DNA of 64,000 bases from a virus: the IMG/VR virus record IMGVR_UViG_3300036945_000368, positions 16,031 to 80,030 of that record. The stretch is one strand, 5' to 3'. Shown piece after piece: positions 1 through 64,000 of this stretch. The position numbers were made by a program, and so were the translations under genes. The notes below the pieces were generated by a model. The model had not been told where the DNA came from. It saw only the letters and a program-made list of their open reading frames with translations, and did not search any database. Position 1 is the stretch's first letter, and each line of letters begins with the position of its first letter.

Positions 1-680
1 TTACTTATGTTTTCAAATGCAGTTAATATTTGCAAATTCCAAGGGACATGTAAGCCGCAAACTGTTTCACCTCTGAGAGGTATGATGTGGTCTACATGAT
101 GCATTATACCTGTATCCAGAGTCAGTTGTTCGCAACGTTCGTAAATTAATCTAATTTGCTCTAAATGTTCTACAGTCAACCAAGAAGGAGTTGCTTTAAG
201 TTTGGAAGCCCTGTATTTAGCATGATTAGCATTACACCTATCTTTATTTTTCTTTTTCCATGTAGAAGCTTGTTCCTTAACTTTAGTAGGATTATTTTGC
301 CGATATTTTGCCGAACTTTGTTTATAATCTTCTGTAAAAATTGCATACTTAAGTTCATTCAATGCTCTTAGTATTTCTTTATTTTTCTCGTTATACTCAT
401 GCCGCGATTTTGCTCTACAAACTTTACAACAACTTCTGTACCCATCCGCACTGACCGATTCTTTAGAAAATTCAAAAATAGGCTTCTCTGTTAAACAATC
501 ATTACAAATCTTATATGTCAAAACAGGGTAATTTTTTTGTGATAGTTTTGCAGTAATCTTTGATTGAGATAGTCTACAAGACTTGCAGACATGTCGGTAA
601 CCAGTCTTACAGGAAGAACTTTTCGCAAATTGATTCAAAGGTTTTGTAAGATTACATTTTTTACAAATTTGTTCTAACAT
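1..680 (-). CDS. HNH homing endonuclease, cut by the window edge
   Basis: I translated the minus strand from ATG at 680; the frame stays open for 226 codons to base 1, so the last few residues lie outside the window. The N-terminal half holds two zinc-ribbon-like modules (CKKC...CKSC near residues 6-33 and CNDC...CKVC near 56-85). A basic linker follows, then an HNH core (HVDHIIP, CGLHVPWNLQ) at the C-terminus. The C-terminal 75 residues closely match the HNH protein at 52964-53452. Free-standing HNH enzymes of this kind nick DNA and spread as selfish genes; target unknown. It lies downstream of the deaminase gene, overlapping it by 7 bases. Confidence 0.85.
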   Translation of the reverse strand, partial: MLEQICKKCNLTKPLNQFAKSSSCKTGYRHVCKSCRLSQSKITAKLSQKNYPVLTYKICNDCLTEKPIFEFSKESVSADGYRSCCKVCRAKSRHEYNEKNKEILRALNELKYAIFTEDYKQSSAKYRQNNPTKVKEQASTWKKKNKDRCNANHAKYRASKLKATPSWLTVEHLEQIRLIYERCEQLTLDTGIMHHVDHIIPLRGETVCGLHVPWNLQILTAFENIS

Positions 681-1126
681 AGTTGTGTCTCACTGTACTG
701 TTGAATTCTTACACCAGAACCTTCTAGCAAATCTAAGCCAGATGCATCACGGTAAGGTGTCTTGTAGACTATGCGTTTAACGCCAGCTTGAACCATCATA
801 GCGCTGCATTGTACGCAAGGTGCAAGTGTAACATACACAGTTGAATCAACACAGCTTACACCCTCTCGTGCAGCTTTCAAAATACAGTTCAACTCTGCAT
901 GAATTACTTCTGGTTTTGTAACTCGTGTAACAAACCAATCCTTATCGATAAGTTCTTCTTCACAGCAGTTATCACGCCCTTTAGCAGTGCCATTATAGCC
1001 AGTGAGGGTTACCCCGTGACTAGTGACTAAAACAGCTCCTACCTGCGCTCTAACAGCCTTTGAGAGCATTGCATGAGTTAGTGCTGTCTGCATGTAGACG
1101 CTATCAAGTTCTTTTTGACTAGCCAT
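674..1126 (-). CDS. dCMP deaminase-like protein
   Basis: A 150-residue zinc-dependent deaminase. The catalytic HAE lies at residues 76-78 and the second zinc half-site PCVQC has its cysteines at 104 and 107, the standard cytidine/deoxycytidylate deaminase layout. The family turns dCMP into dUMP, feeding dTMP synthesis. The start overlaps the stop of the upstream gene by 8 bases, so the genes are probably translationally coupled. It is one of two deaminases in this short operon. The specific substrate is inferred from length and motif spacing. Confidence 0.88.
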   Translation of the reverse strand: MASQKELDSVYMQTALTHAMLSKAVRAQVGAVLVTSHGVTLTGYNGTAKGRDNCCEEELIDKDWFVTRVTKPEVIHAELNCILKAAREGVSCVDSTVYVTLAPCVQCSAMMVQAGVKRIVYKTPYRDASGLDLLEGSGVRIQQYSETQLC

Positions 1127-1388
1127 GATACACCTTTACAATCGTTTTAGGTGTTAATTTATCTGGAGGTTGTTTCTCCATAACTTCAACAGCTCTTTCA
1201 AAAGTGTTTACCTTAGCATTGTCAATATAAGCGATAGTCCACCACATGATATCTTCAAAGAATCCACCCAACCATGCAGCGCGGTCCTTATATACCCACA
1301 TTAGACCACACCAGCCACGCTTACGTACAGCAAAATTACCATCGGCAAATTCCACAATATGTGGTTTAAAAATGTTATAGAACTTCAT
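1119..1388 (-). CDS. hypothetical protein, 89 aa
   Basis: I do not recognise this family. I chose ATG 1388 (MKFYN) because the open frame upstream of it runs deep into the preceding deaminase gene. With this start the two overlap by 14 bases. The protein is aromatic-rich (repeated W and Y in residues 25-55) and has no clear membrane segment. It sits between two deaminase genes and overlaps both, so it is probably made in step with them. No function is claimed. Confidence 0.7.
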   Translation of the reverse strand: MKFYNIFKPHIVEFADGNFAVRKRGWCGLMWVYKDRAAWLGGFFEDIMWWTIAYIDNAKVNTFERAVEVMEKQPPDKLTPKTIVKVYHG

Positions 1389-1722
1389 ATTCTTTAATTC
1401 CTTCTTCAGATGTATAACGAACAAACTTAACACCAAAACCTTTCAGCATTGCTTGACAAGTTGGACAAGGTTTGGCAATAGCCATATCACCATTGTCATG
1501 AAAACGCTGCACTAGAATGCTATGGATATCTTTACGTCCAGATTGTAGCACAGCTGATAACTCAGCATGCTGGTAAATCTTTTCATTAGACTCTCCAGCC
1601 TTAACTGCAAAGTGCTGCATCAAAGGATGAGACTTATTGTAGTTGTTAGTACCAGTTCCTAGTACCTTTCCTTTGCGATCAAAGCATGTAGCTACAATAG
1701 TGTAGCGTTTTCGTACTGACAT
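1375..1722 (-). CDS. second zinc-dependent deaminase-fold protein
   Basis: A 115-residue protein with a complete deaminase zinc site: HAE at residues 52-54 and PCPTC with cysteines at 86 and 89. It is shorter than a typical dCMP deaminase and resembles small cytidine-deaminase-like phage proteins. ATG 1722 is chosen because it forms a TAATG overlap with the upstream stop. The substrate (free nucleotide, nucleoside or polynucleotide) cannot be told from sequence. It is clearly divergent from the deaminase at 674-1126. Confidence 0.8.
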   Translation of the reverse strand: MSVRKRYTIVATCFDRKGKVLGTGTNNYNKSHPLMQHFAVKAGESNEKIYQHAELSAVLQSGRKDIHSILVQRFHDNGDMAIAKPCPTCQAMLKGFGVKFVRYTSEEGIKEYEVL

Positions 1723-2171
1723 TAGCAACTGCCCTTAGCTTTCTTGAGTTTGCGTTGAATAGACGAGAGTTTGTTACTTTGAATTTTAAGTTTACGCTTC
1801 CAACTCTTGAGTTGATTCAGATACGCAAAATCTTCTAAAGTATTTGGATTATCAGGGTCACACAACAACCAGTGAACTTGGATATCACGGTTGATTAGTT
1901 TCTTGACCTCTTCCACCCTAGTTAGTGCAACACGGTTGATGCTGACAAGAAAATCAATGTCTTCGTTAGTAAGGGTTTCGATATTGTGCAAGATGACAGT
2001 GTTGCGTACCTCAAAGTTCACTGGTTCACCACCCAACAGTAAAGCCTCTTGCGTAGGTTTGCCTTGTACTGATTTCTCAGCACGTTTCCAGAAGATTTCG
2101 GCCAGTGTACGTTCATCTTCACCAAGACCCATACGCTCAACCAAGCTATCGAACTCAGATTTCATTTGCAT
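1722..2171 (-). CDS. hypothetical protein, 149 aa
   Basis: First gene of the leftmost minus-strand operon. ATG 2171 is preceded at 5 bases by AGGAG. The C-terminal 45 residues are strongly basic and probably helical (many K, with S and Q), and the middle is mixed alpha/beta. I do not recognise the family. The basic tail would suit nucleic-acid contact, but that is inference only. It is transcribed from the promoter at 2201-2229 together with the two deaminases. Confidence 0.75.
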   Translation of the reverse strand: MQMKSEFDSLVERMGLGEDERTLAEIFWKRAEKSVQGKPTQEALLLGGEPVNFEVRNTVILHNIETLTNEDIDFLVSINRVALTRVEEVKKLINRDIQVHWLLCDPDNPNTLEDFAYLNQLKSWKRKLKIQSNKLSSIQRKLKKAKGSC

Positions 2172-2200
2172 TGCAGCTCCTTTAAGTTATTGAAGCCTCT

Positions 2201-2229
2201 ACTTTACCACAACTTTTTGCTGTTTGCAA
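2201..2229 (-). promoter_or_regulatory. sigma70-like promoter for the leftward deaminase operon
   Basis: On the minus strand, TTGCAA (2229-2224) and TAAAGT (2206-2201) are separated by exactly 17 bases. The site lies 30 bases upstream of the first gene and is divergent from the promoter at 2262-2290. Confidence 0.55.
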
Positions 2230-2261
2230 CACTTATTTTGAAAATATTTCTAACATTGTGC

Positions 2262-2290
2262 TTGCCTTCTAACAAGAACTATGCTATAGT
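2262..2290 (+). promoter_or_regulatory. sigma70-like promoter for the rightward early block
   Basis: TTGCCT (2262-2267), a 17-base spacer, then TATAGT (2285-2290) preceded by TGC (extended -10 type). It lies 30 bases upstream of the first plus-strand gene. The same ATGC-TATAxT context recurs at 9795 and 60323. Confidence 0.65.
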
Positions 2291-2319
2291 GTAGTTTTCA
2301 ACGTTACAAGGAGAACCCT

Positions 2320-2622
2320 ATGAATGACCCGTATAATCAGTTATCTGTAGCATCAGGTGTTACAGATGGTAGTACTAACAAACCAGAAGTTTACTATGAA
2401 GGTGAACCTAGGTTTTGGTTTTGGTACGATACTGTTCAAGAAGTAGCTAGTTTAGAAAGAGTGTGGAACCACCCTGTACTAGGTTTCTGTCGTGATGTAC
2501 GTACAAGCGCAGTCCTTCGAAAGTTTGATGGTGGTTTTGAGACACGTAACACCATCTACAAAGAACTTACACCACAGATTCGTGCAACTTTTGCACCTAA
2601 ATTTTTAACAGAGGTAGAATAA
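2320..2622 (+). CDS. hypothetical protein, 100 aa
   Basis: First gene of the rightward early block, with AAGGAG seven bases before ATG 2320. It is soluble and aromatic-rich (WFWYD near residue 33), with no membrane segment or known motif that I can name. Its stop codon shares a base with the next start (TAATG at 2620-2624), so translation is likely coupled. Early position suggests a host-takeover or DNA-metabolism role, but nothing in the sequence shows which. Confidence 0.75.
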   Translation: MNDPYNQLSVASGVTDGSTNKPEVYYEGEPRFWFWYDTVQEVASLERVWNHPVLGFCRDVRTSAVLRKFDGGFETRNTIYKELTPQIRATFAPKFLTEVE

Positions 2623-3203
2623 TGTCACAGATTATTTATAATGCTATTCGTACACCCGATGGTACAGTTCTGCACAGTCGTCATCGTCATGACTACAAAG
2701 AACACTTAGATGCTATTACTGGTGAACTGTATATCAATGACGGTGGCAATGATTACCAGCGCCGTAGTGTAAATACAACACCAGCTGAAGAACTTTCTAT
2801 CACAATGGATGATTCTCATAGTGTCAAACGACAGTTTATTACATGGAAGACTTACGGTAAGGACGGAGAATTTCCAGAAGGTAAGTTGCTCAAATTGTGT
2901 GATATGGAGGTTGACCATATTCGTGCTATACTTGATACTCAACACCACATTCATGGTACGTATATTGAACAGTTGTTTGCAGATGAGTTAGAATGGAGAG
3001 AGGACAACTCTGTAGGCACTTTAGGTGATTTTTCTGAATGGCTTATGGCGGCTCAATCCGGTACAATCGGACCTTTCGGTAAACCTATGCCATTGATTAC
3101 AGAAATTCTTTATGGAGTTTGTAAGAACAACGAAGAACAATTTAAGCAAGTTTGTGATATGATGCAGGTTGCTTTCGAAGCAGGTCAAAAATTTAAGGAG
3201 TAA
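2622..3203 (+). CDS. conserved phage protein of unknown function, 193 aa
   Basis: The N-terminus (IIYNAIRTPDGT, then SRHRHDY and DGGNDY) resembles a protein I have seen in many early regions of phages of Gram-negative hosts and for which I know no function. The C-terminal half is helical. It begins in a TAATG overlap with the preceding gene. Conserved H, D and Y residues in the N-terminal third could form a metal or catalytic site, but that is inference. Confidence 0.78.
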   Translation: MSQIIYNAIRTPDGTVLHSRHRHDYKEHLDAITGELYINDGGNDYQRRSVNTTPAEELSITMDDSHSVKRQFITWKTYGKDGEFPEGKLLKLCDMEVDHIRAILDTQHHIHGTYIEQLFADELEWREDNSVGTLGDFSEWLMAAQSGTIGPFGKPMPLITEILYGVCKNNEEQFKQVCDMMQVAFEAGQKFKE

Positions 3204-3205
3204 CT

Positions 3206-3343
3206 ATGTCAGAAACTGAAAAATTTTGGGTTGCAGTTGCAGCTAAGTTTGGTGATAACCGTCAGTGGCATCAATTGCAACCGCAGGAGCAACATCAGGT
3301 TATCATGGGTATCAACATGATTTTATCGGTGGTAGCGCGATGA
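3206..3343 (+). CDS. small hypothetical protein, 45 aa
   Basis: ATG 3206 follows AAGGAG by 5 bases. The frame gives 45 residues (starts MSETEKFW, ends MILSVVAR) and stops at TGA 3341-3343. That stop overlaps the next start in an ATGA arrangement, which supports this being a real gene. The protein is rich in Q and H around residues 20-31. Function unknown. Confidence 0.6.
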   Translation: MSETEKFWVAVAAKFGDNRQWHQLQPQEQHQVIMGINMILSVVAR

Positions 3344-3624
3344 AATTCCAAAAGAAACCAGTAATCATTGATGCATATCAGTGGGATGGTAGTAGAGGCT
3401 GTGCTGAGGATATCTCTGCGCTATTTCCAAAGTTAGTTACTAACTCGTTTGAATATTATATGAATCTAGATGACAAACACCCTAACAGTTGGACCATCTA
3501 TACTCTTGAAGGTTTAATCACAGCAAAGCCAAACGATTGGATTATTAAAGGTGTACAAGGAGAGTTTTATCCTTGTAAGCCAGATATTTTTGAACAAACT
3601 TATACCCACTGGATTGAAGTATGA
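3340..3624 (+). CDS. PGDYG-like conserved phage protein
   Basis: I chose ATG 3340, which overlaps the previous stop as ATGA. The product is 94 residues: MKFQKKPVIIDAYQW at the N-terminus, a central TLEG segment, then NDWIIKGVQGEFYPCKPDIFEQTY. This is the pattern of a very common phage protein family (PGDYG-like, often written KFRKKPVVIEA). Its role is not established. It is part of a chain of four genes linked by ATGA overlaps that ends at the DNA ligase. Confidence 0.8.
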   Translation: MKFQKKPVIIDAYQWDGSRGCAEDISALFPKLVTNSFEYYMNLDDKHPNSWTIYTLEGLITAKPNDWIIKGVQGEFYPCKPDIFEQTYTHWIEV

Positions 3625-3731
3625 CATTTCCTAAGCTAATTTGGATGAGTCCAAAGATTTTTTATTACGCAGGTTTGTATCTTAAACTTGGTAACAAACG
3701 TTACCGCATATTGAAAGTAGGTCCACGATGA
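3621..3731 (+). CDS. small hypothetical protein, 36 aa
   Basis: A 36-residue frame that starts inside the previous stop (ATGA at 3621) and ends inside the start of the DNA ligase gene (ATGA at 3728). The double coupling argues that it is translated. It is basic (K and R in the second half) with an aromatic IFYYAGLYL stretch. Function unknown. An alternative is that it only carries ribosomes from the previous gene to the ligase. Confidence 0.5.
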   Translation: MTFPKLIWMSPKIFYYAGLYLKLGNKRYRILKVGPR

Positions 3732-4630
3732 TTCCAGAAGGTTTTAAGCCAAGTCTCGCAATTGAACAAGCTAAGGTTAAGACACAACCAGCACTACGCT
3801 ATCTCAGTGAAAAGCTTGACGGTATTCGTTGTGTAATCTTTGGTGGTGTTGCGTATAGTCGCAGTCTTAAAAAGATTCCTAACCTATCAATTCAAGCATA
3901 TGTAGCGCATCACGCTACAGTACTCGAAGGTATGGATTGTGAAATTATTGTTGGTGACAAGAATGCACCAGATGTATTCACACAATCAACTTCTGGCGTT
4001 ATGCGTATTGAAGGTGAACCTGATTTTACTTTGTGGGTGTTCGACTATTACCATCCAGATAAAGTGTGGTTGGAGCGTTACAATCAGTTGCAAGATATGT
4101 ATGACCGTGGACGTTTCCCACAACGTGCCCAATTGCTTAAGCATACGTACATGCTTGATGATGAAGATATCGATGCAGCTGAAGCCTATTTCCTAGACTT
4201 AGGTGCTGAAGGTGTTATGTTGCGCGATGCACATGCTAAATATAAGTGTGGTCGCTCTGGTACAAAGAATCCAGAACTACAGAAGGTTAAGCGTTTCGTA
4301 GACAAGGAATTTGAAATCATTGGTTGGGAGCCAAAGTACCACAATACTAATGAAGCAAAGACCAATGAGTTAGGACGCACAGAACGCTCTACAGCTAAAG
4401 ATGGTATGGTAGCCCTAGATACTATGGGAACGCTCCTTCTACGTACCTCTGAGGGCTTAGAATTCGGTTGTGGTAGTGGATTCACTGACGCTTTACGTGC
4501 AGAGCTGTGGGAGATTCGTGATACACTAGCAGGTCAGCTTGCAAAGGTAAAATATTTCGATGTAGGAACTGGTTATAGCGTACCTCGCTTTCCAGTGTTT
4601 CAAGGTATTCGTCATAAAGACGACATGTAA
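3728..4630 (+). CDS. ATP-dependent DNA ligase
   Basis: A 300-residue small ATP-dependent ligase. Motif I is EKLDGIR with the adenylated lysine at residue 29. Motif III-like FDYY, motif IV EGVMLR and motif V LQKVKR follow in order, then a C-terminal OB-type region. It joins nicks left during replication or recombination. The length fits minimal phage ligases. The start overlaps the preceding small gene by ATGA. It is followed after 9 bases by an RNA ligase gene, so two nucleotidyltransferase-fold ligases sit side by side. Confidence 0.92.
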   Translation: MIPEGFKPSLAIEQAKVKTQPALRYLSEKLDGIRCVIFGGVAYSRSLKKIPNLSIQAYVAHHATVLEGMDCEIIVGDKNAPDVFTQSTSGVMRIEGEPDFTLWVFDYYHPDKVWLERYNQLQDMYDRGRFPQRAQLLKHTYMLDDEDIDAAEAYFLDLGAEGVMLRDAHAKYKCGRSGTKNPELQKVKRFVDKEFEIIGWEPKYHNTNEAKTNELGRTERSTAKDGMVALDTMGTLLLRTSEGLEFGCGSGFTDALRAELWEIRDTLAGQLAKVKYFDVGTGYSVPRFPVFQGIRHKDDM

Positions 4631-4639
4631 GGAGTAAAT

Positions 4640-5674
4640 ATGTCAGAACGTCAATTAGCAACAATCCGTAAAATCGCTGCATTAGAACCTATTGAAGGCG
4701 CAGATGCAATCGAAGTAGCCGTAGTCGATGGTTGGAAAGTGGTAGTAAAAAAGGGGGAGTTTGCTGTAAATCAGTTAGCGGTATATTTCGAATTGGATGC
4801 GTGGATTCCAACAGAACTAGCGCCGTTCTTATCCAAAGGTAAAGAACCTCGTGCTTTCGAAGGTATCCGTGGTGAACGCCTACGTACAGTTAAACTACGT
4901 GGTCAAATCAGCCAAGGCTTGTTACTGCCTTATATTGAAACCTTAACTGTTGAACATGAAGGTAATACAGGCATTGGCGATTGGAAAGAAGGTGATGACG
5001 TTACAGAAGCCTTAGGTATTAAAAAGTGGGAGCGTCCTATGAATGCTCAACTTGCAGGTATGGCACGAGGCAATTTCCCTGCATTAGTACCAAAGACTGA
5101 CCAAGCACGTATTCAAAACCTTACTCGTGATTTTGAGAAGTTGCAGGAAGATACGTGGTCCATTACCGAAAAGCTTGATGGTTCGTCTTGCACTTTCTAT
5201 TTGGATTCAGAAGGTGAATTTCACGTATGCAGTCGCAATCTAGACTTGAAACCTGACGAGGTAAATACCTTTTGGAAACTTGCCTTGCAATTGGATATCG
5301 AAGCTGTTATGCGCCGACATAGCCTATTAGGTATGGCTATTCAAGGTGAAATGATCGGTGAAGGTATTCAAGGTAATCAGTACAAGACAAGGCTTGACTT
5401 TTACGTTTACGACATGTACAATACAAGTACTGGCGAGTACATCTTGCCAATTCAGCTTGAAGCTGCATGTAAACGTTTAGGTTTAAAGCACGTACCTATT
5501 ATTGCATCCAACACCGATATCAAAGAACAGACAATTGAATCTATTTTGCAATTTGCAGAAGGTAAGTCTCAATTGAATGGTAGTGAGAGGGAAGGTTTGG
5601 TCTTTAAGAGTAGTACTGTACATTACTTAAGTTTTAAAGCTGTGAGTAATCGTTGGCTCATGAAATATGAATAA
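4640..5674 (+). CDS. RNA ligase, DRB0094/Rnl5-like
   Basis: 344 residues. The N-terminal 100-120 residues form an OB-like domain, and the nucleotidyltransferase domain begins near 150 with motif I TEKLDGSS (lysine 178). Then come motif III FYVYDMY, motif IV EGLVFKS and a motif V-like SFKAVSNRWL. An N-terminal OB domain before the ligase core is the layout of the Deinococcus DRB0094 RNA ligase family, which seals 3'-OH/5'-phosphate ends. With about ten tRNA genes in this genome, repair of cut tRNA is a reasonable guess, but no kinase/phosphatase partner is visible. AAGGAG precedes the start. Confidence 0.85.
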   Translation: MSERQLATIRKIAALEPIEGADAIEVAVVDGWKVVVKKGEFAVNQLAVYFELDAWIPTELAPFLSKGKEPRAFEGIRGERLRTVKLRGQISQGLLLPYIETLTVEHEGNTGIGDWKEGDDVTEALGIKKWERPMNAQLAGMARGNFPALVPKTDQARIQNLTRDFEKLQEDTWSITEKLDGSSCTFYLDSEGEFHVCSRNLDLKPDEVNTFWKLALQLDIEAVMRRHSLLGMAIQGEMIGEGIQGNQYKTRLDFYVYDMYNTSTGEYILPIQLEAACKRLGLKHVPIIASNTDIKEQTIESILQFAEGKSQLNGSEREGLVFKSSTVHYLSFKAVSNRWLMKYE

Positions 5675-5682
5675 GGAGTAGA

Positions 5683-7416
5683 ATGGCATTATTCGTTAAG
5701 CATACGAATTGCGAAAAATGTGGAAGTTCTAATGGCAATGCTATCTATAACGATGGCAGTCATTATTGTTGGGTATGTCAAGATAAAACACTAAGCGAAG
5801 ATTATAAGGCCCAACTTGATTCTAAAAAGCGCAAGGGTAAAGTTAAAAAAGTAAAGGAAGTTGAAGATATGGAAGTTAAACCTAGCACTAAACCTGCTCT
5901 GACTAAAGAAGAAAACCAAGAGTTCAAATCAGAAACCTCTGCAACAGGCAAGGGTTTTAGAGGCATTCGTGACGAGTTTAATAAGCAGTTCGGTGTACGC
6001 TATTCCTTTTCAGAAGAGACAGGCGAAGTAGTTGAACAAGCTTACCCATGTACTCAAGCTGGTGAATTAGTTGGTTACAAGATTCGTGAAGTGCCAAAGA
6101 ATTTTTACTCTAAGGCTCGTACTGGTGCTGACTGTGATTTATTCATGCAGTTCAAGTTTAACCGTGGTGGGCGTTATGTTATTATTACTGAAGGTGAAGT
6201 AGATGCGTTATCTGCGTATCAAATGCTTTCTGATTATAATAAAGAACGTAAGAGTGAATATGAAATTGCCGTAGTAAGTCCAACGACAGGTGCTAGTTCA
6301 CACAAGCAAATCGCAGGACAGTATAAGTTCTTTGATACGTTTGAACAGATTGTTGTTTCATACGACAATGACAAAGCTGGTCAAGCTGCTATTGAGAATA
6401 TCGTCAAGGTTTTACCTAAGGGTAAAGTCAAGATTATGTCTATGCGTTTTAAGGATGCAAACGAGTACTTAGAGAAGGGTGAAGAGAAGGCTTTTATTAG
6501 TGACTTCTACAACGCTAAGACCTACGTACCAGTTGGTGTATTACCTTCTAGCGGTTTGTATGATCGTATCTTGAATCAATCTTCAATAGCTAAAATTCCA
6601 TTCCCACCTTTTATGGGGCAATTGAATGAGCTGTTTATTGGTGGTATGCCATTAGGACATATTATCAACATTGCTGCAGATACTGGCATCGGTAAAACTA
6701 CTCTGGTAAATGAAATGATTTACTATTGGGTATTTAATTCTCCACACATGATTGGTATTGTTTCTATGGAACTTGATGCTGGTCAATATGGTGAAGCTTT
6801 ATTATCTCGACATATTGAAAAGAAGTTAGCTCTTATTCCGACACAGGAAGAGAAATTAGCGTTCTTACAATCTGACCGAGTTAGAGCGCAAGCTGACGAA
6901 TTAATGCTCGATTCCAGTGGTAATTCACGCTTCTATTTGCTAGATAACCGTGATGGTTCAGTGGACGATATTAAAGATACTATCGAAGAGTTAGTTGTAG
7001 GTTGTGGTGCTAAGGTTATTGTCTTAGACCCGTTACAAGATATCTTAGATGGTTTAGGTAATGAAGAGCAAGCTGAGTTCATGAAGTGGGCTAAGGGCTT
7101 TATGAAAAGCCATAGCGTTACGTTCGTATTCATTAACCACATGCGTAAAACACCTGCTGGTCAAAATGGAGCCGATAGCGAACAAAACATTATGGGTTCA
7201 AGTACCATTATCAAATCTGCATCTGCTAACATCTTGTTGAAACGAGACAAAATGGCAGAAGACGAGTTGACACGTAATAGCACAGAAATCAGTGTAACTA
7301 AGAACCGTGTATGCGGTTTGACAGGTCCAGCTGGTTCTATCTACTACGACAACAACACGCATACATTGCACAACCTGAAAGATTGGATGCAAGCAAACGT
7401 AAGCGATGTCAGGTAA
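5683..7416 (+). CDS. T7 gp4-like DNA primase-helicase
   Basis: 577 residues. The N-terminal zinc-binding domain has CEKC near residue 10 and CWVC near 30. A TOPRIM primase core (EGEVDALS; YDNDKAG) follows in residues 60-280. The C-terminal RecA-type helicase has Walker A (DTGIGKTT) near residue 333 and a DPLQDIL Walker B region. This is the bifunctional primase-helicase layout of T7-like phages: it unwinds DNA and primes the lagging strand. It lies directly upstream of the polymerase gene. Confidence 0.93.
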   Translation: MALFVKHTNCEKCGSSNGNAIYNDGSHYCWVCQDKTLSEDYKAQLDSKKRKGKVKKVKEVEDMEVKPSTKPALTKEENQEFKSETSATGKGFRGIRDEFNKQFGVRYSFSEETGEVVEQAYPCTQAGELVGYKIREVPKNFYSKARTGADCDLFMQFKFNRGGRYVIITEGEVDALSAYQMLSDYNKERKSEYEIAVVSPTTGASSHKQIAGQYKFFDTFEQIVVSYDNDKAGQAAIENIVKVLPKGKVKIMSMRFKDANEYLEKGEEKAFISDFYNAKTYVPVGVLPSSGLYDRILNQSSIAKIPFPPFMGQLNELFIGGMPLGHIINIAADTGIGKTTLVNEMIYYWVFNSPHMIGIVSMELDAGQYGEALLSRHIEKKLALIPTQEEKLAFLQSDRVRAQADELMLDSSGNSRFYLLDNRDGSVDDIKDTIEELVVGCGAKVIVLDPLQDILDGLGNEEQAEFMKWAKGFMKSHSVTFVFINHMRKTPAGQNGADSEQNIMGSSTIIKSASANILLKRDKMAEDELTRNSTEISVTKNRVCGLTGPAGSIYYDNNTHTLHNLKDWMQANVSDVR

Positions 7417-7419
7417 CAG

Positions 7420-7458
7420 TTGACGTAAGCCCTAAGTTGTGATAGACTTGGGGCTTAT
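7420..7458 (+). promoter_or_regulatory. promoter overlapping a hairpin, before the DNA polymerase gene
   Basis: TTGACG (7420-7425), 17 bases, then TAGACT (7443-7448). A hairpin with arms TAAGCCC (7426-7432) and GGGCTTA lies across the same bases and is followed by a T-rich stretch. The segment could therefore stop primase transcripts and start polymerase transcripts. Which use applies is not shown. Confidence 0.5.
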
Positions 7459-7477
7459 TGCATTTTGAAAGGAAGTT

Positions 7478-9769
7478 ATGCGTTTTATTATCGACATTGA
7501 GAGTACAAATCTTTTACAAAACGGTTTAGATTACTCTGTAATGCCTTATGCACTGAAGCCTGATTACAAGGTATGGTGTGTTGTCATCCGTAACCTAGAT
7601 ACTAAGGCCGTGATTTCATTGGTTAAAGAAGAGATCACTAAGGAACGTATTCAGCATATCCTACGCGACTGCACCGAAATTATCGGTCATAACATTGTGG
7701 CCTTCGACTTGCCAGTGCTTAAGCTGTATGGTGTTATGGAGTATCGTGTAGGTTATCCAGATCAACCATCTACAGTGTTCGGCATCCCTTGTAAGATTAC
7801 CGACACGCTATTATGGTCAAAATTGCTCAGTCCTGATCGTTTTGGTGGACATAGCCTTGATGCATGGGGTAAGCGTTTAGGTAACCACAAAACTCACTTT
7901 GAAGAATGGGACCGTTTTTCTCAGGAGATGCTGGATTACTGTATTCAAGATACAAGCGTCAACGAGACTGTGCATTATGAGTTGATTGAAGAGCAAGGCG
8001 ATCATCCTTGGGACCGCGCATACTCTGTTGAAGTTAAACTCACAGATTTAACACTACGTCAAGAGTTATTCGGCTTTGATTTTAACGTACAACTGGCAGA
8101 GCAAAACCTTGCAGAGCTTAACAAGATGATGCAAGATATCGCTGTAAAAGTTGACCCACTGTTGCCAAAGAAGCGCATGTCTAAGGTAGCTGCAAGCTTC
8201 TACGAGTTACCTAAGATTAGATTTAAAAAGAACGGTGATGTATCATCTAACTTGCTCAAGTTCTGTGAAAAGACCGGCGCTGTATTATCTGAGAATAAGG
8301 AAACGATTGTTCTCGAAGGGAAAACATTTCCGCTGAATACTGACGAACCATTAAAGACACACGTAGATGCTGACATTGAAGATATAGATGTAGTAAAGGG
8401 TTACTTGATTTCATTAGGTTGGGAACCAACAGAAGTTAAAGAACGTGACATTGTTAAGAAGACAGATAAATCAATTCGTACCTATGCGGAAATCTTAGTT
8501 GCTATTGAACGCTACGTTGCACAAACCGAAACGTCTGTATTCCGTGAGTTGCGCTTAGACTTGATTGGCTGCAGTATGAACAATCTAAAACGTTATTTAG
8601 AAGGTAAGATTGATGGTAGCAAGCCAATCTATCTACCCACTACACCGAAGCTGACAGTAGGCGTTGAAAAAGAAATCTGTCCTGCACTAATTCAGTTAGG
8701 TGAGAAAGCCGACTTCGTGAAAGATGTTGTGCATTACTACACGTACCGTCACCGCCGCAATTCAATTGCTGGTGGTGTACTGGATGAAGATGGCGACCCT
8801 GTAACTGGTTTCTTAAGTAACGTCCGTGAAGATGGTCGTATTCCTACGCCTGCAGATACTTTAGGCGCTAATACTGGTAGGTATCGTCACAAGATTGTAT
8901 GTAATGTTCCTCGTGTAACTTCGTTATATGGTGAGCAAATGCGTAACTTATTCGGCGCTGGTAAAGGGTTGTGGCAACTAGGCTATGACTTTGCATCACT
9001 AGAAGCTCGTGTAATGGGTCACTACGTATTGCCATACACTGATGGGGAAGCATTGGCTATTTCATTGATTGCAGAGAAGCCCAACGATATTCATAGTATC
9101 AACGCACGTAAATTAGGTATTGACCGTAACTCAGCGAAGTCATTTAGCTACGCTGCTATTTACGGTGCTCAACCTAAGAAGCTTGCAAAGATGCTAGGTA
9201 TTTCATTAGACGAAGCTAAGGTACTATTCAACAACTATTGGGATGCTGTACCTGCATTGAAGCAGTTAAAAGAAGACTTAGAGAAAGCATGGGTATCACG
9301 CGATAAGAAGCACATTAAAGGGTTGGATGGTCGTCTACTATCAACACGTAGTAAACACAGCCTTATTAACGTTCTATTTCAATCTGGCGGTGCTATTGCT
9401 GCTAAGTGGTCTGCTGTTCGTTTAGCTCAAGCTATGGAAGAGCGTGGTATCTTGGGTGACCCGTTTGTTAACGATAAAACCGAAGCTAAGGTGTGGTGGT
9501 TGATTCACATGCATGACGAACAACAAATGGCTTGTCACCCTTCATTGATGCAAGTTAAGAGTTTTGCTACCGATGATGAAGCTAAGGCTGCACTATGCGA
9601 AGGTTCTAGTGCAATTGGTCACGGTTCTAAGGGGGCATATGTTGGTTTTAAGACACAGCCAGTTGAGTGCATTGATATCGGTATCAAGCAAGCGGTTAAG
9701 GAGTTAGGTTTAAGAGTTGAGTTAGGCTTTGAGTGGATACCCGGTATGTCTTGGGGACAATGCCATTGA
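7478..9769 (+). CDS. DNA polymerase, family A, T7 gp5-like
   Basis: 763 residues with an N-terminal 3'-5' exonuclease domain (motif I DIESTN with D6 and E8; motif II NIVAFDLPVL; motif III YCIQDTS) and a C-terminal polymerase domain. Polymerase motif A is DFASLEARV, motif B is RNSAKSFSYAAIYG and motif C is HMHDEQQ. In motif B a tyrosine sits where T7 polymerase has Tyr526. This is the replicative polymerase. T7 uses host thioredoxin as clamp; a small thioredoxin-like gene lies at 21503-21748, but a partnership is only a guess. AAAGGAAG precedes the start. Confidence 0.95.
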   Translation: MRFIIDIESTNLLQNGLDYSVMPYALKPDYKVWCVVIRNLDTKAVISLVKEEITKERIQHILRDCTEIIGHNIVAFDLPVLKLYGVMEYRVGYPDQPSTVFGIPCKITDTLLWSKLLSPDRFGGHSLDAWGKRLGNHKTHFEEWDRFSQEMLDYCIQDTSVNETVHYELIEEQGDHPWDRAYSVEVKLTDLTLRQELFGFDFNVQLAEQNLAELNKMMQDIAVKVDPLLPKKRMSKVAASFYELPKIRFKKNGDVSSNLLKFCEKTGAVLSENKETIVLEGKTFPLNTDEPLKTHVDADIEDIDVVKGYLISLGWEPTEVKERDIVKKTDKSIRTYAEILVAIERYVAQTETSVFRELRLDLIGCSMNNLKRYLEGKIDGSKPIYLPTTPKLTVGVEKEICPALIQLGEKADFVKDVVHYYTYRHRRNSIAGGVLDEDGDPVTGFLSNVREDGRIPTPADTLGANTGRYRHKIVCNVPRVTSLYGEQMRNLFGAGKGLWQLGYDFASLEARVMGHYVLPYTDGEALAISLIAEKPNDIHSINARKLGIDRNSAKSFSYAAIYGAQPKKLAKMLGISLDEAKVLFNNYWDAVPALKQLKEDLEKAWVSRDKKHIKGLDGRLLSTRSKHSLINVLFQSGGAIAAKWSAVRLAQAMEERGILGDPFVNDKTEAKVWWLIHMHDEQQMACHPSLMQVKSFATDDEAKAALCEGSSAIGHGSKGAYVGFKTQPVECIDIGIKQAVKELGLRVELGFEWIPGMSWGQCH

Positions 9770-9772
9770 TTG

Positions 9773-9800
9773 TTGCAAATGCTAATTTGTATGCTATACT
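9773..9800 (+). promoter_or_regulatory. sigma70-like promoter
   Basis: TTGCAA (9773-9778), a 16-base spacer ending ATGC, then TATACT (9795-9800). It lies just after the polymerase stop and 24 bases upstream of the next small gene. The extended -10 context is the same as at 2285 and 60323. Confidence 0.6.
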
Positions 9801-9824
9801 GCATGCATCTTGAAAGGATTAGAA

Positions 9825-10028
9825 ATGTTGCGAGGAATATCACTTGACTATGAAACTGCAGACAGAATCACTGTGCTGGTTCTTAAAGAACAACTGAGCT
9901 TTATGCAAGAATCATTAAGAGCAAAACTGGAAGATGACAAGTACCTACACCCAACTGACTCAGAACTGTATACAGAAAAGTATATTCCATCAATAAAAAT
10001 GTTATTAGAATATTTTGGAGAACAGTGA
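9825..10028 (+). CDS. hypothetical protein, 67 aa
   Basis: I prefer ATG 9825 over the in-frame upstream codon at 9810, because AAAGGA (9813-9818) then lies six bases before the start. The product is short, mostly helical and charged, with no membrane segment or known motif. It is a one-gene unit between the polymerase gene and tRNA-Arg, with its own promoter. Function unknown. Confidence 0.65.
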   Translation: MLRGISLDYETADRITVLVLKEQLSFMQESLRAKLEDDKYLHPTDSELYTEKYIPSIKMLLEYFGEQ

Positions 10029-10043
10029 ATTCTATGTTATAAT
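10015..10043 (+). promoter_or_regulatory. promoter for tRNA-Arg and downstream RNA
   Basis: TTGGAG (10015-10020), 17 bases, TATAAT (10038-10043), nine bases before the tRNA. The -35 overlaps the end of the small coding gene. Confidence 0.5.
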
Positions 10044-10051
10044 GCAATTAA

Positions 10052-10126
10052 GCGTTTGTAGTACAATGGAAAGTACAACAGGTTTCTACCCTGTGAATGG
10101 TGGTTCGATTCCATCCAGACGCACCA
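10052..10126 (+). tRNA. tRNA-Arg(UCU)
   Basis: A full cloverleaf of 75 bases with encoded CCA. The acceptor is GCGTTTG paired with CAGACGC, the D-arm is GTAC/GTAC, and the anticodon stem ACAGG/CCTGT encloses loop TTTCTAC (anticodon TCT, reads AGA). The T-arm has the canonical loop TTCGATT. AGA is a codon common in AT-rich phage genes and often poorly served by hosts, the usual reason offered for carrying this tRNA. Confidence 0.92.
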
Positions 10127-10316
10127 GATAAGCCCCGCTATGCTTGTTACTCGTATCCCTAGAGCCAGCAGCACACTTCAGCGCCATATGAGCATAAATC
10201 TTGCCGCATATGGGTAAAATACATGTTACAATTGGTCGTGTAACAGTACGGACCTCCAGACCTGCGGATTGTCGTCCAATAGGAAAAGACACTACAACAA
10301 CTGTTTAGGGACAGAG
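10127..10316 (+). other. hairpin-rich non-coding segment between tRNA-Arg and the folded leader
   Basis: No convincing reading frame. Perfect inverted repeats are CCATATG/CATATGG (10184-10190 and 10207-10213) and TGTTACA/TGTAACA (10224-10230 and 10239-10245, loop 8). It follows tRNA-Arg directly and runs into the larger folded element at 10317, so all of it may lie on one transcript from the promoter at 10015. Confidence 0.45.
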
Positions 10317-10431
10317 GTTATAGTTCAGTATATTTCAGGTTGGGTAAGTTAACGTGACTTACTATTTGGATATAATAGGCTAGATAATTACTAGTGCTTA
10401 TATTAAGATACGGAATATGCTGAACTATAAC
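10317..10431 (+). ncRNA. multi-hairpin structured RNA or 5' leader of unknown type
   Basis: A closing stem of 17 pairs joins 10317-10333 to 10415-10431, with 16 Watson-Crick pairs and one U-G pair that exists only if the plus strand is the RNA. Inside are three consecutive hairpins with 7-base loops: GTAAGT/ACTTAC (10344-10362), TATT/AATA (10363-10377) and CTAG/CTAG (10380-10394). A small CTTA/TAAG hairpin follows at 10397-10407. The stem ends one base before AAGGAGG, the ribosome site of the nucleotidyltransferase gene. It may control that gene, or be a free RNA. I know no family with this shape. Confidence 0.6.
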
Positions 10432-10442
10432 TAAGGAGGGAT

Positions 10443-11246
10443 ATGAAAAATCTTTTGATTGGTTCACGAGCGTTAGCTAATTGGAAACCTGTGCCAATTA
10501 AACTAACAACCGATTGGGACATTATTAGTGCTGCTGATATTTCAACAGACAATATTGAGTGGCATGACAGATCATTCTTGAATAACTATGCCTTCGATAG
10601 TTTTGCTTCAGATGTAACTGGTGAAATTGATGGTGTAAAATTTCATGTAATGAATCCAGTTGGTTTGACGATTATTAAGCGTAGTCATTTATGGCGTGAC
10701 TTATCTTTTGGTAAGCATATTACGCACTACCACAAGTATTTAGCCACTTGGCGACAAACTTTTCATGCAAGCACTGAGCATTTATTGCAAGAGCGTACTA
10801 AGTTAACTATGGAAGCATACCCACAAGGTAATCCAAACTTAATGCAATCTGTTGAGGGTTTCTTTGATGACGCTGTAACTAAGAAATATAGTCATGATTG
10901 GTTGCATGAATTAGTTGCTTATCAATCAAAACCGATGTATACTCGGATGCAGCACAATCCAGATATGGCTTGGTGTGAAAAAGTACTATGGGATAAATTG
11001 TCCTACGAAGAACAGTTACAATGCGTAGCTGAAGAAACATATGTAATCGCTATGGAAAGATTTCTTGTACCTAAGCAATGGGATTTCCCATATCGATTAG
11101 CTTACACTAAATCTTTGGATAAAGTATGTACAACATTATGCTCAGGTTGGTTTAGAGATTTTGCTATCGATAATTACCCTAGTATTCTCGGTCTGTTTAA
11201 TGCAGACAAAATTAACGCTGTAAAAGCAATCATTGAAAAGGAGTGA
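10443..11246 (+). CDS. predicted nucleotidyltransferase, 267 aa
   Basis: The N-terminus LLIGSRALANW followed by TTDWDII matches the GS...DxD signature of the polymerase-beta nucleotidyltransferase fold, with the aspartates at about residues 28 and 30. The rest is helical. Similar phage proteins exist, without a known substrate as far as I know. Members of this superfamily add nucleotides to RNA, including tRNA ends, or to proteins. The gene has a strong AAGGAGG site and sits directly behind tRNA-Arg and a folded RNA, so an RNA substrate is an attractive but unproven idea. Confidence 0.7.
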   Translation: MKNLLIGSRALANWKPVPIKLTTDWDIISAADISTDNIEWHDRSFLNNYAFDSFASDVTGEIDGVKFHVMNPVGLTIIKRSHLWRDLSFGKHITHYHKYLATWRQTFHASTEHLLQERTKLTMEAYPQGNPNLMQSVEGFFDDAVTKKYSHDWLHELVAYQSKPMYTRMQHNPDMAWCEKVLWDKLSYEEQLQCVAEETYVIAMERFLVPKQWDFPYRLAYTKSLDKVCTTLCSGWFRDFAIDNYPSILGLFNADKINAVKAIIEKE

Positions 11247-11249
11247 GTT

Positions 11250-11603
11250 ATGAGTTTACAAGATACAATCAAAGCTTTGTTTGATGAAACAAGCGATAGA
11301 ATTTTAGAGGAAGGTTTTTTCCACGAGGAAATTAGTCCTGATTATGAAGGCTATGAAGAAGACGAAGATTCTGTAGACGGTTTATCAAAAGCATTAACTA
11401 TTGCTCAGGTATCCTTTGAATGCGTAGAACAACACGGTGGCGAAGGTGAAGGTGAAGACTTTTATACTGTCTACAAATTCACTAAGGGCGATGAAACAGT
11501 ATTCGTTAAGTTTCAGGGTTGGTATCAGTCCTACAACGGGTCAGAAATGACTGGTTGGGCTTTCGTTACACCTAAGCAAGTAATGGTGACTGTATATGGT
11601 TAA
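11250..11603 (+). CDS. conserved phage protein, first of a tandem paralogous pair
   Basis: 117 residues. An acidic N-terminal half (many E and D) is followed by a compact C-terminal domain with FVKFQGWYQSYNGSEM. The next gene carries the same domain as IKFDGHYSSYDGAEM, so the pair arose by duplication. The domain resembles a small beta-rich family common in tailed phages; function unknown. It starts 4 bases after the nucleotidyltransferase stop and overlaps the next gene by 8 bases. Confidence 0.75.
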   Translation: MSLQDTIKALFDETSDRILEEGFFHEEISPDYEGYEEDEDSVDGLSKALTIAQVSFECVEQHGGEGEGEDFYTVYKFTKGDETVFVKFQGWYQSYNGSEMTGWAFVTPKQVMVTVYG

Positions 11604-12036
11604 AAAGACTTTACGTACTCAACTAAAAGAAGAGACTAAAACTCTTAAAGAACAAATTGCAGCCCTAATTGCTGAGAAGGAAGCAGAGCTAATTAAGAAT
11701 GCTTCTTTAGCAGATAAGGTTATCTACTTTTTTGAGGACATGCCTCGCTCTGAGGTAGAGGAAGCCATGTTTCGCGGTTATGGGACTTTACTTATTAACA
11801 ACATTAAGGCCCGTTTAAAACCACATAACATTGATTATCATCTAGTTGAAGAACTTGGCGGTGATGAAGTGGAAAGTGGAAATGAATACTGGAAGGTATA
11901 TTCATTCTATGATGGTGTAGAGGACTGTCTTATCAAGTTTGATGGGCACTATTCTTCATATGATGGTGCTGAAATGCGAAACTTTTTCGTCGTCAAGTCA
12001 ACAACAAAACAAATCATAGTATTTGAAAAAGTTTAA
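11596..12036 (+). CDS. conserved phage protein, second of the pair
   Basis: 146 residues. An N-terminal coiled-coil-like stretch (residues 1-45, K/E/L-rich) and a middle helical region precede the same C-terminal domain as the previous gene (IKFDGHYSSYDGAEM). Compared with its paralogue it has gained the coiled coil. Function unknown. It is followed by a tRNA-like gene and the SSB promoter, so it is probably the last gene of the nucleotidyltransferase unit. Confidence 0.75.
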   Translation: MVKKTLRTQLKEETKTLKEQIAALIAEKEAELIKNASLADKVIYFFEDMPRSEVEEAMFRGYGTLLINNIKARLKPHNIDYHLVEELGGDEVESGNEYWKVYSFYDGVEDCLIKFDGHYSSYDGAEMRNFFVVKSTTKQIIVFEKV

Positions 12037-12043
12037 TCTATAA

Positions 12044-12118
12044 GTGAGTGAAGCCGAGAAGTCAGGCAGCGACCTCATAAGTCGTTGGAAGCAGGAGCGT
12101 TACCTGTCGCTCACACCA
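12044..12118 (+). tRNA. tRNA-Met(CAU)-like gene with unusual T-loop
   Basis: A 75-base cloverleaf with encoded CCA. The acceptor is GTGAGTG/CGCTCAC, the D-stem GCC/GGC, and the anticodon stem GCGAC/GTCGT encloses CTCATAA (anticodon CAT). The T-stem is GCAGG/CCTGT. The T-loop is AGCGTTA instead of TTCRANY, base 8 is A instead of T, and the D-loop lacks the usual GG pair. The stems are too complete for a decayed gene. tRNA-Tyr at 57547 has the same odd T-loop. It may be a working tRNA (Met or Ile2) or a tRNA mimic. Confidence 0.65.
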
Positions 12119-12119
12119 G

Positions 12120-12148
12120 TTGACAAGTTGTACCAAATCTGGTATAAT
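12120..12148 (+). promoter_or_regulatory. consensus sigma70 promoter for the SSB gene
   Basis: TTGACA (12120-12125), 17 bases, TATAAT (12143-12148): an exact consensus match and the strongest promoter I see in the window. It starts two bases after the tRNA-like gene. The 75-base leader that follows contains TGGCAG/CTGCCA and tandem CCTAAAGT repeats. Confidence 0.85.
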
Positions 12149-12225
12149 TTGTGCTTAGGTTGGCAGACCTTAAAACTGCCACACAATAGTCAATCCTAAA
12201 GTCAACCCTAAAGTAAGGAGTTTAT

Positions 12226-12879
12226 ATGAGTTTCAACAGAGAAAAAATTTCTGGTATGTTAGTTTACGTTTCCGTTAATGAGGCTAAGAAAGCACTGCAA
12301 AAAGCTGGCGCTCCAAAGAAGCCAGATGAATGGAAAGCAAGCGTAGTAATTACCGATGAAGATTATGCAGATGATTTAGAAGCATATGCAAAAGAACTAG
12401 ATACGATGATTTCCCTCAAGAAAGTCAAACGTACTGAGTTCGAAAATATCTACAAGGTAGCACCTCCTGAAGGTGATGGAAAGAACGTATGGGTCTTTAC
12501 ATTACGCAAGAGTACTGAGCTTGGTAAAACTGGTAAACCAGTACCTGAACTCTATCAACCAAAAGCATTCGAAAAAGTCGGTAAAACACTAGTCGATATT
12601 ACGCATTCTAAATTAGTCGGTAATGGTTCATACGGTTCTATTAGCGTAGATAAGTTTGAACGTCAAACTGGTGGTGCATCATTGTTCTTAAAGAACGTTT
12701 TAGTAACAGACTTAGTTGAGTACACTCAAGCTGAGAGTAATTACCAAGCTGGTTCTGAGTTTGATGATGAAGCTGATGGTGACGATACCCCTGCAGAGAA
12801 GCCAGCTAAAGCAGCTGCTAAACCTGCTAAGGCTAAAGTCGCTAAAGAAGCTGCAGAGGATGATGACACACCATTCTAA
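12226..12879 (+). CDS. ssb: single-stranded DNA-binding protein, T7 gp2.5-like
   Basis: 217 residues: an N-terminal OB-like domain of about 165 residues, then an acidic and A/K-rich linker ending DDDTPF. The acidic tail with terminal aromatic residue is the hallmark of phage and bacterial SSBs and docks replication partners. The position in a T7-type replication block supports the call. It is expressed from a consensus promoter and closed by a terminator, a one-gene unit suited to high output. AAGGAG precedes ATG 12226. Confidence 0.85.
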   Translation: MSFNREKISGMLVYVSVNEAKKALQKAGAPKKPDEWKASVVITDEDYADDLEAYAKELDTMISLKKVKRTEFENIYKVAPPEGDGKNVWVFTLRKSTELGKTGKPVPELYQPKAFEKVGKTLVDITHSKLVGNGSYGSISVDKFERQTGGASLFLKNVLVTDLVEYTQAESNYQAGSEFDDEADGDDTPAEKPAKAAAKPAKAKVAKEAAEDDDTPF

Positions 12880-12883
12880 GGTT

Positions 12884-12903
12884 AAGGGCTTCGGCCCTTT
12901 TCC
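12884..12903 (+). terminator. intrinsic terminator after SSB
   Basis: AAGGGC, loop TTCG, GCCCTT, then T bases. The UUCG-type loop makes a very stable hairpin five bases after the SSB stop. Confidence 0.85.
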
Positions 12904-12924
12904 ATAGATTACTAAAAGGAATTT

Positions 12925-13122
12925 ATGACAAAAGATATTATTACCATTATTACTATTTTTGTACTTGCTGTACTAGTTGTAATTTTTGCCCCTCTTGCTA
13001 CACTATGGGCAGTCAATGCACTGTTTCCAATGTTAGCTATTCCCTACAACTTTTACAGCTGGTTAGCTGTGATAGTTTTGAATCTAACATTACGCTCAAG
13101 CGTTTCATTTAAGAAGGATTAA
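12925..13122 (+). CDS. small membrane protein, 65 aa
   Basis: Two likely membrane segments (residues 5-28 and 38-56), separated by a short loop with P and N. AAAAGGAA precedes ATG 12925. No known family. It lies just behind SSB and ahead of a short coiled-coil gene. Function unknown; membrane location is inferred from hydrophobicity. Confidence 0.65.
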   Translation: MTKDIITIITIFVLAVLVVIFAPLATLWAVNALFPMLAIPYNFYSWLAVIVLNLTLRSSVSFKKD

Positions 13123-13123
13123 T

Positions 13124-13342
13124 ATGCAAAGTAAAGAAGCAATCGCAAAGCTGGTACGCTTATATACAGAAGAACAATCGCTTGCCGAAGACGTTAAAGC
13201 CGTTAAGGATGAAGCAAAAGATTCAGGCTTAGACCCTGCAATCTTAAGCGCAGTAGCCAAGGCTATTGTCAAGAATAAAGTAGACGACTTAATTGCCAAG
13301 TCTAACGAAGTTCTAAAAGCTATCGATATTTCACGTAGCTAA
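13124..13342 (+). CDS. GapR/DUF2312-like small helical protein
   Basis: 72 residues, all helical. The segment EEQSLAEDVKAVKDEAKDSGLD has the pattern of the DUF2312/UPF0335 family, whose studied member GapR is a DNA-binding protein that tracks overtwisted DNA. The phage protein is about the family's length but aligns only over this part. A role in DNA topology during replication fits the location. The start is one base after the previous stop. Confidence 0.55.
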   Translation: MQSKEAIAKLVRLYTEEQSLAEDVKAVKDEAKDSGLDPAILSAVAKAIVKNKVDDLIAKSNEVLKAIDISRS

Positions 13343-13348
13343 TATGAT

Positions 13349-13377
13349 ACCCGAAGGATAAAACCTTCGGGTTTTTT
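13349..13377 (+). terminator. strong intrinsic terminator
   Basis: Nine-pair stem ACCCGAAGG/CCTTCGGGT with loop ATAAAA, running into six T bases. It lies between the GapR-like gene and the exonuclease gene. Confidence 0.9.
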
Positions 13378-13393
13378 GTTAGAAAGGAAGATA

Positions 13394-14374
13394 ATGACAG
13401 AGAGAGTTTTAATCATTGATGGCGACTTAATCGCTTACCGCTTTGCTGCAGCGGGTGAACAACGCAGTGTTTCAGTAAAACACATTAAATCAAATAAAGA
13501 ACGTATCTTCAAGAATCGTACGACCTTTAAAGAATTTCTAGTTGAAAAGAAGTATGAGTATAAACCTGAAGACTATCTGATTGAAGATATTCAGACAGTG
13601 GGTAGTAAAGATTTTACATTAGGCACTATTGAGAAATTCCTAACACGGATGAAAGAAGAGACTTGGGCTGACCGTATGGAAATCTATATCGGCTCTGGTG
13701 ATACCTTCAGACATAGATTAGCCTTACCTGTAGGGTACAAGAGTAATCGTGCTGATAACTTACGACCTTTACTTTTAGATGATACTCGCCACTACCTTAA
13801 AGTAAAATATCGTGCTCATGTAGTGCCTGCCTCTGGATTAGAAGTTGATGATGTTATCACCATTCGTTCATACGAAGAGCTTGCCAAAGGTAATGACCCT
13901 ATTCTTGTCAGTAATGATAAAGACGCACAACAAAGCTCAGGTATTCAAGTACTAAATTGGCAGAAGGACCCTTGGGAATTAAAGATGATTCCAACTGTCG
14001 GTTCGTTGTACAAGGAAAAAGCTGCGGTAAAAGGTGAAGGACTAATGTTCTTAGCTTTACAAACGTTGTCTGGCGATACAGCTGACTGCTACTGTGGCTA
14101 CGATTTGTCTCAAGTTAAGTACGGACCTACAAAAGCAATGAAAGCTCTAGAAGGCGCTAAAACAGAGCAGGAAGTACTGGAGATACTAATCAGTGAATTC
14201 AAGCGGTTATATCCTGCCGAATTTACATATACTGATTGTCACGGTGTAGAACATGCAGATGCAGATTGGCGTGATATGCTTCAGATGTATTGGGAGTGTG
14301 CTTACATGAAACGTAGTTGGGATGATGGAAGTAGTTTCGTACAATTTGCTGGTGAACGAGGTGTTTACTTATGA
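13394..14374 (+). CDS. 5'-3' exonuclease / flap nuclease, PIN-FEN family
   Basis: 326 residues. IIDGDLIAYRFA places acidic metal ligands at D9 and D11. LEVDDVIT, SNDKDAQQ and LSGDTADCYCG follow in the order seen in phage 5'-3' exonucleases (T7 gp6, T5 D15 class). It would remove RNA primers and resect ends. I chose ATG 13394, five bases after AAGGAAG, rather than the codon at 13376, which lies inside the terminator's T run. The stop overlaps the next start (ATGA), coupling it to the endonuclease. Confidence 0.85.
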   Translation: MTERVLIIDGDLIAYRFAAAGEQRSVSVKHIKSNKERIFKNRTTFKEFLVEKKYEYKPEDYLIEDIQTVGSKDFTLGTIEKFLTRMKEETWADRMEIYIGSGDTFRHRLALPVGYKSNRADNLRPLLLDDTRHYLKVKYRAHVVPASGLEVDDVITIRSYEELAKGNDPILVSNDKDAQQSSGIQVLNWQKDPWELKMIPTVGSLYKEKAAVKGEGLMFLALQTLSGDTADCYCGYDLSQVKYGPTKAMKALEGAKTEQEVLEILISEFKRLYPAEFTYTDCHGVEHADADWRDMLQMYWECAYMKRSWDDGSSFVQFAGERGVYL

Positions 14375-14868
14375 CGATTGACCTTTACAACACAGCAGAT
14401 GTTAAGAAGGTAAGAGAGGCATTGACAGAAGAGCAGAACAATATTGATGCTCTTACTGGCTTGCCTATCCAATCTAAACAACACTGCCTCGACCACAATC
14501 ATTCTACAATGAAAGTAAGGGCAGTACTTTCCAGACAATCTAACGCAGCCTTAGGTAAGATTGAAAATATTTGGACTAGGTACTTAAGTTATTGGTATCC
14601 TCATGACTTACCTACATTCTTAGAACAATCTGCTGAATACTTACGTAGACCAGATGATGATAGATACCATCACCCACATTGGATAAAGAAGGCTAATACA
14701 GCTTTTAATAAGTTAAATGAATCTAATAAGGATAAGGTACTTACTGCATTGGGTTGTGATAAATGCAAGAATGGTGCAGAACGTAAAAAAGCATTTCAGA
14801 AGGCTATATTGACAAAACAGTTTAGTTATGATACACTGTGTGACTTTATTGACAATGCAAAGGAGTAA
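14371..14868 (+). CDS. recombination endonuclease VII-like protein
   Basis: 165 residues. The core has LTGLPI, then LDHNHST with the catalytic H/N residues, then RQSNAALG, matching the His-Me finger core of T4 endonuclease VII. A CDKCKNG motif in the C-terminal part may hold a zinc. The first zinc CxxC of classic members is absent in the N-terminus. Such enzymes resolve Holliday junctions and trim branched DNA before packaging. It is coupled to the exonuclease gene by ATGA. Confidence 0.8.
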   Translation: MTIDLYNTADVKKVREALTEEQNNIDALTGLPIQSKQHCLDHNHSTMKVRAVLSRQSNAALGKIENIWTRYLSYWYPHDLPTFLEQSAEYLRRPDDDRYHHPHWIKKANTAFNKLNESNKDKVLTALGCDKCKNGAERKKAFQKAILTKQFSYDTLCDFIDNAKE

Positions 14869-14869
14869 T

Positions 14870-15043
14870 ATGTTTATTAAAGTAGTAAAATGCCATGATA
14901 AGATGCTATGGTACTCTAAGCATGTTGGTGAAATATTTGAAGTTCTACGTGAAGAGGAAGCTATCTATTGGGCTAGGGAACGAAACTTATGGAACTGTTT
15001 AAATTGGATTCGTAAACTAGATTGTGAGGTAGTAGATGGCTGA
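14870..15043 (+). CDS. hypothetical protein, 57 aa
   Basis: ATG 14870 is chosen for the AGGAG five bases before it; the same frame is open further upstream, inside the endonuclease gene. The protein is small, basic-aromatic (several W) and possibly an SH3-like fold, but I recognise no family. It overlaps the next gene by 8 bases. Function unknown. Confidence 0.6.
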   Translation: MFIKVVKCHDKMLWYSKHVGEIFEVLREEEAIYWARERNLWNCLNWIRKLDCEVVDG

Positions 15044-15566
15044 AGTGTTTTTAACTAGTGACACTCATTGGGGTCATGTTGGGGTTTGTAAGTTTCTTGC
15101 CGATGATGGCACAAAATGCAGACCTTGGGATGACCCTGAAAAGATGAATGAAGATATGATTGACATGTGGAATAAAACTGTCGGACCTAAGGATAAAGTT
15201 TATCATTTAGGTGACGTAGTTATTAACCGCAGATTTTTATCATTGCTTTCACGGTTAAACGGAAGTCAAGTTCTAATCAAAGGCAACCACGATATCTTTC
15301 GATTAGAAGAGTACTTACCATACTATCGTGATATTCGAGCTTATCACTACCTTGACAAGTACATGTTGACGCATATGCCTATTCATGAGGAATCATTAGG
15401 GCGATACGCTGGTAACATTCATGGACACTTGCATCAAAACAGAGTAATGAAGGATGGCAAAATTGACCCTCGTTACTTGTGTGTAAGTGTAGAACACACA
15501 GAATTTAAGCCTATTAACTTTGAAGAAGTTAAAAAGCGTTTTATAGCCCAACAGGAGAACGAATGA
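15036..15566 (+). CDS. calcineurin-like metallophosphoesterase
   Basis: 176 residues with the complete metal-site series: SDTHWGH near residue 8, GDVV near 55, GNHD near 80, a THMP near 112 and GHLH near 128. This matches small phage phosphoesterases. Known members act on nucleotides or RNA/DNA ends (for example 2',3'-cyclic phosphates). An end-healing role alongside the RNA ligase is possible but not shown. The stop overlaps the next start by ATGA. Confidence 0.85.
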   Translation: MAEVFLTSDTHWGHVGVCKFLADDGTKCRPWDDPEKMNEDMIDMWNKTVGPKDKVYHLGDVVINRRFLSLLSRLNGSQVLIKGNHDIFRLEEYLPYYRDIRAYHYLDKYMLTHMPIHEESLGRYAGNIHGHLHQNRVMKDGKIDPRYLCVSVEHTEFKPINFEEVKKRFIAQQENE

Positions 15567-16510
15567 AATATACAGAAGAAGTAGTTAAAACAATCTTAGA
15601 CTTGCACTATGATGGTATGGCTTCACGACAAATTGCTAAACTTTTAGAGATTAGTAAGAGCGGTGTTAATTATGTTGTTCAACGTAATAATGAATTGCAG
15701 TATGACCCTAAAGATGCAGCTTTTAAGAAAGATGGGCCTCGTGTTTTAATCTTTGACACTGAAACAGCTGCAGCCACTGCCCTTACATTTGGACGATTCA
15801 AAGTTAACTTATCTCAAGACAATATCTTAGATAATGGTGGCTGGATTATTTGTGCATGCTGGCGCTGGTTGGGTGAACAGAAAGTCCATAAGATTTATCT
15901 CACACCAGAAGAGGTAGCAAATAAAGACGATAGCAGAATCGTAGCTCAATTGTTTGAGTTGTATGAAGAAGCTGATGCAGTACTAGCACATAACTCTCAA
16001 GGCTTTGACCATAAGGTTGTGCAAACTCGTGCGGTCTACAATGGATTTCCTCCATTACCACAAGTTAAAGTTTTAGATACATTATTACTCGTTAAGAAGT
16101 ATTTAAAATTGCCTAGCAATCGTTTAGATGCAATCGGTGAATTCTTTAACTTAGGCCGCAAGATTTCAACTGGTGGAATTATGCTCTGGAGACGAGTACA
16201 AGAAGGCGATGTAAAAGCTATGGAAGACATGGTTACTTATTGTGCCCAAGACGTTGACCTACTTTATGAGGTATACTTGCGTACTCGACAGTTAGGCCGA
16301 GCTGGTTCAGACTTTAATGCTGCTTTATATTACAACGATGATAAAGTTCGTTGTCGTGTTTGTGGTAGTGACGATGTTGAAGCCACTGGTCGTACTACAG
16401 AAACCTCTTTAAATAAGTTTGAAGAAATTCGTTGTAATAGTTGTGGTGCTGTCCACCGTGACCGTAAACCTATTACTACAAAAGAAAAGCGCAAATCGCT
16501 CTTGGCGTAA
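15563..16510 (+). CDS. HTH + DEDD 3'-5' exonuclease + zinc ribbon fusion
   Basis: 315 residues in three parts. Residues 1-45 look like a helix-turn-helix (SRQIAKLLEISKSGVNYVV). Residues 58-255 are a DnaQ-like RNase H-fold exonuclease (FDTETAA with D65/E67; VLAHNSQGFD; CAQDVDLL). Residues 268-300 are a zinc ribbon (CRVC...CNSC). I infer a proofreading-type or repair nuclease guided to DNA by the flanking domains. The combination of HTH and zinc ribbon around one exonuclease is unusual. Its last codons overlap the promoter at 16502. Confidence 0.78.
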   Translation: MKYTEEVVKTILDLHYDGMASRQIAKLLEISKSGVNYVVQRNNELQYDPKDAAFKKDGPRVLIFDTETAAATALTFGRFKVNLSQDNILDNGGWIICACWRWLGEQKVHKIYLTPEEVANKDDSRIVAQLFELYEEADAVLAHNSQGFDHKVVQTRAVYNGFPPLPQVKVLDTLLLVKKYLKLPSNRLDAIGEFFNLGRKISTGGIMLWRRVQEGDVKAMEDMVTYCAQDVDLLYEVYLRTRQLGRAGSDFNAALYYNDDKVRCRVCGSDDVEATGRTTETSLNKFEEIRCNSCGAVHRDRKPITTKEKRKSLLA

Positions 16511-16530
16511 TGTTCATTATGTGATATAAT
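16502..16530 (+). promoter_or_regulatory. sigma70-like promoter of a promoter-hairpin cassette
   Basis: TTGGCG (16502-16507), 17 bases, TATAAT (16525-16530). The -35 lies in the last codons of the exonuclease gene. A terminator-like hairpin follows 22 bases later, the same order as at 49995-49936. Confidence 0.6.
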
Positions 16531-16552
16531 GCTTTAACAATTTGAAGTAACA

Positions 16553-16578
16553 CCCCGCCTAAACAGCGGGGATTTTTT
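16553..16578 (+). terminator. terminator-like hairpin just downstream of a promoter
   Basis: CCCCGC, loop CTAAACA, GCGGGG, then ATTTTTT. Stem and loop are nearly identical to the minus-strand hairpin at 49954-49936 (loop CTAACCA). It may end the upstream transcript and attenuate the new one. Confidence 0.8.
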
Positions 16579-16599
16579 GTCTCTTGAAAGGAGTCTTAT

Positions 16600-16761
16600 A
16601 TGCGTAGTTGGGTTAAATGGTGTATTAATCACCGAGTAAAGTTTCTTGTATACATGGTATGGTTTATTGTCTTACCTCTTTACTGGATTGTGTATTTTCA
16701 AAATGCAGTAGAAGATGCAGTTTACGATTTAAAAGATATTAACAAAATGAAAGGTGAATAA
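16600..16761 (+). CDS. small membrane protein, 53 aa
   Basis: ATG 16600 follows AAAGGAG by 7 bases. The frame reads 53 residues to TAA 16759-16761. Residues 12-33 form one hydrophobic membrane span rich in V, L, Y and W; the C-terminus is charged. It sits directly after the promoter-hairpin cassette, so it may be a cassette-delivered gene. Function unknown. Confidence 0.6.
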   Translation: MRSWVKWCINHRVKFLVYMVWFIVLPLYWIVYFQNAVEDAVYDLKDINKMKGE

Positions 16762-16762
16762 G

Positions 16763-17272
16763 ATGCCACATAACGGTTACACATTTGACGACTTTAAGAT
16801 TGACGTATATGCTTTCAATGAAATTGCAGGTAAAGATAAGGCTGCTACACATTTAGACTTGTGTAAACAGTTTGCACTAATTACAGAAGAACTAAAAGAA
16901 CTAGCTGACGGTCTTAGCGAGAATAATCCAGTTGAAGTACTGGACGGTGTAGTAGATGTGCTAGTTACAGGTTTAGGTTTACTACAGAAATTGGAAGCTT
17001 TAGGTTTTAATTCTCAGAAGGCTTTATTCGACACTGCAGAAAATAATCTAAGTAAGTACCCAACGGATGAAGCTGTAGCTATTGAATCAGCTAAGACGCT
17101 TGAAGGAAAAGGTGAAACTGTCAATGTTACTTATAATTCTACTTACGAAATGTTTGTAATCAAAGACTTACAAGACAAAGTTCGTAAACCTTTTAACTTT
17201 GTATCTAATGATTTATCTAACTGCATTCCGATGTATGTATTGAGTAATGGATTTGAAGGATATCCAAAATGA
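16763..17272 (+). CDS. MazG-like nucleotide pyrophosphohydrolase
   Basis: 169 residues from ATG 16763 (a GTG nine bases upstream is in frame but the ATG fits the AAGG site). EELKELADG and, about 25 residues on, DGVVDVLVTGLG give the acidic E-E-x-x-E and E/D-x-x-D signature of all-alpha NTP pyrophosphatases. They hydrolyse (d)NTPs to monophosphates, housekeeping the nucleotide pool or lowering alarmone levels. It is coupled by ATGA to the DUF5664-like gene. Confidence 0.75.
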   Translation: MPHNGYTFDDFKIDVYAFNEIAGKDKAATHLDLCKQFALITEELKELADGLSENNPVEVLDGVVDVLVTGLGLLQKLEALGFNSQKALFDTAENNLSKYPTDEAVAIESAKTLEGKGETVNVTYNSTYEMFVIKDLQDKVRKPFNFVSNDLSNCIPMYVLSNGFEGYPK

Positions 17273-17649
17273 TAATTAAAAATGAGGTTAATGATTGGTA
17301 TTTGGCAGGTATGCCTTCAGGTAGTGAAGAATCTGCTCAAATTGCAGGTACTAAATATGATGCTGGTAAAGTTCAATATACATTAGTACCTCCGTATGCA
17401 TTACAGGAAGTTGCACGTAATTTAACCGAAGGGTTAAAGAAGTACAAAGAACGTAATAACTGGCAAAAAGTAGAAGGTGCAGAACAGCGTTACATGGATG
17501 CGCTTATGAGGCATTTTGAGGCCATTAGAAGGGGTGAATTGTATGACCCCGATAGCTCCGTACCAGATATGCCCCACATGGCAGCAGTAGCCGTTAATGC
17601 GATGTTCCTGTTGGAGTTTATGCTCAATCCCGAATTGAAGAAAGGTTAA
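17269..17649 (+). CDS. DUF5664-type dATP/dGTP diphosphohydrolase-like protein
   Basis: 126 residues. KYDAGKVQYTLVPPYALQEVA, YKERNNW, RYMDALMRHFEAIRRGE and a hydrophobic AVNAMFLLE end are the signature of the phage family annotated as dATP/dGTP diphosphohydrolase N-terminal domain. The family is linked to nucleotide-pool control; its exact activity in this phage is unknown. It pairs with the MazG-like gene just upstream (4-base overlap) and precedes the ribonucleotide reductase genes. No PurZ-like gene is present, so diaminopurine DNA is not indicated. Confidence 0.78.
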   Translation: MIIKNEVNDWYLAGMPSGSEESAQIAGTKYDAGKVQYTLVPPYALQEVARNLTEGLKKYKERNNWQKVEGAEQRYMDALMRHFEAIRRGELYDPDSSVPDMPHMAAVAVNAMFLLEFMLNPELKKG

Positions 17650-17650
17650 T

Positions 17651-17788
17651 ATGGAAGTATTAGTTTATTTAGCATTGGGCATATTAACTGCTCCATATAT
17701 TCTCATGGGCATAGCTGCACTAAAACTGCACTTAGCTGAGATTAAGAATCAAGGTGAAACAGCCCTTGATTTAACTAAATCTACATGA
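17651..17788 (+). CDS. small membrane protein, 45 aa
   Basis: A 45-residue frame starting two bases after the previous stop, with a hydrophobic span (residues 3-24) and a helical polar C-terminus. AAAGG lies before the start. Function unknown. The promoter at 17766 overlaps its 3' end. Confidence 0.55.
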   Translation: MEVLVYLALGILTAPYILMGIAALKLHLAEIKNQGETALDLTKST

Positions 17789-17794
17789 TATAAT
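17766..17794 (+). promoter_or_regulatory. sigma70-like promoter for the reductase block
   Basis: TTGATT (17766-17771), 17 bases, TATAAT (17789-17794), 28 bases before the next start. It probably drives the hypothetical gene, nrdB, nrdA and the genes up to 22008. Confidence 0.7.
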
Positions 17795-17821
17795 CATTTC
17801 TCTCTCAATAAAGGGTAAACC

Positions 17822-18244
17822 ATGAATAAAAAATTAAAATTTCCACCCCGTCCTTCAGCCATTGTAGCCTTATGTATTGTGTCTGAATCAGAGATTGTAA
17901 GAGTAATGCCAAATTACTCGTTTGACTTTGAAAATAATACAGAAGCTTTTAATAAGTTTTTGCATTCATTAGGTATGGATATCGATAAACCTGTACTACG
18001 ACAAGATGGGTTACAGCACCGTAATCGCTTGAATGAAGTGGTCGTATGCAGTCGGTGGGTTGGAGAAGAGAGATTAGATGAAGCTTGGCTATATAGCGGT
18101 TACGCTAGTAGGGAAGCGCTCGATAAAGCCAGTGGCTCGAAGATTCTAGAAGACTTGTACCGTAGTCGTTATCTAACGCAAGACGCTCAAGATTCTTTAG
18201 AGGCTCGTGACCGCTACAATGTAGTAAAAGACGAAGAGGAATAA
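17822..18244 (+). CDS. hypothetical protein, 140 aa
   Basis: Lies between the promoter and nrdB, one base apart from the latter. Mixed alpha/beta, with a charged C-terminal helix ending in acidic residues. I recognise no family. Its close link to nrdB suggests involvement in nucleotide supply, but nothing in the sequence proves that. Confidence 0.7.
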   Translation: MNKKLKFPPRPSAIVALCIVSESEIVRVMPNYSFDFENNTEAFNKFLHSLGMDIDKPVLRQDGLQHRNRLNEVVVCSRWVGEERLDEAWLYSGYASREALDKASGSKILEDLYRSRYLTQDAQDSLEARDRYNVVKDEEE

Positions 18245-18245
18245 A

Positions 18246-19229
18246 ATGCTAGAAAAATACCTGCTACCGATCAATGAACGACCAGAACCTGTCGAGTTTG
18301 CAGACCAACAATTAAAAGTATTCTGGTTACCTGACGAAATTAAGGTCGAAAAGGATGTCCAGGATGTGTTAGTTAACTTTACTGAAGCTGAAAAGCATGC
18401 AGTTATTACCACCCTTAAATTATTCAGTATCTATGAAACCCACGCAGGTTCTGAATATTGGGGTGGTCGCTTTAAGGATATGTTTGATAGTGCGGAATTT
18501 CACCGCATGGGGTCCGTATTCTCTATGTTTGAATTGGCAGTGCATGCACCGTTCTATAATAAGATTAATCAACTATTGCATATTGATACTCCAGAGTTCT
18601 ATATGTCGTATTTGGATAATGAAGTATTGAAAAGCCGTGTAGCACATATCGGTGAGATTATTGACCATCCTGATGATTTAATTTCGTTAGCTGCGTTTTC
18701 AATGGTAGAGGGTGTTATTCTGTACAGTTCATTTGCTTTCTTAAAGCATTACCAATCACAAGGTAAGAATAAGTTAATGAATATTGTACGTGGTATTAAC
18801 TTCTCTGTACGTGATGAGAATATGCATTCACAAGGTGGTGCATGGGCTTTCAAATATAAACTTGAACAGTTAAAGCAAGAGTTAACACCTGAAGCTTTTG
18901 AATTGCATAAATTAGCTATTGAATCTCAAGTTCGTGAAGTAGCTAAGAAAATTTATGAGCATGAGTGCCAGATTATCGCCATGCTATTTGAGAAGGGTGA
19001 AATTAAAGGTATTACTGCTCACCAACTAGAGAACTTCGTGCAGTCTCGTGTAAATGAATGCTTGAAGACTTTAGGTTTTGCTAAAGAGTACGATGTAAAA
19101 TACAATCCGATTTCTGAGTGGTTCTACAAAGGAATTAACGATTATACCTTCAACGACTTTTTCTCAGGGATGGGCAACCAGTATCACCGTAGTTGGGACA
19201 GTTCAGCGTTCGTATGGAATAAGGAATAA
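18246..19229 (+). CDS. nrdB: ribonucleotide reductase class I, small (beta) subunit
   Basis: 327 residues. The diiron-type helices are visible: FELAVHAPFY carries the E-x-x-H pair, with a tyrosine four residues after the histidine (the position of the radical tyrosine in E. coli NrdB). SMVEGVILYSSF and RDENMHS carry the remaining E and E/H ligands. It generates the radical that the alpha subunit uses to reduce ribonucleotides. AT-rich, in line with its neighbours, and followed one base later by nrdA. Confidence 0.93.
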   Translation: MLEKYLLPINERPEPVEFADQQLKVFWLPDEIKVEKDVQDVLVNFTEAEKHAVITTLKLFSIYETHAGSEYWGGRFKDMFDSAEFHRMGSVFSMFELAVHAPFYNKINQLLHIDTPEFYMSYLDNEVLKSRVAHIGEIIDHPDDLISLAAFSMVEGVILYSSFAFLKHYQSQGKNKLMNIVRGINFSVRDENMHSQGGAWAFKYKLEQLKQELTPEAFELHKLAIESQVREVAKKIYEHECQIIAMLFEKGEIKGITAHQLENFVQSRVNECLKTLGFAKEYDVKYNPISEWFYKGINDYTFNDFFSGMGNQYHRSWDSSAFVWNKE

Positions 19230-19230
19230 A

Positions 19231-20934
19231 ATGACAGATAATATTTATAAGAAGTTGAGTGAAGAGCGTAAGGAGTTACAAGAACAGGGCTTAGTCCCTG
19301 AATGGTACACTACAGCTGGTTATCAGATGTTCAAAGATAAGTACGAGTACCAAACTGAAGGCCGATCTGTTCGTGGTCAGTTTTTACGAATCGCTAAGAC
19401 TGCGGCTAAACACCTACCTGAAGATTTTAAAGTTAAGGCTGAAAATGAATTCTTTGATTTGTTTTGGAACGGATGGTTGAGTCCTTCTACACCCGTACTT
19501 GCTAATATGGGTACTACTCGTGGTATGCCAGTATCTTGTTCCGGTACAGTCGTAGGTGATTCGGTAGATGGTTTCTATACTAACCTACATGAAGTAGCTA
19601 CGTTAACTAAGCACGGTTTTGGTACTGCTAGTGATTTTTCTCATGTTCGCCCTCGCGGTTCTAAGATCAGTGTAGGTGGTAAAGCTTCTGGCGTTATTCC
19701 TGTAATTAAAGAACACGTTAATGCTATGCGTAATATCGCACAAGGTACTGCACGTAGAGGCGCATGGGCTTGTTACCTTGATATTGAACATGGTGATTTC
19801 CAAGAGGTAGTTGACCTGATTTCTTCAGAACCAGACGACTTAAATATCGGCTGGACCATTCGACAATCCTTTATTGATCGTTTAGATGCTGGCGATGCAG
19901 AAGCGTTAAATCGTTTCCAAGCTGCCATGAAGGTTAAGATGGTTACTGGTAAGGGTTACTTTTTCTTCATCGATAAGGCCAATGCTAAACGTCCAGTAAT
20001 GTACAAAGATTTAGGCTTGATGATTAATAACTCTCAGCTTTGCTCTGAGATTATGTTGTTCAATGATCTAGAGCATACTTACACTTGCGTATTATCTTCT
20101 ATGAATGCTTCTAAATGGTATGAATGGAAAGACACTCAAGCTGTATATTGGGCTACAGTATTCTTAGATTGCGTAGCTAGTGAGTTCATTACTCGTGCTA
20201 AGGATGTAAAAGGATTAGAAAAAGCTGTAAGATTTACTGAAAAGAGTCGAGCCTTAGGTTTAGGTTTATGCGGCATCCATACTTTGTTTATGCAGAATAT
20301 GTTGCCCTTTGAATCATTCGATGCCCATATGCTAAGTCAAGAGATTCAAGCACACATTGATGTTGAATCATTACGTGCAAGTAAAGATTTAGCTGGAATC
20401 TTAGGTGAACCAGAGTGGTGCAAAGGTTATGGTTTACGTAATACCCACCGTATTGCTATTGCACCTACAAAGTCTACAGCATTACTAATGGGTGGTATCT
20501 CCGAAGGTATTAACCCTGACCCCGCTATGAGTTACAATCAAATGACAGCAGCTGGTGAGATTGATCGTTTGAACCCTGTTTTACTTGATATCATGAAAGC
20601 TAAAGGTGTTTACACTAAGAAGCATGTGCAAGAGATTACAGATAAACAAGGCTCAGTACAGCATGTCGAATGGTTAACTGACGATGAAAAGCAAGTCTTT
20701 AAAACAGCTTTTGAGATTAATCAGAAGGCTGTGCTAAGGTTGGCTTCTGCGCGTAGCAAGTACATCGATCAATGGCAATCATTGAACCTGTTCTTTGCTG
20801 CTGATGAAGACCCTGCATGGATCGCTGAAGTTCACAAAGAGGCTTTCCACGATGAAAACATTTTAGCGTTATACTACATTTACACTCAGGCTGGCGTACA
20901 AGCTGCTAAAGGTGAATGTGAAGCTTGTCAATAA
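19231..20934 (+). CDS. nrdA: ribonucleotide reductase class I, large (alpha) subunit
   Basis: 567 residues, much shorter than E. coli NrdA (about 760); no N-terminal ATP-cone is visible. PVSCSG and YTCVLSSMN hold the redox cysteines, NSQLCSEI the active-site cysteine and glutamate, and PTKSTALLMGGISEG a substrate-binding loop. The C-terminus CEACQ supplies the shuttle cysteines. Where most enzymes have NLCxE, this one reads QLCSE, so the usual active-site asparagine is a glutamine. It makes deoxynucleotides for phage DNA. Confidence 0.92.
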   Translation: MTDNIYKKLSEERKELQEQGLVPEWYTTAGYQMFKDKYEYQTEGRSVRGQFLRIAKTAAKHLPEDFKVKAENEFFDLFWNGWLSPSTPVLANMGTTRGMPVSCSGTVVGDSVDGFYTNLHEVATLTKHGFGTASDFSHVRPRGSKISVGGKASGVIPVIKEHVNAMRNIAQGTARRGAWACYLDIEHGDFQEVVDLISSEPDDLNIGWTIRQSFIDRLDAGDAEALNRFQAAMKVKMVTGKGYFFFIDKANAKRPVMYKDLGLMINNSQLCSEIMLFNDLEHTYTCVLSSMNASKWYEWKDTQAVYWATVFLDCVASEFITRAKDVKGLEKAVRFTEKSRALGLGLCGIHTLFMQNMLPFESFDAHMLSQEIQAHIDVESLRASKDLAGILGEPEWCKGYGLRNTHRIAIAPTKSTALLMGGISEGINPDPAMSYNQMTAAGEIDRLNPVLLDIMKAKGVYTKKHVQEITDKQGSVQHVEWLTDDEKQVFKTAFEINQKAVLRLASARSKYIDQWQSLNLFFAADEDPAWIAEVHKEAFHDENILALYYIYTQAGVQAAKGECEACQ

Positions 20935-20945
20935 AGGAGAAGGTG

Positions 20946-21506
20946 ATGAATTGGGAGAATATTTTTTATTACGATGAAACATCTCCTACTTTTCTAAAGT
21001 GGAAATATACGCGCAGAAATTTTAAGTTTAATAATATTATTGTGCTGAAAGATGAGGTAGCAGGTTGTCTTAGATTTTATAAGAATGGTTTACCTAAAAA
21101 TTCAGCTGTTAGCTTGAATAATTGTTCATACTATATTCACAGAATTATATACGAGATGGCTTTCATGGTTAATTTAAAACAGTACGAGATAGTAGACCAT
21201 CTAGATGGTAATCCTCATAATAATAAATTGGAAAACTTGCGTTTAGTTTCCCTTAAGGATAATGCCCACAATGTTAAAAAAATGTCTCATAATACAACAG
21301 GAATAACTGGTGTTGTTTATTCAAAATCTATAAATTCTTGGAGGGCAGTATGGTACAATGGAAATGGTAAGCAGTTGAGTAAAAGCTTCTCAGTTAACAA
21401 GTATGGTTTTGATAAAGCTAAACAACTTGCTATAGAGCTGAGAGCCTTATCAATATCTAAACTAATTCAAAATGGTAATCTATACACAGAAAGGCACGGT
21501 AAATGA
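20946..21506 (+). CDS. HNH homing endonuclease with AP2-type DNA-binding domain
   Basis: 186 residues from ATG 20946 (behind GGAGAAGG). The HNH core is IHRIIYEM...VDHLDGNPHNNKLENLRLVS. The C-terminal part TGITGVVYSKSINSWRAVW is the three-stranded AP2 DNA-binding fold often joined to HNH homing enzymes. It separates nrdA from the thioredoxin-like gene. nrd genes are classic homing sites in phages. Its stop overlaps the next start by ATGA. Confidence 0.88.
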   Translation: MNWENIFYYDETSPTFLKWKYTRRNFKFNNIIVLKDEVAGCLRFYKNGLPKNSAVSLNNCSYYIHRIIYEMAFMVNLKQYEIVDHLDGNPHNNKLENLRLVSLKDNAHNVKKMSHNTTGITGVVYSKSINSWRAVWYNGNGKQLSKSFSVNKYGFDKAKQLAIELRALSISKLIQNGNLYTERHGK

Positions 21507-21748
21507 AAAAGCTAGTTGTATTTTCAGCAGAGGGATGGTGTAGTAACTGTAAAGTACTTCATAAAAGTATTGAAGCAGCAAAATTAGAAATTCCTGTAAA
21601 TATTATCGATGTAGATAAAGACCCGCTTGCCGCTAAGGAGTTTTTAGTCCGTGGTGTACCTACGGTATTACTCATGGAAGATAATCAAGTTATCAAGCGT
21701 TCTAGTGGCTCTATGACAGCTTCTCAACTTGTAGAGTTCTGCCAATGA
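21503..21748 (+). CDS. thioredoxin/glutaredoxin-like protein
   Basis: 81 residues of thioredoxin fold. The active site is WCSNC with cysteines at 13 and 16, and the cis-proline is in RGVPTVLL. It is shorter than bacterial thioredoxin (about 105). The likely role is to re-reduce the ribonucleotide reductase encoded upstream. The CSNC site is not the CGPC of host thioredoxin, so it may be specific to the phage enzyme. Service as polymerase clamp is possible but unsupported. Confidence 0.82.
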   Translation: MKKLVVFSAEGWCSNCKVLHKSIEAAKLEIPVNIIDVDKDPLAAKEFLVRGVPTVLLMEDNQVIKRSSGSMTASQLVEFCQ

Positions 21749-22008
21749 AAGAAAACCAAAGAATTGACGAGAAATTTGAAGAATGGTTTTGGGAAACAGA
21801 GGACGGTTTCCAGTTTAGAGCCGAACGTTGTTTTCAATGGGCTCAACTGGCAGCTGAGAAACCTGAGTCACTTAACCGCTTCTTAACTGATTGGATTAAG
21901 GGCGCTTATGAAGCCGCATATAAGCAAGGTTACCGTGATGCACTCTCTAGTTTGCATTACAAACCTGAAAACAGTTCAGGTAATCCTGCAGTGATTCATT
22001 TACAATAG
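21745..22008 (+). CDS. hypothetical protein, 87 aa
   Basis: Last gene of the rightward block, coupled to the thioredoxin-like gene by ATGA. Helical, with many W, F and E in the first 45 residues and YKQGYRDAL near residue 68. No known family. It ends just before the bidirectional terminator. Confidence 0.65.
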   Translation: MKENQRIDEKFEEWFWETEDGFQFRAERCFQWAQLAAEKPESLNRFLTDWIKGAYEAAYKQGYRDALSSLHYKPENSSGNPAVIHLQ

Positions 22009-22016
22009 TTTAGACG

Positions 22017-22060
22017 AAAAAATACCCCGTAGTACCTTAGTTGGTATTACGGGGTTTTTC
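22017..22060. terminator. bidirectional terminator between early and late blocks
   Basis: A 13-pair stem (22024-22036 with 22043-22055, one G-U pair) and loop TTAGTT. A run of A on the left and of T on the right give a U-tract to transcripts from either side. It sits exactly between the convergent genes ending at 22008 and 22062. Confidence 0.93.
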
Positions 22061-22061
22061 T

Positions 22062-22553
22062 TTATGGTTTCCAAGCTGCGTATTCAGCAGCAGTTAAGAC
22101 ACCAGCAACATACATTTTATGTGAATTAGCTGGACGCATAACAGTTAAGTTTTGACGCTTTAAGGCAGGGTCAAATGAAATATGTACCCAACCTTTATCA
22201 GGTGTCATACTATACTCATGGATTAGTTGGTCATATTTAATACCGGATGCAGCGATTGCTTTACAGATATCGTGTGGTGAACCAAAGCCATTACAACGAA
22301 AATCGATAGCAAAACCATCCATATGTGCTGACTTTTCTGAACCGCCTACCGCTACATTAACTTTTGGTAAACGTAGCCAAGACTGTACGCTAATGGGTTT
22401 GCCAAGTAGTGCGCGTACTTGTTCCATACCTTGTGCTGCAATTTGCATATTTGCAAGCTGGAGAGTAGATGGTGTATTGTCTACACCTAGCTCAATTGCT
22501 TTAGCTGAGTACGTACCCTCTTTGTACGTAAAATGCTCTGATAAATTTGTCAT
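22062..22553 (-). CDS. endolysin, peptidase M15 family
   Basis: 163 residues. The zinc site is visible as SAHMDGFAIDF (H77, D84) and GWVHIS (H124), the M15 D,D-/L,D-carboxypeptidase or L-alanyl-D-glutamate peptidase pattern. It cuts peptidoglycan peptide bonds to release progeny. No signal peptide is evident, so it needs the holin encoded directly upstream. The two genes overlap by one base. Confidence 0.9.
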   Translation of the reverse strand: MTNLSEHFTYKEGTYSAKAIELGVDNTPSTLQLANMQIAAQGMEQVRALLGKPISVQSWLRLPKVNVAVGGSEKSAHMDGFAIDFRCNGFGSPHDICKAIAASGIKYDQLIHEYSMTPDKGWVHISFDPALKRQNLTVMRPANSHKMYVAGVLTAAEYAAWKP

Positions 22554-23041
22554 TATTTAATACCTTTAATCATTGCTTGGGTTTTATCTGCACTTGACTT
22601 AGAAGAGCCATAGAAGAAATTAAAAATTGAAGCAATCGCTGTACCTAATAGGAAACCTAAAATAATATTAGCGAAGTCTCTTGAACCTTCTGGCATAGTA
22701 AGAAAAGTTACACAAAAGAAGTATAGTGCTGAGACTACGGACCAAAACCATGCGAAGCGATACACGAAATTTTTACTTTCAGAATCACCTTGAGCTAATG
22801 CAGCTTGTTGCATCTCTCTAGCGCTTGACCTGTCTTTTACTTCTTGCTCAAACATAAACTCGTCATGTTTCATTGCAGCTTCTTGTACAGCTGCTAATTT
22901 TTCAGGTGACATATTAGGTTCTAATTTAACACCTAATTTATCCTCCACATAGTCTAAACCTTTTGAGGTAACAGCTTCTGCAACTTTACCTAAACCGTTT
23001 GAGACTAGCGAACTTATAATTCCTGCTAATAATGGTAACAT
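22553..23041 (-). CDS. holin, 3TM-type
   Basis: 162 residues. The N-terminal segment is amphipathic/hydrophobic, the middle charged and helical, and two hydrophobic spans lie at about 95-117 and 125-145. This matches the phage holin family with three membrane segments. The middle resembles that family's KHDEFMFEQE...DR region. It would form the lesion that lets the endolysin reach the wall. Confidence 0.78.
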   Translation of the reverse strand: MLPLLAGIISSLVSNGLGKVAEAVTSKGLDYVEDKLGVKLEPNMSPEKLAAVQEAAMKHDEFMFEQEVKDRSSAREMQQAALAQGDSESKNFVYRFAWFWSVVSALYFFCVTFLTMPEGSRDFANIILGFLLGTAIASIFNFFYGSSKSSADKTQAMIKGIK

Positions 23042-23056
23042 AATATTCCTTAAGAA

Positions 23057-23074
23057 GTCCCGCCGAAGCGGGAC
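23057..23074 (-). terminator. terminator-like hairpin before the holin gene
   Basis: GTCCCGC/GCGGGAC with a four-base loop (TTCG on the minus strand), followed by a T-rich stretch. It lies between the coiled-coil gene and the holin gene and could set lysis gene dosage. Confidence 0.65.
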
Positions 23075-23079
23075 ATTGT

Positions 23080-23307
23080 TTACATACCTACAACTAATTT
23101 AAGCACATTTGTAATTCCAATCGATTGAGAGAGAATGACAAGTACTGCACCAGTAGCTAAATACTTAATCTGATTAAGAGTCTTTTCAATACTTGATAAT
23201 GAAGCACTTAATACTGAAGAAATATCTTGTAACTTCTTTAATTCATTTGCATGGTCATCAACTTTTAACTCAAGTTTAATAACTCTATGTTCAATTTGTT
23301 CTTGCAC
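23080..23307 (-). CDS. XhlA-like coiled-coil membrane protein, 75 aa
   Basis: Residues 3-48 form a coiled coil (VIKLELKVDDHANELKK), followed by one hydrophobic C-terminal segment (residues 50-73). That layout matches small XhlA-type lysis-associated proteins. It lies directly upstream of holin and endolysin genes, so an accessory lysis role is probable, not proven. Confidence 0.6.
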   Translation of the reverse strand: MQEQIEHRVIKLELKVDDHANELKKLQDISSVLSASLSSIEKTLNQIKYLATGAVLVILSQSIGITNVLKLVVGM

Positions 23308-23308
23308 G

Positions 23309-24544
23309 TTACTCTCCGATTAATTTTGCTATTAGTCTCTCTAATTGAGAAATTCGTTTATCTTGCTCTACAACTCTTTCGGCTAACTTAACAGCAGATA
23401 CCATAGCAGCATTACCATAAGCAACAGATAATTTGCCATCAGCTCCCTCGATAATGGCATTCGGCAGAAAAGTTCGTAAGGATTGAGCCCCAACTCCAAC
23501 CTGTGTTTTATTTTCACAGTCTAGCCGATCATAAATTCCATGCTTTACTTTAGCTAGTTGCTCAATATAATCTACTGGAAGTTCACGCCAATTAGTTTTT
23601 AAAGTCTCGTCTGAGAATGCTGTAATGTCACCACCTGATATAAAGTTAGCATTATTATATGTCCTAACATTACCAGCTTCAGTTGCATGAATACCTACGG
23701 CATAAGTTTCATTATACCAGCCAGTATCACCTGTTGATCTGTGCCAGTTAGGGCAACTAAAGGAACCTGCATATAACCAGTCAGAAGATGGGTTACAGTA
23801 AATTCCTCCTGTAGCATATACACCATTACCAGAGCCCCAAAGCATTTGGTAAGTGCTATTAGAGTCATTACTATAGTTGATAACTACGCTACCAGCCGTG
23901 CCACTAATAGAGCCTTGAATCTGATTATTAAAAGTTTTAGTGCCTCCAATAGTTTGATCACCGGATGTGTACACTCCATTAGTAACGCTACCAGCGTTAC
24001 CTGAAATACTACCTGTAATTTGATTACTAAAAGTTTTAGTGCCTCCAATAGTTTGATCACCAACTGTGTAGACACCGTTAGTAACACTACCAGCATTACC
24101 TGAAATAGTACCGGTAATTTGACTACTAAAAGTTTTTGCACCTCCAATAGTCTGAGTACCTGTAGTATATACACCATTAGTGACAGTACCAGCATTACCT
24201 GAAATATCCCCACTAATCTGGCTACTGAAGGTTTTTACACCTCCAATAGTTTGAGTACCAGTGGTATATACACCATTGGTTACAGTTGCAGCATTACCTG
24301 AAATGTTAATACCGTATAAGTCATTTGTAACTAAGTCAACCCAAGTTGAACCGTTCCATTTACGCCACTTATTATTTTGGCTACTCCACCCAATAGAATC
24401 TACCGGAAGGTTACTAATAGTTGGGTCGCCTGATGGAGATTTAGCAGGGTCCAAACCTCTTGCTAAATCATCAAAGCGATTATCCAACTCTTGTACGAAA
24501 TTTATATACCCACTCGTTTGAGTAGGTAAACTATGATTTGCCAT
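23309..24544 (-). CDS. tail fibre with S74 intramolecular chaperone domain
   Basis: 411 residues. An N-terminal 80-residue attachment part (DNRFDDLARGLDP, WRKWNGSTWVDL), then four 33-residue repeats of the type SGNAGTVTNGVYTTGTQTIGG plus a partial fifth, then a receptor-region stretch. The C-terminal S74 domain is SDETLKTNW...VGVGAQSL and ends in a coiled coil. S74 domains fold the trimer and then cut themselves off at the Ser-Asp. It follows the tail-tip gene by 3 bases and probably is attached to it. Confidence 0.88.
   Translation of the reverse strand: MANHSLPTQTSGYINFVQELDNRFDDLARGLDPAKSPSGDPTISNLPVDSIGWSSQNNKWRKWNGSTWVDLVTNDLYGINISGNAATVTNGVYTTGTQTIGGVKTFSSQISGDISGNAGTVTNGVYTTGTQTIGGAKTFSSQITGTISGNAGSVTNGVYTVGDQTIGGTKTFSNQITGSISGNAGSVTNGVYTSGDQTIGGTKTFNNQIQGSISGTAGSVVINYSNDSNSTYQMLWGSGNGVYATGGIYCNPSSDWLYAGSFSCPNWHRSTGDTGWYNETYAVGIHATEAGNVRTYNNANFISGGDITAFSDETLKTNWRELPVDYIEQLAKVKHGIYDRLDCENKTQVGVGAQSLRTFLPNAIIEGADGKLSVAYGNAAMVSAVKLAERVVEQDKRISQLERLIAKLIGE
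23880..24306 (-). repeat. tandem 99-bp coding repeats in the fibre gene
   Basis: Four near-identical units of 33 codons, plus a shorter fifth, encode GNAG-VTNGVYT-G-QTIGG-KTF--QI. Such arrays can gain or lose units by slippage and so change fibre length. Confidence 0.85.
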
Positions 24545-24546
24545 TA

Positions 24547-27500
24547 TTAATATCCTTTAATAGACCAACCGACTCGGGCATCTTGCCTTACACCGGACGT
24601 TGAGTTAAAAACATAAACTCGCATTGATTGCGCATATGTGACTACAGCACCAGATGTACTAGATTGACCAGTAGCTACAGCCGTATATTGGTTATCATTT
24701 ATCTTAGTTATTATATATACACCACTAGTGCCTGAACCACTAGAAAATGCTAGTCTAACTGCTTGACCTGTAATCAAACCGTGCGCAGTAGCGTTAACTG
24801 TAATAGTACCTGAACTAATTGCATAGGTACCTGAGATAGTTTCCTCATTAAAATCATAAACAGCTGTTAATGGGGTAGTACCAGCAGCTGTTAGATTGAT
24901 ACTTTGAACCGCGATAAACTCTTTATTAAAGTTTACAATAGTTCCTAAACTGTCTGCAAGTAAACAAGTAGCACTATCAGAATCTGATATCTGCTTATTA
25001 TCTAAACGAACTATTAATTTATCTAACTTATATAAATCTGCAGTTGTATTAGCTAATGCATTAATAGTAACCCTAATATATTGAAAGTTAGTTGCAAATA
25101 TGGCATCAAGTTTTTGAGGAGGTGTCCATGTTGTACCGTTAAGGCTAGTTTCAATTTCTGTATAAACAGAAGGTGTACCACTTACTACAGAACCTGTAAA
25201 CTCTACGGTAATACTGCTACTAGCTAATAACTGATTATAATTAAACACTTCTTGATAATACGCAGGAGCAGTATTGGGTTGTGAGTAAATAGGGTAGTTT
25301 GCAGCAACTTGATCTTCAGGTGTATTCCATGACCTATTAGAAAAATGCTGTGCCCAAGTCTCAGAGTTATTTACTAACATCAACAGTGATGTTGAGTTTG
25401 TAATATTACTTACATTGCTTTTTGTAGCTTGTAATGTACTAATGTATTCAGCATTAAATACGAAGTCAGGTGGTTGAGAAACTGTTAGTGCAATAGGAAT
25501 AGGTGTAGATTCTCTATCATCAGTATCAACTACTGCTAACCAATAAGTATAGTTACCACCAGCTAATTCAAAGATAGAAGTAAAAGTACCACTCTTTTCA
25601 CCAATAATCTTATCTGCATCTTCCCAAGATACTCCACGCTTAATTAAGATATGTGAAATTGGTAAGCTAGTCTTATTAGGTAAAACCCAACGAAGCAATA
25701 CGTTATTATCCACAACGTCTGCATTGAAAGATACAATAGGTGCTGGAACATACTTAGGTACAGTTAGTGTAGCCGCTGGACTTACGTTACCGCTGATATC
25801 TATTACTTCGATTGAAATAACGGCATTACCTACCCAATCAGCATTACTGATGTACTTAGTGCTTGCAGTTGTTAAAACTTCTGTAGGTTTATCTGGCTTA
25901 GTAATAGTCAGTTTATATTCTCTAATAGTAAAGTTAATCTGGCTAGGAGGTTCCCAACTAAATGTAACTGTAGAATGAGTATTACTAGAGCTACCATACA
26001 CATATGATAAGTTTGTAGGCTTATCAGGTAATGGGGCAGTGTAAATAATACTTGCACTAGTTGCACTATAATTATTTCCATAGTCATAGGCTCTAATATA
26101 GTATGTTGTACTGTGGGCTGAATCTTCTGCTAAGGTAGAGCAGGTATTAGTTGAACCACTAAACACTCTATTTGCAGATGTACCCCAACCAGTATTTGCA
26201 GTTCTTACTTCATAACCTTTAATATCAATCTCGGAATTATTATCCCAACTTAATCTTAAACGTCCAGTGTTGAGTTCTGCTTCATAATTAAAGTTAGTGA
26301 CTTGACTAGGTAGAGATGTTTTACCAACAATAGTATTGTTAGCCCATTCAGTCCATTTACCAAAGCGTCCGTCTGAAGTTACATAACGTAATCTTACCTT
26401 ATAAGTTTCACCTTCAACAACATTAGGCACTAGAATAGAACCAGAAGTATAATCTGTGCTGTTAATATTATAATTTAAACTATCAGTAGAAGCTGCATAA
26501 TCATATTGAATTTGAACAGATGCTATAGTAGCTGGAAGTTTAATATCATTAGTGTAAGATACTTTTAAGTTATATTTGAAAGCACCATCAGAGATTTTCT
26601 CCATTACTGACTCATCGCTGACAAGTTTAGTAATAGTTGGAATACTATCACCAAGACCTGCTAATGTTAACTTAGGAGGTAAAGTAATTTGAGATTCAAA
26701 AACTGTACTTGCTGTTAATGTTAAATAATCAGTAAAGATGTTATAGGTATCTGTTACACCATAATCAACTAAAGTAATTCTAGCTGATTTATTAGTTGTA
26801 GGTTCAATACTCAGTACAATTAAATCCTGAGCTTCAGAATCAAGTTCACCAAACATAAATAAATCAGATGCATTAACTTCAGTACTTGTTGTAGAACTTG
26901 TAAGAGTTATCTGAGAGTAGTATCCATCGATACCTACGCTTTGAACATTTCGTACAACTGAGCTACCATTAGAAGAACGAACTCGAATAGTATAATTCAG
27001 ACCGGACTGCATAGGAACTTCTTCGTCAAGTTCAAATACTGTGCTAGAGATTCTATTCTTAATCCTACCTGATGCTAAACCCCACATAGGGATATCATGA
27101 GATACTTTTACACGGTCACCGCGATTACAAACAAGGTATTCAATATCTACGTTAAGAGTATAAATCTCTGGTCTTAGTTTAGATTGCGCCATATGCCACT
27201 TAGCATGATCGATTACGCTGGACTTTTTAGTAACACCGGGGAGTTGAATCGCTTCAAACAATTCAGCATTATTTTCATTTTTACCAATTGCATATACAAT
27301 AATTTCACTCTCTTGATAGTTATTATCTTCATCAAAGTATGTTACTCTTAAACCATCTGGTAATTTAGGTAATGCTTTTGTTGATTCAAATCCCCAACTA
27401 TTGTGTGGTGTAAAATGCTGAATAATATTTTCTTTAGCTTCATCAATAGTAACTGTCCACTTACCATCGATTAAAGCAGGACTTGCTCTACCTGCAGCAC

Positions 27501-29466
27501 AAATATCTCTTAATACTTCTAGTACGCTGCGTTGTGAACCAAGTACTGCGTTATATTGGAAACCTTTTGTATTGCAGTATGTAGCCCAATGTTGTAATTG
27601 AACAAGATCAAACTTAGCAGAAGGGTTTGTAATCTTTTGTGAATTAGCAGGATGCTCTAAAACATATCTGAATAAATCTGCAGGGTTACTTGTTGATGCA
27701 TCCACCCAAGCAGAACCATTCCAAGATTTACAGTATGTTTGTACGATTGCATTTAAGCCTTCAATAGAACCGTTAAGTTGATCTGTAGCTTTAATCTTAA
27801 AAGCTGATTTCGCAATCTTAGCTCCAACAGGGTCTAAAGCCGGTGTTGAATTTCTAAAGAATGTTACTGCATGTAAAATGCTTGTATGGTAATATCTGTA
27901 CTCAGGATTATCTTCTACATTATCACCAGTTGTACGTCTAATGCGTATAGAGATGCCATTATTAACTGGAATAATACTATCGTAGATAGAAAAAGTCTTA
28001 GTATAAGTAAATGCATCCTTCTTAGGAGCATCATCACCAATAGTAATTGAGCCTAATGAAATCCAACTTGTATTATAAAACTCAATATCAAAACTTACAG
28101 GAGCAGTTGAACTATCACCAGCGCCACTACCTTTGGCTTTAATCTTACGCAAGCCTTGAGGGAAGTGTAAAGCTATTGTTACACTATCTACTGCTTCAGT
28201 TGAAATAGATGTAGCCCAAGGTCCAGCTGTTACAACAGTCTCTGGATTACCATCACAACCTAATTCAAGATTAGGGTTAGTTGGTGTAACATCCTTACCA
28301 TAAATCGCATTGAACTTATCTAATTGTAATTGAGTAGGTTCTGTTTTTCTATCTAATGTTTCTAAAACATAATCTGTGTAGTTACTGATCGGTTGTTCAC
28401 CAATTTTTAAAGTGGCCTGATCAATTGTTAAAGGTCCATAACCCCAAGTTAAGAGCATAGATAAATAACTATCTCTATCATTCTCATAGGTTAAATAGTT
28501 ATATGAACCTAAAGGAGGTGTCATTTTAACTTTACCTAAGACTACAGGAATAGCCCCATAAGGTGTAGCTTGATTTGATGCACCATCTACCATTAACTGC
28601 CGTTCACTGCTACCGGCATCCCTTGGCCCTGCAGGGACTCTGATTGGGGCGATGTAATTTACTAATGCCATACCAACCATACTAACTGCTACACTACCCA
28701 TTGCAGCAGCGCCAGCAGACCATCCAGCACCTGTTGCACCACCCGCTGTTGCTGCTACTTCAGGTGCAGCTAAGTATGCTCCAGTTTGTACAGCAATATA
28801 CATTACAGCTAAAGATAGTACAAGTCTAGTTGTATCACCACCAGTAGGTACTGAACGGTACTCTACCTTATCATTGTCATTTAAGGTAACCTCTGACCAA
28901 TTAGCTTGATCAATAATCTTACCGTTAACAATAATATTGACCTTACTTTGAATCTCTTCAGGTACGGCATACTCTTTTAAAATCCAGTTAGCTAATACAT
29001 CCAGTTTTGTACCATTAGGTACTGGCATAGTGTAGCGCTCAGTTCGAAGGGGATGAGGAACTACGTTTAAGGTTGTACTATTAGCATTATATTTAAAGTA
29101 ACCAACAATGCGTTTTTTCCAGTAAGGAGAAGCAAAAGCTTCGATAGCTGAATCATAACCATCTCGTGCATGAATAAAATGCGTAGCTGATACTGCAACA
29201 CCGATATGTGAAGCAGACCCCATGATCTTAAATAATACTAGATCACCTTCAGAAGGTACTTCAGTGGATTCCCAACCTTCTTTATATTGAGCGATCAGAT
29301 CAGAAATTCTTTCGATATCGCTGTCTTCATACTCTGAGCTAAAGGATGGAAGCGTAATGGCATACTCATTCTTATAGACTAGTCGGGCTAATCCCCAACA
29401 GTCTACGCCTTCTTCAGTTCTACCTTTGTATTTAAAAGGAATACCGATATAATTATTTGACCACAT
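24547..29466 (-). CDS. tail tip protein: NlpC/P60 + gpI-like + gpJ-like fusion
   Basis: 1639 residues. Residues 1-130 are an NlpC/P60 cysteine peptidase with C23, H87 and H99 (lambda gpK role). Residues 135-280 carry a ubiquitin-like stretch and a hydrophobic A/G-rich segment as in gpI. From about 285 on is the gpJ-type central tail hub (YGAIPVVLGKVKMTPPLGSYNY, then hub domains). Fibronectin-III-like repeats follow at about 1020-1330 and an adhesion C-terminus. In lambda these are three genes. It closes the tail tip, degrades the wall on entry and determines host range. Confidence 0.9.
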   Translation of the reverse strand: MWSNNYIGIPFKYKGRTEEGVDCWGLARLVYKNEYAITLPSFSSEYEDSDIERISDLIAQYKEGWESTEVPSEGDLVLFKIMGSASHIGVAVSATHFIHARDGYDSAIEAFASPYWKKRIVGYFKYNANSTTLNVVPHPLRTERYTMPVPNGTKLDVLANWILKEYAVPEEIQSKVNIIVNGKIIDQANWSEVTLNDNDKVEYRSVPTGGDTTRLVLSLAVMYIAVQTGAYLAAPEVAATAGGATGAGWSAGAAAMGSVAVSMVGMALVNYIAPIRVPAGPRDAGSSERQLMVDGASNQATPYGAIPVVLGKVKMTPPLGSYNYLTYENDRDSYLSMLLTWGYGPLTIDQATLKIGEQPISNYTDYVLETLDRKTEPTQLQLDKFNAIYGKDVTPTNPNLELGCDGNPETVVTAGPWATSISTEAVDSVTIALHFPQGLRKIKAKGSGAGDSSTAPVSFDIEFYNTSWISLGSITIGDDAPKKDAFTYTKTFSIYDSIIPVNNGISIRIRRTTGDNVEDNPEYRYYHTSILHAVTFFRNSTPALDPVGAKIAKSAFKIKATDQLNGSIEGLNAIVQTYCKSWNGSAWVDASTSNPADLFRYVLEHPANSQKITNPSAKFDLVQLQHWATYCNTKGFQYNAVLGSQRSVLEVLRDICAAGRASPALIDGKWTVTIDEAKENIIQHFTPHNSWGFESTKALPKLPDGLRVTYFDEDNNYQESEIIVYAIGKNENNAELFEAIQLPGVTKKSSVIDHAKWHMAQSKLRPEIYTLNVDIEYLVCNRGDRVKVSHDIPMWGLASGRIKNRISSTVFELDEEVPMQSGLNYTIRVRSSNGSSVVRNVQSVGIDGYYSQITLTSSTTSTEVNASDLFMFGELDSEAQDLIVLSIEPTTNKSARITLVDYGVTDTYNIFTDYLTLTASTVFESQITLPPKLTLAGLGDSIPTITKLVSDESVMEKISDGAFKYNLKVSYTNDIKLPATIASVQIQYDYAASTDSLNYNINSTDYTSGSILVPNVVEGETYKVRLRYVTSDGRFGKWTEWANNTIVGKTSLPSQVTNFNYEAELNTGRLRLSWDNNSEIDIKGYEVRTANTGWGTSANRVFSGSTNTCSTLAEDSAHSTTYYIRAYDYGNNYSATSASIIYTAPLPDKPTNLSYVYGSSSNTHSTVTFSWEPPSQINFTIREYKLTITKPDKPTEVLTTASTKYISNADWVGNAVISIEVIDISGNVSPAATLTVPKYVPAPIVSFNADVVDNNVLLRWVLPNKTSLPISHILIKRGVSWEDADKIIGEKSGTFTSIFELAGGNYTYWLAVVDTDDRESTPIPIALTVSQPPDFVFNAEYISTLQATKSNVSNITNSTSLLMLVNNSETWAQHFSNRSWNTPEDQVAANYPIYSQPNTAPAYYQEVFNYNQLLASSSITVEFTGSVVSGTPSVYTEIETSLNGTTWTPPQKLDAIFATNFQYIRVTINALANTTADLYKLDKLIVRLDNKQISDSDSATCLLADSLGTIVNFNKEFIAVQSINLTAAGTTPLTAVYDFNEETISGTYAISSGTITVNATAHGLITGQAVRLAFSSGSGTSGVYIITKINDNQYTAVATGQSSTSGAVVTYAQSMRVYVFNSTSGVRQDARVGWSIKGY

Positions 29467-29509
29467 TAAAATACCTCATAAGAATAGGTTGCTATTAAAT
29501 TATGCTTAC

Positions 29510-30031
29510 TCAGAACATACCGGGGAAATATCTCGGACTGAATGAATGCATTGGAAAAGGTTCTCGTTCTAAATCTACCATTGCTAAATTAGTCGTAACC
29601 GTATTTGCATTATATGTAAAACTGTTAATATAAAAACCTTCAAAAGATACTTCCACTACGTTAGGTGTCTTAGATAAAACTAGTTCCATCTTAATAGAAG
29701 GTGGAGATGTAATTGACCTAATAATAGGTGTAATTAATCTCGTCACATCGTGCAATGTAATTGAGCATCTAGGAGCTTGTGCTTCATCTTCACTAGGCAG
29801 ACCAATTTCCATAGGTAAGAATATATAATCCTGCCCATTACTTTTTACACCGTATACAATCTCAGTATCTGTTTCACTAAGCCGTTGAGTATATCCGTCA
29901 GCTAATCTTGCAATTACATTTGACGGATTTTCAGGGTCATAGATAGTTAGTAAAAAGATTAAATCAGAGTCAGCTTCTGGAGAGAAAACTGCTCTGAGTG
30001 CTTCTGGTGACATGGTAGTTAAACGACTCAT
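29510..30031 (-). CDS. minor tail protein, DUF1833 / gpL-like
   Basis: 173 residues, opening with LTTMSPEALRAVFSPEADSDLIFLLTI, a pattern of the DUF1833 family that occupies the gpL place in many siphoviruses. It lies between the gpM-like and tail-tip genes, the lambda M-L-K order. In lambda gpL is a tip component with an iron-sulfur cluster. Here only one cysteine is obvious, so the cluster is probably not conserved. Confidence 0.75.
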   Translation of the reverse strand: MSRLTTMSPEALRAVFSPEADSDLIFLLTIYDPENPSNVIARLADGYTQRLSETDTEIVYGVKSNGQDYIFLPMEIGLPSEDEAQAPRCSITLHDVTRLITPIIRSITSPPSIKMELVLSKTPNVVEVSFEGFYINSFTYNANTVTTNLAMVDLEREPFPMHSFSPRYFPGMF

Positions 30032-30393
30032 GGTAGAATCTCTAGCTGCAATGAAACTGAGTAAAGTTCGGGCATAATATAACTAGTTGAATATAATGCG
30101 CCATCGCCTTGAGCTACTACTCTTACTTCTACTGTTTGATTAGTCCTCGGATGTACAAAACCAAATCTAGCTGTACCTTGCAAAGTATCCTTTAGGAATG
30201 TTTCAAGGGTTGCTACTTGAGTAGTTGATAGATCGTATGATACTTGCATAGTATCTGGTCTTGTACCTCTTCTGCGTATCTTCGCAGGTCCAGCATCCAT
30301 AGGAGTTCTAAGTAATAAAACTCCACTGGACTCTGAATAGTTTGTTTTAGGTTTCTGCGGTAATGTTAAAGGCCAGATAAAACTGTAAGCCAT
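30028..30393 (-). CDS. minor tail protein, gpM-like
   Basis: 121 residues of beta-rich protein with TRPDTMQVSYDLST and FVHPRTNQTVEVRV, the pattern of small distal tail proteins next to the tape measure (lambda gpM position). It overlaps the gpL-like gene by four bases. The role in joining the tail tube to the tip is inferred from gene order. Confidence 0.72.
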   Translation of the reverse strand: MAYSFIWPLTLPQKPKTNYSESSGVLLLRTPMDAGPAKIRRRGTRPDTMQVSYDLSTTQVATLETFLKDTLQGTARFGFVHPRTNQTVEVRVVAQGDGALYSTSYIMPELYSVSLQLEILP

Positions 30394-30395
30394 AA

Positions 30396-33300
30396 TTATC
30401 TCCTAATAAGAGCTGGTTGAATACCATATGTTGATTTCATAGCTTTCTGTGAAGAGCTACCACTGCGAGTTACTTCGCCAGCTGTCATATCGCCAATAAT
30501 AACTTCTACCTTTCTATTTCCTCTTGAGTCCGTAGTCTCTTGGGTTGTAGCTTGTGCATTTGTGTTATTGATAATACTGACAGAAACATTACTGCCGCCA
30601 CCTTGTGATTGAACACCTAAGGAACCATCCGGACCTCTACGTAGTGGCATAATAGCTTCTGGACCAGCTTCACCCATTAAACCAGTGCCCTTAGCAAACT
30701 TAAATAAAGTAGGACTATCTACGATTGAATTCGTGAATGAACCACCTTTAGCGAAGGCTTGTACTCCGTTGTTCCATGCACCACCTAATGCTTGTGGCAT
30801 TGGGCCTACAAAGTTCTCAGAGCCCGGTGTGTACTGTCCACCAGTCATTCCACTATAAACCCCTTTGATTGTATTTAATATACCTAAGGAGCCACCTGTA
30901 GTTTGATACAATGAAGACATTTGTGCTTGCAACTCAAAACGAATTAAGTTACTAAGCATAGAATCAATCAAACCTTTAAAACTAAATTCACCTGTTTTAA
31001 CAAAGTTTAGAATTGCATCTCCCATACCTTGAAACACATTTGAAAAAGCATCGTTATAAGCATTTAAACGCTTTAAGGACATATCATTATATCTAGCTTC
31101 AGCATCATCAGCAGCTTTAGCAGCAGCTATTTTAGCAGCAGCTAAAGTGTTAGTTGAATCAAGTCTAGTCTGATCTAAAGCCTTTTGCGCTAATGCAGCT
31201 TGCTCAGTATCTTTAGGAGAACCTTCTAAGTTTTTCTCAGCTTGTTTAATGCGCTGTTCAGCAGCGGTAATAGCTGGAATCAACTTATTATACTCATCAC
31301 GATAAGCTTTAATACGTTCAGCTGAAGCGCCATAAGCACCAGCCAATTCCTTCTCAGCTTCGTATGAAGCACTACGTTGATTAGCAGAAGATGCAACAGT
31401 TTTACTAAAATCTATGTAAGCATCCTTGGATTGTTTAATAACTTCTCCAATAGCTCTCATGTTTTCAATAGAGCGGGTAGTAACAGTGTCGGCAATACCT
31501 TTTTTAGTGTTCTCTAAGCTTTTATTTAACTCTTCAAAAGTAGCAGTTAAGTTCTTTACGTCCTGAGAACCAGCACCAGATTTGGCAGATAATGCCTTAT
31601 ACTGAATAGCATAAGCGTCTGCGAATTGCTTCTGAAACTTTTCAACAACAGCCAATTGAGAAGATTCAGACTGTTCTAAGAGTTTAGTATCTTCAGTTAC
31701 ATATTCTGAGCGATCTTTCAAACCGATATCATAGTAGAACTTAAGAACTTTGCGCTTATTATCGTTCATAGATTGAGCCATTTTTAACTCTTCACTATAA
31801 CCTTTTTGAGCGATCTCTAAATTGTTTGGTAATGCAGCTTCACCGAAGATTTCTTTACGAATTCCAGCTAATATTTTAGCTTGTTCAGCTTCACCTATAC
31901 CAGCCTTAAGAGCAGCCTCCTGAAGTTTCAATCTTTCAGCTTCAAATCTTGCTTGTTTAGATAAGGATGCTTCAGCATATTTTCCGTATTTAATTCCAAA
32001 TTCAGCAAAAGCGTTAGATTTATCTTTTGCTTGAGCTACTTTTTCTTCGTTCTCAACCTGTGCTTTCAAACCATCTACAATTGCTTGTTGCTTAGTTAAC
32101 TCTGCTGCTATGAGAGGTCTATCTTTATTACTGGCAAATTGTAATTTATTTAGTTCATCGGTTGCAGCATTTAATTGGCTTGTTAAATCTCCCTTTCGAC
32201 CTGCATTCGCAATTCGGTCCCACATTGAAGAAGCAGCCCTACCTACAGTGTCGAAAAAGGATTCTAAATAACTCATGTCTTTTTGAATATCAGAAGAAGC
32301 TTTTTTCATGGCATCAGAATAAGAATTAATAGCCAATGTCGCGGCTTCTGTTTTCTTACCTTGTTTTTCTAAGCCATCCACGGCTTTCATAATCTCTGGC
32401 GAAATTAAACCAGTGCTTTTAGCTAATTCACGAATAGCTTCAGTTGGTTTCTCGCCTAATTTACTAAATTGCTTAATTGTATCTTCAATTGGTATACCAG
32501 CTGCCTTATTTAAATCGATAGCAGCAGAAGTTACAGCCTGCAAATTATCTGCAGAAATATTTCCAGCTTTAGCTGATGCGGCAATAGCTTGAGCAAACGC
32601 TCCAACGTTGCCTTTAGCTCCTGCATATGTCTTAGATAGAGCTATTGCTTGATCATTGGTAATACCTAAAGCACCTCCTGAAAGGGTTACAGCTCTAGAC
32701 AGTTCACCTTCTTGCTTAATTACTTCTTTTAGACTTACTGCCATTGCAATAAGCGTAGCAATAGCAGCTACAACTATACCACCAGTAAAAACCTGAATAG
32801 CTACACTGATGCCATTTAACACCGAAGATAATCCAGTTTTACCTGTAATAGCTTCCTTAAAAATTAAAGATTCTTTAAGTTTATCAAGAATAAAAGTAGC
32901 TCCAGTAATATCGGAACCAAATTTAATAACAGCTTTACCAGCACTAGCTAAGGAGTTGACAACTAAGCCACCAACAGCGATGCCTACGTCTTTTACACTA
33001 CCTACCATACCTGCAGCAGCGTCTTGAAGTGCTTTACCCATGTCCTTACCTGCGATACCAGCTAAAGCAAGCTGATCTCTTAACTGACCACCCTGTTGTA
33101 GAAGAACAGTCAAAGGGTTTTGACCTGTCATTAAGCCAACACCAATATCGGTAATCTGTGGTCCTAATGCACGAGCTAAGTAATCTACTTGACGGTTACC
33201 ACTCTGTTTATTTGTTTCAGCTAATTTCTTTTTAAATTCGTCTAATTTAACGGTCTGCTCTGCTAAGGTCATACCTGATTGTTTCAAAGCATTCTCAAAA

Positions 33301-34097
33301 CGAATTAGAGCGTTAACAGAACCAGAACCTAAATCTTTATTAGTTTCTTGTAAAGCCGTATCTAAACGATACATTTCTTTTTCAAGATAAGCATTAGCTT
33401 TAGCTGTTTGGTTAATCCACTTCTCTTGGTCCTTGACACTATTAGTAACAGAATTAATAGTAGTAGCTGTCTGTGAAGCAACCTTAACTAATTTCTCGTA
33501 TTCGATATTAGCAGCGCCTACACCCTTATCTTTAAACAGTTCATTTAGGCGTAGCTTATCACGCGCTAACTCTTCCATCTGACCTTTAGTTAAACCAAGA
33601 TTACGGTTATAAAGGTTTTGTACTTCGTTAGCAACTTTTAATCTGTTAGTCCATGCTTCTAATGTACCAATGCTTTTGTCAAAGGGGTCTGTACCCATTA
33701 GAGTACGTTGAGTCTTTAGGGTAGCACCAATGAGGGTTAATTCATCGTTTAAAGCACCAGAGGCTTTAGCGTAAGCTAATACAGAAGATTGACCTTTAGA
33801 ATAACCTTCAGTCATGAAAGCTAAGATATCTTGCTGGCGCTGAAGTACAGATACACTTTCCTTGAGTGGCTTATTACTGTCTTCCTGAGCCTTGGCTAAT
33901 TTAATAGTAGCCATCTCTGCTTTAGCATTAGCTGTAGTAGTTTTAGCTTGTGACTGTGCTAACTTCTCAGAAGCAACAGCTGCATCGGAGACTGGTTTGT
34001 TAAGCTTAGAAACCTCTGTAGTAAGGTTCTTAATAGCTGTTACAGCAGAGACTAATTCACTAGTCTCTACTTTAAATTTTAGCGTTTGTAAGTCCAT
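30396..34097 (-). CDS. tail length tape measure protein
   Basis: 1233 residues. The first 370 are coiled coil, hydrophobic stretches cover roughly 360-480, more coiled coil runs to 1080, and the C-terminus has GEAGPEAIMPLRRG, a common end of gpH-type tape measures. Length sets tail length: by the usual 1.5 A per residue it predicts a tail of roughly 180 nm. It follows the G/GT chaperone genes, as in lambda. Confidence 0.93.
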   Translation of the reverse strand: MDLQTLKFKVETSELVSAVTAIKNLTTEVSKLNKPVSDAAVASEKLAQSQAKTTTANAKAEMATIKLAKAQEDSNKPLKESVSVLQRQQDILAFMTEGYSKGQSSVLAYAKASGALNDELTLIGATLKTQRTLMGTDPFDKSIGTLEAWTNRLKVANEVQNLYNRNLGLTKGQMEELARDKLRLNELFKDKGVGAANIEYEKLVKVASQTATTINSVTNSVKDQEKWINQTAKANAYLEKEMYRLDTALQETNKDLGSGSVNALIRFENALKQSGMTLAEQTVKLDEFKKKLAETNKQSGNRQVDYLARALGPQITDIGVGLMTGQNPLTVLLQQGGQLRDQLALAGIAGKDMGKALQDAAAGMVGSVKDVGIAVGGLVVNSLASAGKAVIKFGSDITGATFILDKLKESLIFKEAITGKTGLSSVLNGISVAIQVFTGGIVVAAIATLIAMAVSLKEVIKQEGELSRAVTLSGGALGITNDQAIALSKTYAGAKGNVGAFAQAIAASAKAGNISADNLQAVTSAAIDLNKAAGIPIEDTIKQFSKLGEKPTEAIRELAKSTGLISPEIMKAVDGLEKQGKKTEAATLAINSYSDAMKKASSDIQKDMSYLESFFDTVGRAASSMWDRIANAGRKGDLTSQLNAATDELNKLQFASNKDRPLIAAELTKQQAIVDGLKAQVENEEKVAQAKDKSNAFAEFGIKYGKYAEASLSKQARFEAERLKLQEAALKAGIGEAEQAKILAGIRKEIFGEAALPNNLEIAQKGYSEELKMAQSMNDNKRKVLKFYYDIGLKDRSEYVTEDTKLLEQSESSQLAVVEKFQKQFADAYAIQYKALSAKSGAGSQDVKNLTATFEELNKSLENTKKGIADTVTTRSIENMRAIGEVIKQSKDAYIDFSKTVASSANQRSASYEAEKELAGAYGASAERIKAYRDEYNKLIPAITAAEQRIKQAEKNLEGSPKDTEQAALAQKALDQTRLDSTNTLAAAKIAAAKAADDAEARYNDMSLKRLNAYNDAFSNVFQGMGDAILNFVKTGEFSFKGLIDSMLSNLIRFELQAQMSSLYQTTGGSLGILNTIKGVYSGMTGGQYTPGSENFVGPMPQALGGAWNNGVQAFAKGGSFTNSIVDSPTLFKFAKGTGLMGEAGPEAIMPLRRGPDGSLGVQSQGGGSNVSVSIINNTNAQATTQETTDSRGNRKVEVIIGDMTAGEVTRSGSSSQKAMKSTYGIQPALIRR

Positions 34098-34120
34098 GAT
34101 TTTTCCTATCTATTTGGAAT

Positions 34121-34175
34121 TTTATCTTTAATAACTATGTAATTACTAAAGATAAAAGCCCTCGTTAGAGGGCAG
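34121..34175 (-). terminator. terminator plus adjacent inverted repeat before the tape measure gene
   Basis: Read on the minus strand, GCCCTC, loop TAAC, GAGGGC (34173-34158) is followed by a T-rich stretch. Next comes a second hairpin with 10-base arms TTTATCTTTA/TAAAGATAAA (34156-34147 and 34130-34121). The first would stop transcripts from the chaperone gene. The second ends 24 bases before the tape measure start. Confidence 0.75.
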
Positions 34176-34178
34176 TTA

Positions 34179-34962
34179 TTATTTACCTTTAGAGTTCTTT
34201 TCCTGAGCTTTAGCAAATGTATCTAAGGCTAGGTTATCAAATTTGCGTAGTAAAGTCAGTTCCCATTCTTCGGGGTCTACTTGCAACAAATCGAAATAAG
34301 CTTTCATTTCAGTGAATGTAATAGGTGAAGCACCAAAACCGTTTCCAGTTCTGGTTGTATGTAAGTCTTTAAAGTAACCCCATACATATAAACAACTATC
34401 AGGGATAGTAAGAAGATCAGACAATTCTTTAGGCTTATGCCCTGTCTGTCTCCATACACTTTCCAGATGTTGTTTTACTGTAGCCCCATTCTTATCCTGA
34501 GTATTAAGCTTGAACTCTTGTTCGGCAAAAGCTAGAGCTTGTTCAATTTCCTGTGGGTCGAAAATTGAGAATCTGTGAAGATTCCTCCATCACTTGTTCA
34601 CGAATCCATGAGTGTTCTTTAAAGATTTTAGCTGCAGTTTCTGGAGAGAATTTAACTTCTTCACCGTTATCTGTAATGCCTCGCCAACCTAATACTCGAA
34701 CAACAGCGGTTTCAATAGAAAGTTCTTCGGCATCTTCTAAGGTCATATCCTCTACGTCCTTACCTCTGCGTTTAGCTTGTGTTTGCTTCTGTTGAAATTC
34801 CTTGAACTTGTTTCTACCGAAAGCTTTTACAGTCTTTGATTCTTCACCACGTACTGTAATAAAAGCTCCTGTACCTTCACTCGTAGTTGGTAACCGTACT
34901 TCAAATTCAAAACCAATATCAGCAGCTACGCTTAAGTTATTCTTTGCTAAATCTAATGCCAT
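34179..34962 (-). CDS. tail assembly chaperone GT, made by +1 frameshift
   Basis: The T part is open from 34559 to 34179 with no stop (DPQEIEQALAFAEQEFKL... to KNSKGK), but has no ribosome site or ATG. It becomes a 126-residue extension of the G protein if the ribosome shifts +1 at codon 134 (TTT, 34563-34561), giving about 260 residues. The T part contains VWGYFKDL and TFTEMKAYFDLLQVDPEEWEL, typical of gpT domains that hold the tape measure during tail assembly. The G/GT ratio matters for tail building. Confidence 0.8.
34543..34962 (-). CDS. tail assembly chaperone G
   Basis: 139 residues, with an N-terminal beta-rich part (DIGFEFEVRLP, FITVRG) and a helical C-terminus. It lies between the tail tube and tape measure genes, where siphoviruses keep the G chaperone. 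AAAGGAC precedes ATG 34962. The last five codons are bypassed when the ribosome shifts to make GT. Confidence 0.8.
   Translation of the reverse strand: MALDLAKNNLSVAADIGFEFEVRLPTTSEGTGAFITVRGEESKTVKAFGRNKFKEFQQKQTQAKRRGKDVEDMTLEDAEELSIETAVVRVLGWRGITDNGEEVKFSPETAAKIFKEHSWIREQVMEESSQILNFRPTGN
34558..34566 (-). promoter_or_regulatory. +1 ribosomal frameshift site
   Basis: In the zero frame the minus strand reads AAT TTT CGA. A tRNA-Phe on TTT can re-pair on TTC after a one-base forward slip, and the next codon CGA is slowly read. TTT-CGN is a known +1 slippage context (influenza PA-X uses UUU-CGU). The new frame enters the T domain directly. Confidence 0.65.
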
Positions 34963-35053
34963 ATATGTCCTTTCAAGACGTTGATAAGATGAGATAATCT
35001 CGCTATACAGATAAGATTATAGCATAATTTTACTTGAAAAGCAAGATGCAGAC

Positions 35054-35089
35054 GTAAAAAAACCCCAAGGCTGTTACACCAAGGGGTTT
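35054..35089 (-). terminator. intrinsic terminator after the tail tube gene
   Basis: On the minus strand AAACCCC...GGGGTTT with an internal pairable TTGG/CC portion is followed by seven T bases. It lies 27 bases after the tail tube stop. Confidence 0.85.
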
Positions 35090-35115
35090 AATTATGTGGC
35101 CTCTAAGGGCAACTA

Positions 35116-36324
35116 TTAGGCTGCAGAATCTTGTACAGCGATTGTAGTAGCTGGAAGACCTGCGCTGATATCAGCATTAGATAAAGCTTGGAAGCTCGTA
35201 GCAGCTACAATACCAAGTTCACCGTCATCCTTTGTAAAGCTACCTAATTTTACCTTAGGGATAGTAAAGGTAATAAAATCAGAGTTCTTGTTTGAGTCAC
35301 TAGTTAATACTAAGACTAAGGAGACAGGTACTTCGTCATTGAAATATGTACGGAAGGCAGCATCTTGGAAGTAAACACTTAAGTTACCGCTAACACGAAT
35401 ACGACCTGTGAAAATATCTGCAACAGAATTAGAACCGACTGTTGTAGCATTTTCTGTAGCACGATCAATAGTAAAATCTGCAGAAGTAACTAAAGCTACT
35501 GGAGCGCCATCAACTAACATTACACCGTTTACAGCAGCAAAAATACCGTTAGTACCTTGAGCAGTCGGGTTTGAGAAATACTGAGTAGTACCAGTTTGTG
35601 CCATATCCTTACCAGCAAAACCTACGTCAATAGTAGTTAAACCAGTTGCAGGTAATTGAACAGCAACACTGTTTACTTTCATACCTGTGAATACTTCAGA
35701 CTGTGCAATATCGCTGTACCATTCTTCAATATTGTAAGACTGGTCAGTATGGCCTGTTGCGGGAACAAAAGTTGTCTTACCAACTGTTGCAATATCTACA
35801 CTAGCGATTGGACCTTGTGGTACAAGAGTAGAACCATTAATTGTAGTAACAGTTAAAACTGTATCAGTTACATTAGTGATTAGTAAGTTATTATCTACGT
35901 TAGCAGCGTTCAAATTAACGCCTGTCAAACGAACAACAGTACCTACCTTGTAACCTTGAGTTAAGTAGTCACCAGCTGCGCGGGTTACTGTAAAAACATT
36001 ACCAGATGCGGCGATTGTAACTGAAACACTAGTGGATGTAACACCAGCGCTGAAATCACGAGCAACAACTGAACCGATAAAATCGGAGTATGAAGCTGGA
36101 GATAACTCACCATTTAAGCTACCTGTTGCGCTACGGACACCGTGGCGAAAGTCAGCAATTTGACGGTCTGTACGAATCTCACCGGATTCATAAGTTTCTT
36201 TTGTTAGGTTAAAGTTAGCAGTAACACGGCGTAATAGTTTAGCACCTGTTGCGCCAGCTAGTGTACCAAAGGCGCTTTCCTTTTTGTAGCCGACTTGTTT
36301 AGCCGTACCTTTTGCGATTGTCAT
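35116..36324 (-). CDS. major tail tube protein
   Basis: 402 residues. The N-terminus KQVGYKKESAFGT and LTKETYESGEIRTDRQ, followed by RHGVRSATGSLNGELS, is typical of siphovirus tail tube subunits of the TTP family. A beta-rich insertion near residues 95-190 (valine/threonine-rich) may be a surface Ig-like domain. It polymerises into the tube. It is framed upstream by the terminator gene and downstream by a strong transcription terminator. Confidence 0.85.
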   Translation of the reverse strand: MTIAKGTAKQVGYKKESAFGTLAGATGAKLLRRVTANFNLTKETYESGEIRTDRQIADFRHGVRSATGSLNGELSPASYSDFIGSVVARDFSAGVTSTSVSVTIAASGNVFTVTRAAGDYLTQGYKVGTVVRLTGVNLNAANVDNNLLITNVTDTVLTVTTINGSTLVPQGPIASVDIATVGKTTFVPATGHTDQSYNIEEWYSDIAQSEVFTGMKVNSVAVQLPATGLTTIDVGFAGKDMAQTGTTQYFSNPTAQGTNGIFAAVNGVMLVDGAPVALVTSADFTIDRATENATTVGSNSVADIFTGRIRVSGNLSVYFQDAAFRTYFNDEVPVSLVLVLTSDSNKNSDFITFTIPKVKLGSFTKDDGELGIVAATSFQALSNADISAGLPATTIAVQDSAA

Positions 36325-36387
36325 ATTATTTTCTCCAATTAAATTTCATTTGCAAATGAACTGATTTTAGGGTATCAGCAAACCAGA

Positions 36388-36795
36388 TTAGTACGAATAT
36401 ACTTCAGCTACCAATTCGATTAAAACAGGGCAGATTACCTTGTCTGATACTGTAGATGTTCCAGCTACCTGAGGGGTAGAAAGTACATGAATTTTTACAT
36501 TACCTTCTACAAATACGGTACCTTTTTTAAAGTGGTTTCTGACAAGTTCAGCACGAGCTAAAACTTCAGATGTACCCTTATTGGTTGACCCTAAACAGAA
36601 TACTTGCATAGTTAGGCGTTCTCTATGAAAGCCGGTTCCAAGTACAGGGTCTTCTGGAGGTTGTATTGTAAATTGAACTCTTTCGTATAGCCCAACTGGA
36701 GGAGTAAAACTAACACCCTCCCAAGCGATTGGGACTGTAGGTGTTAATGTATTAAGATGCCTTTCAGCAGCTTTTTTAATTTCGATTATTGCCAT
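36388..36795 (-). CDS. tail terminator-like protein
   Basis: 135 residues from ATG 36795; the in-frame codon at 36810 has no ribosome site. IPIAWEGVSFTPP and YERVQFTIQPPEDP match the DUF4128-type tail completion proteins that cap the tail tube. It is located immediately before the tube gene, as in lambda U-V order. It overlaps the gp10-like gene by ten bases. Confidence 0.7.
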   Translation of the reverse strand: MAIIEIKKAAERHLNTLTPTVPIAWEGVSFTPPVGLYERVQFTIQPPEDPVLGTGFHRERLTMQVFCLGSTNKGTSEVLARAELVRNHFKKGTVFVEGNVKIHVLSTPQVAGTSTVSDKVICPVLIELVAEVYSY

Positions 36796-37313
36796 GATGT
36801 TGTGCTCCAATCATTATCTGAATTATAGTAATCATCAAGCTTAAGTTGGTAAAAGGCCATAACCTTCTCGGTAGTAGGTTTCATAATACCTTGTGGAGCC
36901 TTCTTAGAAGATGGTACTCCATCTAAACCTTCTAGATTACCGATGTAATGTGCAGGGTTACCAACTATAATATCTTCGCCTAGTTTATAATTCATAAGAT
37001 GAGTGTTAACAGCACCTAATGCAGTGTTACCAGAACTTGCTCCATATAAGGCTTGCTTTTCTAGAGTTCCATCTAAAGCTATTTGCCATGAACCTCTTGC
37101 ATAACCTTCTTCAGGATTTAATCCCCAAACTTGTTCACGCATCGCATATAATGCTGGATACTGATCTGCATCGCCTAATGGGGTATAACCTATAGCTGCT
37201 TCAGCAACACCAACAGAAAATTTTCTAACCATTCTTGCTAGTCTTTGCTCAACATCTGTTGTTAGCTCTTCTAGTTGTTTAGTCAGTTCGTCAGCATTAC
37301 AAGTTACTTTCAT
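36786..37313 (-). CDS. head-tail joining protein, HK97 gp10-like
   Basis: 175 residues starting at ATG 37313, seven bases after AAAGGG. The N-terminal helix (DELTKQLEELTTDVEQRLARMVRKF) followed by YTPLGDADQY and RGSWQIALDG is the shape of gp10/gpZ-like neck proteins. Gene order between the connector and the tail terminator supports this. Exact placement in the neck is inferred. Confidence 0.68.
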   Translation of the reverse strand: MKVTCNADELTKQLEELTTDVEQRLARMVRKFSVGVAEAAIGYTPLGDADQYPALYAMREQVWGLNPEEGYARGSWQIALDGTLEKQALYGASSGNTALGAVNTHLMNYKLGEDIIVGNPAHYIGNLEGLDGVPSSKKAPQGIMKPTTEKVMAFYQLKLDDYYNSDNDWSTTSWQ

Positions 37314-37314
37314 A

Positions 37315-37674
37315 TCAACCCTTTGTAGCAATAAGTTTGTACAAGGTTAATTCACCGTATGCTCTGTGTTCAATTAAGCTCTGCACTTCGAATGTTTCAC
37401 TACCTACTGTAATCTTATCTCTAACCGCAGGTACAAAACTTAAGGCATGATTAGCTAGATAAAATACTGCAGCACTTCTTCCAATTAAATCTGGAAAATT
37501 GTACTGATCAGTTTTTAAATGCTTCTTATACATTGTTACAGTATGTTCTGTAGTAGTATTTACTGTAGAACCAGTTTCAATATTATAAGTACCTTCGGTA
37601 ACTTGAAAGTATTGCATGGATTGACCATGCGTTTTTATCATCTTAACACTTGAAAGTAGAAACGGATTTGCCAT
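37315..37674 (-). CDS. putative head-tail connector/stopper protein
   Basis: 119 residues from ATG 37674, six bases after GAGG (an ATG 12 bases upstream is less favourable). Beta-rich, with VTMYKKHLKTDQYNFPDL and VGSETFEVQSL. It has the size and location of head-closure (stopper) proteins. I cannot name the family from sequence alone. Confidence 0.6.
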   Translation of the reverse strand: MANPFLLSSVKMIKTHGQSMQYFQVTEGTYNIETGSTVNTTTEHTVTMYKKHLKTDQYNFPDLIGRSAAVFYLANHALSFVPAVRDKITVGSETFEVQSLIEHRAYGELTLYKLIATKG

Positions 37675-37682
37675 AATCAACC

Positions 37683-38087
37683 TCAAATATTAAATTGTAA
37701 TGAAGGCAAACCTGTAGTGTCTTGTGAAGGAACTGCCACAATATTATTGTCAGCGTTAGCATCATTAGCTGCCATATCTGATTTACTAATACCACCAGCA
37801 TAAGGCATAGCGTTAGTATAGATAGGGTTTAAATCTGGATTGCTAATATACATCTGCAAAGCTTGCATGAATTGTTTAGCGGATGAACTACCCTTAATAC
37901 TGAAGATATCTACAGTTTCATCTGGACGTAATGATAATTTCATTAACATGGATTTAGCAGCATCTAAAGATGATCTGCGAATAGACCATTCGTTTTTATC
38001 CAGAAAATAGCGATATTCTTCGTCAGACATTATAGGGAAGTTTACATCGGTATCACCGAGTTCTATGCGTAATGCTCGAATTGTCAT
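37683..38087 (-). CDS. putative head completion/adaptor protein
   Basis: 134 residues from ATG 38087, seven bases after AAAGGA; the frame upstream of it overlaps the terminator and is unlikely to be translated. It is helical in the middle (NEWSIRRSSLDAAKSMLMKLS), a feature of gp6-like adaptors that sit under the portal. First gene of the connector group after the capsid gene. Confidence 0.62.
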   Translation of the reverse strand: MTIRALRIELGDTDVNFPIMSDEEYRYFLDKNEWSIRRSSLDAAKSMLMKLSLRPDETVDIFSIKGSSSAKQFMQALQMYISNPDLNPIYTNAMPYAGGISKSDMAANDANADNNIVAVPSQDTTGLPSLQFNI

Positions 38088-38147
38088 GATGTATCCTTTA
38101 TAATAATTTCTTCTAATAGCCCATGTAGAATGAACCATTAGAAGAAA

Positions 38148-38163
38148 GCCTCCCGAAGGAGGC
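38148..38163 (-). terminator. terminator-like hairpin after the major capsid gene
   Basis: GCCTCC, loop TTCG, GGAGGC on the minus strand, followed by TTTCTTC. It probably lowers transcription past the highly expressed capsid gene. Confidence 0.75.
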
Positions 38164-38179
38164 AATCTCGTATCTAATT

Positions 38180-39193
38180 TTAGTTAGATGTAGTGACCTT
38201 AACCACAGCGGCAGGGCGGCGAATCAAGTTTAAGAAATTGCTCTCTGTTTGAATTTGAATTTCGACATCCTTTGGATCTCTATAGGTAAATGCGTATGCT
38301 TCTTCACCTAAGGTGTTAACGTGACTGAAACGGTTAGCAGGAGAGAAATATGTCTTGAACATATCGCTTGTACCTGTAGGTAACATTACGCCTTCGCCAG
38401 CAGGGATGAGGGCTGAACCGTTGTAAGAACCACGGTATTCAATGTAAGTTACACCACCGTGTACGAAACGGCGGTATAAACCTGAACCGAGGCGTTGACG
38501 TAATGGCTCTTGTGTGCTAGTGTAATACTTGTAAGCCTCTTTAACAGTAGCGTGAGCGATTAACTTAGCGAAGAATGCTGGTGAGCAAAGAACGATTACT
38601 TCATTTACGACTTCACCAGTTAAGATGTTGTCTTGAATGTGAGCAATACCTTCTTCTGACTTAACTAAGAGGTCAGTTGTAGTAGTACCTAATACGAAGT
38701 CGATAGACTTTTGTGTAACACCGAAGTCAGTGAAGAAGTTACCAGAAACTGTACCGTTAGGAGCGTAGATAGCGCCAGTGGTAAGAGCATAGGCACGAGC
38801 AGCTTCAAGGGTGATAGCGTGGCTAGAACGGATACGCTCTAACTTACGTGCAGTAACAGCAGCTTCGGTTTCAGCAGCGTCTGCAGAACCGTAGGCACGT
38901 TTACCTTGGATATCTTGAGGCTTAATTGCGTCATCCAATGGGAAGTGAGGGATTGGGAATGAACGGAGGTTACGTGTGTCATCACTGTTCATAGTGTTAC
39001 GGGCACCGCGAACTTGGTCAGTAACGATACCTAATGTACCTTGTGTAGATTCAACTGTAACAGAGTGTTGTGAAACTGGCTCTGAAGAGAAGATGCCTAA
39101 TTCATTGATTAGACCCCATTTGTTAGGAACTAGTAAAAGTTCTTGCGTGTAGTCTACTAATTCAAATGGTTTGTCAAAACTGCGTACTTGCAT
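38180..39193 (-). CDS. major capsid protein, lambda gpE family
   Basis: 337 residues, in line with gpE (341). MQVRSFDKPFELVDYTQELLLVPN at the N-terminus, the GTLG...VRGARNTMNSDDTRNLRSFPIPHFPLDD stretch and FSPANRFSHVNTLGEEAY near the end are characteristic of the gpE family. It forms the icosahedral shell. It is preceded by a gpD-like decoration gene, exactly as in lambda. Confidence 0.93.
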   Translation of the reverse strand: MQVRSFDKPFELVDYTQELLLVPNKWGLINELGIFSSEPVSQHSVTVESTQGTLGIVTDQVRGARNTMNSDDTRNLRSFPIPHFPLDDAIKPQDIQGKRAYGSADAAETEAAVTARKLERIRSSHAITLEAARAYALTTGAIYAPNGTVSGNFFTDFGVTQKSIDFVLGTTTTDLLVKSEEGIAHIQDNILTGEVVNEVIVLCSPAFFAKLIAHATVKEAYKYYTSTQEPLRQRLGSGLYRRFVHGGVTYIEYRGSYNGSALIPAGEGVMLPTGTSDMFKTYFSPANRFSHVNTLGEEAYAFTYRDPKDVEIQIQTESNFLNLIRRPAAVVKVTTSN

Positions 39194-39227
39194 GTTATAT
39201 TTTCCTTATTATTTGTTAAGAGTTAGA

Positions 39228-39629
39228 TTAGATTGCATCGTTGCAATTGATACCTTTAACTTCGAGAGCAGCGTATACAGCGTTCTTCTCAGCAGTTAAA
39301 TCGTATGAAGCATCTAATACTAAACCAGCCTTAGATACGATAGCTGGACCTTTGATAAGGACAAGTACTTTAGTATCTGTAGCAGCGGCGATTGATTGCT
39401 CATCAATTACAATAGCGTCAGCTACTTGTGAACCGTCTGTAGCAGTTTGTACAGCGATTTTGTACTTGCCATCGGCAGTTACTTTACCGACTACGGTGCC
39501 GGGTACATATGACTTAGCAGCAGCTTCGTTAACAGTTACAACTGCACGAGTGTAACCAGTCTCTGCCCATAATTCTTGCTTAACTACGTTTGATAGACGT
39601 TTAGCTTCTGTTGCGAATGGATTTGCCAT
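39228..39629 (-). CDS. head decoration protein, gpD-like
   Basis: 133 residues, beta-rich, with the RAVVTVNEAAAKSYVPGTVVGKVTADGKY segment usual in head decoration proteins of the lambda D and phage 21 type. It would bind capsid threefold sites and stabilise the filled head. Lies directly upstream of the capsid gene. Confidence 0.8.
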   Translation of the reverse strand: MANPFATEAKRLSNVVKQELWAETGYTRAVVTVNEAAAKSYVPGTVVGKVTADGKYKIAVQTATDGSQVADAIVIDEQSIAAATDTKVLVLIKGPAIVSKAGLVLDASYDLTAEKNAVYAALEVKGINCNDAI

Positions 39630-39650
39630 TTTATTTTTCCTTTAAATATA

Positions 39651-40868
39651 TTATTTAGTATTTAGCTTGGCTTTTAATACTTTCGCCACAGCAGATTCTT
39701 GAACTTTAGGTTCTTCTTCTTGAGTTGAAGCACCCTTTTCAACAAACATCTCAGAGGTTTCTACAGTGGTCATCATAGCTTGCATAGCAGCTAAGAAGGC
39801 TGTGAAATCATCTTCAGATTCTAATGATAGAGCAGCCTTAGCGATTGCCTCTACTTTGCTTTCGTCTTTAACGATAGCTTTAACTTGTTCAGTCTTTGCT
39901 TTAGCGATAGCTTCTTTTTTAGCAGCTTCGTATTCAGCAATAACTTCTAAAGCTTTTTGTAACTCAACCTTTTGCTCTTCTAGGGCCTTCTGGATAAGTT
40001 CAAATTGAGCTTTTTCTACGGTTTCGATTTTTACATCTTCGTCCATCTTAGATTTCTCCAATTCTTCTTTGTTAACAGAGGTAGATACCTCTTCTTTAAT
40101 AACCTCGCATGCGGGTGAGGTATCAGTACCAGCTGCAGAAGCAGTAGGTTCGGATTCTTGAGTTAGAGACTTTTGTACTTTACTGAGAGTACCAGCTTTG
40201 TGACCAACGACTACATCAGTAGGTTCACCATCTCTATATAGCTTAATCATTACGGCAGGATTTTCTTCAGTGCCGTTTAGAATGAATTCTGTATCAGGAA
40301 CAGACATAGTGCCGTTACTTACAATTTTAGTAACTTTGCCTGTAGCTTGACCACCGCTAGAATTCCATTTCACCATATCACCAACTTTAGGTTTATAGGC
40401 TTTCTCAAGATTAGCAAAAGCTTTCTCAAGAGATTCTTGGTCATTCAGCATGGCTAGATATTCGGTTTCATCTAATTCTGCTAATACTGTAGCTAAACTT
40501 TCTGAATCATTGGCTGATTTTAAAATCTCAAATGCTTCGAGTTTAGATTGAATATAATCTTCATAATCTGCAGTCTTAGGTTCATCAGTAGCTTCTGGCT
40601 TTTCATAGCCCATCATACGGGCAAGAACTTCTGCATCTTCATAATATACGGAAAAGAACTTACGTAGAAAATCTGGCAACTCCATAGTTACTCGAACTTG
40701 TTGCATCTTCTGGATAAATTCTTCGCTAAATTTATTTGCTTTTAGAACCAGAGCATAATCATGGTTATTAGCAGGACCACCTTGTGACTTAGCAGTAAGG
40801 GCTACGTGAGCGCCTTCTTTTTCAAAGCTAATGTCAGAAAGTTTACGCTTTGCTTTACGTTGTGTCAT
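39651..40868 (-). CDS. scaffold-like protein with an embedded SH3/Tudor-like domain
   Basis: 405 residues. Residues 1-150 are mixed helical. Residues 157-225 (VGDMVKWNSSGGQATGKVTKIV...VGHKAGTLSKV) look like the DUF2945/HVA1 Tudor-like beta barrel. Residues 255-370 are a long E/K/A coiled coil typical of capsid scaffolds. Between protease and decoration genes a scaffold is expected. The beta-barrel insert is unusual and may persist in the head after cleavage. The start forms a TAATG overlap with the protease gene. Confidence 0.7.
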   Translation of the reverse strand: MTQRKAKRKLSDISFEKEGAHVALTAKSQGGPANNHDYALVLKANKFSEEFIQKMQQVRVTMELPDFLRKFFSVYYEDAEVLARMMGYEKPEATDEPKTADYEDYIQSKLEAFEILKSANDSESLATVLAELDETEYLAMLNDQESLEKAFANLEKAYKPKVGDMVKWNSSGGQATGKVTKIVSNGTMSVPDTEFILNGTEENPAVMIKLYRDGEPTDVVVGHKAGTLSKVQKSLTQESEPTASAAGTDTSPACEVIKEEVSTSVNKEELEKSKMDEDVKIETVEKAQFELIQKALEEQKVELQKALEVIAEYEAAKKEAIAKAKTEQVKAIVKDESKVEAIAKAALSLESEDDFTAFLAAMQAMMTTVETSEMFVEKGASTQEEEPKVQESAVAKVLKAKLNTK

Positions 40869-41668
40869 TATTCTTCCTCTTCAATTGTTTCGACTGATGC
40901 TAAAGCACCAATACTTAAACCGTTAATATCACCGGACTTGATTAATTCCCATAGACCATCATCAAGGGATTGCACTGTAGCTAACCAAGTGCCTTTCTTA
41001 ACGAATTTATCGCCAAGAACAAAATCAGTAGGACAGCAATAACTTTCACAGAACTCAAAAGTACTTGTCTCAACTAAGTGAAACAAATTAGCCTTCATAG
41101 AATATTTATTAAAGTTATGACAGGCTTTACGAACTTCCGCTTCTGTAGTGGTATCACCGTGGGCATCAACCTCATCAGGAACCATGACAATAAAAGTTGC
41201 TTGTTTTAATTCTTCATCAACAGATTTAGTGATACTTAATTTTTCACCTAAGATTTCGTCTTCTGAATTTAATTCTGCTTCTGTAATTTCTTTAGTATAA
41301 GATTTTACAATCTCTTCCTTCTTCAGGATAGATCGTGCCCATGCTAAACCTGCAGAACCACCCCAAAGTAACCAAGCGACAGTTCCAGCTGTAGGACCGC
41401 CATCAGGCATTTTCTTTTTAGGTGCATAGTTGTTCTCATGGCGACTAAAGAATGAATACATGCGTTTGACGGATTCTAGCGAAAGATTACCATTGATAAT
41501 ATCTCTAGCTCTGGCTACACCAGAACCTACACCAGCATCACTAGCTTGAGAGGAACTTAATCCACCTCTGTTCCATTTTTCACGTAAGGCTAAACCTCTC
41601 CGTGCATTATTTCGCATTGCATCTGTGGGAGCAAAGCTTTTAGCTTTATTAATTGTTTCCATGCTCAC
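40868..41668 (-). CDS. prohead protease, XkdF-like, with extra N-terminal domain
   Basis: 266 residues. The C-terminal half FIVMVPDEVDAHGDTTTEAEVRKACH, HLVETSTFEFCESY, KKGTWLATVQSLDDGLWELIKSGDINGLSIG matches the XkdF family of phage serine proteases. Residues 40-115 (GVARARDIINGN, RMYSFFSRHE, GGPTAGTVAWLLWGG) form a second conserved module often found fused to protease or portal genes. It matures the prohead by cutting scaffold and capsid. Driven by the promoter at 41691. Confidence 0.8.
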   Translation of the reverse strand: MSMETINKAKSFAPTDAMRNNARRGLALREKWNRGGLSSSQASDAGVGSGVARARDIINGNLSLESVKRMYSFFSRHENNYAPKKKMPDGGPTAGTVAWLLWGGSAGLAWARSILKKEEIVKSYTKEITEAELNSEDEILGEKLSITKSVDEELKQATFIVMVPDEVDAHGDTTTEAEVRKACHNFNKYSMKANLFHLVETSTFEFCESYCCPTDFVLGDKFVKKGTWLATVQSLDDGLWELIKSGDINGLSIGALASVETIEEEE

Positions 41669-41690
41669 CTCTTATAAGTATATAAACATA

Positions 41691-41719
41691 ATTATATCAC
41701 ATTTTTATTAAAAAATCAA
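41691..41719 (-). promoter_or_regulatory. promoter for the head gene operon
   Basis: On the minus strand TTGATT (41719-41714), 17 bases, TATAAT (41696-41691), 23 bases before the protease start. Very AT-rich surroundings. Confidence 0.7.
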
Positions 41720-41760
41720 GAGGAATTTATTATAATACCTCCTGATTTGATATAAAAGAG

Positions 41761-42156
41761 TTAAATAGTACTTGCTTCAGCTTCAGGTTCTACTACAGGC
41801 TCTTCAACTGCCCAAGGCATCTTAGTAACTTCTAGATTAGCTTTAGCAACTTCTTTATCTAATACTAACTGAATATGAGCCTTAATACCTAAGATACGAG
41901 TATCAGTATTTTCAATCCAAGTTTGTACTTCAGTTTCTGTTAGAGAAGTGATAGGAATAAATAGCTTAGATGTAGGGTCAGGTAATTGGGTAGTTTGAGG
42001 TAATTCAAAAGTCTGACCTTTTTCCTTACCTATCATAACCCACTCAACTTCTTTAACTACGTTAGTCTGTTTACCTAAGGTTGTAGTCCGTAATCCAGTT
42101 ACTTTAACAGTAAAGTCTGCTGTAAAATCTGTAGGTTGTGCGGCTGCTTCAATCAT
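41761..42156 (-). CDS. conserved phage protein near fibre genes, 131 aa
   Basis: Beta-rich N-terminal two thirds with VVKEVEWVMIGKEKGQTFELPQTTQLPDP, then an acidic, proline-rich tail (EEPVVEPEAEAST). I have seen this pattern next to fibre genes in aquatic phages; no function is known to me. It overlaps the S74 fibre gene by 4 bases, so it may help fibre assembly. Confidence 0.65.
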   Translation of the reverse strand: MIEAAAQPTDFTADFTVKVTGLRTTTLGKQTNVVKEVEWVMIGKEKGQTFELPQTTQLPDPTSKLFIPITSLTETEVQTWIENTDTRILGIKAHIQLVLDKEVAKANLEVTKMPWAVEEPVVEPEAEASTI

Positions 42157-45100
42157 TTGTTATCTCCAATAAGGGTTTCAATAAGGGCTTCAAGTCTTTC
42201 AATTCGACTGCGAAGTTCTACGTTATCTTTAGCTAATTCTACGGTAGAAGCAAGAGCCGCACCGCCATAATTAACCGCAAGTGTTTGCATATCATCTTTA
42301 GCAGTTGTAATTGCCTCAGGTAATAAGTTCTGGAAGGACTGTGCGCCTACACCAACTTGTGTAATTTGATCACAATCAGTTCTATCATAAATACCTACCT
42401 TTACCTTAGCTAATCTGGCTACGTAATTTTTTGGCATATCTCGCCAATTAGTTTTTAAACGTTCGTCAGAATATGCTGTGACGTTTCCAGATGCACGGAT
42501 ATCTGTCGATAAAGCGCACATGAATCCACCGTTTTGTAATAGGAGTAAACCGTGAGATGAGAGGTTTCCAGCAGCACCGCCAGCGTTAGGATGTGACCAA
42601 GCCATACCATATAGGTTACCAGTAGTAGTTCCATCTGCAGGAAGTTTGTAGCTATCACCCATTGCAAACACGCCTTGGTAACGATACGAACTATATGCAC
42701 CAACTACACCATTACCGTAGTTGTCGTCAATATACATGTTACCGTTAGCTCTTTGCGAACGAGCAGCATATGCTACAGATTGAGAACTAATATTTTGACT
42801 TGAAATAGCATAAGCCCAAGATTGGAAGGTTCCACTACCTTGATAACTTCTAAACCATAAGTTGTTATCATAATAGCTCATAGCTACTTGAAAACCGTGG
42901 TAGTTTCCTTGGTTACTATGTCGAACGTTAATTGAGTTGTACCAAGTAGCACTAGGCCAGTTTGACCCGCCGCCATCATTCTCATAGAAACCACTATTTT
43001 GCCAAGAGTTAGCGTTGTTGTGGCTCGCAATAAAACTGCCACCATTAAACCAAGATGGTCTGTCTGACAGTGTAGTCACACTCTGTGTATGGCTTGCAGA
43101 GGCAGCGTAGCTCGTGTAATTTCCTGCATGTAACACTTGGTTACCGTTGTCGTAAATTCCAACAGCACGTAAAGGTTTACTACCATTTGCTCCCGTGCCA
43201 ATTCTCACTTCGGAACCTCTTACATAAACCAATTCAAGAGGGTCGTTAGCATCTCCGCTATTCAAGGTGTCAAAGTAACCGTTGTTACCCTGAATACCAT
43301 ATGCAGTATTGCCACTTGGGTAAAGATTGGTAAAGTTGAGGTTTCCGCTTAGCGTTCCTCCGCTCAAAGGCAGTGCATAAGAGCTGTAATTCTGGTTAGT
43401 TAGTACTCGGTTCCACGTTTGCCACGAAGCACCGTTCCAGCCACCACGGAAGATTAAATCATTGCCTGCATGACTGATATAAACTTGCGCTTGCGCAGAA
43501 GATTGTGCTGAGAGATTTAATAATAGTCCGTACTGATAACCTGCCGCAGTAGGGCCACTAGTAGTAGAAGCAAAATTAGATGTATCTATCTGCTCGACTG
43601 TGTTTGGATATGAATTACCAAGACTATTCCAGTCAGCACTGCCAGAGGCATAACCAATGGAGCGCAGGTACGTGTTATTTAAATAACCTGCGTAGTTGTC
43701 ACTAGCAAGCAGCGTTTTCCAACCAGTCCAAGCATTTCCACTGGACACGTTGTAGTTACCAAATCTAACCTGTAAGCTGTCGCCACCGTTACTTGGGCCA
43801 TAGGGGACATACATCTGCAAAGACCCGCCACCACCTGAGTAGGTACGCATAGTCATTACAGAACCGTAATTCTGCCAAGCTCCTTCACCAGCCGCAGGTC
43901 CAACAAACGCAGCCTGAAGCCCCGCGCTGTAACTTGTCGGTAGTGTGCTTTGAGACCAGACGTAGCTACCCAATGCCGCAAGCAATGGAGTAGAAGTTGC
44001 AGTTGTAGCTGCTCCAGCAGTTAAACTAGCCGCTGTACCTGTAAGCCCTGTGCCGGGTCCAATGTGGTTAGTCGCTGTTATTGACCCGCTCAACGTGCCA
44101 CCACTTAAAGGTAAGGCGTAGGAGCTGTAGTTGCCCGCGTGCAGAATTGCGTTACCGCCCAGCTCACCAGATGAGCTACCCGTCAGCCTCAAACCGCCTT
44201 GGCTCGTGTAGCCTCCACGCCAAGTCAGGACAAAAGGAACTTTAGCCCCACCAGCAGCGTCTGACGTCAGTGGAGCTTCCCAGCTATTGATTGAGCTGTC
44301 TGAGAAAATCCAACCCGTGTTGTACGTTCCAGAACCAGCGCCTCTGAAGTTAATTGCCGACGCATTGTTAAGGCCGATATAACTGGCATTGCCGCCACTC
44401 AAAGGCAGGTAGCTAGATAAAGCAGCACTAGTAATATATCCATTAGGATTACCACTGCTATAAGGAGTATAACCTAATGCTGTGGTAATCTGACTTGAAG
44501 TAATGCCAGTTAAATAAGTGCTAGTGTCTAATGTCCATGTATCAGCAGCTGTTTTCTTTAAGAAACCAGAAGTACCACCAAGACCTGCAATAGCAGTTAA
44601 ATCGCCATCTTGAGGTTGGTAGCTAGTTGTATCTAAAGCCCAAGTATTTAAGGCTGTTTTCTTTAAGATACCTGCTGTGCCACTTAGTCCAGCGATAGAA
44701 GTTAAGTCAGCGTCTACTGGTTGATAAGTAGATGCAGCATTTGTTGTAGTAAGATAAGTATTTGTATCTAAGGACCATGTATTAGCAGCTGTTTTAGTCA
44801 AGATACCAGACGTACCTGTAAGCCCACCAATGGCTGTTAAGTCAGCGTCAATAGGTTGGTAGCCACTTAGATTAATAGCTCCCCATGAAGCCGTAGAACC
44901 ATCTGTAGTGAGGTATTTACCTGTGTTACCTGTCTGATCTGGTAAACCGCTGGCGCTACCATTTGCAACGGATGTAATGCGACCATCAGCACCTACAGTA
45001 ATGTTTGCATTAGTATAACTGCCTGCAGTAGCTCCTGTAGAGCTAAGAGTAGTCGTAATATTACCTGTACCAGAACCAGTAATAGCTCCAGTCAGATTAA

Positions 45101-45263
45101 TAGTTTGTAAACCTGATTGGAAATAATCAATAGTGTTATCTACTTTTTTGTAGAAGAGTTTACCATCGTTGTAGTTAAGCGCTAACTCACCGTAGTCAAC
45201 ATCACCCGCGACAGGAACCTTGCTAGGTACTGATGAGCGTTTTAGGGAAATCTTATTTGCCAT
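42153..45263 (-). CDS. large fibre protein with C-terminal S74 chaperone
   Basis: 1036 residues. The N-terminus KISLKRSSVPSKVPVAGDVDYGELALNYNDGKLFYKK is a common virion-attachment module. Three repeats of about 36 residues (type YQPIDADLTAIGGLTGTSGIL) follow, then long G/S/N-rich shaft and receptor regions. Residues 930-1036 are an S74 domain (SDERLKTNW...VGVGAQSF) with a terminal coiled coil. It is paralogous at its end to the fibre at 23309. It lies between portal and protease genes, which makes a head fibre as likely as a tail fibre. Confidence 0.85.
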   Translation of the reverse strand: MANKISLKRSSVPSKVPVAGDVDYGELALNYNDGKLFYKKVDNTIDYFQSGLQTINLTGAITGSGTGNITTTLSSTGATAGSYTNANITVGADGRITSVANGSASGLPDQTGNTGKYLTTDGSTASWGAINLSGYQPIDADLTAIGGLTGTSGILTKTAANTWSLDTNTYLTTTNAASTYQPVDADLTSIAGLSGTAGILKKTALNTWALDTTSYQPQDGDLTAIAGLGGTSGFLKKTAADTWTLDTSTYLTGITSSQITTALGYTPYSSGNPNGYITSAALSSYLPLSGGNASYIGLNNASAINFRGAGSGTYNTGWIFSDSSINSWEAPLTSDAAGGAKVPFVLTWRGGYTSQGGLRLTGSSSGELGGNAILHAGNYSSYALPLSGGTLSGSITATNHIGPGTGLTGTAASLTAGAATTATSTPLLAALGSYVWSQSTLPTSYSAGLQAAFVGPAAGEGAWQNYGSVMTMRTYSGGGGSLQMYVPYGPSNGGDSLQVRFGNYNVSSGNAWTGWKTLLASDNYAGYLNNTYLRSIGYASGSADWNSLGNSYPNTVEQIDTSNFASTTSGPTAAGYQYGLLLNLSAQSSAQAQVYISHAGNDLIFRGGWNGASWQTWNRVLTNQNYSSYALPLSGGTLSGNLNFTNLYPSGNTAYGIQGNNGYFDTLNSGDANDPLELVYVRGSEVRIGTGANGSKPLRAVGIYDNGNQVLHAGNYTSYAASASHTQSVTTLSDRPSWFNGGSFIASHNNANSWQNSGFYENDGGGSNWPSATWYNSINVRHSNQGNYHGFQVAMSYYDNNLWFRSYQGSGTFQSWAYAISSQNISSQSVAYAARSQRANGNMYIDDNYGNGVVGAYSSYRYQGVFAMGDSYKLPADGTTTGNLYGMAWSHPNAGGAAGNLSSHGLLLLQNGGFMCALSTDIRASGNVTAYSDERLKTNWRDMPKNYVARLAKVKVGIYDRTDCDQITQVGVGAQSFQNLLPEAITTAKDDMQTLAVNYGGAALASTVELAKDNVELRSRIERLEALIETLIGDNK

Positions 45264-45286
45264 TTTGATCCTTAATAAAGGTAATA

Positions 45287-45306
45287 AGGGCGGTAAAAAC
45301 CGCCCT
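45287..45306 (-). terminator. hairpin between two fibre genes
   Basis: Perfect 8-pair stem AGGGCGGT/ACCGCCCT with a 4-base loop. The T-tract after it is weak on the minus strand, so it may be a partial terminator or an mRNA end-protecting hairpin. Confidence 0.6.
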
Positions 45307-45312
45307 GTTTAA

Positions 45313-47676
45313 TTAGTATGTACCACCGTCTAAGTCTGCCCAAACTGGCAAACCACTTCCATTAATTTGCAGCACTTTACCATTTGTGCCTGCTGAAAGT
45401 TTTGCTAAAGTATTGCTACCTGAAGCATAGATTATATCACCAATCGAATAACTTGTCAACCCTGTACCGCCTTTAGCGGTTGCAATAGTATCAGCAGACC
45501 AAGTACCTGTAGTAACGACACCTAATGTAGTAATGCTTGTCTGACCTGCATAGTTACTGGCAATATCAATTGCATCAGCTCCTACTGTGATTCTGTTAGC
45601 AGTACCAACCGCATTAATTACTCCACCAGTAAAGGTTAAACCGTTACCAGCAATGCCTGTATGCAATTGTAGTGCGTTAGCTCCTGAGAACTCTAATCCA
45701 CCGCTTACAGCAAGCTTAGTTGAAAAGGTAGTACCTGTTAAATCTAGACCAGCACCAGCATTGTATGTACCAGCACCAGAGAACTGAGTCCATACAAGAG
45801 GGTCTGTACCAATTACATCTACTGTAGCAGTTTGAACCCAACCTGTACTACCATTAGTTCCACCGCCAACTACGAATACGAAATCACCGCCTTGAATGTC
45901 TAAATCAGAGTCGAAAAGTGAATCACGAGTGAGTACAGTACTACTAGTTAAAACATAAATACCATTATGAGCAGCGTTAGCTTGATTCTTAACTAAGACT
46001 CGTGCAACACCGTAACCTAAACCAGCACCTAATAGATCAACTCCGTCAAATGGATAGCCAGTTACATAAGAACCTGTAGTTGTTAATGTAGCGCCTACTC
46101 CAGAAGCTCCGTTATTATACGTAACAGTACCACCAGACATAATAGCCAAAGTATTTGTTGTGGCGGCATCTACACCGTCTTGTACATGCAAACCTTGAGC
46201 AGAAACAGTATCTACATAAAGCTTAGTTGCTGCATCTGTATCAGCCGTCGGTTCGGCAAGACCTGTAATGCGTTTATTGCTTACATCAACTGTACCTGTA
46301 CCTGTTGGAGCTAATACTACGTTTCCGTTAGTATCTGTAGCACCAATAGTATTACCATTAATGTTAATATTATCAACTTGTAATTCTGTTAAGCCAGCTA
46401 GACTTGTAATAGTGCTACCTAAGGTAACGCTGCTTGAGCCAATAGTAACACCAGAATAAACTAACTTATCATTAGTAATACCTGCATCTTTAATGATTAC
46501 GTCACCAGCAGTTACAGCAAAGTTTGCTGCGTTAAAAGTAGCAACACCTTTATTGGTAGTTGATGCATCTTCTGCAGAGATAGTAATACGGTTATTTACG
46601 CCGCTGATGATTGTGTCAATACCTTCACCACCGATGAAGCTTAATGTCTCACCGTTATTAAATACGTCCGGTGTGCCAGTATCAGCCGCTAATGTAAATG
46701 ATGTTGAGATAGCTGCTGTAGCTACGTTAGTTACAAGACCTTTGGCATTTACTGTAACTACAGGTACATTAGTTGTTGAGCCAAATGTACCGACTGTACT
46801 ATTAACAGTGTCTAAGACTACGGAAATACTTGTATTGCCTAAGTTAGTCATAGTAGCAGAACCGTCTGCATCGCCAGTAATAGTGATTGTAGGACTATTG
46901 ACTGCGAAATCTAACTTACCATTTGTGTCATCATAAGATACTGTAATACCAGCTTCGGTATTAGTAGACACCATTGCGCCTACGATATCTTGGATTGATT
47001 CGTGATTTAAACTTACAGCACCAGCATTGATTGTGAAATCAGTACTGTCAAATGAAGCTGCACCTTTTTGTGTAGCAGTAGCATTCTTGATGGAAAGTGT
47101 TACAGTATCTGTAGTGATAGCTGTATCTAAGGCATCGACACCAACGAACGTTAATGTTGAACCTGTACTAAAAGATTCAGAACCAGTGTCACCAGCAATC
47201 GTAAAATCACTAGGTGGTAGACTAGACCATGAGGTTACACCTGCACCATCTGTTTTTAAATATTGTCCATTAGTACCAGTAATATTAGGAAATGATTGAC
47301 CACTTAAAAATACATGACCTGAACCATTTGGCACTAAATTCACATTACCATTAGCGTCTAAGGCTGAGATAGTGTTACCATTGATATCGATATTATCGAT
47401 TTTGATGTTATCTAGTCTACCATTGGAATCGGTAATTAAAGCTGAACTTACAGCTAACGTACCTTTCGTATGATCTAACATATCGGTAAAATACTTACCA
47501 CCGATAACTACGTGATTAACCGCATTACCGTTAGTTTCTGTACCCATACCAATATATAATCGGTCACCACCGTTACTACCGTTATCTATTAAGGCTGAAT
47601 ATGCTAATTCACCTTGTGCAAGCACAGAAGGATTACCAGAAACCTCTGAGCGCTTAATTCTTACAATTGATGCCAT
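45313..47676 (-). CDS. fibre-like virion protein, 787 aa
   Basis: The N-terminus IVRIKRSEVSGNPSVLAQGELAYSAL is the same attachment-type module as in the next gene. The body consists of many repeats of DTGT/ETLSF, NINGNTI.A.D.NGNV and TGTNGKVLQINGSG type, all beta-helix-like. No receptor or S74 domain is seen at the end. It likely forms a long fibre shaft or an appendage; the position behind the portal suggests head decoration. Confidence 0.78.
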   Translation of the reverse strand: MASIVRIKRSEVSGNPSVLAQGELAYSALIDNGSNGGDRLYIGMGTETNGNAVNHVVIGGKYFTDMLDHTKGTLAVSSALITDSNGRLDNIKIDNIDINGNTISALDANGNVNLVPNGSGHVFLSGQSFPNITGTNGQYLKTDGAGVTSWSSLPPSDFTIAGDTGSESFSTGSTLTFVGVDALDTAITTDTVTLSIKNATATQKGAASFDSTDFTINAGAVSLNHESIQDIVGAMVSTNTEAGITVSYDDTNGKLDFAVNSPTITITGDADGSATMTNLGNTSISVVLDTVNSTVGTFGSTTNVPVVTVNAKGLVTNVATAAISTSFTLAADTGTPDVFNNGETLSFIGGEGIDTIISGVNNRITISAEDASTTNKGVATFNAANFAVTAGDVIIKDAGITNDKLVYSGVTIGSSSVTLGSTITSLAGLTELQVDNININGNTIGATDTNGNVVLAPTGTGTVDVSNKRITGLAEPTADTDAATKLYVDTVSAQGLHVQDGVDAATTNTLAIMSGGTVTYNNGASGVGATLTTTGSYVTGYPFDGVDLLGAGLGYGVARVLVKNQANAAHNGIYVLTSSTVLTRDSLFDSDLDIQGGDFVFVVGGGTNGSTGWVQTATVDVIGTDPLVWTQFSGAGTYNAGAGLDLTGTTFSTKLAVSGGLEFSGANALQLHTGIAGNGLTFTGGVINAVGTANRITVGADAIDIASNYAGQTSITTLGVVTTGTWSADTIATAKGGTGLTSYSIGDIIYASGSNTLAKLSAGTNGKVLQINGSGLPVWADLDGGTY

Positions 47677-47686
47677 ATCTTATCCT

Positions 47687-48076
47687 TTAATAGTGGCCTG
47701 ATTCTAGGCTCTGATTTGTTAGCTGAGTGTTGGCTACCCACTTCTGCTGCTGACTTGAAAAAATTAATAACGAACCGTCTTGAAGGTATGAAACGTCCAC
47801 ATCAGGTGCAGCACTAATGCTCATTGACTCTCCAGTATCACCTTTTGGACCCGTAGGCCCAATCGGTCCTTGAGCGCCTTGAGTAATTACTTGTGTTTCT
47901 TGTTCAATTGTTAAAATTGTATCTACTTGACTATCATCTACAAGAATAGTCTCTGCTTCTGTAACGACTACAATATCTGGTGTAGAAGTGTCATCTTGTG
48001 TAATGATAACACTAATAGGTGTATTATCTACAACTACAGTTTCTAGGTCGTTGACGATAATAACATCAGTTGTCAT
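47687..48076 (-). CDS. collagen-like structural protein, 129 aa
   Basis: Residues 1-65 are V/I/T/D-rich beta strands. Residues 66-82 are collagen-like G-x-y triplets (GAQGPIGPTGPKGDTGE). The C-terminus SLLIFSSQQQKWVANTQLTNQ is a module seen in fibre joints. Collagen triplets trimerise phage fibres. Overlaps its upstream neighbour by 4 bases. Confidence 0.75.
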   Translation of the reverse strand: MTTDVIIVNDLETVVVDNTPISVIITQDDTSTPDIVVVTEAETILVDDSQVDTILTIEQETQVITQGAQGPIGPTGPKGDTGESMSISAAPDVDVSYLQDGSLLIFSSQQQKWVANTQLTNQSLESGHY

Positions 48077-48429
48077 CTAGTTACCTCTGGAACTGTTGTA
48101 ACAGCACCCTCTATAATTCTAAAAACAGTACCGTCAATAAATACTACTTCTAAATCATATACACCTCTTTCAAAAGTGTAAGCTGAAGATACAGCGGCTG
48201 CGATTTTAATTTTAATCTTACCTTCAGTTGCATTTGAAATTTCTAACTTACCGTTCTCTGAAGTAAGGGTATCAAGTATAACGGCATCATTAGCAGTTTT
48301 ACGTATTTGCATCCGTAGTGTACAATCTGTTAAATTAACAGGTACAGCTGGTGAGCCTGTCTTCCACTGGATTGCTTTAATAAAGGTAGAACCTTTGTAA
48401 ATTGTCAGTTCAATATTAGCTGGTTGCAT
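48073..48429 (-). CDS. BppU-like beta-sandwich virion protein, 118 aa
   Basis: I chose ATG 48429, six bases behind AAGG, over codons up to 48507 that overlap the previous gene. The product has ELTIYKGSTFIKAIQWKTG, CTLRMQIRK and YDLEVVFIDGTVFRIIEGAV, the pattern of immunoglobulin-like domains found in BppU and other virion appendage proteins. It is coupled to the collagen-like gene. Confidence 0.7.
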   Translation of the reverse strand: MQPANIELTIYKGSTFIKAIQWKTGSPAVPVNLTDCTLRMQIRKTANDAVILDTLTSENGKLEISNATEGKIKIKIAAAVSSAYTFERGVYDLEVVFIDGTVFRIIEGAVTTVPEVTR

Positions 48430-48437
48430 ATGCATCC

Positions 48438-49910
48438 TTAGTTTTGATAAATACCACCATCGATATTTTGAGTTTGATCGATCACAACTGAAGAACCAGT
48501 TGACCATATGTTTGTTCTGCGATAATCTACGTAATCTTCACCTTCGTCTGTACTTACAATTTTAGCTTTGGGATGATTTGCATAAGAGTTTGCTGTCTGG
48601 TAGATTACAGTACCAATCTTAACAAATTCTGCAAAAGGTAGACCCGTCATTTCTGCAAACTCTATATTAGCTCCAGCTTTAGCTTTAGCTTTAGAATTAT
48701 AAGTATTTCCTAAAATAGACACAATAGGATTATCTATATCATTTGTTGCTGCTAGATGAACAAGAACGAATTCATTATTTGGAACTTCATCTAATCGCCA
48801 CACACCCTCTAATTGATGATTGTATGCTGGTCTTGTTCCAGTGTTATAATATGGAATATCGTGAGGCAGTATTAATGGATATTCACTCATAGGTGTCTTA
48901 CACCAATTAGCTGCAGTGCTACCATACCTATAGTAAATAGGGCAATGTAATACTTGAGAAAGTATCTGACTCTCTCCATCAATAATATCTATTAATAAAT
49001 CTTCATCAGCTATTTGACCAGAATCACATGCAAATTGAGCATGAGAATTTAAACTACCATTACCATCTACAATAAAGTTATAAAGTCCTAGACCTTTTCT
49101 ATACTGAGCCCCAAAAGATAAATGCATATGTTGGTGAGTAGCACCGTCCATAATAATACCGTGGCGTTCGTCTGCAAAATATACGTGATCTTGTGTCTCT
49201 GATTTCCAGTACACAATAGAAACTAAGGCATTCTCTAAAAATAAATCGGATGTTGGTGTGTTTGAATAACTTAGCTGACAGTCAGGAAAACTGTAATATA
49301 TAAAATATAATCCTGAAATATTAGGTAGTTGAATAGAGTCTGCAGAGCGGGTAAATTCTTTAGCGTGTAACCAAACGGTAAAACTCTCGTCTATTGCTGA
49401 TATAGTTAATGTGCGATTAGCATTATTAAATGAAAGATTACTGGTGTCTCTTGTAGAAAAACCTGTAGGCTCCTTCATGGACTCTAAGGCAGTATTATTG
49501 CTTGGGCTACTTATAGATACGTTCTGAGTTACAACCTCTTTAGGTATTGGACTTTTGGTAGTTACTCTAGTACCATCAGACATTACCAATACTAAATGAC
49601 CAGTAGGGTTAATATCTGCACCAATTACGCTATTAGCTACCTGAACTTCTTTAAACTTCTCAACAGGTTCTGCTTGCTTACTTGCGATATCTTTAAGTAC
49701 TTGCAAATGCGCGGGTATTTTCGGAGCTATTACTTTCTGAACTTGATGCTTCTTTTCTTCTATTTTTATAGCACCTAAACCTGCAAAAATCGCTTCTTCT
49801 TCTGTTTGTCCTTTAGTGAGTGCAGCATTGGCTACTTTTGCAAATAACTCTCTCAACTTAAGGGATTTCCCCTCTACAGCGGGAATTGTTTTGCTTGCGC
49901 TCCACGGCAT
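48438..49910 (-). CDS. virion-associated protein, 490 aa, possible appendage base
   Basis: The N-terminal 55 residues (MPWSASKTIP...ALTKGQTEEEAIFAGLGAI) look like a ChaB-type helical module. The middle is Q/K-rich. From residue 150 on the protein is a mixed beta domain that recurs in tail-spike or fibre proteins (FTVWLHAKEF, YYSFPDC, HGIIMDGATHQH). No catalytic motif found. It opens the appendage block between portal and protease and is preceded by a promoter-hairpin cassette. Confidence 0.65.
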   Translation of the reverse strand: MPWSASKTIPAVEGKSLKLRELFAKVANAALTKGQTEEEAIFAGLGAIKIEEKKHQVQKVIAPKIPAHLQVLKDIASKQAEPVEKFKEVQVANSVIGADINPTGHLVLVMSDGTRVTTKSPIPKEVVTQNVSISSPSNNTALESMKEPTGFSTRDTSNLSFNNANRTLTISAIDESFTVWLHAKEFTRSADSIQLPNISGLYFIYYSFPDCQLSYSNTPTSDLFLENALVSIVYWKSETQDHVYFADERHGIIMDGATHQHMHLSFGAQYRKGLGLYNFIVDGNGSLNSHAQFACDSGQIADEDLLIDIIDGESQILSQVLHCPIYYRYGSTAANWCKTPMSEYPLILPHDIPYYNTGTRPAYNHQLEGVWRLDEVPNNEFVLVHLAATNDIDNPIVSILGNTYNSKAKAKAGANIEFAEMTGLPFAEFVKIGTVIYQTANSYANHPKAKIVSTDEGEDYVDYRRTNIWSTGSSVVIDQTQNIDGGIYQN

Positions 49911-49935
49911 ACTGGCTCCTTATAAACAAGAATAA

Positions 49936-49954
49936 CCCCGCTGGTTAGGCGGGG
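49936..49954 (-). terminator. terminator-like hairpin after a promoter
   Basis: On the minus strand CCCCGC, loop CTAACCA, GCGGGG, then TTATTCTT. It is nearly the same as the plus-strand hairpin at 16553-16571 and also sits just behind a TATAAT. Confidence 0.8.
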
Positions 49955-49966
49955 TGTAATAAAACT

Positions 49967-49995
49967 ATTATATCACATAAATAGTTATATTTCAA
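49967..49995 (-). promoter_or_regulatory. sigma70-like promoter after the portal gene
   Basis: TTGAAA (49995-49990), 17 bases, TATAAT (49972-49967) on the minus strand, beginning 13 bases beyond the portal stop. The terminator-like hairpin follows within 13 bases of the -10. Confidence 0.65.
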
Positions 49996-50007
49996 GAGTA
50001 AATCAGA

Positions 50008-51486
50008 TTATCCTGCGTTTTCTAAATTATTACTAGAAGTATCAGTACCAGATGGATTAGTTGCAGTACCTTCACCAGCTGTCGCAAAACCATCTCCACT
50101 CCGTGAAGTATTAGCTGGCATTGTAGCTAAGTTAGGTTCTTCGTCTTCTGGTTTGGCGTCAATACCTACAGACTCACGAACACGGTTTAGAACATCACGA
50201 TCAATCTCAAGCATACCTGTACTAGCATACCGCTGAACGGCTTTACTAAATGATTCTAAGTCTTCAGTCTGGATGTTATCAAAGTCCATATAACCCATAC
50301 GAGATGTATCCCATCCGTTAAGTTCATAGGTCTGTCGAATTAAATCGTCATTAATAACCTGAGTAATTTTCTTAAGCATGGCTTCAGCAGCATTACCAGA
50401 TAAAGAACTCTTAATCTGACCTAGTGCAAAAGAACCACCGCCAGTTTGTCCCATAGTTAGCAAATCTGCAAATAAAGAAGTAAGGATTAAGTTCTTGTAG
50501 TATTCTTTAATCTTACTAGTATCCATTGCCTTACTGCCATTCAAGCTAAGTAGCTCTAAACTGAATAAAGGCTGGCGCGTATCTTGATCGTAAGCTTGAG
50601 GTAAGATTAAGGCAGATTGCTGATTAATCTGTAAGTTACGCATTACGTTTTCATAGTAAGCTCGAATAGCCTTCTGATCTGGAGAAGCATCTGCAGCCAG
50701 ATATTGAGGTGGTAATTTTAGAACAGGCAAACCAGCTAAGTCTTTAGCTACACCGTTTGCTTCAATCTCTTCAATAACAGAAAGGAATCGCCATGCTAAG
50801 TATGCATCACGTAACGGAGATTTACCATAAGGGTCACCTTTATGTTTACCTGCGCGGAATAGCATGATCTTGCTACGTGGCAGCACGACTGCTAGATTTG
50901 AGCGTTGTGTATAACGATTATATGGGTCGCTCACTTGTGTTAGGTCTTGACGTACACCTAAAATTTCATTACCGTCATCTGAGAATACAAAGCGTTGAAT
51001 TGTTTCTTGGTTACGGATAGGTAATTTTTTCCAGCCAATTAAACCGTCATTATATTTTGAACCATTTTCTTTAGTGCGTCTACGATAAACTTTCTCGTGT
51101 ACGGAAAAACCGTAAACATTTGAACTTAATGCTTCACTAATGAAATCTGCCCATGTCTGACCAGAGAGGTCTTGCATCATTTCATTAATAACCCTAGCTT
51201 GATCAATTTCAGCAGGAGTAGCATCTTTAGGTGCTTTAAATTTCCAATCAGCTTTACTAATTAGCGTATCAAATAAAGATAGTGCCGAATTAATAGTCCC
51301 ATGATAAGACATTTGCTTGTAAGTTTGGATGCTATTTGGAAAGTTTAATTCTTTCTTAATTTCATCTTGAGTTACACCAGCGTAGACATTCAAACCTAGG
51401 TAACCAGCTTCCGACATTTTAAATCGTTCTGGTGTATCACCCATTGTGGCTTTCTCGATAGTCTCTTGTTTCTTTGGTCGTGCCAT
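50008..51486 (-). CDS. portal protein, DUF935/Mu gp29-like
   Basis: 492 residues. YKQMSYHGTINSALSLFDTLISKADWKF, GFSVHEKVYRRR and RSKIMLFRAGKHKGDPYGKSPLRDAYLAWRFL form the usual portal core with its clip and wing. The acidic/Ser-rich C-terminus is disordered. Portals form the dodecameric ring through which DNA enters. Sixteen bases after the large terminase gene, the standard order. Confidence 0.88.
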   Translation of the reverse strand: MARPKKQETIEKATMGDTPERFKMSEAGYLGLNVYAGVTQDEIKKELNFPNSIQTYKQMSYHGTINSALSLFDTLISKADWKFKAPKDATPAEIDQARVINEMMQDLSGQTWADFISEALSSNVYGFSVHEKVYRRRTKENGSKYNDGLIGWKKLPIRNQETIQRFVFSDDGNEILGVRQDLTQVSDPYNRYTQRSNLAVVLPRSKIMLFRAGKHKGDPYGKSPLRDAYLAWRFLSVIEEIEANGVAKDLAGLPVLKLPPQYLAADASPDQKAIRAYYENVMRNLQINQQSALILPQAYDQDTRQPLFSLELLSLNGSKAMDTSKIKEYYKNLILTSLFADLLTMGQTGGGSFALGQIKSSLSGNAAEAMLKKITQVINDDLIRQTYELNGWDTSRMGYMDFDNIQTEDLESFSKAVQRYASTGMLEIDRDVLNRVRESVGIDAKPEDEEPNLATMPANTSRSGDGFATAGEGTATNPSGTDTSSNNLENAG

Positions 51487-51501
51487 TCAAAGGCTCCTTA
51501 G

Positions 51502-52971
51502 TTAAAGTCCGATAGTTGTAAATTGAGGTAATGCTACATTCATCTGTGGCATACTGTCAAAAGGGTTCCTGCCTGTTAAATCAGGAAGTGAAAATATTGG
51601 TAAGGAATGTTCCTTATTAAGAAGTAACATACAGTCACTACAGCAGTCAACTTGGTCATCCTTTTTCTTAGGGTCACCATCAAAAACTTCTAATTCATCG
51701 AAGAAATCTTTGTTCCAGTTCGCTTTTACAATGTTAACGAATCCAGCTTGAGCTAAACTTGAGAATGGAGCAAAACGAGTGATCTTAGATTTAACTGGTT
51801 TAGTTAATCTGCAGACAAAACCCATCTCAGCTAATTTACGTTGCAAGTCTTTTGCATAAGCACCAGCGGCAGCGGCAGGGTCTAATGGAATTGAAATAAT
51901 AACGCCTTGACCATCATGCAGTGCAGTCTGGAAGATTAATTTTTCTACTTCGTGTACTCTATCGCGCATAGATACTACATCTTCTACTGTATAAACTTTA
52001 GCATCATCTTTTGAGACTAAGACGCCACGAGTCCAGTCTGGATTAGGGTATTGTTCAGAAGGCTTGCTAAAGGCGAAATCCCACGCTCTAACGCGCTGCT
52101 TTGCCCTACCATTAGGTAGATCAACTAAACCGCACCATTCTCGTTTAAACAAGCCTGAGGACTCCATACGAGCGTACCATGAGCCATCTAGCAATCTTTC
52201 CTTCTCTACACGAGGTAAGGACATTAAGCGGCTGATATAATCTGGTTGAGCTTTTAAGAGTGGAGGGTTATCTCGACAAGTAGCGCCAATGAATGTGAAC
52301 GAACTAATACCGGATTCATTACCTTTACCATGAACTGCTTCAGCTTCATCTAAGCTGTTATACCAAATCATAGTATTACCTTGACGGAAGAAGAAACGCT
52401 TGTGCCCAGTTTTTTCTGGAATAGGTATACCAGTTTGAGGGTCTAAGTAGTAATCTTCAATCCACGAACGTAGGAATGAATTATAATCAGGGTTGGTCAT
52501 AGCAAATAGCTGTGGCTTATAATCCACATACGCATTACGCATACGCGAGAGTAAATAGACCAACATATCTTCTTCAAAGTCTGTTGCTTCATCGAAGATA
52601 ACTAAACTGTATTGTGCGCCCTTATGGTCGAGAGCGTTATTTGCATGTTGCATGTGCGAGAATTTTAATAGTGCTCCGTTAGGGAATACTAGTTCTAAGT
52701 CTCTGGACCTAATTCTAAGGTCTGGGTATATACTTGTGTAGAGGTTAATGGCTTCATGCCAAATAGAGCCCGGTGCAGTTAACATCTTAGATGTTCTACG
52801 AAAAATCACACCTGTTGCCCTAGGATGTTGCATAAATTTTAATGCAATTAGGAGAGCTGTATAAGTTTTACCAGAGCCAGCTGCACCACCTGCTAATGTA
52901 ATAGTTGCATCACTATTTAAAAACATCTCCTGTTTCTTAGATGCTGGCGCAATTGTCAATTGATTACTCAT
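51502..52971 (-). CDS. terL: terminase large subunit
   Basis: 489 residues. The ATPase domain has Walker A GGAAGSGKT (K35) and Walker B VIFDEATD near residue 150, followed by a FAMTNPD coupling motif. The nuclease domain begins with RAWDFAFS near 290 and includes DPAAAAG and the acidic DDQVDC. It drives DNA into the prohead and cuts the concatemer. It overlaps the HNH gene upstream by 8 bases, so a selfish gene now sits between terS and terL. Confidence 0.94.
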   Translation of the reverse strand: MSNQLTIAPASKKQEMFLNSDATITLAGGAAGSGKTYTALLIALKFMQHPRATGVIFRRTSKMLTAPGSIWHEAINLYTSIYPDLRIRSRDLELVFPNGALLKFSHMQHANNALDHKGAQYSLVIFDEATDFEEDMLVYLLSRMRNAYVDYKPQLFAMTNPDYNSFLRSWIEDYYLDPQTGIPIPEKTGHKRFFFRQGNTMIWYNSLDEAEAVHGKGNESGISSFTFIGATCRDNPPLLKAQPDYISRLMSLPRVEKERLLDGSWYARMESSGLFKREWCGLVDLPNGRAKQRVRAWDFAFSKPSEQYPNPDWTRGVLVSKDDAKVYTVEDVVSMRDRVHEVEKLIFQTALHDGQGVIISIPLDPAAAAGAYAKDLQRKLAEMGFVCRLTKPVKSKITRFAPFSSLAQAGFVNIVKANWNKDFFDELEVFDGDPKKKDDQVDCCSDCMLLLNKEHSLPIFSLPDLTGRNPFDSMPQMNVALPQFTTIGL

Positions 52972-53452
52972 ATTTATTACTCTTCCTTAAATTCTCTTCC
53001 GCTGTAAGTATTTGCAAATTCCAAGGTACATGCAAACCACACACATTTCCACCTTGAATTGGAATTATATGGTCTACATGGTATTCAATAGTAGTAGATT
53101 CAGATAATTCTTGTCTTCTTTTATAAATTAATTTAATTTCTTGTAACATCTCATTAGTTAACCAACTAGGCGTTGCAAGTTTTAATCTATCTTCTCTTTT
53201 GTAGTAATTAAATAAATACGTAGATTTATTATTTCTATAATGGCTTCTTCTGTTTTCTTTCTCTACTTCATGATTTTCATGATAGTAATTAGACAACCTT
53301 TTACGATTTTCTTCATGATTTTCATAATATTTTTTACTATTGTATTTACTGTGGCAGTCTTTACAATGAGACTGAAGACCATCTTTTGCTGTTTTAGTTT
53401 TATAGAAATTATCGAAAGATTTTTCAGTATTACACCACTTACAAGTTTTCAT
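52964..53452 (-). CDS. HNH homing endonuclease between terminase genes
   Basis: 162 residues: an N-terminal zinc module (CKWC...CKDC), a basic helical linker rich in N, E and K, and a C-terminal HNH core (HVDHIIPIQG, CGLHVPWNLQ). The last 75 residues closely match the HNH protein at 1-680, down to a 23/24-base DNA match. That protein has two zinc modules where this has one. The stop overlaps the large terminase start. GGAG precedes ATG 53452. Confidence 0.88.
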   Translation of the reverse strand: MKTCKWCNTEKSFDNFYKTKTAKDGLQSHCKDCHSKYNSKKYYENHEENRKRLSNYYHENHEVEKENRRSHYRNNKSTYLFNYYKREDRLKLATPSWLTNEMLQEIKLIYKRRQELSESTTIEYHVDHIIPIQGGNVCGLHVPWNLQILTAEENLRKSNKYE

Positions 53453-53537
53453 TTATTCTCCTCAGAATAACCTCAATAAATAACTGGCAGGTAAGTGAGG
53501 AACTTACTTTTCAGGAGCTACCCTAGCCAATTCATAA

Positions 53538-53882
53538 TTATTCTTCTCCAACAACCTTTAAGCTAAAGATTGGAGCATTTTGTTGCTGAATTTCAGTGCC
53601 CTCTACATCTTCAGCATCTTCGCTATCGTATACATCTAATGTAAGTCTACGGTAGTTGTCAAGTAAAATAGTAGCTGCTTTTAGTTGGTTCTGATGACTC
53701 GCTTCTTTATTCTGCATAATTTCAGCAGCTGAAGTGATAGCTTTAGCAACGTGTGGCTTAATCTTACGAAGAAGCATAATTAATTCACGTTCTTTTAAAT
53801 CACGATTAGTTGGTTTATCTAATGCACTGACCTTTTTAGGACGACCATTGGGATTACCCGATTTACCTTTTTCAAATGCCAT
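53538..53882 (-). CDS. terminase small subunit (likely)
   Basis: 114 residues. The N-terminus FEKGKSGNPNGRPKKVS is the signature of small-terminase-like proteins of the KGxSGNPxGRP type, followed by a helical core and an acidic C-terminus. It would recognise the packaging site on DNA. Separated from terL by the HNH gene and a GTAAGT/ACTTAC hairpin at 53491-53507. Confidence 0.72.
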   Translation of the reverse strand: MAFEKGKSGNPNGRPKKVSALDKPTNRDLKERELIMLLRKIKPHVAKAITSAAEIMQNKEASHQNQLKAATILLDNYRRLTLDVYDSEDAEDVEGTEIQQQNAPIFSLKVVGEE

Positions 53883-53883
53883 A

Positions 53884-54168
53884 TTAGACCTCTTTATTTT
53901 CTTCAGCTAGTTTCTCTGCAACAGCACCAGCGGCTTTACGACCAGAGATACCACCTAATGTACCAACACCCATAAAAGCAATGGCTTTAAGAATTTCTAA
54001 GAAGATGGCATCAATTGGTGCTAATACTGCAGATTGGTCTTCAAAGGCAATAGCCCACATAACACCCATCGCAATTAAGAAAACCATTGAAGTAATAGCT
54101 TTAACTACGAAAGCCCATACACGTACTTCAATTTGGTCGGCAGTCATACCTTTATAACTATCTAACAT
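53884..54168 (-). CDS. small two-span membrane protein, possible second holin
   Basis: 94 residues from ATG 54168, behind AAGGA (the frame upstream of it overlaps its neighbour). Hydrophobic segments lie at about 20-42 and 55-75; the second contains GVGTLGGISG. A charged C-terminal tail follows. The topology fits a class II holin. The main lysis genes lie 31 kb away at 22062-23307, so the role here is uncertain. One base separates it from terS. Confidence 0.6.
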   Translation of the reverse strand: MLDSYKGMTADQIEVRVWAFVVKAITSMVFLIAMGVMWAIAFEDQSAVLAPIDAIFLEILKAIAFMGVGTLGGISGRKAAGAVAEKLAEENKEV

Positions 54169-54169
54169 G

Positions 54170-54493
54170 TTATTCCTTTTTATTTTTCTCAAGCTCAATG
54201 AGAAGTTTTTCGTTATACTTAATCATGTCGTCAAGTTTCTCGATTTTTATATCGACTTGTTTAGATTTAGATTCCATGACATAATTATTTTTATTTGTAT
54301 CCATATACATACCTAACATAATAGGCACTGAAATGAATATCGCTATTACCACTGTTGCGGCGGCAATTAAAGTTATTAGCGATGAATTATTAGACTTATC
54401 CATACTGCCCACAGTTCTATTAGAAACACTGCTACTAGAAACACTGTAACCAGTTCCAGCTTTATTTGGTTTTGAAATTGCTCTTGTAACCAT
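54170..54493 (-). CDS. membrane-anchored coiled-coil protein, 107 aa
   Basis: A Ser-rich N-terminal stretch (1-38), one membrane span (39-63), then a K/E coiled coil. ATG 54493 has GGAG six bases before it; an internal ATG at 54403 would remove the Ser-rich part and most of the overlap. With the first start it overlaps the gene upstream by 118 bases in another frame. Function unknown; topology resembles accessory lysis or spanin-like proteins. Confidence 0.55.
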   Translation of the reverse strand: MVTRAISKPNKAGTGYSVSSSSVSNRTVGSMDKSNNSSLITLIAAATVVIAIFISVPIMLGMYMDTNKNNYVMESKSKQVDIKIEKLDDMIKYNEKLLIELEKNKKE

Positions 54494-55098
54494 CTTGTCT
54501 CCGCAGCCTTTTTATTTTGTTCTATACGGTCTAACTCTTGTTGCTCTTGTATTACACCTACGCGCTTAACAACTTTAGTATATAAGTCACCCAATTCCTT
54601 AGGGCTTTGATAAACCATAGTCTCTCGTATAGTTACTTGTAACTTCTGAATCTCTATCATTGCATATTCAATATCAATAGCAGAACTCATTAATTCTTCG
54701 TACCCTTTTGAGCCCATAGACTTAGCTTCAGATTCGGCTAATTTAGCTTGTAATTGCGACATACAACCAAAGAATATTTTTAACTGCTCTATCAATTCAA
54801 TAGTAATTGAAAGTTCGTCCATCTGAGCATAGTCAGGTTGTTTTCGTTCTTTTGTTGTCTTACTTCCCACTTTGGCTAAGGCTAAATCTGCTATCTTAGG
54901 TTGTTCTTTCTTTTTATTTGGAAATATTTTATTCCACAGGAACTTCCAAATACTTGTAACTTCTTTAGATATACCTTTTACTTCATCAAAGGTTTTCTTT
55001 GCCTTCATTACTGTGCCTTTATATTCTTTATAAAGTTCACAGCCTTGCTGAATAGCTGATACTGCGGCATTAGCAGCAGCTAAAATAGCTAACGGCAT
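54376..55098 (-). CDS. hypothetical protein with C-terminal membrane span, 240 aa
   Basis: An N-terminal A/Q-rich helix, a basic middle (K-rich, near 55-90), long coiled-coil segments (95-205), and a C-terminal hydrophobic span (214-236). AAGGAGG precedes ATG 55098. No family recognised. Its end is overlapped out of frame by the next gene. The tail-anchored coiled coil suggests a protein at the inner membrane. Confidence 0.65.
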   Translation of the reverse strand: MPLAILAAANAAVSAIQQGCELYKEYKGTVMKAKKTFDEVKGISKEVTSIWKFLWNKIFPNKKKEQPKIADLALAKVGSKTTKERKQPDYAQMDELSITIELIEQLKIFFGCMSQLQAKLAESEAKSMGSKGYEELMSSAIDIEYAMIEIQKLQVTIRETMVYQSPKELGDLYTKVVKRVGVIQEQQELDRIEQNKKAAETRWLQEQFQNQIKLELVTVFLVAVFLIELWAVWISLIIHR

Positions 55099-55124
55099 AA
55101 AGCCTCCTTAAATTAGTTCTGGTT

Positions 55125-55302
55125 ACGATTCCAGAGTGCGCTTTTCGTAGCACCGCCGATTAATACGCTTACTTTTACAACTAGTTTTGGCAAACTAGCC
55201 TAGAGGTTATCCGACCTCTTGTTACCTCGTAGAAAGAACCGAGGGACGCCCTCTACATAGTAGATAACCGTTAGCGACAACGGACCCTAAGGTAGGTTAG
55301 TT
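55125..55302 (-). ncRNA. hairpin-rich spacer, candidate structured RNA
   Basis: About 180 bases with no reading frame but many inverted repeats. Read on the minus strand, a 10-base outer pair AACTAACCTA/TAGGCTAGTT has one mismatch. Inside it are CCGTT/AACGG (loop 6), GAGGG/CCCTC (loop 3), CCTCG/CGAGG and AGAGGT/ACCTCT. Downstream lie CTAGTTT/AAACTAG and TCTGG/CCAGA. GGTTATC/GATAACC would compete with the inner set. It lies between two late genes and overlaps the upstream stop codon. Confidence 0.5.
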
Positions 55303-55761
55303 AAATGAAGCCAAACCATTTAAGTTAATATTATCCGTTAATTGCTCTAGTTCAACTACAGTGCTTGCGCCATCAATAGCAATTTGCAACTCAGCGTTAG
55401 CAATTCGAATACTTTCACGATTCGCTTCAATTTCAGCAAGTTTAGTAGGATTACTAATATTATAATTGACTAATGTATCTAATGGGTTTAAAGCTTTCTC
55501 CCTAGCCCATCTACGCATTTGGTGAGCAACCTCTTTTGCTTTAACAAAATCTACTACAACTCCTGTTAAATCTGGTGTTGATACCCAAGCTTGTCTAAAT
55601 TTACCGCTTGCAGGTAAAACTGTATTTTCTACAATCCGATATTCAAACTCTTTTGGAATATCTTTTTGTGCGATTTCTTCTACTGTAAGTCCACACTCTA
55701 AAGCTGGATAAACAATATTTAAACCAACATTGTCGTTATAAAGAATAATTTGTGTTGTCAT
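55297..55761 (-). CDS. putative fibre-assembly or tail-associated protein, 154 aa
   Basis: An N-terminal alpha/beta part (IVYPALECGLTVEEIAQKDIP) followed by a helical C-terminus (RRWAREKALNPLDTLVNYNI..., then EANRESIRIANAELQ). This layout is usual in small proteins behind fibre genes, some called tail fibre assembly proteins. The family is not certain. It follows three paralogous adhesin-like genes in the same operon. Confidence 0.6.
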   Translation of the reverse strand: MTTQIILYNDNVGLNIVYPALECGLTVEEIAQKDIPKEFEYRIVENTVLPASGKFRQAWVSTPDLTGVVVDFVKAKEVAHQMRRWAREKALNPLDTLVNYNISNPTKLAEIEANRESIRIANAELQIAIDGASTVVELEQLTDNINLNGLASFN

Positions 55762-55776
55762 AACTTCTTTCTATAA

Positions 55777-56217
55777 TTATCTAAAAATTGATACATTGAT
55801 TGAACCTCCCCACGCAAGACCATATGAGCCGCTTAATGGTAGTATTGGTACGCTCGTAATGCCACCCTTTCTAACAGGTGTTCCACCAACTTGAGTTAAA
55901 GATTCAATAACTTGAATTGCTTGATAAGCACCGTACCCGTTAATTGTAGCACCCTGTAGTCCCAAAACATATAAGGAATCTGGCATGTTATTTGTAAAAT
56001 TTATATTTATTTCACCTGTTGCTGTACCATTGGTGATCGAAGAAATGCCAGATGAACCATAAATCTCAAGACCACCACCCGAAGATGAACCATTAACAGA
56101 GTAAGATGAAAAATTAATCCACGCTCTTGGCATCATATACGGTGGAGTACCTGAAGGCGCTTGGATTACTGCACCTGAATTTAATGTAATTGTTGAAGAA
56201 CCGACTGTAATTGACAT
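55777..56217 (-). CDS. adhesin-like virion protein, paralogue 3 of 3
   Basis: 146 residues. The N-terminus SITVGSSTITLNSGAVIQ and the core RAWINFSSY...SSGISSITNGTATGEININFTNNMPD match its two upstream neighbours. The core resembles the receptor-tip domain found at the end of many phage fibres (RAWVNF...I..S.NVSSI...Y.VNF). As a free 146-residue protein it may form the distal tip of a fibre. Confidence 0.72.
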   Translation of the reverse strand: MSITVGSSTITLNSGAVIQAPSGTPPYMMPRAWINFSSYSVNGSSSGGGLEIYGSSGISSITNGTATGEININFTNNMPDSLYVLGLQGATINGYGAYQAIQVIESLTQVGGTPVRKGGITSVPILPLSGSYGLAWGGSINVSIFR

Positions 56218-56226
56218 ATTTTACTT

Positions 56227-56637
56227 TCAACAAACAAAATGCATGTTCATAATCCCACCATATCTATATGTTGTGCTATTTAGGCCCATAAAAGGCCATG
56301 AAGATGTAGTACGCAAATAACTTGCAGGACTACCTGAAGTTTCTTCAATAACCCACATAGCTTCGTTTGCACCATTGCCTAATTGAGTACCACCACAAGA
56401 AATTGCTGCGTATCCGATTGTCGGCATAGCATTTGAAAAATTACAAGTGAATGTTCCAGCCGTAGCTCTTGCAACAACTGAACTGATATTATTGGAAGAT
56501 TTTATACTGATGACTCCTCCCCATGTTGAAAGCAACAGCGAAGCTCGAATACCATAGACAGGTATATTACCTACTGCATCTTGTAGTACTGCTCCAGAAT
56601 TTAATGTAATTGTTGAGCTATTTAAAGTTATTGACAT
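56227..56637 (-). CDS. adhesin-like virion protein, paralogue 2 of 3
   Basis: 136 residues with the same N-terminus (SITLNSSTITLNSGAVLQD) and core (IRASLLLSTWG, NNISSVVARATAGTFTCNFSNAMP). It is the most divergent of the three and has lost the W-N-F motif. The gaps between the paralogues are 3 and 9 bases, and each is preceded by a short A/G-rich site. Confidence 0.7.
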   Translation of the reverse strand: MSITLNSSTITLNSGAVLQDAVGNIPVYGIRASLLLSTWGGVISIKSSNNISSVVARATAGTFTCNFSNAMPTIGYAAISCGGTQLGNGANEAMWVIEETSGSPASYLRTTSSWPFMGLNSTTYRYGGIMNMHFVC

Positions 56638-56640
56638 ATT

Positions 56641-57084
56641 TTACCTATAAATTACAAAATTAATTGATGCACCATACGCAGCAGAACCTCCACCAGTCAC
56701 ATTGACAACTTGTACACTGGAAGTTGTTCTATTTCTTACGGGATAAGCATTACCGGGACCGCCGAAAACTAGTTGCTCGAAAGAGTACCATGCTTGGCTT
56801 CCACCAAAACCTTGAGAAACGGCTCCTGTCTGAACTACACTATAATTTATATCTGGCATAGCTGAAGAAAAGTTTAAAGAGTAGAAGCCGCCATTAGTGC
56901 GAAGCGTTACAGAAGAAATACCTCCTGAACCATTGATAGCAATTGCACCGCCAACACCACCAGAAACTGTTGTATAATTCACCCAAGCTCGTACACTTGG
57001 GTAATAAGGTGCTGTGCCTACGGAGGCAGGTGTTACAGCACCACTATTCCAATTAATTGTAGACCCACCTATTGTAACTGACAT
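56641..57084 (-). CDS. adhesin-like virion protein, paralogue 1 of 3
   Basis: 147 residues: SVTIGGSTINWNSGAVTPA, then VRAWVNYTTVSG and SGGISSVTLRTNGGFYSLNFSSAMPD. First protein gene after the tRNA cluster on the minus strand. AAGGAAA precedes the start. Three diverged copies in tandem suggest a multi-receptor strategy or rapid change of tip proteins. Confidence 0.72.
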   Translation of the reverse strand: MSVTIGGSTINWNSGAVTPASVGTAPYYPSVRAWVNYTTVSGGVGGAIAINGSGGISSVTLRTNGGFYSLNFSSAMPDINYSVVQTGAVSQGFGGSQAWYSFEQLVFGGPGNAYPVRNRTTSSVQVVNVTGGGSAAYGASINFVIYR

Positions 57085-57133
57085 TTTATTTCCTTAATTT
57101 ACTTTTATATAACTATGTAAGTATGTAGTAATT

Positions 57134-57211
57134 TGGTCCGTTCTGTAGGATTCGAACCTACGATATCTTGGCCCCAAACCAAGTGACTTAACCAGACTAG
57201 CCTAAAAACGG
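57134..57211 (-). tRNA. tRNA-Pro(UGG)
   Basis: Acceptor CCGTTTT/AGAACGG, anticodon stem CTTGG/CCAAG with loop TTTGGGG (anticodon TGG), T-arm GTAGG-TTCGAAT-CCTAC, encoded CCA. Last tRNA of the cluster in transcription order. Confidence 0.92.
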
Positions 57212-57219
57212 AATTGTAT

Positions 57220-57309
57220 TGGCGGGTAGTGTAGGATTTGAACCTACGGGTCACGTAAGTAACCTAAGGGTTAGCAACCCTCTGCAATCGGCCTCTCTGC
57301 CAACCACCC
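57220..57309 (-). tRNA. tRNA-Ser(GCU)
   Basis: Acceptor GGGTGGT/ACTACCC, anticodon stem GAGGG/CCCTT with loop TTGCTAA (anticodon GCT), a long variable arm as in all serine tRNAs, T-loop TTCAAAT, encoded CCA. Confidence 0.92.
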
Positions 57310-57361
57310 TTATTGGTGGACAACAATGGCTTAGTAGCAGCCTATCATCGCCCATAACTTG

Positions 57362-57434
57362 CTGACCTACGTGGCCTCGAACCACGGGCATCGAAATTAA
57401 CAGTTTCGCGCTCTACCGACTGAGCTATATGCCA
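57362..57434 (-). tRNA. tRNA-Asn(GUU)
   Basis: D-arm GCTC/GAGC, anticodon stem CGAAA/TTTCG with loop CTGTTAA (anticodon GTT), T-arm CGTGG-TTCGAGG-CCACG. The acceptor TGGCATA/TAGGTCA has one mismatch. The 3' end reads GCAA, so CCA must be added after transcription, unlike most neighbours. Confidence 0.88.
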
Positions 57435-57442
57435 ATATTTAA

Positions 57443-57543
57443 TTGTAGCAGGCTGCACACAAGCATTAAAGTTGCGCTTCGATATTTAACGGCATTTAAG
57501 CTTCCGCAACACCCTTTACCCTAGCTCCAGTCTACGGCTACAA
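57443..57543 (-). ncRNA. unassigned RNA closed by a 7-bp stem within the tRNA cluster
   Basis: Between tRNA-Tyr and tRNA-Asn, a 101-base segment is closed by TTGTAGC/GCTACAA. It contains GTTGCG/CGCAAC and GCTT/AAGC arms. It starts three bases after the CCA of tRNA-Tyr. I could not fit it to a tRNA cloverleaf. It is probably processed out with the tRNAs; identity unknown. Confidence 0.5.
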
Positions 57544-57546
57544 AAT

Positions 57547-57632
57547 TGGTGGACACCCTAGGTAACGCTCCTAGCGAGTGCATAGACAACGGTTTTACAG
57601 ACCGCTTCGCCTCTTTAACGAAATATGTGTCC
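57547..57632 (-). tRNA. tRNA-Tyr(GUA) with unusual T-loop
   Basis: Acceptor GGACACA/GGTGTCC (last pair A-G), D-stem TTCG/CGAA, anticodon loop CTGTAAA (anticodon GTA) on a GCGGT/ACCGT stem, long variable region as in bacterial tRNA-Tyr, encoded CCA. The T-stem CTAGG/CCTAG holds AGCGTTA, not TTCRANY. This is the same loop as in the Met-like gene at 12044. Confidence 0.75.
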
Positions 57633-57637
57633 TTGTT

Positions 57638-57712
57638 TGGTACTGCATGGGAGAATCGAACTCCCCTTGCTCGGATGAAAACCGAGTGTCCTAACCGATG
57701 GACGAATGCAGT
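57638..57712 (-). tRNA. tRNA-Glu(UUC)
   Basis: Acceptor ACTGCAT/ATGCAGT, D-arm GTCC/GGAC, anticodon stem CTCGG/CCGAG with loop TTTTCAT (anticodon TTC), T-arm GGGAG-TTCGATT-CTCCC, encoded CCA. Confidence 0.93.
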
Positions 57713-57717
57713 ATTTT

Positions 57718-57793
57718 TGGTACGGAGAACTGGGCTTGAACCAGTGACATTTGCCTTATCAAGACAACGCTCTACCAACTGAGCTATCTCCGC
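57718..57793 (-). tRNA. tRNA-Ile(GAU)
   Basis: Acceptor GCGGAGA/TCTCCGT, D-arm GCTC/GAGC, anticodon stem TTGTC/GGCAA with loop TTGATAA (anticodon GAT), T-arm ACTGG-TTCAAGC-CCAGT, encoded CCA. It begins two bases after the HNH gene stop. Confidence 0.93.
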
Positions 57794-57794
57794 A

Positions 57795-58100
57795 TTATTT
57801 TGAGTAGTGCTCAATAGCGTGGCAATTTGCACACAAGATTTCGCATTTATCTATCTCTTCTTTTAATTTTTTCAAAGACCACGATCTTGCAACAGTAGCA
57901 ATAGTTGCCTCTTTTGTTGTTGGGTCAGTGTGATGAAACTGTAAGGCAGCTGGATGTGAAAAACCGCACCTAGTACATTTTAATGTTTTCTTAAATTCTA
58001 GATACTCCGCTTGACGTTTGTCCTTCCATGCTTTGTTTAAAGCATTGCGTTTCTCTCTATTATTTTGTGCCCATTCTCTGTGGTACTCTTTTGTTGTCAT
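57795..58100 (-). CDS. small HNH endonuclease inside the tRNA cluster
   Basis: 101 residues: a basic N-terminal helix (YHREWAQNNREKRNALNKAWKDKRQ), CTRCGFSHPAALQFHH, then CEILCANCHAIEH, the complete zinc-HNH pattern of small free-standing nucleases. It splits tRNA-Thr from tRNA-Ile. It is unlike the two long HNH proteins and so is a separate arrival. Confidence 0.88.
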   Translation of the reverse strand: MTTKEYHREWAQNNREKRNALNKAWKDKRQAEYLEFKKTLKCTRCGFSHPAALQFHHTDPTTKEATIATVARSWSLKKLKEEIDKCEILCANCHAIEHYSK

Positions 58101-58137
58101 ATATTACCATAAATAAAGATTACAAAGTTTATTGTAT

Positions 58138-58211
58138 TGGTGCTGGATGAATGAATCGAACACTCATCACTGGACTACAAAACCAGTATTCTACCATTGA
58201 ACTAATCCAGC
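58138..58211 (-). tRNA. tRNA-Thr(UGU)
   Basis: Acceptor GCTGGAT/ATCCAGC, D-arm GTTC/GAAT, anticodon stem CTGGT/TCCAG (last pair T-T) with loop TTTGTAG (anticodon TGT), T-arm GAGTG-TTCGATT-CATTC, encoded CCA. Shifting the loop by one base gives a Gln-like reading, but the 5-7-5 arm length favours Thr. Confidence 0.8.
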
Positions 58212-58214
58212 AAT

Positions 58215-58318
58215 TTAGTAGACTTCTGACTTTTGGTGTCTACGACCTCAGTAGCGTTAGATTAAGCTACGAGCCTTCGGCTTATGCCTGTTGTGTTCGC
58301 TATTCGGAAATAGCCAAC
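58215..58318 (-). other. hairpin-rich spacer between tRNA-Met and tRNA-Thr
   Basis: Inverted repeats in a row on either strand: GTAGAC/GTCTAC, GTAGC-(one bulged base)-TTA/TAAGCTAC with loop GAT, AGCC/GGCT and CTATT/AATAG. No reading frame and no cloverleaf. It may be an RNA processed from the tRNA transcript, or a set of processing signals. Confidence 0.45.
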
Positions 58319-58323
58319 GAATA

Positions 58324-58397
58324 TGGATGCGGGTGACAGATTCGAACTGCCGATGCTCCGAGCTTATGAGACTGGAGTGGTGACCGCCCTACCCGCA
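58324..58397 (-). tRNA. tRNA-Met(CAU), atypical D-arm and anticodon stem
   Basis: Acceptor TGCGGGT/ACCCGCA, T-arm GGCAG-TTCGAAT-CTGTC with canonical loop, encoded CCA, anticodon loop CTCATAA (anticodon CAT). The D-region is short (GGG/CTC at best), and the anticodon stem CTCCAGT/GCTCGGAG needs a bulged base. It could be elongator Met or Ile2. First tRNA of the cluster. Confidence 0.72.
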
Positions 58398-58510
58398 ATA
58401 TGTCTAGAAAGGATTTAAACCTATCTTAAAGCACTTTTTATCGTAAGTTGATACCTGAGTAGCTTATAAGAATAAAACCTCTTAAAACCCTCAGATTCTT
58501 CATATAAAGT

Positions 58511-58705
58511 TCAGAACCCGTGAGATTCATCCCAATCATAGTGAATCTGCGCTGCAGTCTTTCCACTAGGGTTCCTTAGAATCTCGAAATCTACTTCGGA
58601 CTCTGAATCTACTTCATTCAATACTATACTATTGCAATCTTCGCATTCATAACTTTGGTTAAATACGTTTTGCTTAAAATATTGATTACAAATTACACAT
58701 TTCAT
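58511..58705 (-). CDS. small zinc-ribbon protein, 64 aa
   Basis: CVIC...CEDC at residues 3-6 and 21-24 form a zinc ribbon, followed by an acidic stretch and a C-terminal AAQIHYDWDESHGF. It is the first coding gene after the strong minus-strand promoter at 58903 and lies ahead of the tRNA cluster. Small zinc ribbons often bind nucleic acid or RNA polymerase, so a late regulator is possible. Not a family I know. Confidence 0.6.
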   Translation of the reverse strand: MKCVICNQYFKQNVFNQSYECEDCNSIVLNEVDSESEVDFEILRNPSGKTAAQIHYDWDESHGF

Positions 58706-58902
58706 AGTTTCTCTCTAATTATTAGTGCTGGTTACTTATCCAGCTTCTAGCTAGGTAACCTTGAAAGGAGTTACAAAGAGGTTACGAACCTAGAAAGGTT
58801 ACATCGTAATAGTCTTGCAATATTTTTACAATTTAGCAGGTTACGGACTTTTAATGCGCGTATTTACTAAAACTTGAAGTTGCAATTTGATACGATAATG
58901 TA

Positions 58903-58931
58903 ATTATATCATAGTTTACTGTAAATATCAA
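58903..58931 (-). promoter_or_regulatory. strong promoter upstream of the zinc-ribbon gene and tRNA cluster
   Basis: TTGATA (58931-58926), 17 bases, TATAAT (58908-58903) on the minus strand. The 200-base leader that follows contains a long imperfect hairpin built from CTAG-GTAACC and GGTTAC-CTAG (about 58750-58795). It may head the late transcript. Confidence 0.75.
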
Positions 58932-58997
58932 GAGCAATTCAATAAAATTTGCAGAAAGTAGCTCGGTCTACTACCGTAGCCCTCCCCTTGTGCTATA

Positions 58998-59477
58998 TTA
59001 GTCGAACACACAGTACTTACTGAGTATCTTAGCGTACTTTAATTGTAGCTTATTATATAACCTACGTACAACTACGATATCTTGTACGACTAGCACTCTA
59101 TCCTTACCATCTTCTCTCCAGCTTAGGGTATAACTGAACATATCTTGATAGTGCGGTACTATCCGTAAAGCACCGCCTAAGTTACGTTGTGCTTCCTTGA
59201 TAGTGTTAAAAGTTTTCCTAGTGACTAAACGTAAGTTCTGCAACCTATAGTCATTGTAATCAAGATTACGGTGCAGCACTACTTTATCTTTTGGCACAAT
59301 CAAGTCATTACCCAACTCTATAGCTACCCTGTTAGCTTTCATCTTGTACTTCTTACCCTTCTTGTAGAATATCAGGTAACCATCTTCGTCTGGAAATAAC
59401 CTACGATAAGGTTTAGCATCTTTCAAGATATGGAACTCACCCTCTAATGCACAGTATAGCAATAGTTCTTTTAACAT
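58998..59477 (-). CDS. HNH-like protein, 159 aa, possibly regulatory
   Basis: VVLHRNLDYNDYRLQNLRLVTRKTFN is an HNH_3-type core (H, N, N-L pattern). The N-terminal half carries beta strands (YLIFYKKGKKYKMKANRVAI) typical of such nucleases. The histidine and asparagines that hold metal are partly present, so activity is uncertain. It is directly downstream of the iteron-like repeats and could be expressed from there. AGGAT precedes the start. Confidence 0.7.
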   Translation of the reverse strand: MLKELLLYCALEGEFHILKDAKPYRRLFPDEDGYLIFYKKGKKYKMKANRVAIELGNDLIVPKDKVVLHRNLDYNDYRLQNLRLVTRKTFNTIKEAQRNLGGALRIVPHYQDMFSYTLSWREDGKDRVLVVQDIVVVRRLYNKLQLKYAKILSKYCVFD

Positions 59478-59641
59478 ATCATCCTTGTCGTTAGTAATTG
59501 ATTAGCACAACTTAATTGTTAGCACAATCTATTAGTTCTATGTGCTAGATAGATAAAGTTCATACGTAGGATTGTACTGTTGTTTTTATACAACAAACCA
59601 GTGTAAGTTTCTACAGTGAGGGAGTAAAGAGGCTGAAAGCC

Positions 59642-59681
59642 TAACGTACGTAGCTAACGTACATTTCCCTTACGTACGTTA
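59642..59681. repeat. ACGTACGT palindrome cluster, operator-like
   Basis: Three related sites: TAACGTACGTA (59642-59652), TAACGTACA (59655-59663) and TACGTACGTTA (59671-59681). They are near-palindromes spaced about 13-16 bases apart, lying 43 bases left of the iteron-like array. They look like binding sites for a dimeric protein. Confidence 0.6.
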
Positions 59682-59723
59682 TACTCAGTATTATTATTTC
59701 AGTATTGCTTTCTTTCTTAATAG

Positions 59724-59787
59724 TGTGCGTTTTTCGCCATAGCTATGTGCGTTTTTCGCCATAGTACGTGTGCGTTTTTCGCCATAG
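59724..59787 (+). repeat. three 19-bp iteron-like direct repeats
   Basis: Perfect copies of TGTGCGTTTTTCGCCATAG at 59724-59742, 59746-59764 and 59769-59787. Start-to-start distances are 22 and 23 bases, close to two helical turns, which is the typical spacing of plasmid replication iterons. They lie 17 bases beyond the stop of a winged-helix gene. They may be an origin or an operator array. Confidence 0.9.
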
Positions 59788-59803
59788 TTCGAAAGTATTC
59801 ATA

Positions 59804-60208
59804 TCAGAATGGAGTGTCAGAAACAGGCAGTTCTGGCTCTGGTTTAGAGGTGTAAATGCCGTACATATCTCGCACATGATAGCTGTGAGAAATTACGGAC
59901 CTTTCTGTAGCGTAAACCTTCTTCTTAAACACGCGAAGCATGCCTAGTTCTTCTAAAGTCTTGATGCTATCACCTACGGTTCGTCTTTGCATACCTAAAG
60001 CATCTGCAATCTCTTGCATATTCTCGAAGTACTCCTTACCTAAGCCGTAAAAGAACATGTAACGGTCAAGCATAAATGAATATACTGCTTTAGCATTAGC
60101 TGTCAGGTCTTTACGTTTCATCAGTTCGTGAGAAGTCCTTACCCACGTATTTTGAGGGCGTTGTCTCTTCTCCAGCTTAACGATGTTGGTTGATTGACCT
60201 TGTTGCAC
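59804..60208 (-). CDS. winged-helix DNA-binding protein, replication-initiator-like
   Basis: 134 residues from GTG 60208, five bases behind AAGGAG; the frame upstream of it overlaps the promoter. WVRTSHELMKRKDLTANAKAVYSFMLDRYMFF and MQEIADALGMQRRTVGDSIKTLEELGMLRVF give a winged helix as in plasmid initiator or DnaD-like proteins. Neighbouring iteron-like repeats are its natural candidate site. No second winged-helix domain is present, so it is shorter than Rep_3 initiators. It could also be a simple repressor. Confidence 0.68.
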   Translation of the reverse strand: MQQGQSTNIVKLEKRQRPQNTWVRTSHELMKRKDLTANAKAVYSFMLDRYMFFYGLGKEYFENMQEIADALGMQRRTVGDSIKTLEELGMLRVFKKKVYATERSVISHSYHVRDMYGIYTSKPEPELPVSDTPF

Positions 60209-60233
60209 AAAAACTCCTTTATTCGACTCCACA

Positions 60234-60262
60234 ATCCTAGCACGAGTTTCTGCGTTTGTCAA
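60234..60262 (-). promoter_or_regulatory. promoter for the winged-helix gene
   Basis: Minus strand TTGACA (60262-60257), 17 bases, TAGGAT (60239-60234), 26 bases before GTG 60208. Divergent from the promoter at 60300. Confidence 0.65.
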
Positions 60263-60299
60263 GCATATACAGCAAATAATTGCAGTTATCTCTTTGGCA

Positions 60300-60328
60300 T
60301 TGCTTTTGGAAGTATTCTATGCTATAAT
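60300..60328 (+). promoter_or_regulatory. promoter for the phoH/clpP operon
   Basis: TTGCTT (60300-60305), 17 bases ending ATGC, TATAAT (60323-60328), an extended -10 promoter 30 bases before ATG 60358. Confidence 0.75.
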
Positions 60329-60357
60329 CTAGTTTTACAACAACACAAAGGAGTGAT

Positions 60358-60705
60358 ATGACAGATGTTAAACGAATCGAAACTTACGGCTTATATGAAT
60401 TTTGCCAAGAGGTTCAGTCAGCAATTCAAGATGGGTATTCTTTCGATTTTGAAAGTAGCGAAAACTTCCCTACGGCTTTTGGTTCTCTGCTTGTTTGTGG
60501 TCTTATTAAGGCTAGGAAGGAAGTAGAAGCTACAGACGATGTAGCGGTAGTTGCTCCAACCGTTAATGAAGTTGAAGCTGAAACTGTTGCTGAAACTAGT
60601 CAAACTGCAGAAGTTGTACAGGATGAGGTACAAACAGAAGTAGAAGCAGAAGGAAATGCTGAAGCTACTCCTGCAAAGCGCGGCCCTAAACCTAAAGCTA
60701 AGTAA
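60358..60705 (+). CDS. acidic hypothetical protein, 115 aa
   Basis: Residues 1-55 are a small folded helical region. Residues 56-105 are low-complexity V/E/A/T repeats, and the end is basic (AKRGPKPKAK). AAAGGAG precedes ATG. The AT-hook-like GPKPK end might touch DNA. Function unknown. It is followed by a terminator, so downstream genes are expressed at a lower level. Confidence 0.65.
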   Translation: MTDVKRIETYGLYEFCQEVQSAIQDGYSFDFESSENFPTAFGSLLVCGLIKARKEVEATDDVAVVAPTVNEVEAETVAETSQTAEVVQDEVQTEVEAEGNAEATPAKRGPKPKAK

Positions 60706-60716
60706 TTAGTATAGCA

Positions 60717-60738
60717 GCCCTCTACGGAGGGCTTATTT
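60717..60738 (+). terminator. intrinsic terminator
   Basis: GCCCTC, loop TACG, GAGGGC, then TTATTT. Same stem sequence as the hairpin at 34158-34173. Confidence 0.75.
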
Positions 60739-60752
60739 ATTTCAGGAGGTCT

Positions 60753-61538
60753 ATGAAAAGAAATCAAAAAGTTGCATCCCAACGTATTCAAAAGGAAAAG
60801 TTCCAGCGTCAGCAATTCCCTGCGTTGTTACCAATGAATGCAAAGCAGTCTGAGTTACTAGAGGCTCTAAAGTATAATACCTTAGTTGTAGCTAGAGGTA
60901 GTGCTGGTACGGGTAAGACGTTGTTGGCAGTTTGGCATGCAGCGAAGAAGTTGCACTATGCGGATATTAAGAAGGTTGTGCTGATTCGTGCTTATCAGCC
61001 GTTGGCGGGTCGGAGCATTGGATTCCTCCCCGGCACCGCAGAGGAGAAGTTACTCCCCTTCTACCAACAAATGATTGATTACTTTGAAGACTACCTCGGT
61101 AAAGCCACCACTGAGATTCATCTCAAGAATAAGACCATTGAAATCTGTAGCTTAGAAACTATCCGTGGTCGTAGCTGGAATGACAGCATTATTATCGTAG
61201 ATGAAAGCCAGAACTTATACGTTCCAGAGATTCAAGCTCTCACTACTCGTGTAGGCACAAGTTCACAAATCATCTTCTGTGGTGATAACACTGGACCTCA
61301 GACCGATGTAAAGAAGGGTATGGATGGCTTAACCTATCTTGAGAAGATTTGTAAGAAATACAATATTGATGAAACTAGTTTTACTACTTTCGATAGAGCA
61401 GATGTAGTACGTAGTGGTTTAACTAAAGAATTCGTTATCGCTTTTGAAGACGAACTAGATGCCGAAGCTGAAGGTACTGCTGTTACTCAAGAAAAACCAA
61501 AGGAGAAGGCTAATGTTAAAGCACCTAGAAAAATTTAA
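60753..61538 (+). CDS. phoH: PhoH-family ATPase
   Basis: 261 residues. Walker A is ARGSAGTGKT (K55), Walker B IIIVDESQN near residue 150, followed by TRVGTSSQIIFCGDNTGPQTD, the PhoH pattern. PhoH proteins are RNA-linked ATPases very common in phages; their role in infection is not settled. AGGAGG precedes ATG 60753. The 3' end overlaps the protease gene by 26 bases in another frame. Confidence 0.92.
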   Translation: MKRNQKVASQRIQKEKFQRQQFPALLPMNAKQSELLEALKYNTLVVARGSAGTGKTLLAVWHAAKKLHYADIKKVVLIRAYQPLAGRSIGFLPGTAEEKLLPFYQQMIDYFEDYLGKATTEIHLKNKTIEICSLETIRGRSWNDSIIIVDESQNLYVPEIQALTTRVGTSSQIIFCGDNTGPQTDVKKGMDGLTYLEKICKKYNIDETSFTTFDRADVVRSGLTKEFVIAFEDELDAEAEGTAVTQEKPKEKANVKAPRKI

Positions 61539-62301
61539 AAAATTTACCCAACCTTTTAATAAACCAAATAAACTGGATGATGAAGATGACGATAATTCTA
61601 ACCCTATGTCTGTTAATCAGCATTTGCCTTATTTTCAAAGTACTCAAGTTAATCGATGTATCAAAGCATTCATTGACGAAGGTGTACGAGAAGCAAAGTA
61701 CTACCGTAATCTGATTCATACTATCGATAGTCTAGCTGAGAATGATATTCTTTGGTTAAGTATTAATACTTATGGTGGGCACTTAGATGGTGCTATCGCT
61801 ATCATTAATGCTATCCAAAATACTGACGCTAGTGTGCATTGTCATATTGACGGTATGGCTGCTAGTGCTGGTTCTCTTCTCGCTCTTGCTAGTCCTTCAG
61901 TAAGTGTAAGCCCTTATGCGACCATGATGATTCATGCAGCTACGTTTGGTACATTCGGTAAGCAATCGGATGTAATTTCTCACGCTAGTTTCGTAGATAA
62001 GCAGGTTAAGGGTTTAATGAATGACGTATATAAAGATTTCTTAACCGATAAAGAACTTGCAGAAGTTATCATGGGTAAGGAGATGTGGTTCAACTCTGAT
62101 GAAATCGTAGAAAGACTACAACGCAGAGAGCAGTTAGTTAGTGCCAGAGTAAAGAAGGAACAAGCTGACCTTAAGAAAGCCGAAAAAGCTCTCATTAAGC
62201 AGATCGAAGCTATGACCCCTACAGAAGTCGAGAAAGCACTCGAACAATTAGACGAAGCAGCTGAACCTAAAGCTGTTAAATCTACAAAAAATAAAAAATA
62301 A
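61513..62301 (+). CDS. ClpP-like serine protease
   Basis: 262 residues from ATG 61513, seven bases behind GGAG. The ClpP fold is seen in LSINTYGGHLDGAIAIINAI, the nucleophile GMAASAGS (S118) and the histidine MMIHAATFG (H141). The C-terminal 80 residues are coiled coil and basic. The head protease role is already filled by the XkdF-like gene at 40868, so this one, in an operon with PhoH, more likely acts on other proteins. No Clp ATPase gene is seen. Confidence 0.87.
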   Translation: MLKHLEKFKKFTQPFNKPNKLDDEDDDNSNPMSVNQHLPYFQSTQVNRCIKAFIDEGVREAKYYRNLIHTIDSLAENDILWLSINTYGGHLDGAIAIINAIQNTDASVHCHIDGMAASAGSLLALASPSVSVSPYATMMIHAATFGTFGKQSDVISHASFVDKQVKGLMNDVYKDFLTDKELAEVIMGKEMWFNSDEIVERLQRREQLVSARVKKEQADLKKAEKALIKQIEAMTPTEVEKALEQLDEAAEPKAVKSTKNKK

Positions 62302-62307
62302 ATTTAC

Positions 62308-62340
62308 GCCCTTCGGATTAACGTCCTTAGGGCTATTTTT
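62308..62340 (+). terminator. intrinsic terminator after the protease gene
   Basis: GCCCT...AGGGC with an inner GGA/TCC pair, then TATTTTT. A second nested hairpin set AGGCG-AGCC/GGCT-CGCCT follows at 62342-62376. Confidence 0.75.
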
Positions 62341-62583
62341 ACGCCTAAAGGCGACAGCCTTGGGGCTTTAGCGCCTGAATATATCAGATCGATTTAAACG
62401 ACCTATAGCGAGTTATATGTGTTTAGGCTACATTGCATCGTCCGTTCGATTATAAGCTGCTACAGAGCGTTCTGGTTCGTTACAATAGGCAATAAGCTAC
62501 CTTTTATGTTCGTTTACTCAGCTTTAGGGCTGTTATTTGAGCTGTTAATACTTTGATTGTAGTGTATGAAATTTTATTGCATG

Positions 62584-63073
62584 AATGAAGGGTAAATGGA
62601 ATATTATTGCAGGTAGTCATGGGTGCTTGCTGGACCCCGCCTCTATGTTTACCATATGATTTACGATTCTAAAATATCTGTATGTATGTTTGTTATATGT
62701 TCGTTATAACATCAAGCTAGTAATAATGAAGGGTAATTTGGCGAGCGTAGCGAGTCGATTTTTATTTTGGCGTTATAACGTGCTGTAAATTGTGAAATTA
62801 TCGGCGTTTTATGCTGTTCTGGTTGCCCTGTATAACATTCCGTGCGGTTTGTTAAGCACAACTCTATATTTTGCTTAATAAATACCCGTTATTTCGTCCG
62901 ATAATTGCCCGTTATACCTGCCAAAAAGTATAGTCGAAAAGAAACCCGCGTTTTTAGGGCGGGTTTTATAAGTATATCGGCGGGTTATCGGCGGATATAT
63001 AGGCGGTATTTATGCACCGATATTGCACCGATATATAGGGCGGCGCATACTATCCATAATGAAAGGTAAGTGG
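62584..63073 (+). repeat. three dispersed AATGAAGGGTAA...TGG repeats
   Basis: AATGAAGGGTAAATGG (62584-62599), AATGAAGGGTAATTTGG (62725-62741) and AATGAAAGGTAAGTGG (63058-63073). The last two continue with GCGAG. Possible protein-binding sites. Confidence 0.6.
62942..62966 (-). terminator. hairpin terminator, probably for the rightmost gene
   Basis: AAACCCGC/GCGGGTTT with a nine-base loop. On the minus strand it is followed by CTTTT, on the plus strand by a weaker T-stretch. Confidence 0.6.
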
Positions 63074-63104
63074 CGAGAATTACGGCGATAAAATCGCGCA
63101 TAAT

Positions 63105-63923
63105 TTAAATCCCTGCCTTCGCTGTACCGTGGGCGACAATTGCGACACTCTTAGCGCTGATCGCTGACCCGCTGCATAGCTTGCATTGTAGGCATGTGAC
63201 GCGCTGGCCTGCCTCCTTTGAGGCGGGGCACAATATTTCATTATTTAATAGGGAGGCTTTACCTTGCGTGTTGTACTCTGTGACGGGTATTACGCGAAAA
63301 GTTCGGCGGTTTGCTCTGTGTGCCTGCAATGCTTCGGCCTTAGTGTCTGCGCTGTGCATCATTCGTGAATAATCGGGGCTTTTGTCGTGCTGGTGCGTGT
63401 AGCCTGTATGCCCTGCGGCTTCTTTTAGTAGATTGTCCCATATGTGGGCCGGTACTGCTGCGGGGTCGCCATATGTGCCTAATCTAACCATACGGGCGCG
63501 GCCTAGCTCTTGGGTTTGCTCTGCTGTCGCTGTAGGGTAGCTGTTAGCCCCTTTGAGGCGCTTATAAACTTGGGTTGGTCCTTGGCCTAGGTTTACGTAA
63601 CATGTGCGCCCCTGTGCTTGTTTGCGGGTGCTGTCGGTGGTAGCTGTGCCCCTGTGCTTACAATTGCCGCATATGCTGAAATCTGCCCCTGATTTGCTGG
63701 CCTGTAATGGGTCCATATCGGCGCGGAGAATGTGGGTCTGCAACATATCGCCGGTCTTGCTGTTGCTGCTACTGACGATAACAACGCATACAATCGGGCT
63801 TCCGTCAATCAGGCTTGGGCCGCTGTAGATAATCGCGCTTTTGGGTTTTGGTGTTCGTGCTGGTTTTGTCATGGTTTTGGCTTTGGTTGGTTGTGCTGGT
63901 TCAAATTGTCCAGATATCTGCAT
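63105..63923 (-). CDS. conserved phage protein of unknown function, cysteine-rich, G+C-rich
   Basis: 272 residues if ATG 63923 is the start; upstream TTG 63965 and a later ATG are also possible and no clear ribosome site decides. CGNCKHRG, RTCYVNLGQGPTQVYKR, VRLGTYGDPAAVP, a HTGYTHQH region and a C-terminal CLQCKLCSG suggest one or two metal sites. I have seen this pattern in phages of several hosts but know no function. Its codons are visibly richer in G and C than the rest of the window. Confidence 0.75.
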   Translation of the reverse strand: MQISGQFEPAQPTKAKTMTKPARTPKPKSAIIYSGPSLIDGSPIVCVVIVSSSNSKTGDMLQTHILRADMDPLQASKSGADFSICGNCKHRGTATTDSTRKQAQGRTCYVNLGQGPTQVYKRLKGANSYPTATAEQTQELGRARMVRLGTYGDPAAVPAHIWDNLLKEAAGHTGYTHQHDKSPDYSRMMHSADTKAEALQAHRANRRTFRVIPVTEYNTQGKASLLNNEILCPASKEAGQRVTCLQCKLCSGSAISAKSVAIVAHGTAKAGI

Positions 63924-64000
63924 TGTCGCTCTGTCGTTTTTCGTCCTGTGTGAATGATTCTTCAATCAAGGCGCTCAAGGCGTGAAAATCGGCGCTGTGC

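Follow-up and report, generated by a model that had tools for sequence, protein, structure and literature searches.

The closest described counterparts of the locus analyzed here are small initiator proteins that act on short DNA repeats. RepA of the PLEs, satellites of Vibrio cholerae phages, possesses a winged-helix N-terminal domain (PDB entry 4ro3), and its iteron binding and replication with phage ICP1 have been shown experimentally (PMC7145576; PMC8263062). Its origin contains three A/T-tract-centred repeats in non-coding DNA, its DNA-binding domain covaries with its own origin, and it works with the T7-family polymerase and helicase-primase of the phage. How small initiators of this type bring a T7-like replisome to the origin is an open question (PMC7145576), and a role for the C-terminal part of PLE RepA has only been hypothesized (PMC8263062). 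The RepA_N initiators of the staphylococcal plasmids pSK41 and pTZ2162 use iterons with a central A/T tract and contact primase through their C-terminal region; an HTH_36 initiator domain has been reported for plasmid pPR9 (PMC5703833). Recruitment of replication proteins is also known from single-stranded DNA-binding proteins (SSBs), whose acidic tails (SSB-Ct; DDDIPF in Escherichia coli) serve as sites at which primase and other proteins dock (PMC5872125), and T7 gp2.5 contacts gp4 and gp5 (PMC8835902).

The DNA studied here, referred to as the window, is a stretch of 64,000 nucleotides (bases 16031-80030) from an 80,030-base IMG/VR virus record (Table 1). As the sequence-only reading had noted, it contains three perfect 19-bp direct repeats spaced by 22-23 bp, and their positions proved exact (start-to-start distances of 22 and 23 bp). 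Because the neighboring winged-helix (WH) gene is encoded on the minus strand and has its stop codon at 59804-59806, the array is located downstream of it; the claim that the array adjoins this stop held, while the gap, given as 17 bases, counts 16. The next minus-strand gene follows at a distance of about 250 bp, and the array lies upstream of it. To score such arrays, we counted the identical columns over three 18-bp copies and compared each locus with 200 shuffles. The interval between the WH gene and the HNH-like gene of the window reached 18 of 18 columns, compared to a mean of 6.6 and a maximum of 10 in the shuffles (0 of 200). Further copies of TGTGCGTTTTTCGCCATAG were found neither in the window nor in the whole record at up to three mismatches (shuffle expectation 0.01). 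The array thus has the build of an iteron origin, in which direct repeats of about 17-22 bp recur about every two helical turns. Semi-palindromy around a poly-A tract in the style of RepA_N iterons is visible in the window (GCG-TTTTT-CGC) and in the related contig L017 (GGTA...TACC; L numbers are our contig labels) but is unclear in the GGnCTAA class of repeats. The repeats of PLE RepA are longer (about 30 bp, versus 18-19 bp at 22/23 spacing here), and the origin of the pSK41 family resides inside the rep gene, whereas the array described here is downstream of the gene.

Table 1. Features of the window discussed in the text (positions are those of the window).
Feature	Positions	Strand	Remarks
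T7-type DNA primase/helicase	5683-7416	+	candidate docking partner
Family A DNA polymerase	7478-9769	+	candidate docking partner
gp2.5-like SSB	12226-12879	+	217 aa; ends AEDDDTPF
Small-terminase-like gene	53538-53882		114 aa; basis: position and GKSGNPNGRPK motif
HNH-like gene	58998-59477	-	next downstream of array
Dyad TGTTGTTTTTATACAACA	59578-59595		conserved in 8/8 WH-bearing loci with small changes
AT-rich low-stability segment	59663-59723		abuts array; candidate unwinding element; 73% AT, about 2.7th percentile of window
Two TCAGTAT elements	59685-59705	+	14 bp apart, inside AT-rich segment
Repeat 1	59724-59742	+	TGTGCGTTTTTCGCCATAG
Repeat 2	59746-59764	+	same as repeat 1
Repeat 3	59769-59787	+	same as repeat 1
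WH protein	59804-60208	-	134 aa; GTG start at 60208 with AAAGGAG site
WH C-terminal tail codons	59807-59824	-	VSDTPF; like phage SSB tail
WH recognition helix	residues 75-87	-	GMQRRTVGDSIKTLE region

Since the GTG start codon at 60208 and its AAAGGAG site are shared by the relatives of this gene, we assign 134 residues to the WH protein, and the right-hand boundary given earlier stands. Its description as an initiator-like winged helix was borne out by several searches. The best PHROG match was 'replication initiation protein' (5e-16), and the top PDB match of its profile was 4ro3 (E = 2e-4), the N-terminal domain of PLE RepA. A fold search with its AlphaFold model (mean pLDDT 75, core about 90) returned 5kbj, the Rep-DNA complex of the pSK41/pTZ2162 type, as top match with an E-value of 5e-3; 4pql, 4ro3, and 4pt7 were also listed, together with many general winged-helix regulators, all at 5e-3 or worse. 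The protein scored 37.5 bits with DUF6945 (PF22182; curated cut-off 28), a family that all eight WH proteins considered below matched at E<=1. It also passed the cut-off of HTH_36 (PF13730; 6e-6), and Pfam further gave general regulator HTH families. With the Pfam RepA_N model (PF06970), which matched control genomes weakly, the protein had no match at E<=1. These profile and fold matches to RepA-type N-terminal domains suggest that the WH protein works like a RepA-type initiator domain, yet we do not assign it to RepA_N. It differs from PLE RepA in being the phage's own protein and in carrying an SSB-like tail in place of a C-terminal domain, and the C-terminal domain of the pSK41 type is likewise absent. 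The PLE RepA domain, when used as a query in the genome collection, yielded one distant match from Aerococcus that is not a PLE.

A scan with the neighboring PhoH-like protein yielded 35 viral contigs, of which seven possess the WH gene; together with the window, this gave eight WH-bearing loci. Most of these contigs share the gene order HNH gene, WH gene (where present), short gene, and PhoH gene. One relative, Limnohabitans phage DC31, is cultured, which makes Comamonadaceae the probable hosts of these phages. In all eight WH-bearing loci, three to four repeats with a period of 22-23 bp follow directly past the WH stop codon, with scores of 11-18 of 18 columns that none of the 200 shuffles reached at any locus, and the array is the sole close site in each record. 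The 24 WH-less relatives, in which a profile search did not detect a WH protein, have no array of this type; they scored 7-12, and their excess over shuffles stems from AT-rich motifs of another kind. Most relatives replicate without the WH-array module, and the HNH-like gene next to it is kept irrespective of the presence of the WH gene. Relatives with the protein but without repeats, which the sequence-only reading had named as evidence against itself, were not found within the phage group, although the gene clusters of distant family members do without arrays: none was found beside the WH relatives of Mydovirus, KLEP7, and vibriophages. When 2.9 million viral contigs were scanned for exact matches to three full repeats (window-, L018-, and L020-type), the hits were confined to these phages. 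Paired window-type cores (GCGTTTTTCGC) added three contigs (L009-L011), which were set aside since they lack the WH gene. The DNA of the locus had no match in phage and plasmid searches.

Three repeat types are present in the eight loci, and each goes along with a particular recognition helix. Proteins with RRTV or RKTV in this helix (window, L016, L020, and L027) are found with TGTGCnnnnTTCGCCATA repeats, those with KQTV (L015, L018, and L019) with GGnCTAAnTTTCGGACTA repeats, and the KMTV protein of L017 with GGTATAAAATTTTTACCG repeats. The proteins of L020 and L027 are overall further from that of the window than the L018 protein is, yet they are found with the window repeat type. Across the eight loci, which share ancestry, repeat distance correlated with recognition-helix distance (r = 0.76, exact Mantel p = 0.0005; 0.66 when partial on the rest of the WH protein) but did not track the flanking genes (HNH gene, 0.06; PhoH gene, -0.11). 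Repeats that change in step with the recognition helix, and not with neighboring genes, argue that the WH protein very likely binds the array. The candidate initiator gene is adjacent to the array at each of the eight loci, and its recognition of the repeats is deduced from this covariation. The proposal that the repeats are iterons read by the adjacent protein consequently receives strong, sequence-based support from the co-occurrence (eight of eight loci versus none of 24), the covariation, and the homology to the N-terminal domain of PLE RepA.

In the length and phase of its repeats the array resembles plasmid iterons, and HTH_36 is the domain on which the likeness to the pPR9-type plasmid initiator rests. 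The earlier suggestions of a captured plasmid origin or of a phage-plasmid maintenance module, with the phage persisting as an episome, nevertheless appear highly improbable. The plasmid-database check, which we ran with the locus, gave neither a DNA nor a protein match among 72,556 plasmids, and no relative of the WH protein was found in 84,980 genomes. Searches of the record detected no ParA-type or tyrosine integrase family, and the WH-array module evolves at a single site inside a single phage group. Small terminases are HTH proteins and can bind repeats; on these grounds the array might be regarded as a DNA packaging (pac) site of a small terminase-like WH protein. We consider this hardly credible, since a separate gene beside the large terminase gene resembles a small terminase (the PHROG of its product carries no function), and the WH gene is located about 7 kb away from it, is missing from most relatives, and is initiator-like.

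We then turn to the DNA between the array and the HNH gene. At seven of the eight loci, no more than 24 bp separate the array from the least stable 60 bp of this interval, and these loci thereby resemble iteron origins with their adjacent AT-rich unwinding region; the exception is L020, whose least stable segment is 178 bp off. The TCAGTAT elements are identical in most WH-bearing relatives, where their spacing is 13-14 bp. An inverted repeat (AGCACA...TGTGCT) is present between the array and the HNH gene at window positions 59521-59546. The same stretch of DNA bears on the main rival to the origin reading, in which the WH protein would activate or repress transcription, with the array as an operator for the minus-strand HNH, tRNA, and structural genes or for the WH gene itself. 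Because a weak promoter-like sequence directed toward the HNH gene is located near the array, such a role has to be weighed. At five of the eight loci, this sigma-70-like sequence (e.g., TTAAGA-16-AATAAT with TG) begins 4-10 bp beyond the array, and the array is upstream of the next minus-strand gene; however, no such promoter was detected in L017 and L019, and its scores are near chance. An operator would be expected to co-occur and covary with its protein to the same degree, and the general regulator HTH families reported by Pfam would fit it as well. Furthermore, in phiPMW three dyads immediately precede the gene of the distant WH relative. Against an operator, the promoter of the WH gene itself has no copies of the repeat. 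The HNH and structural genes are retained in WH-less relatives, and regulation of transcription leaves both the SSB-like tail and the closest homology to RepA-type initiators unexplained. On balance, we regard a regulatory role as rather unlikely.

Several other elements were observed in these regions. In WH-less relatives, about 170 nt of the same interval are conserved (L021:5028-5225, minus strand; Limnohabitans phage DC31, L097; also L022, L024, L028, L030, L033, L036, and L040). The predicted consensus fold of this element has 33 pairs, four with two-sided change, at -30 kcal/mol; it is possibly a structured RNA, though covariation lends this little support. AT-rich repeats such as CTATGTTATAACCTATGT, with a spacing of about 24/36 bp, are also found there (L024:5482-5547, L026:4629-4694, and similar loci) and perhaps represent an alternative origin or control region. 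The dyads of Pseudomonas phage phiPMW (GGACAAAATGTCC; L052:2771-2839) are 33 and 23 bp apart and directly precede gp115, the distant WH relative, which is annotated as replication initiation protein. Downstream of the HNH gene of the window, seven tRNA genes are clustered on the minus strand (57134-58397), and a 99-bp repeat with 3.9 copies (23918-24304) resides within the minus-strand ORF 23309-24544. Bases 1-152 of the 80-kb record (L007:1-152) consist of 6.1 copies of a perfect 25-bp tandem repeat, which may be an assembly end or a real terminal feature.

The C-terminus of the WH protein ends like the SSB of the same phage, whose model had T7 gp2.5 and the Enc34 SSB as best matches. An acidic stretch followed by a terminal PF, as in SSB-Ct, is present in seven of the eight WH proteins; here it is attached to a candidate sequence-specific double-stranded DNA-binding protein and not to an SSB. 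The exception is the protein of L005/L016, a relative whose repeats equal those of the window, yet which lacks the PF tail. In the window's own record, the WH protein and the SSB alone carry acidic PF tails, and the same was true of three more WH-bearing records, save for one ORF ending in ...HVYPF; in one WH-less record, the SSB was the only such protein. The tail ends of WH protein and SSB agree in three of four pairs (DTPF/DTPF in the window, DSPF/DSPF in L018, and DDSPF/DDSPF in L019) and differ in L020 (EEPF in the WH protein versus DSPF in the SSB). Acidic PF tails were also observed in distant WH relatives, namely gp58 of Pseudaeromonas phage KLEP7 (L051:2917-3381; EDDNDPPF) and the L062/L063 protein (4914-5390; DDEEGLPF). 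A separate idea, that S/T as opposed to I/V/M before the PF of the SSB tail tracks the presence of the WH gene, was dropped; the phages were too few and L046 was an exception. Searches of an open-access library returned no title or abstract that describes an initiator with an SSB-like tail. The sequence-only reading had remarked that a T7-type replisome does not need iterons; it overlooked that a WH tail matching the SSB tail could offer a way to link the two.

Taken together, the array and the AT-rich segment probably constitute an iteron-type origin at which phages of this group start replication, with the WH protein as its dedicated initiator. Each A/T-tract-centred repeat would be bound by a WH recognition helix, so that three protomers or dimers, two helical turns apart, would occupy one face of the DNA and might destabilize the AT-rich segment beside the array. 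Since the acidic tail copies that of the SSB, it would dock the usual binding partners of the SSB tail: the ...DTPF end may engage the T7-like primase-helicase and/or the family A polymerase, or a host primase, and docking would bring the replisome to the origin. Binding, melting, origin activity, and tail-mediated recruitment are steps that we infer. More tentatively, and with somewhat less than even confidence, we propose that the 134-residue protein is a minimal initiator, made up of a swappable iteron-reading winged helix and an SSB-tail copy, that would exploit the replisome's docking sites for the SSB tail to load it at the origin. The origin reading is weakened by the lack of the WH-array module in most relatives, the missing PF tail in L005/L016, the tail mismatch and distant unstable segment (178 bp) of L020, the promoter-like sequence in five of eight loci, and the generic winged-helix folds with modest E-values (5e-3) in the fold search. 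GC skew tracks the direction of the genes and gives no indication of where an origin lies.

This WH family, in which a single recognition helix, array, and SSB-like tail come together, makes the question of replisome recruitment testable, and the WH-bearing phages offer naturally paired protein and repeat specificities. Our data suggest that a freshwater-type phage carries a self-contained site for starting replication, and that the protein of this site would bring in the copying machinery via the tail it shares with the SSB. If true, this would constitute a new route for the recruitment of T7-like replisomes that does without promoter transcription, and it would represent an origin module that members of one phage group have gained or lost.
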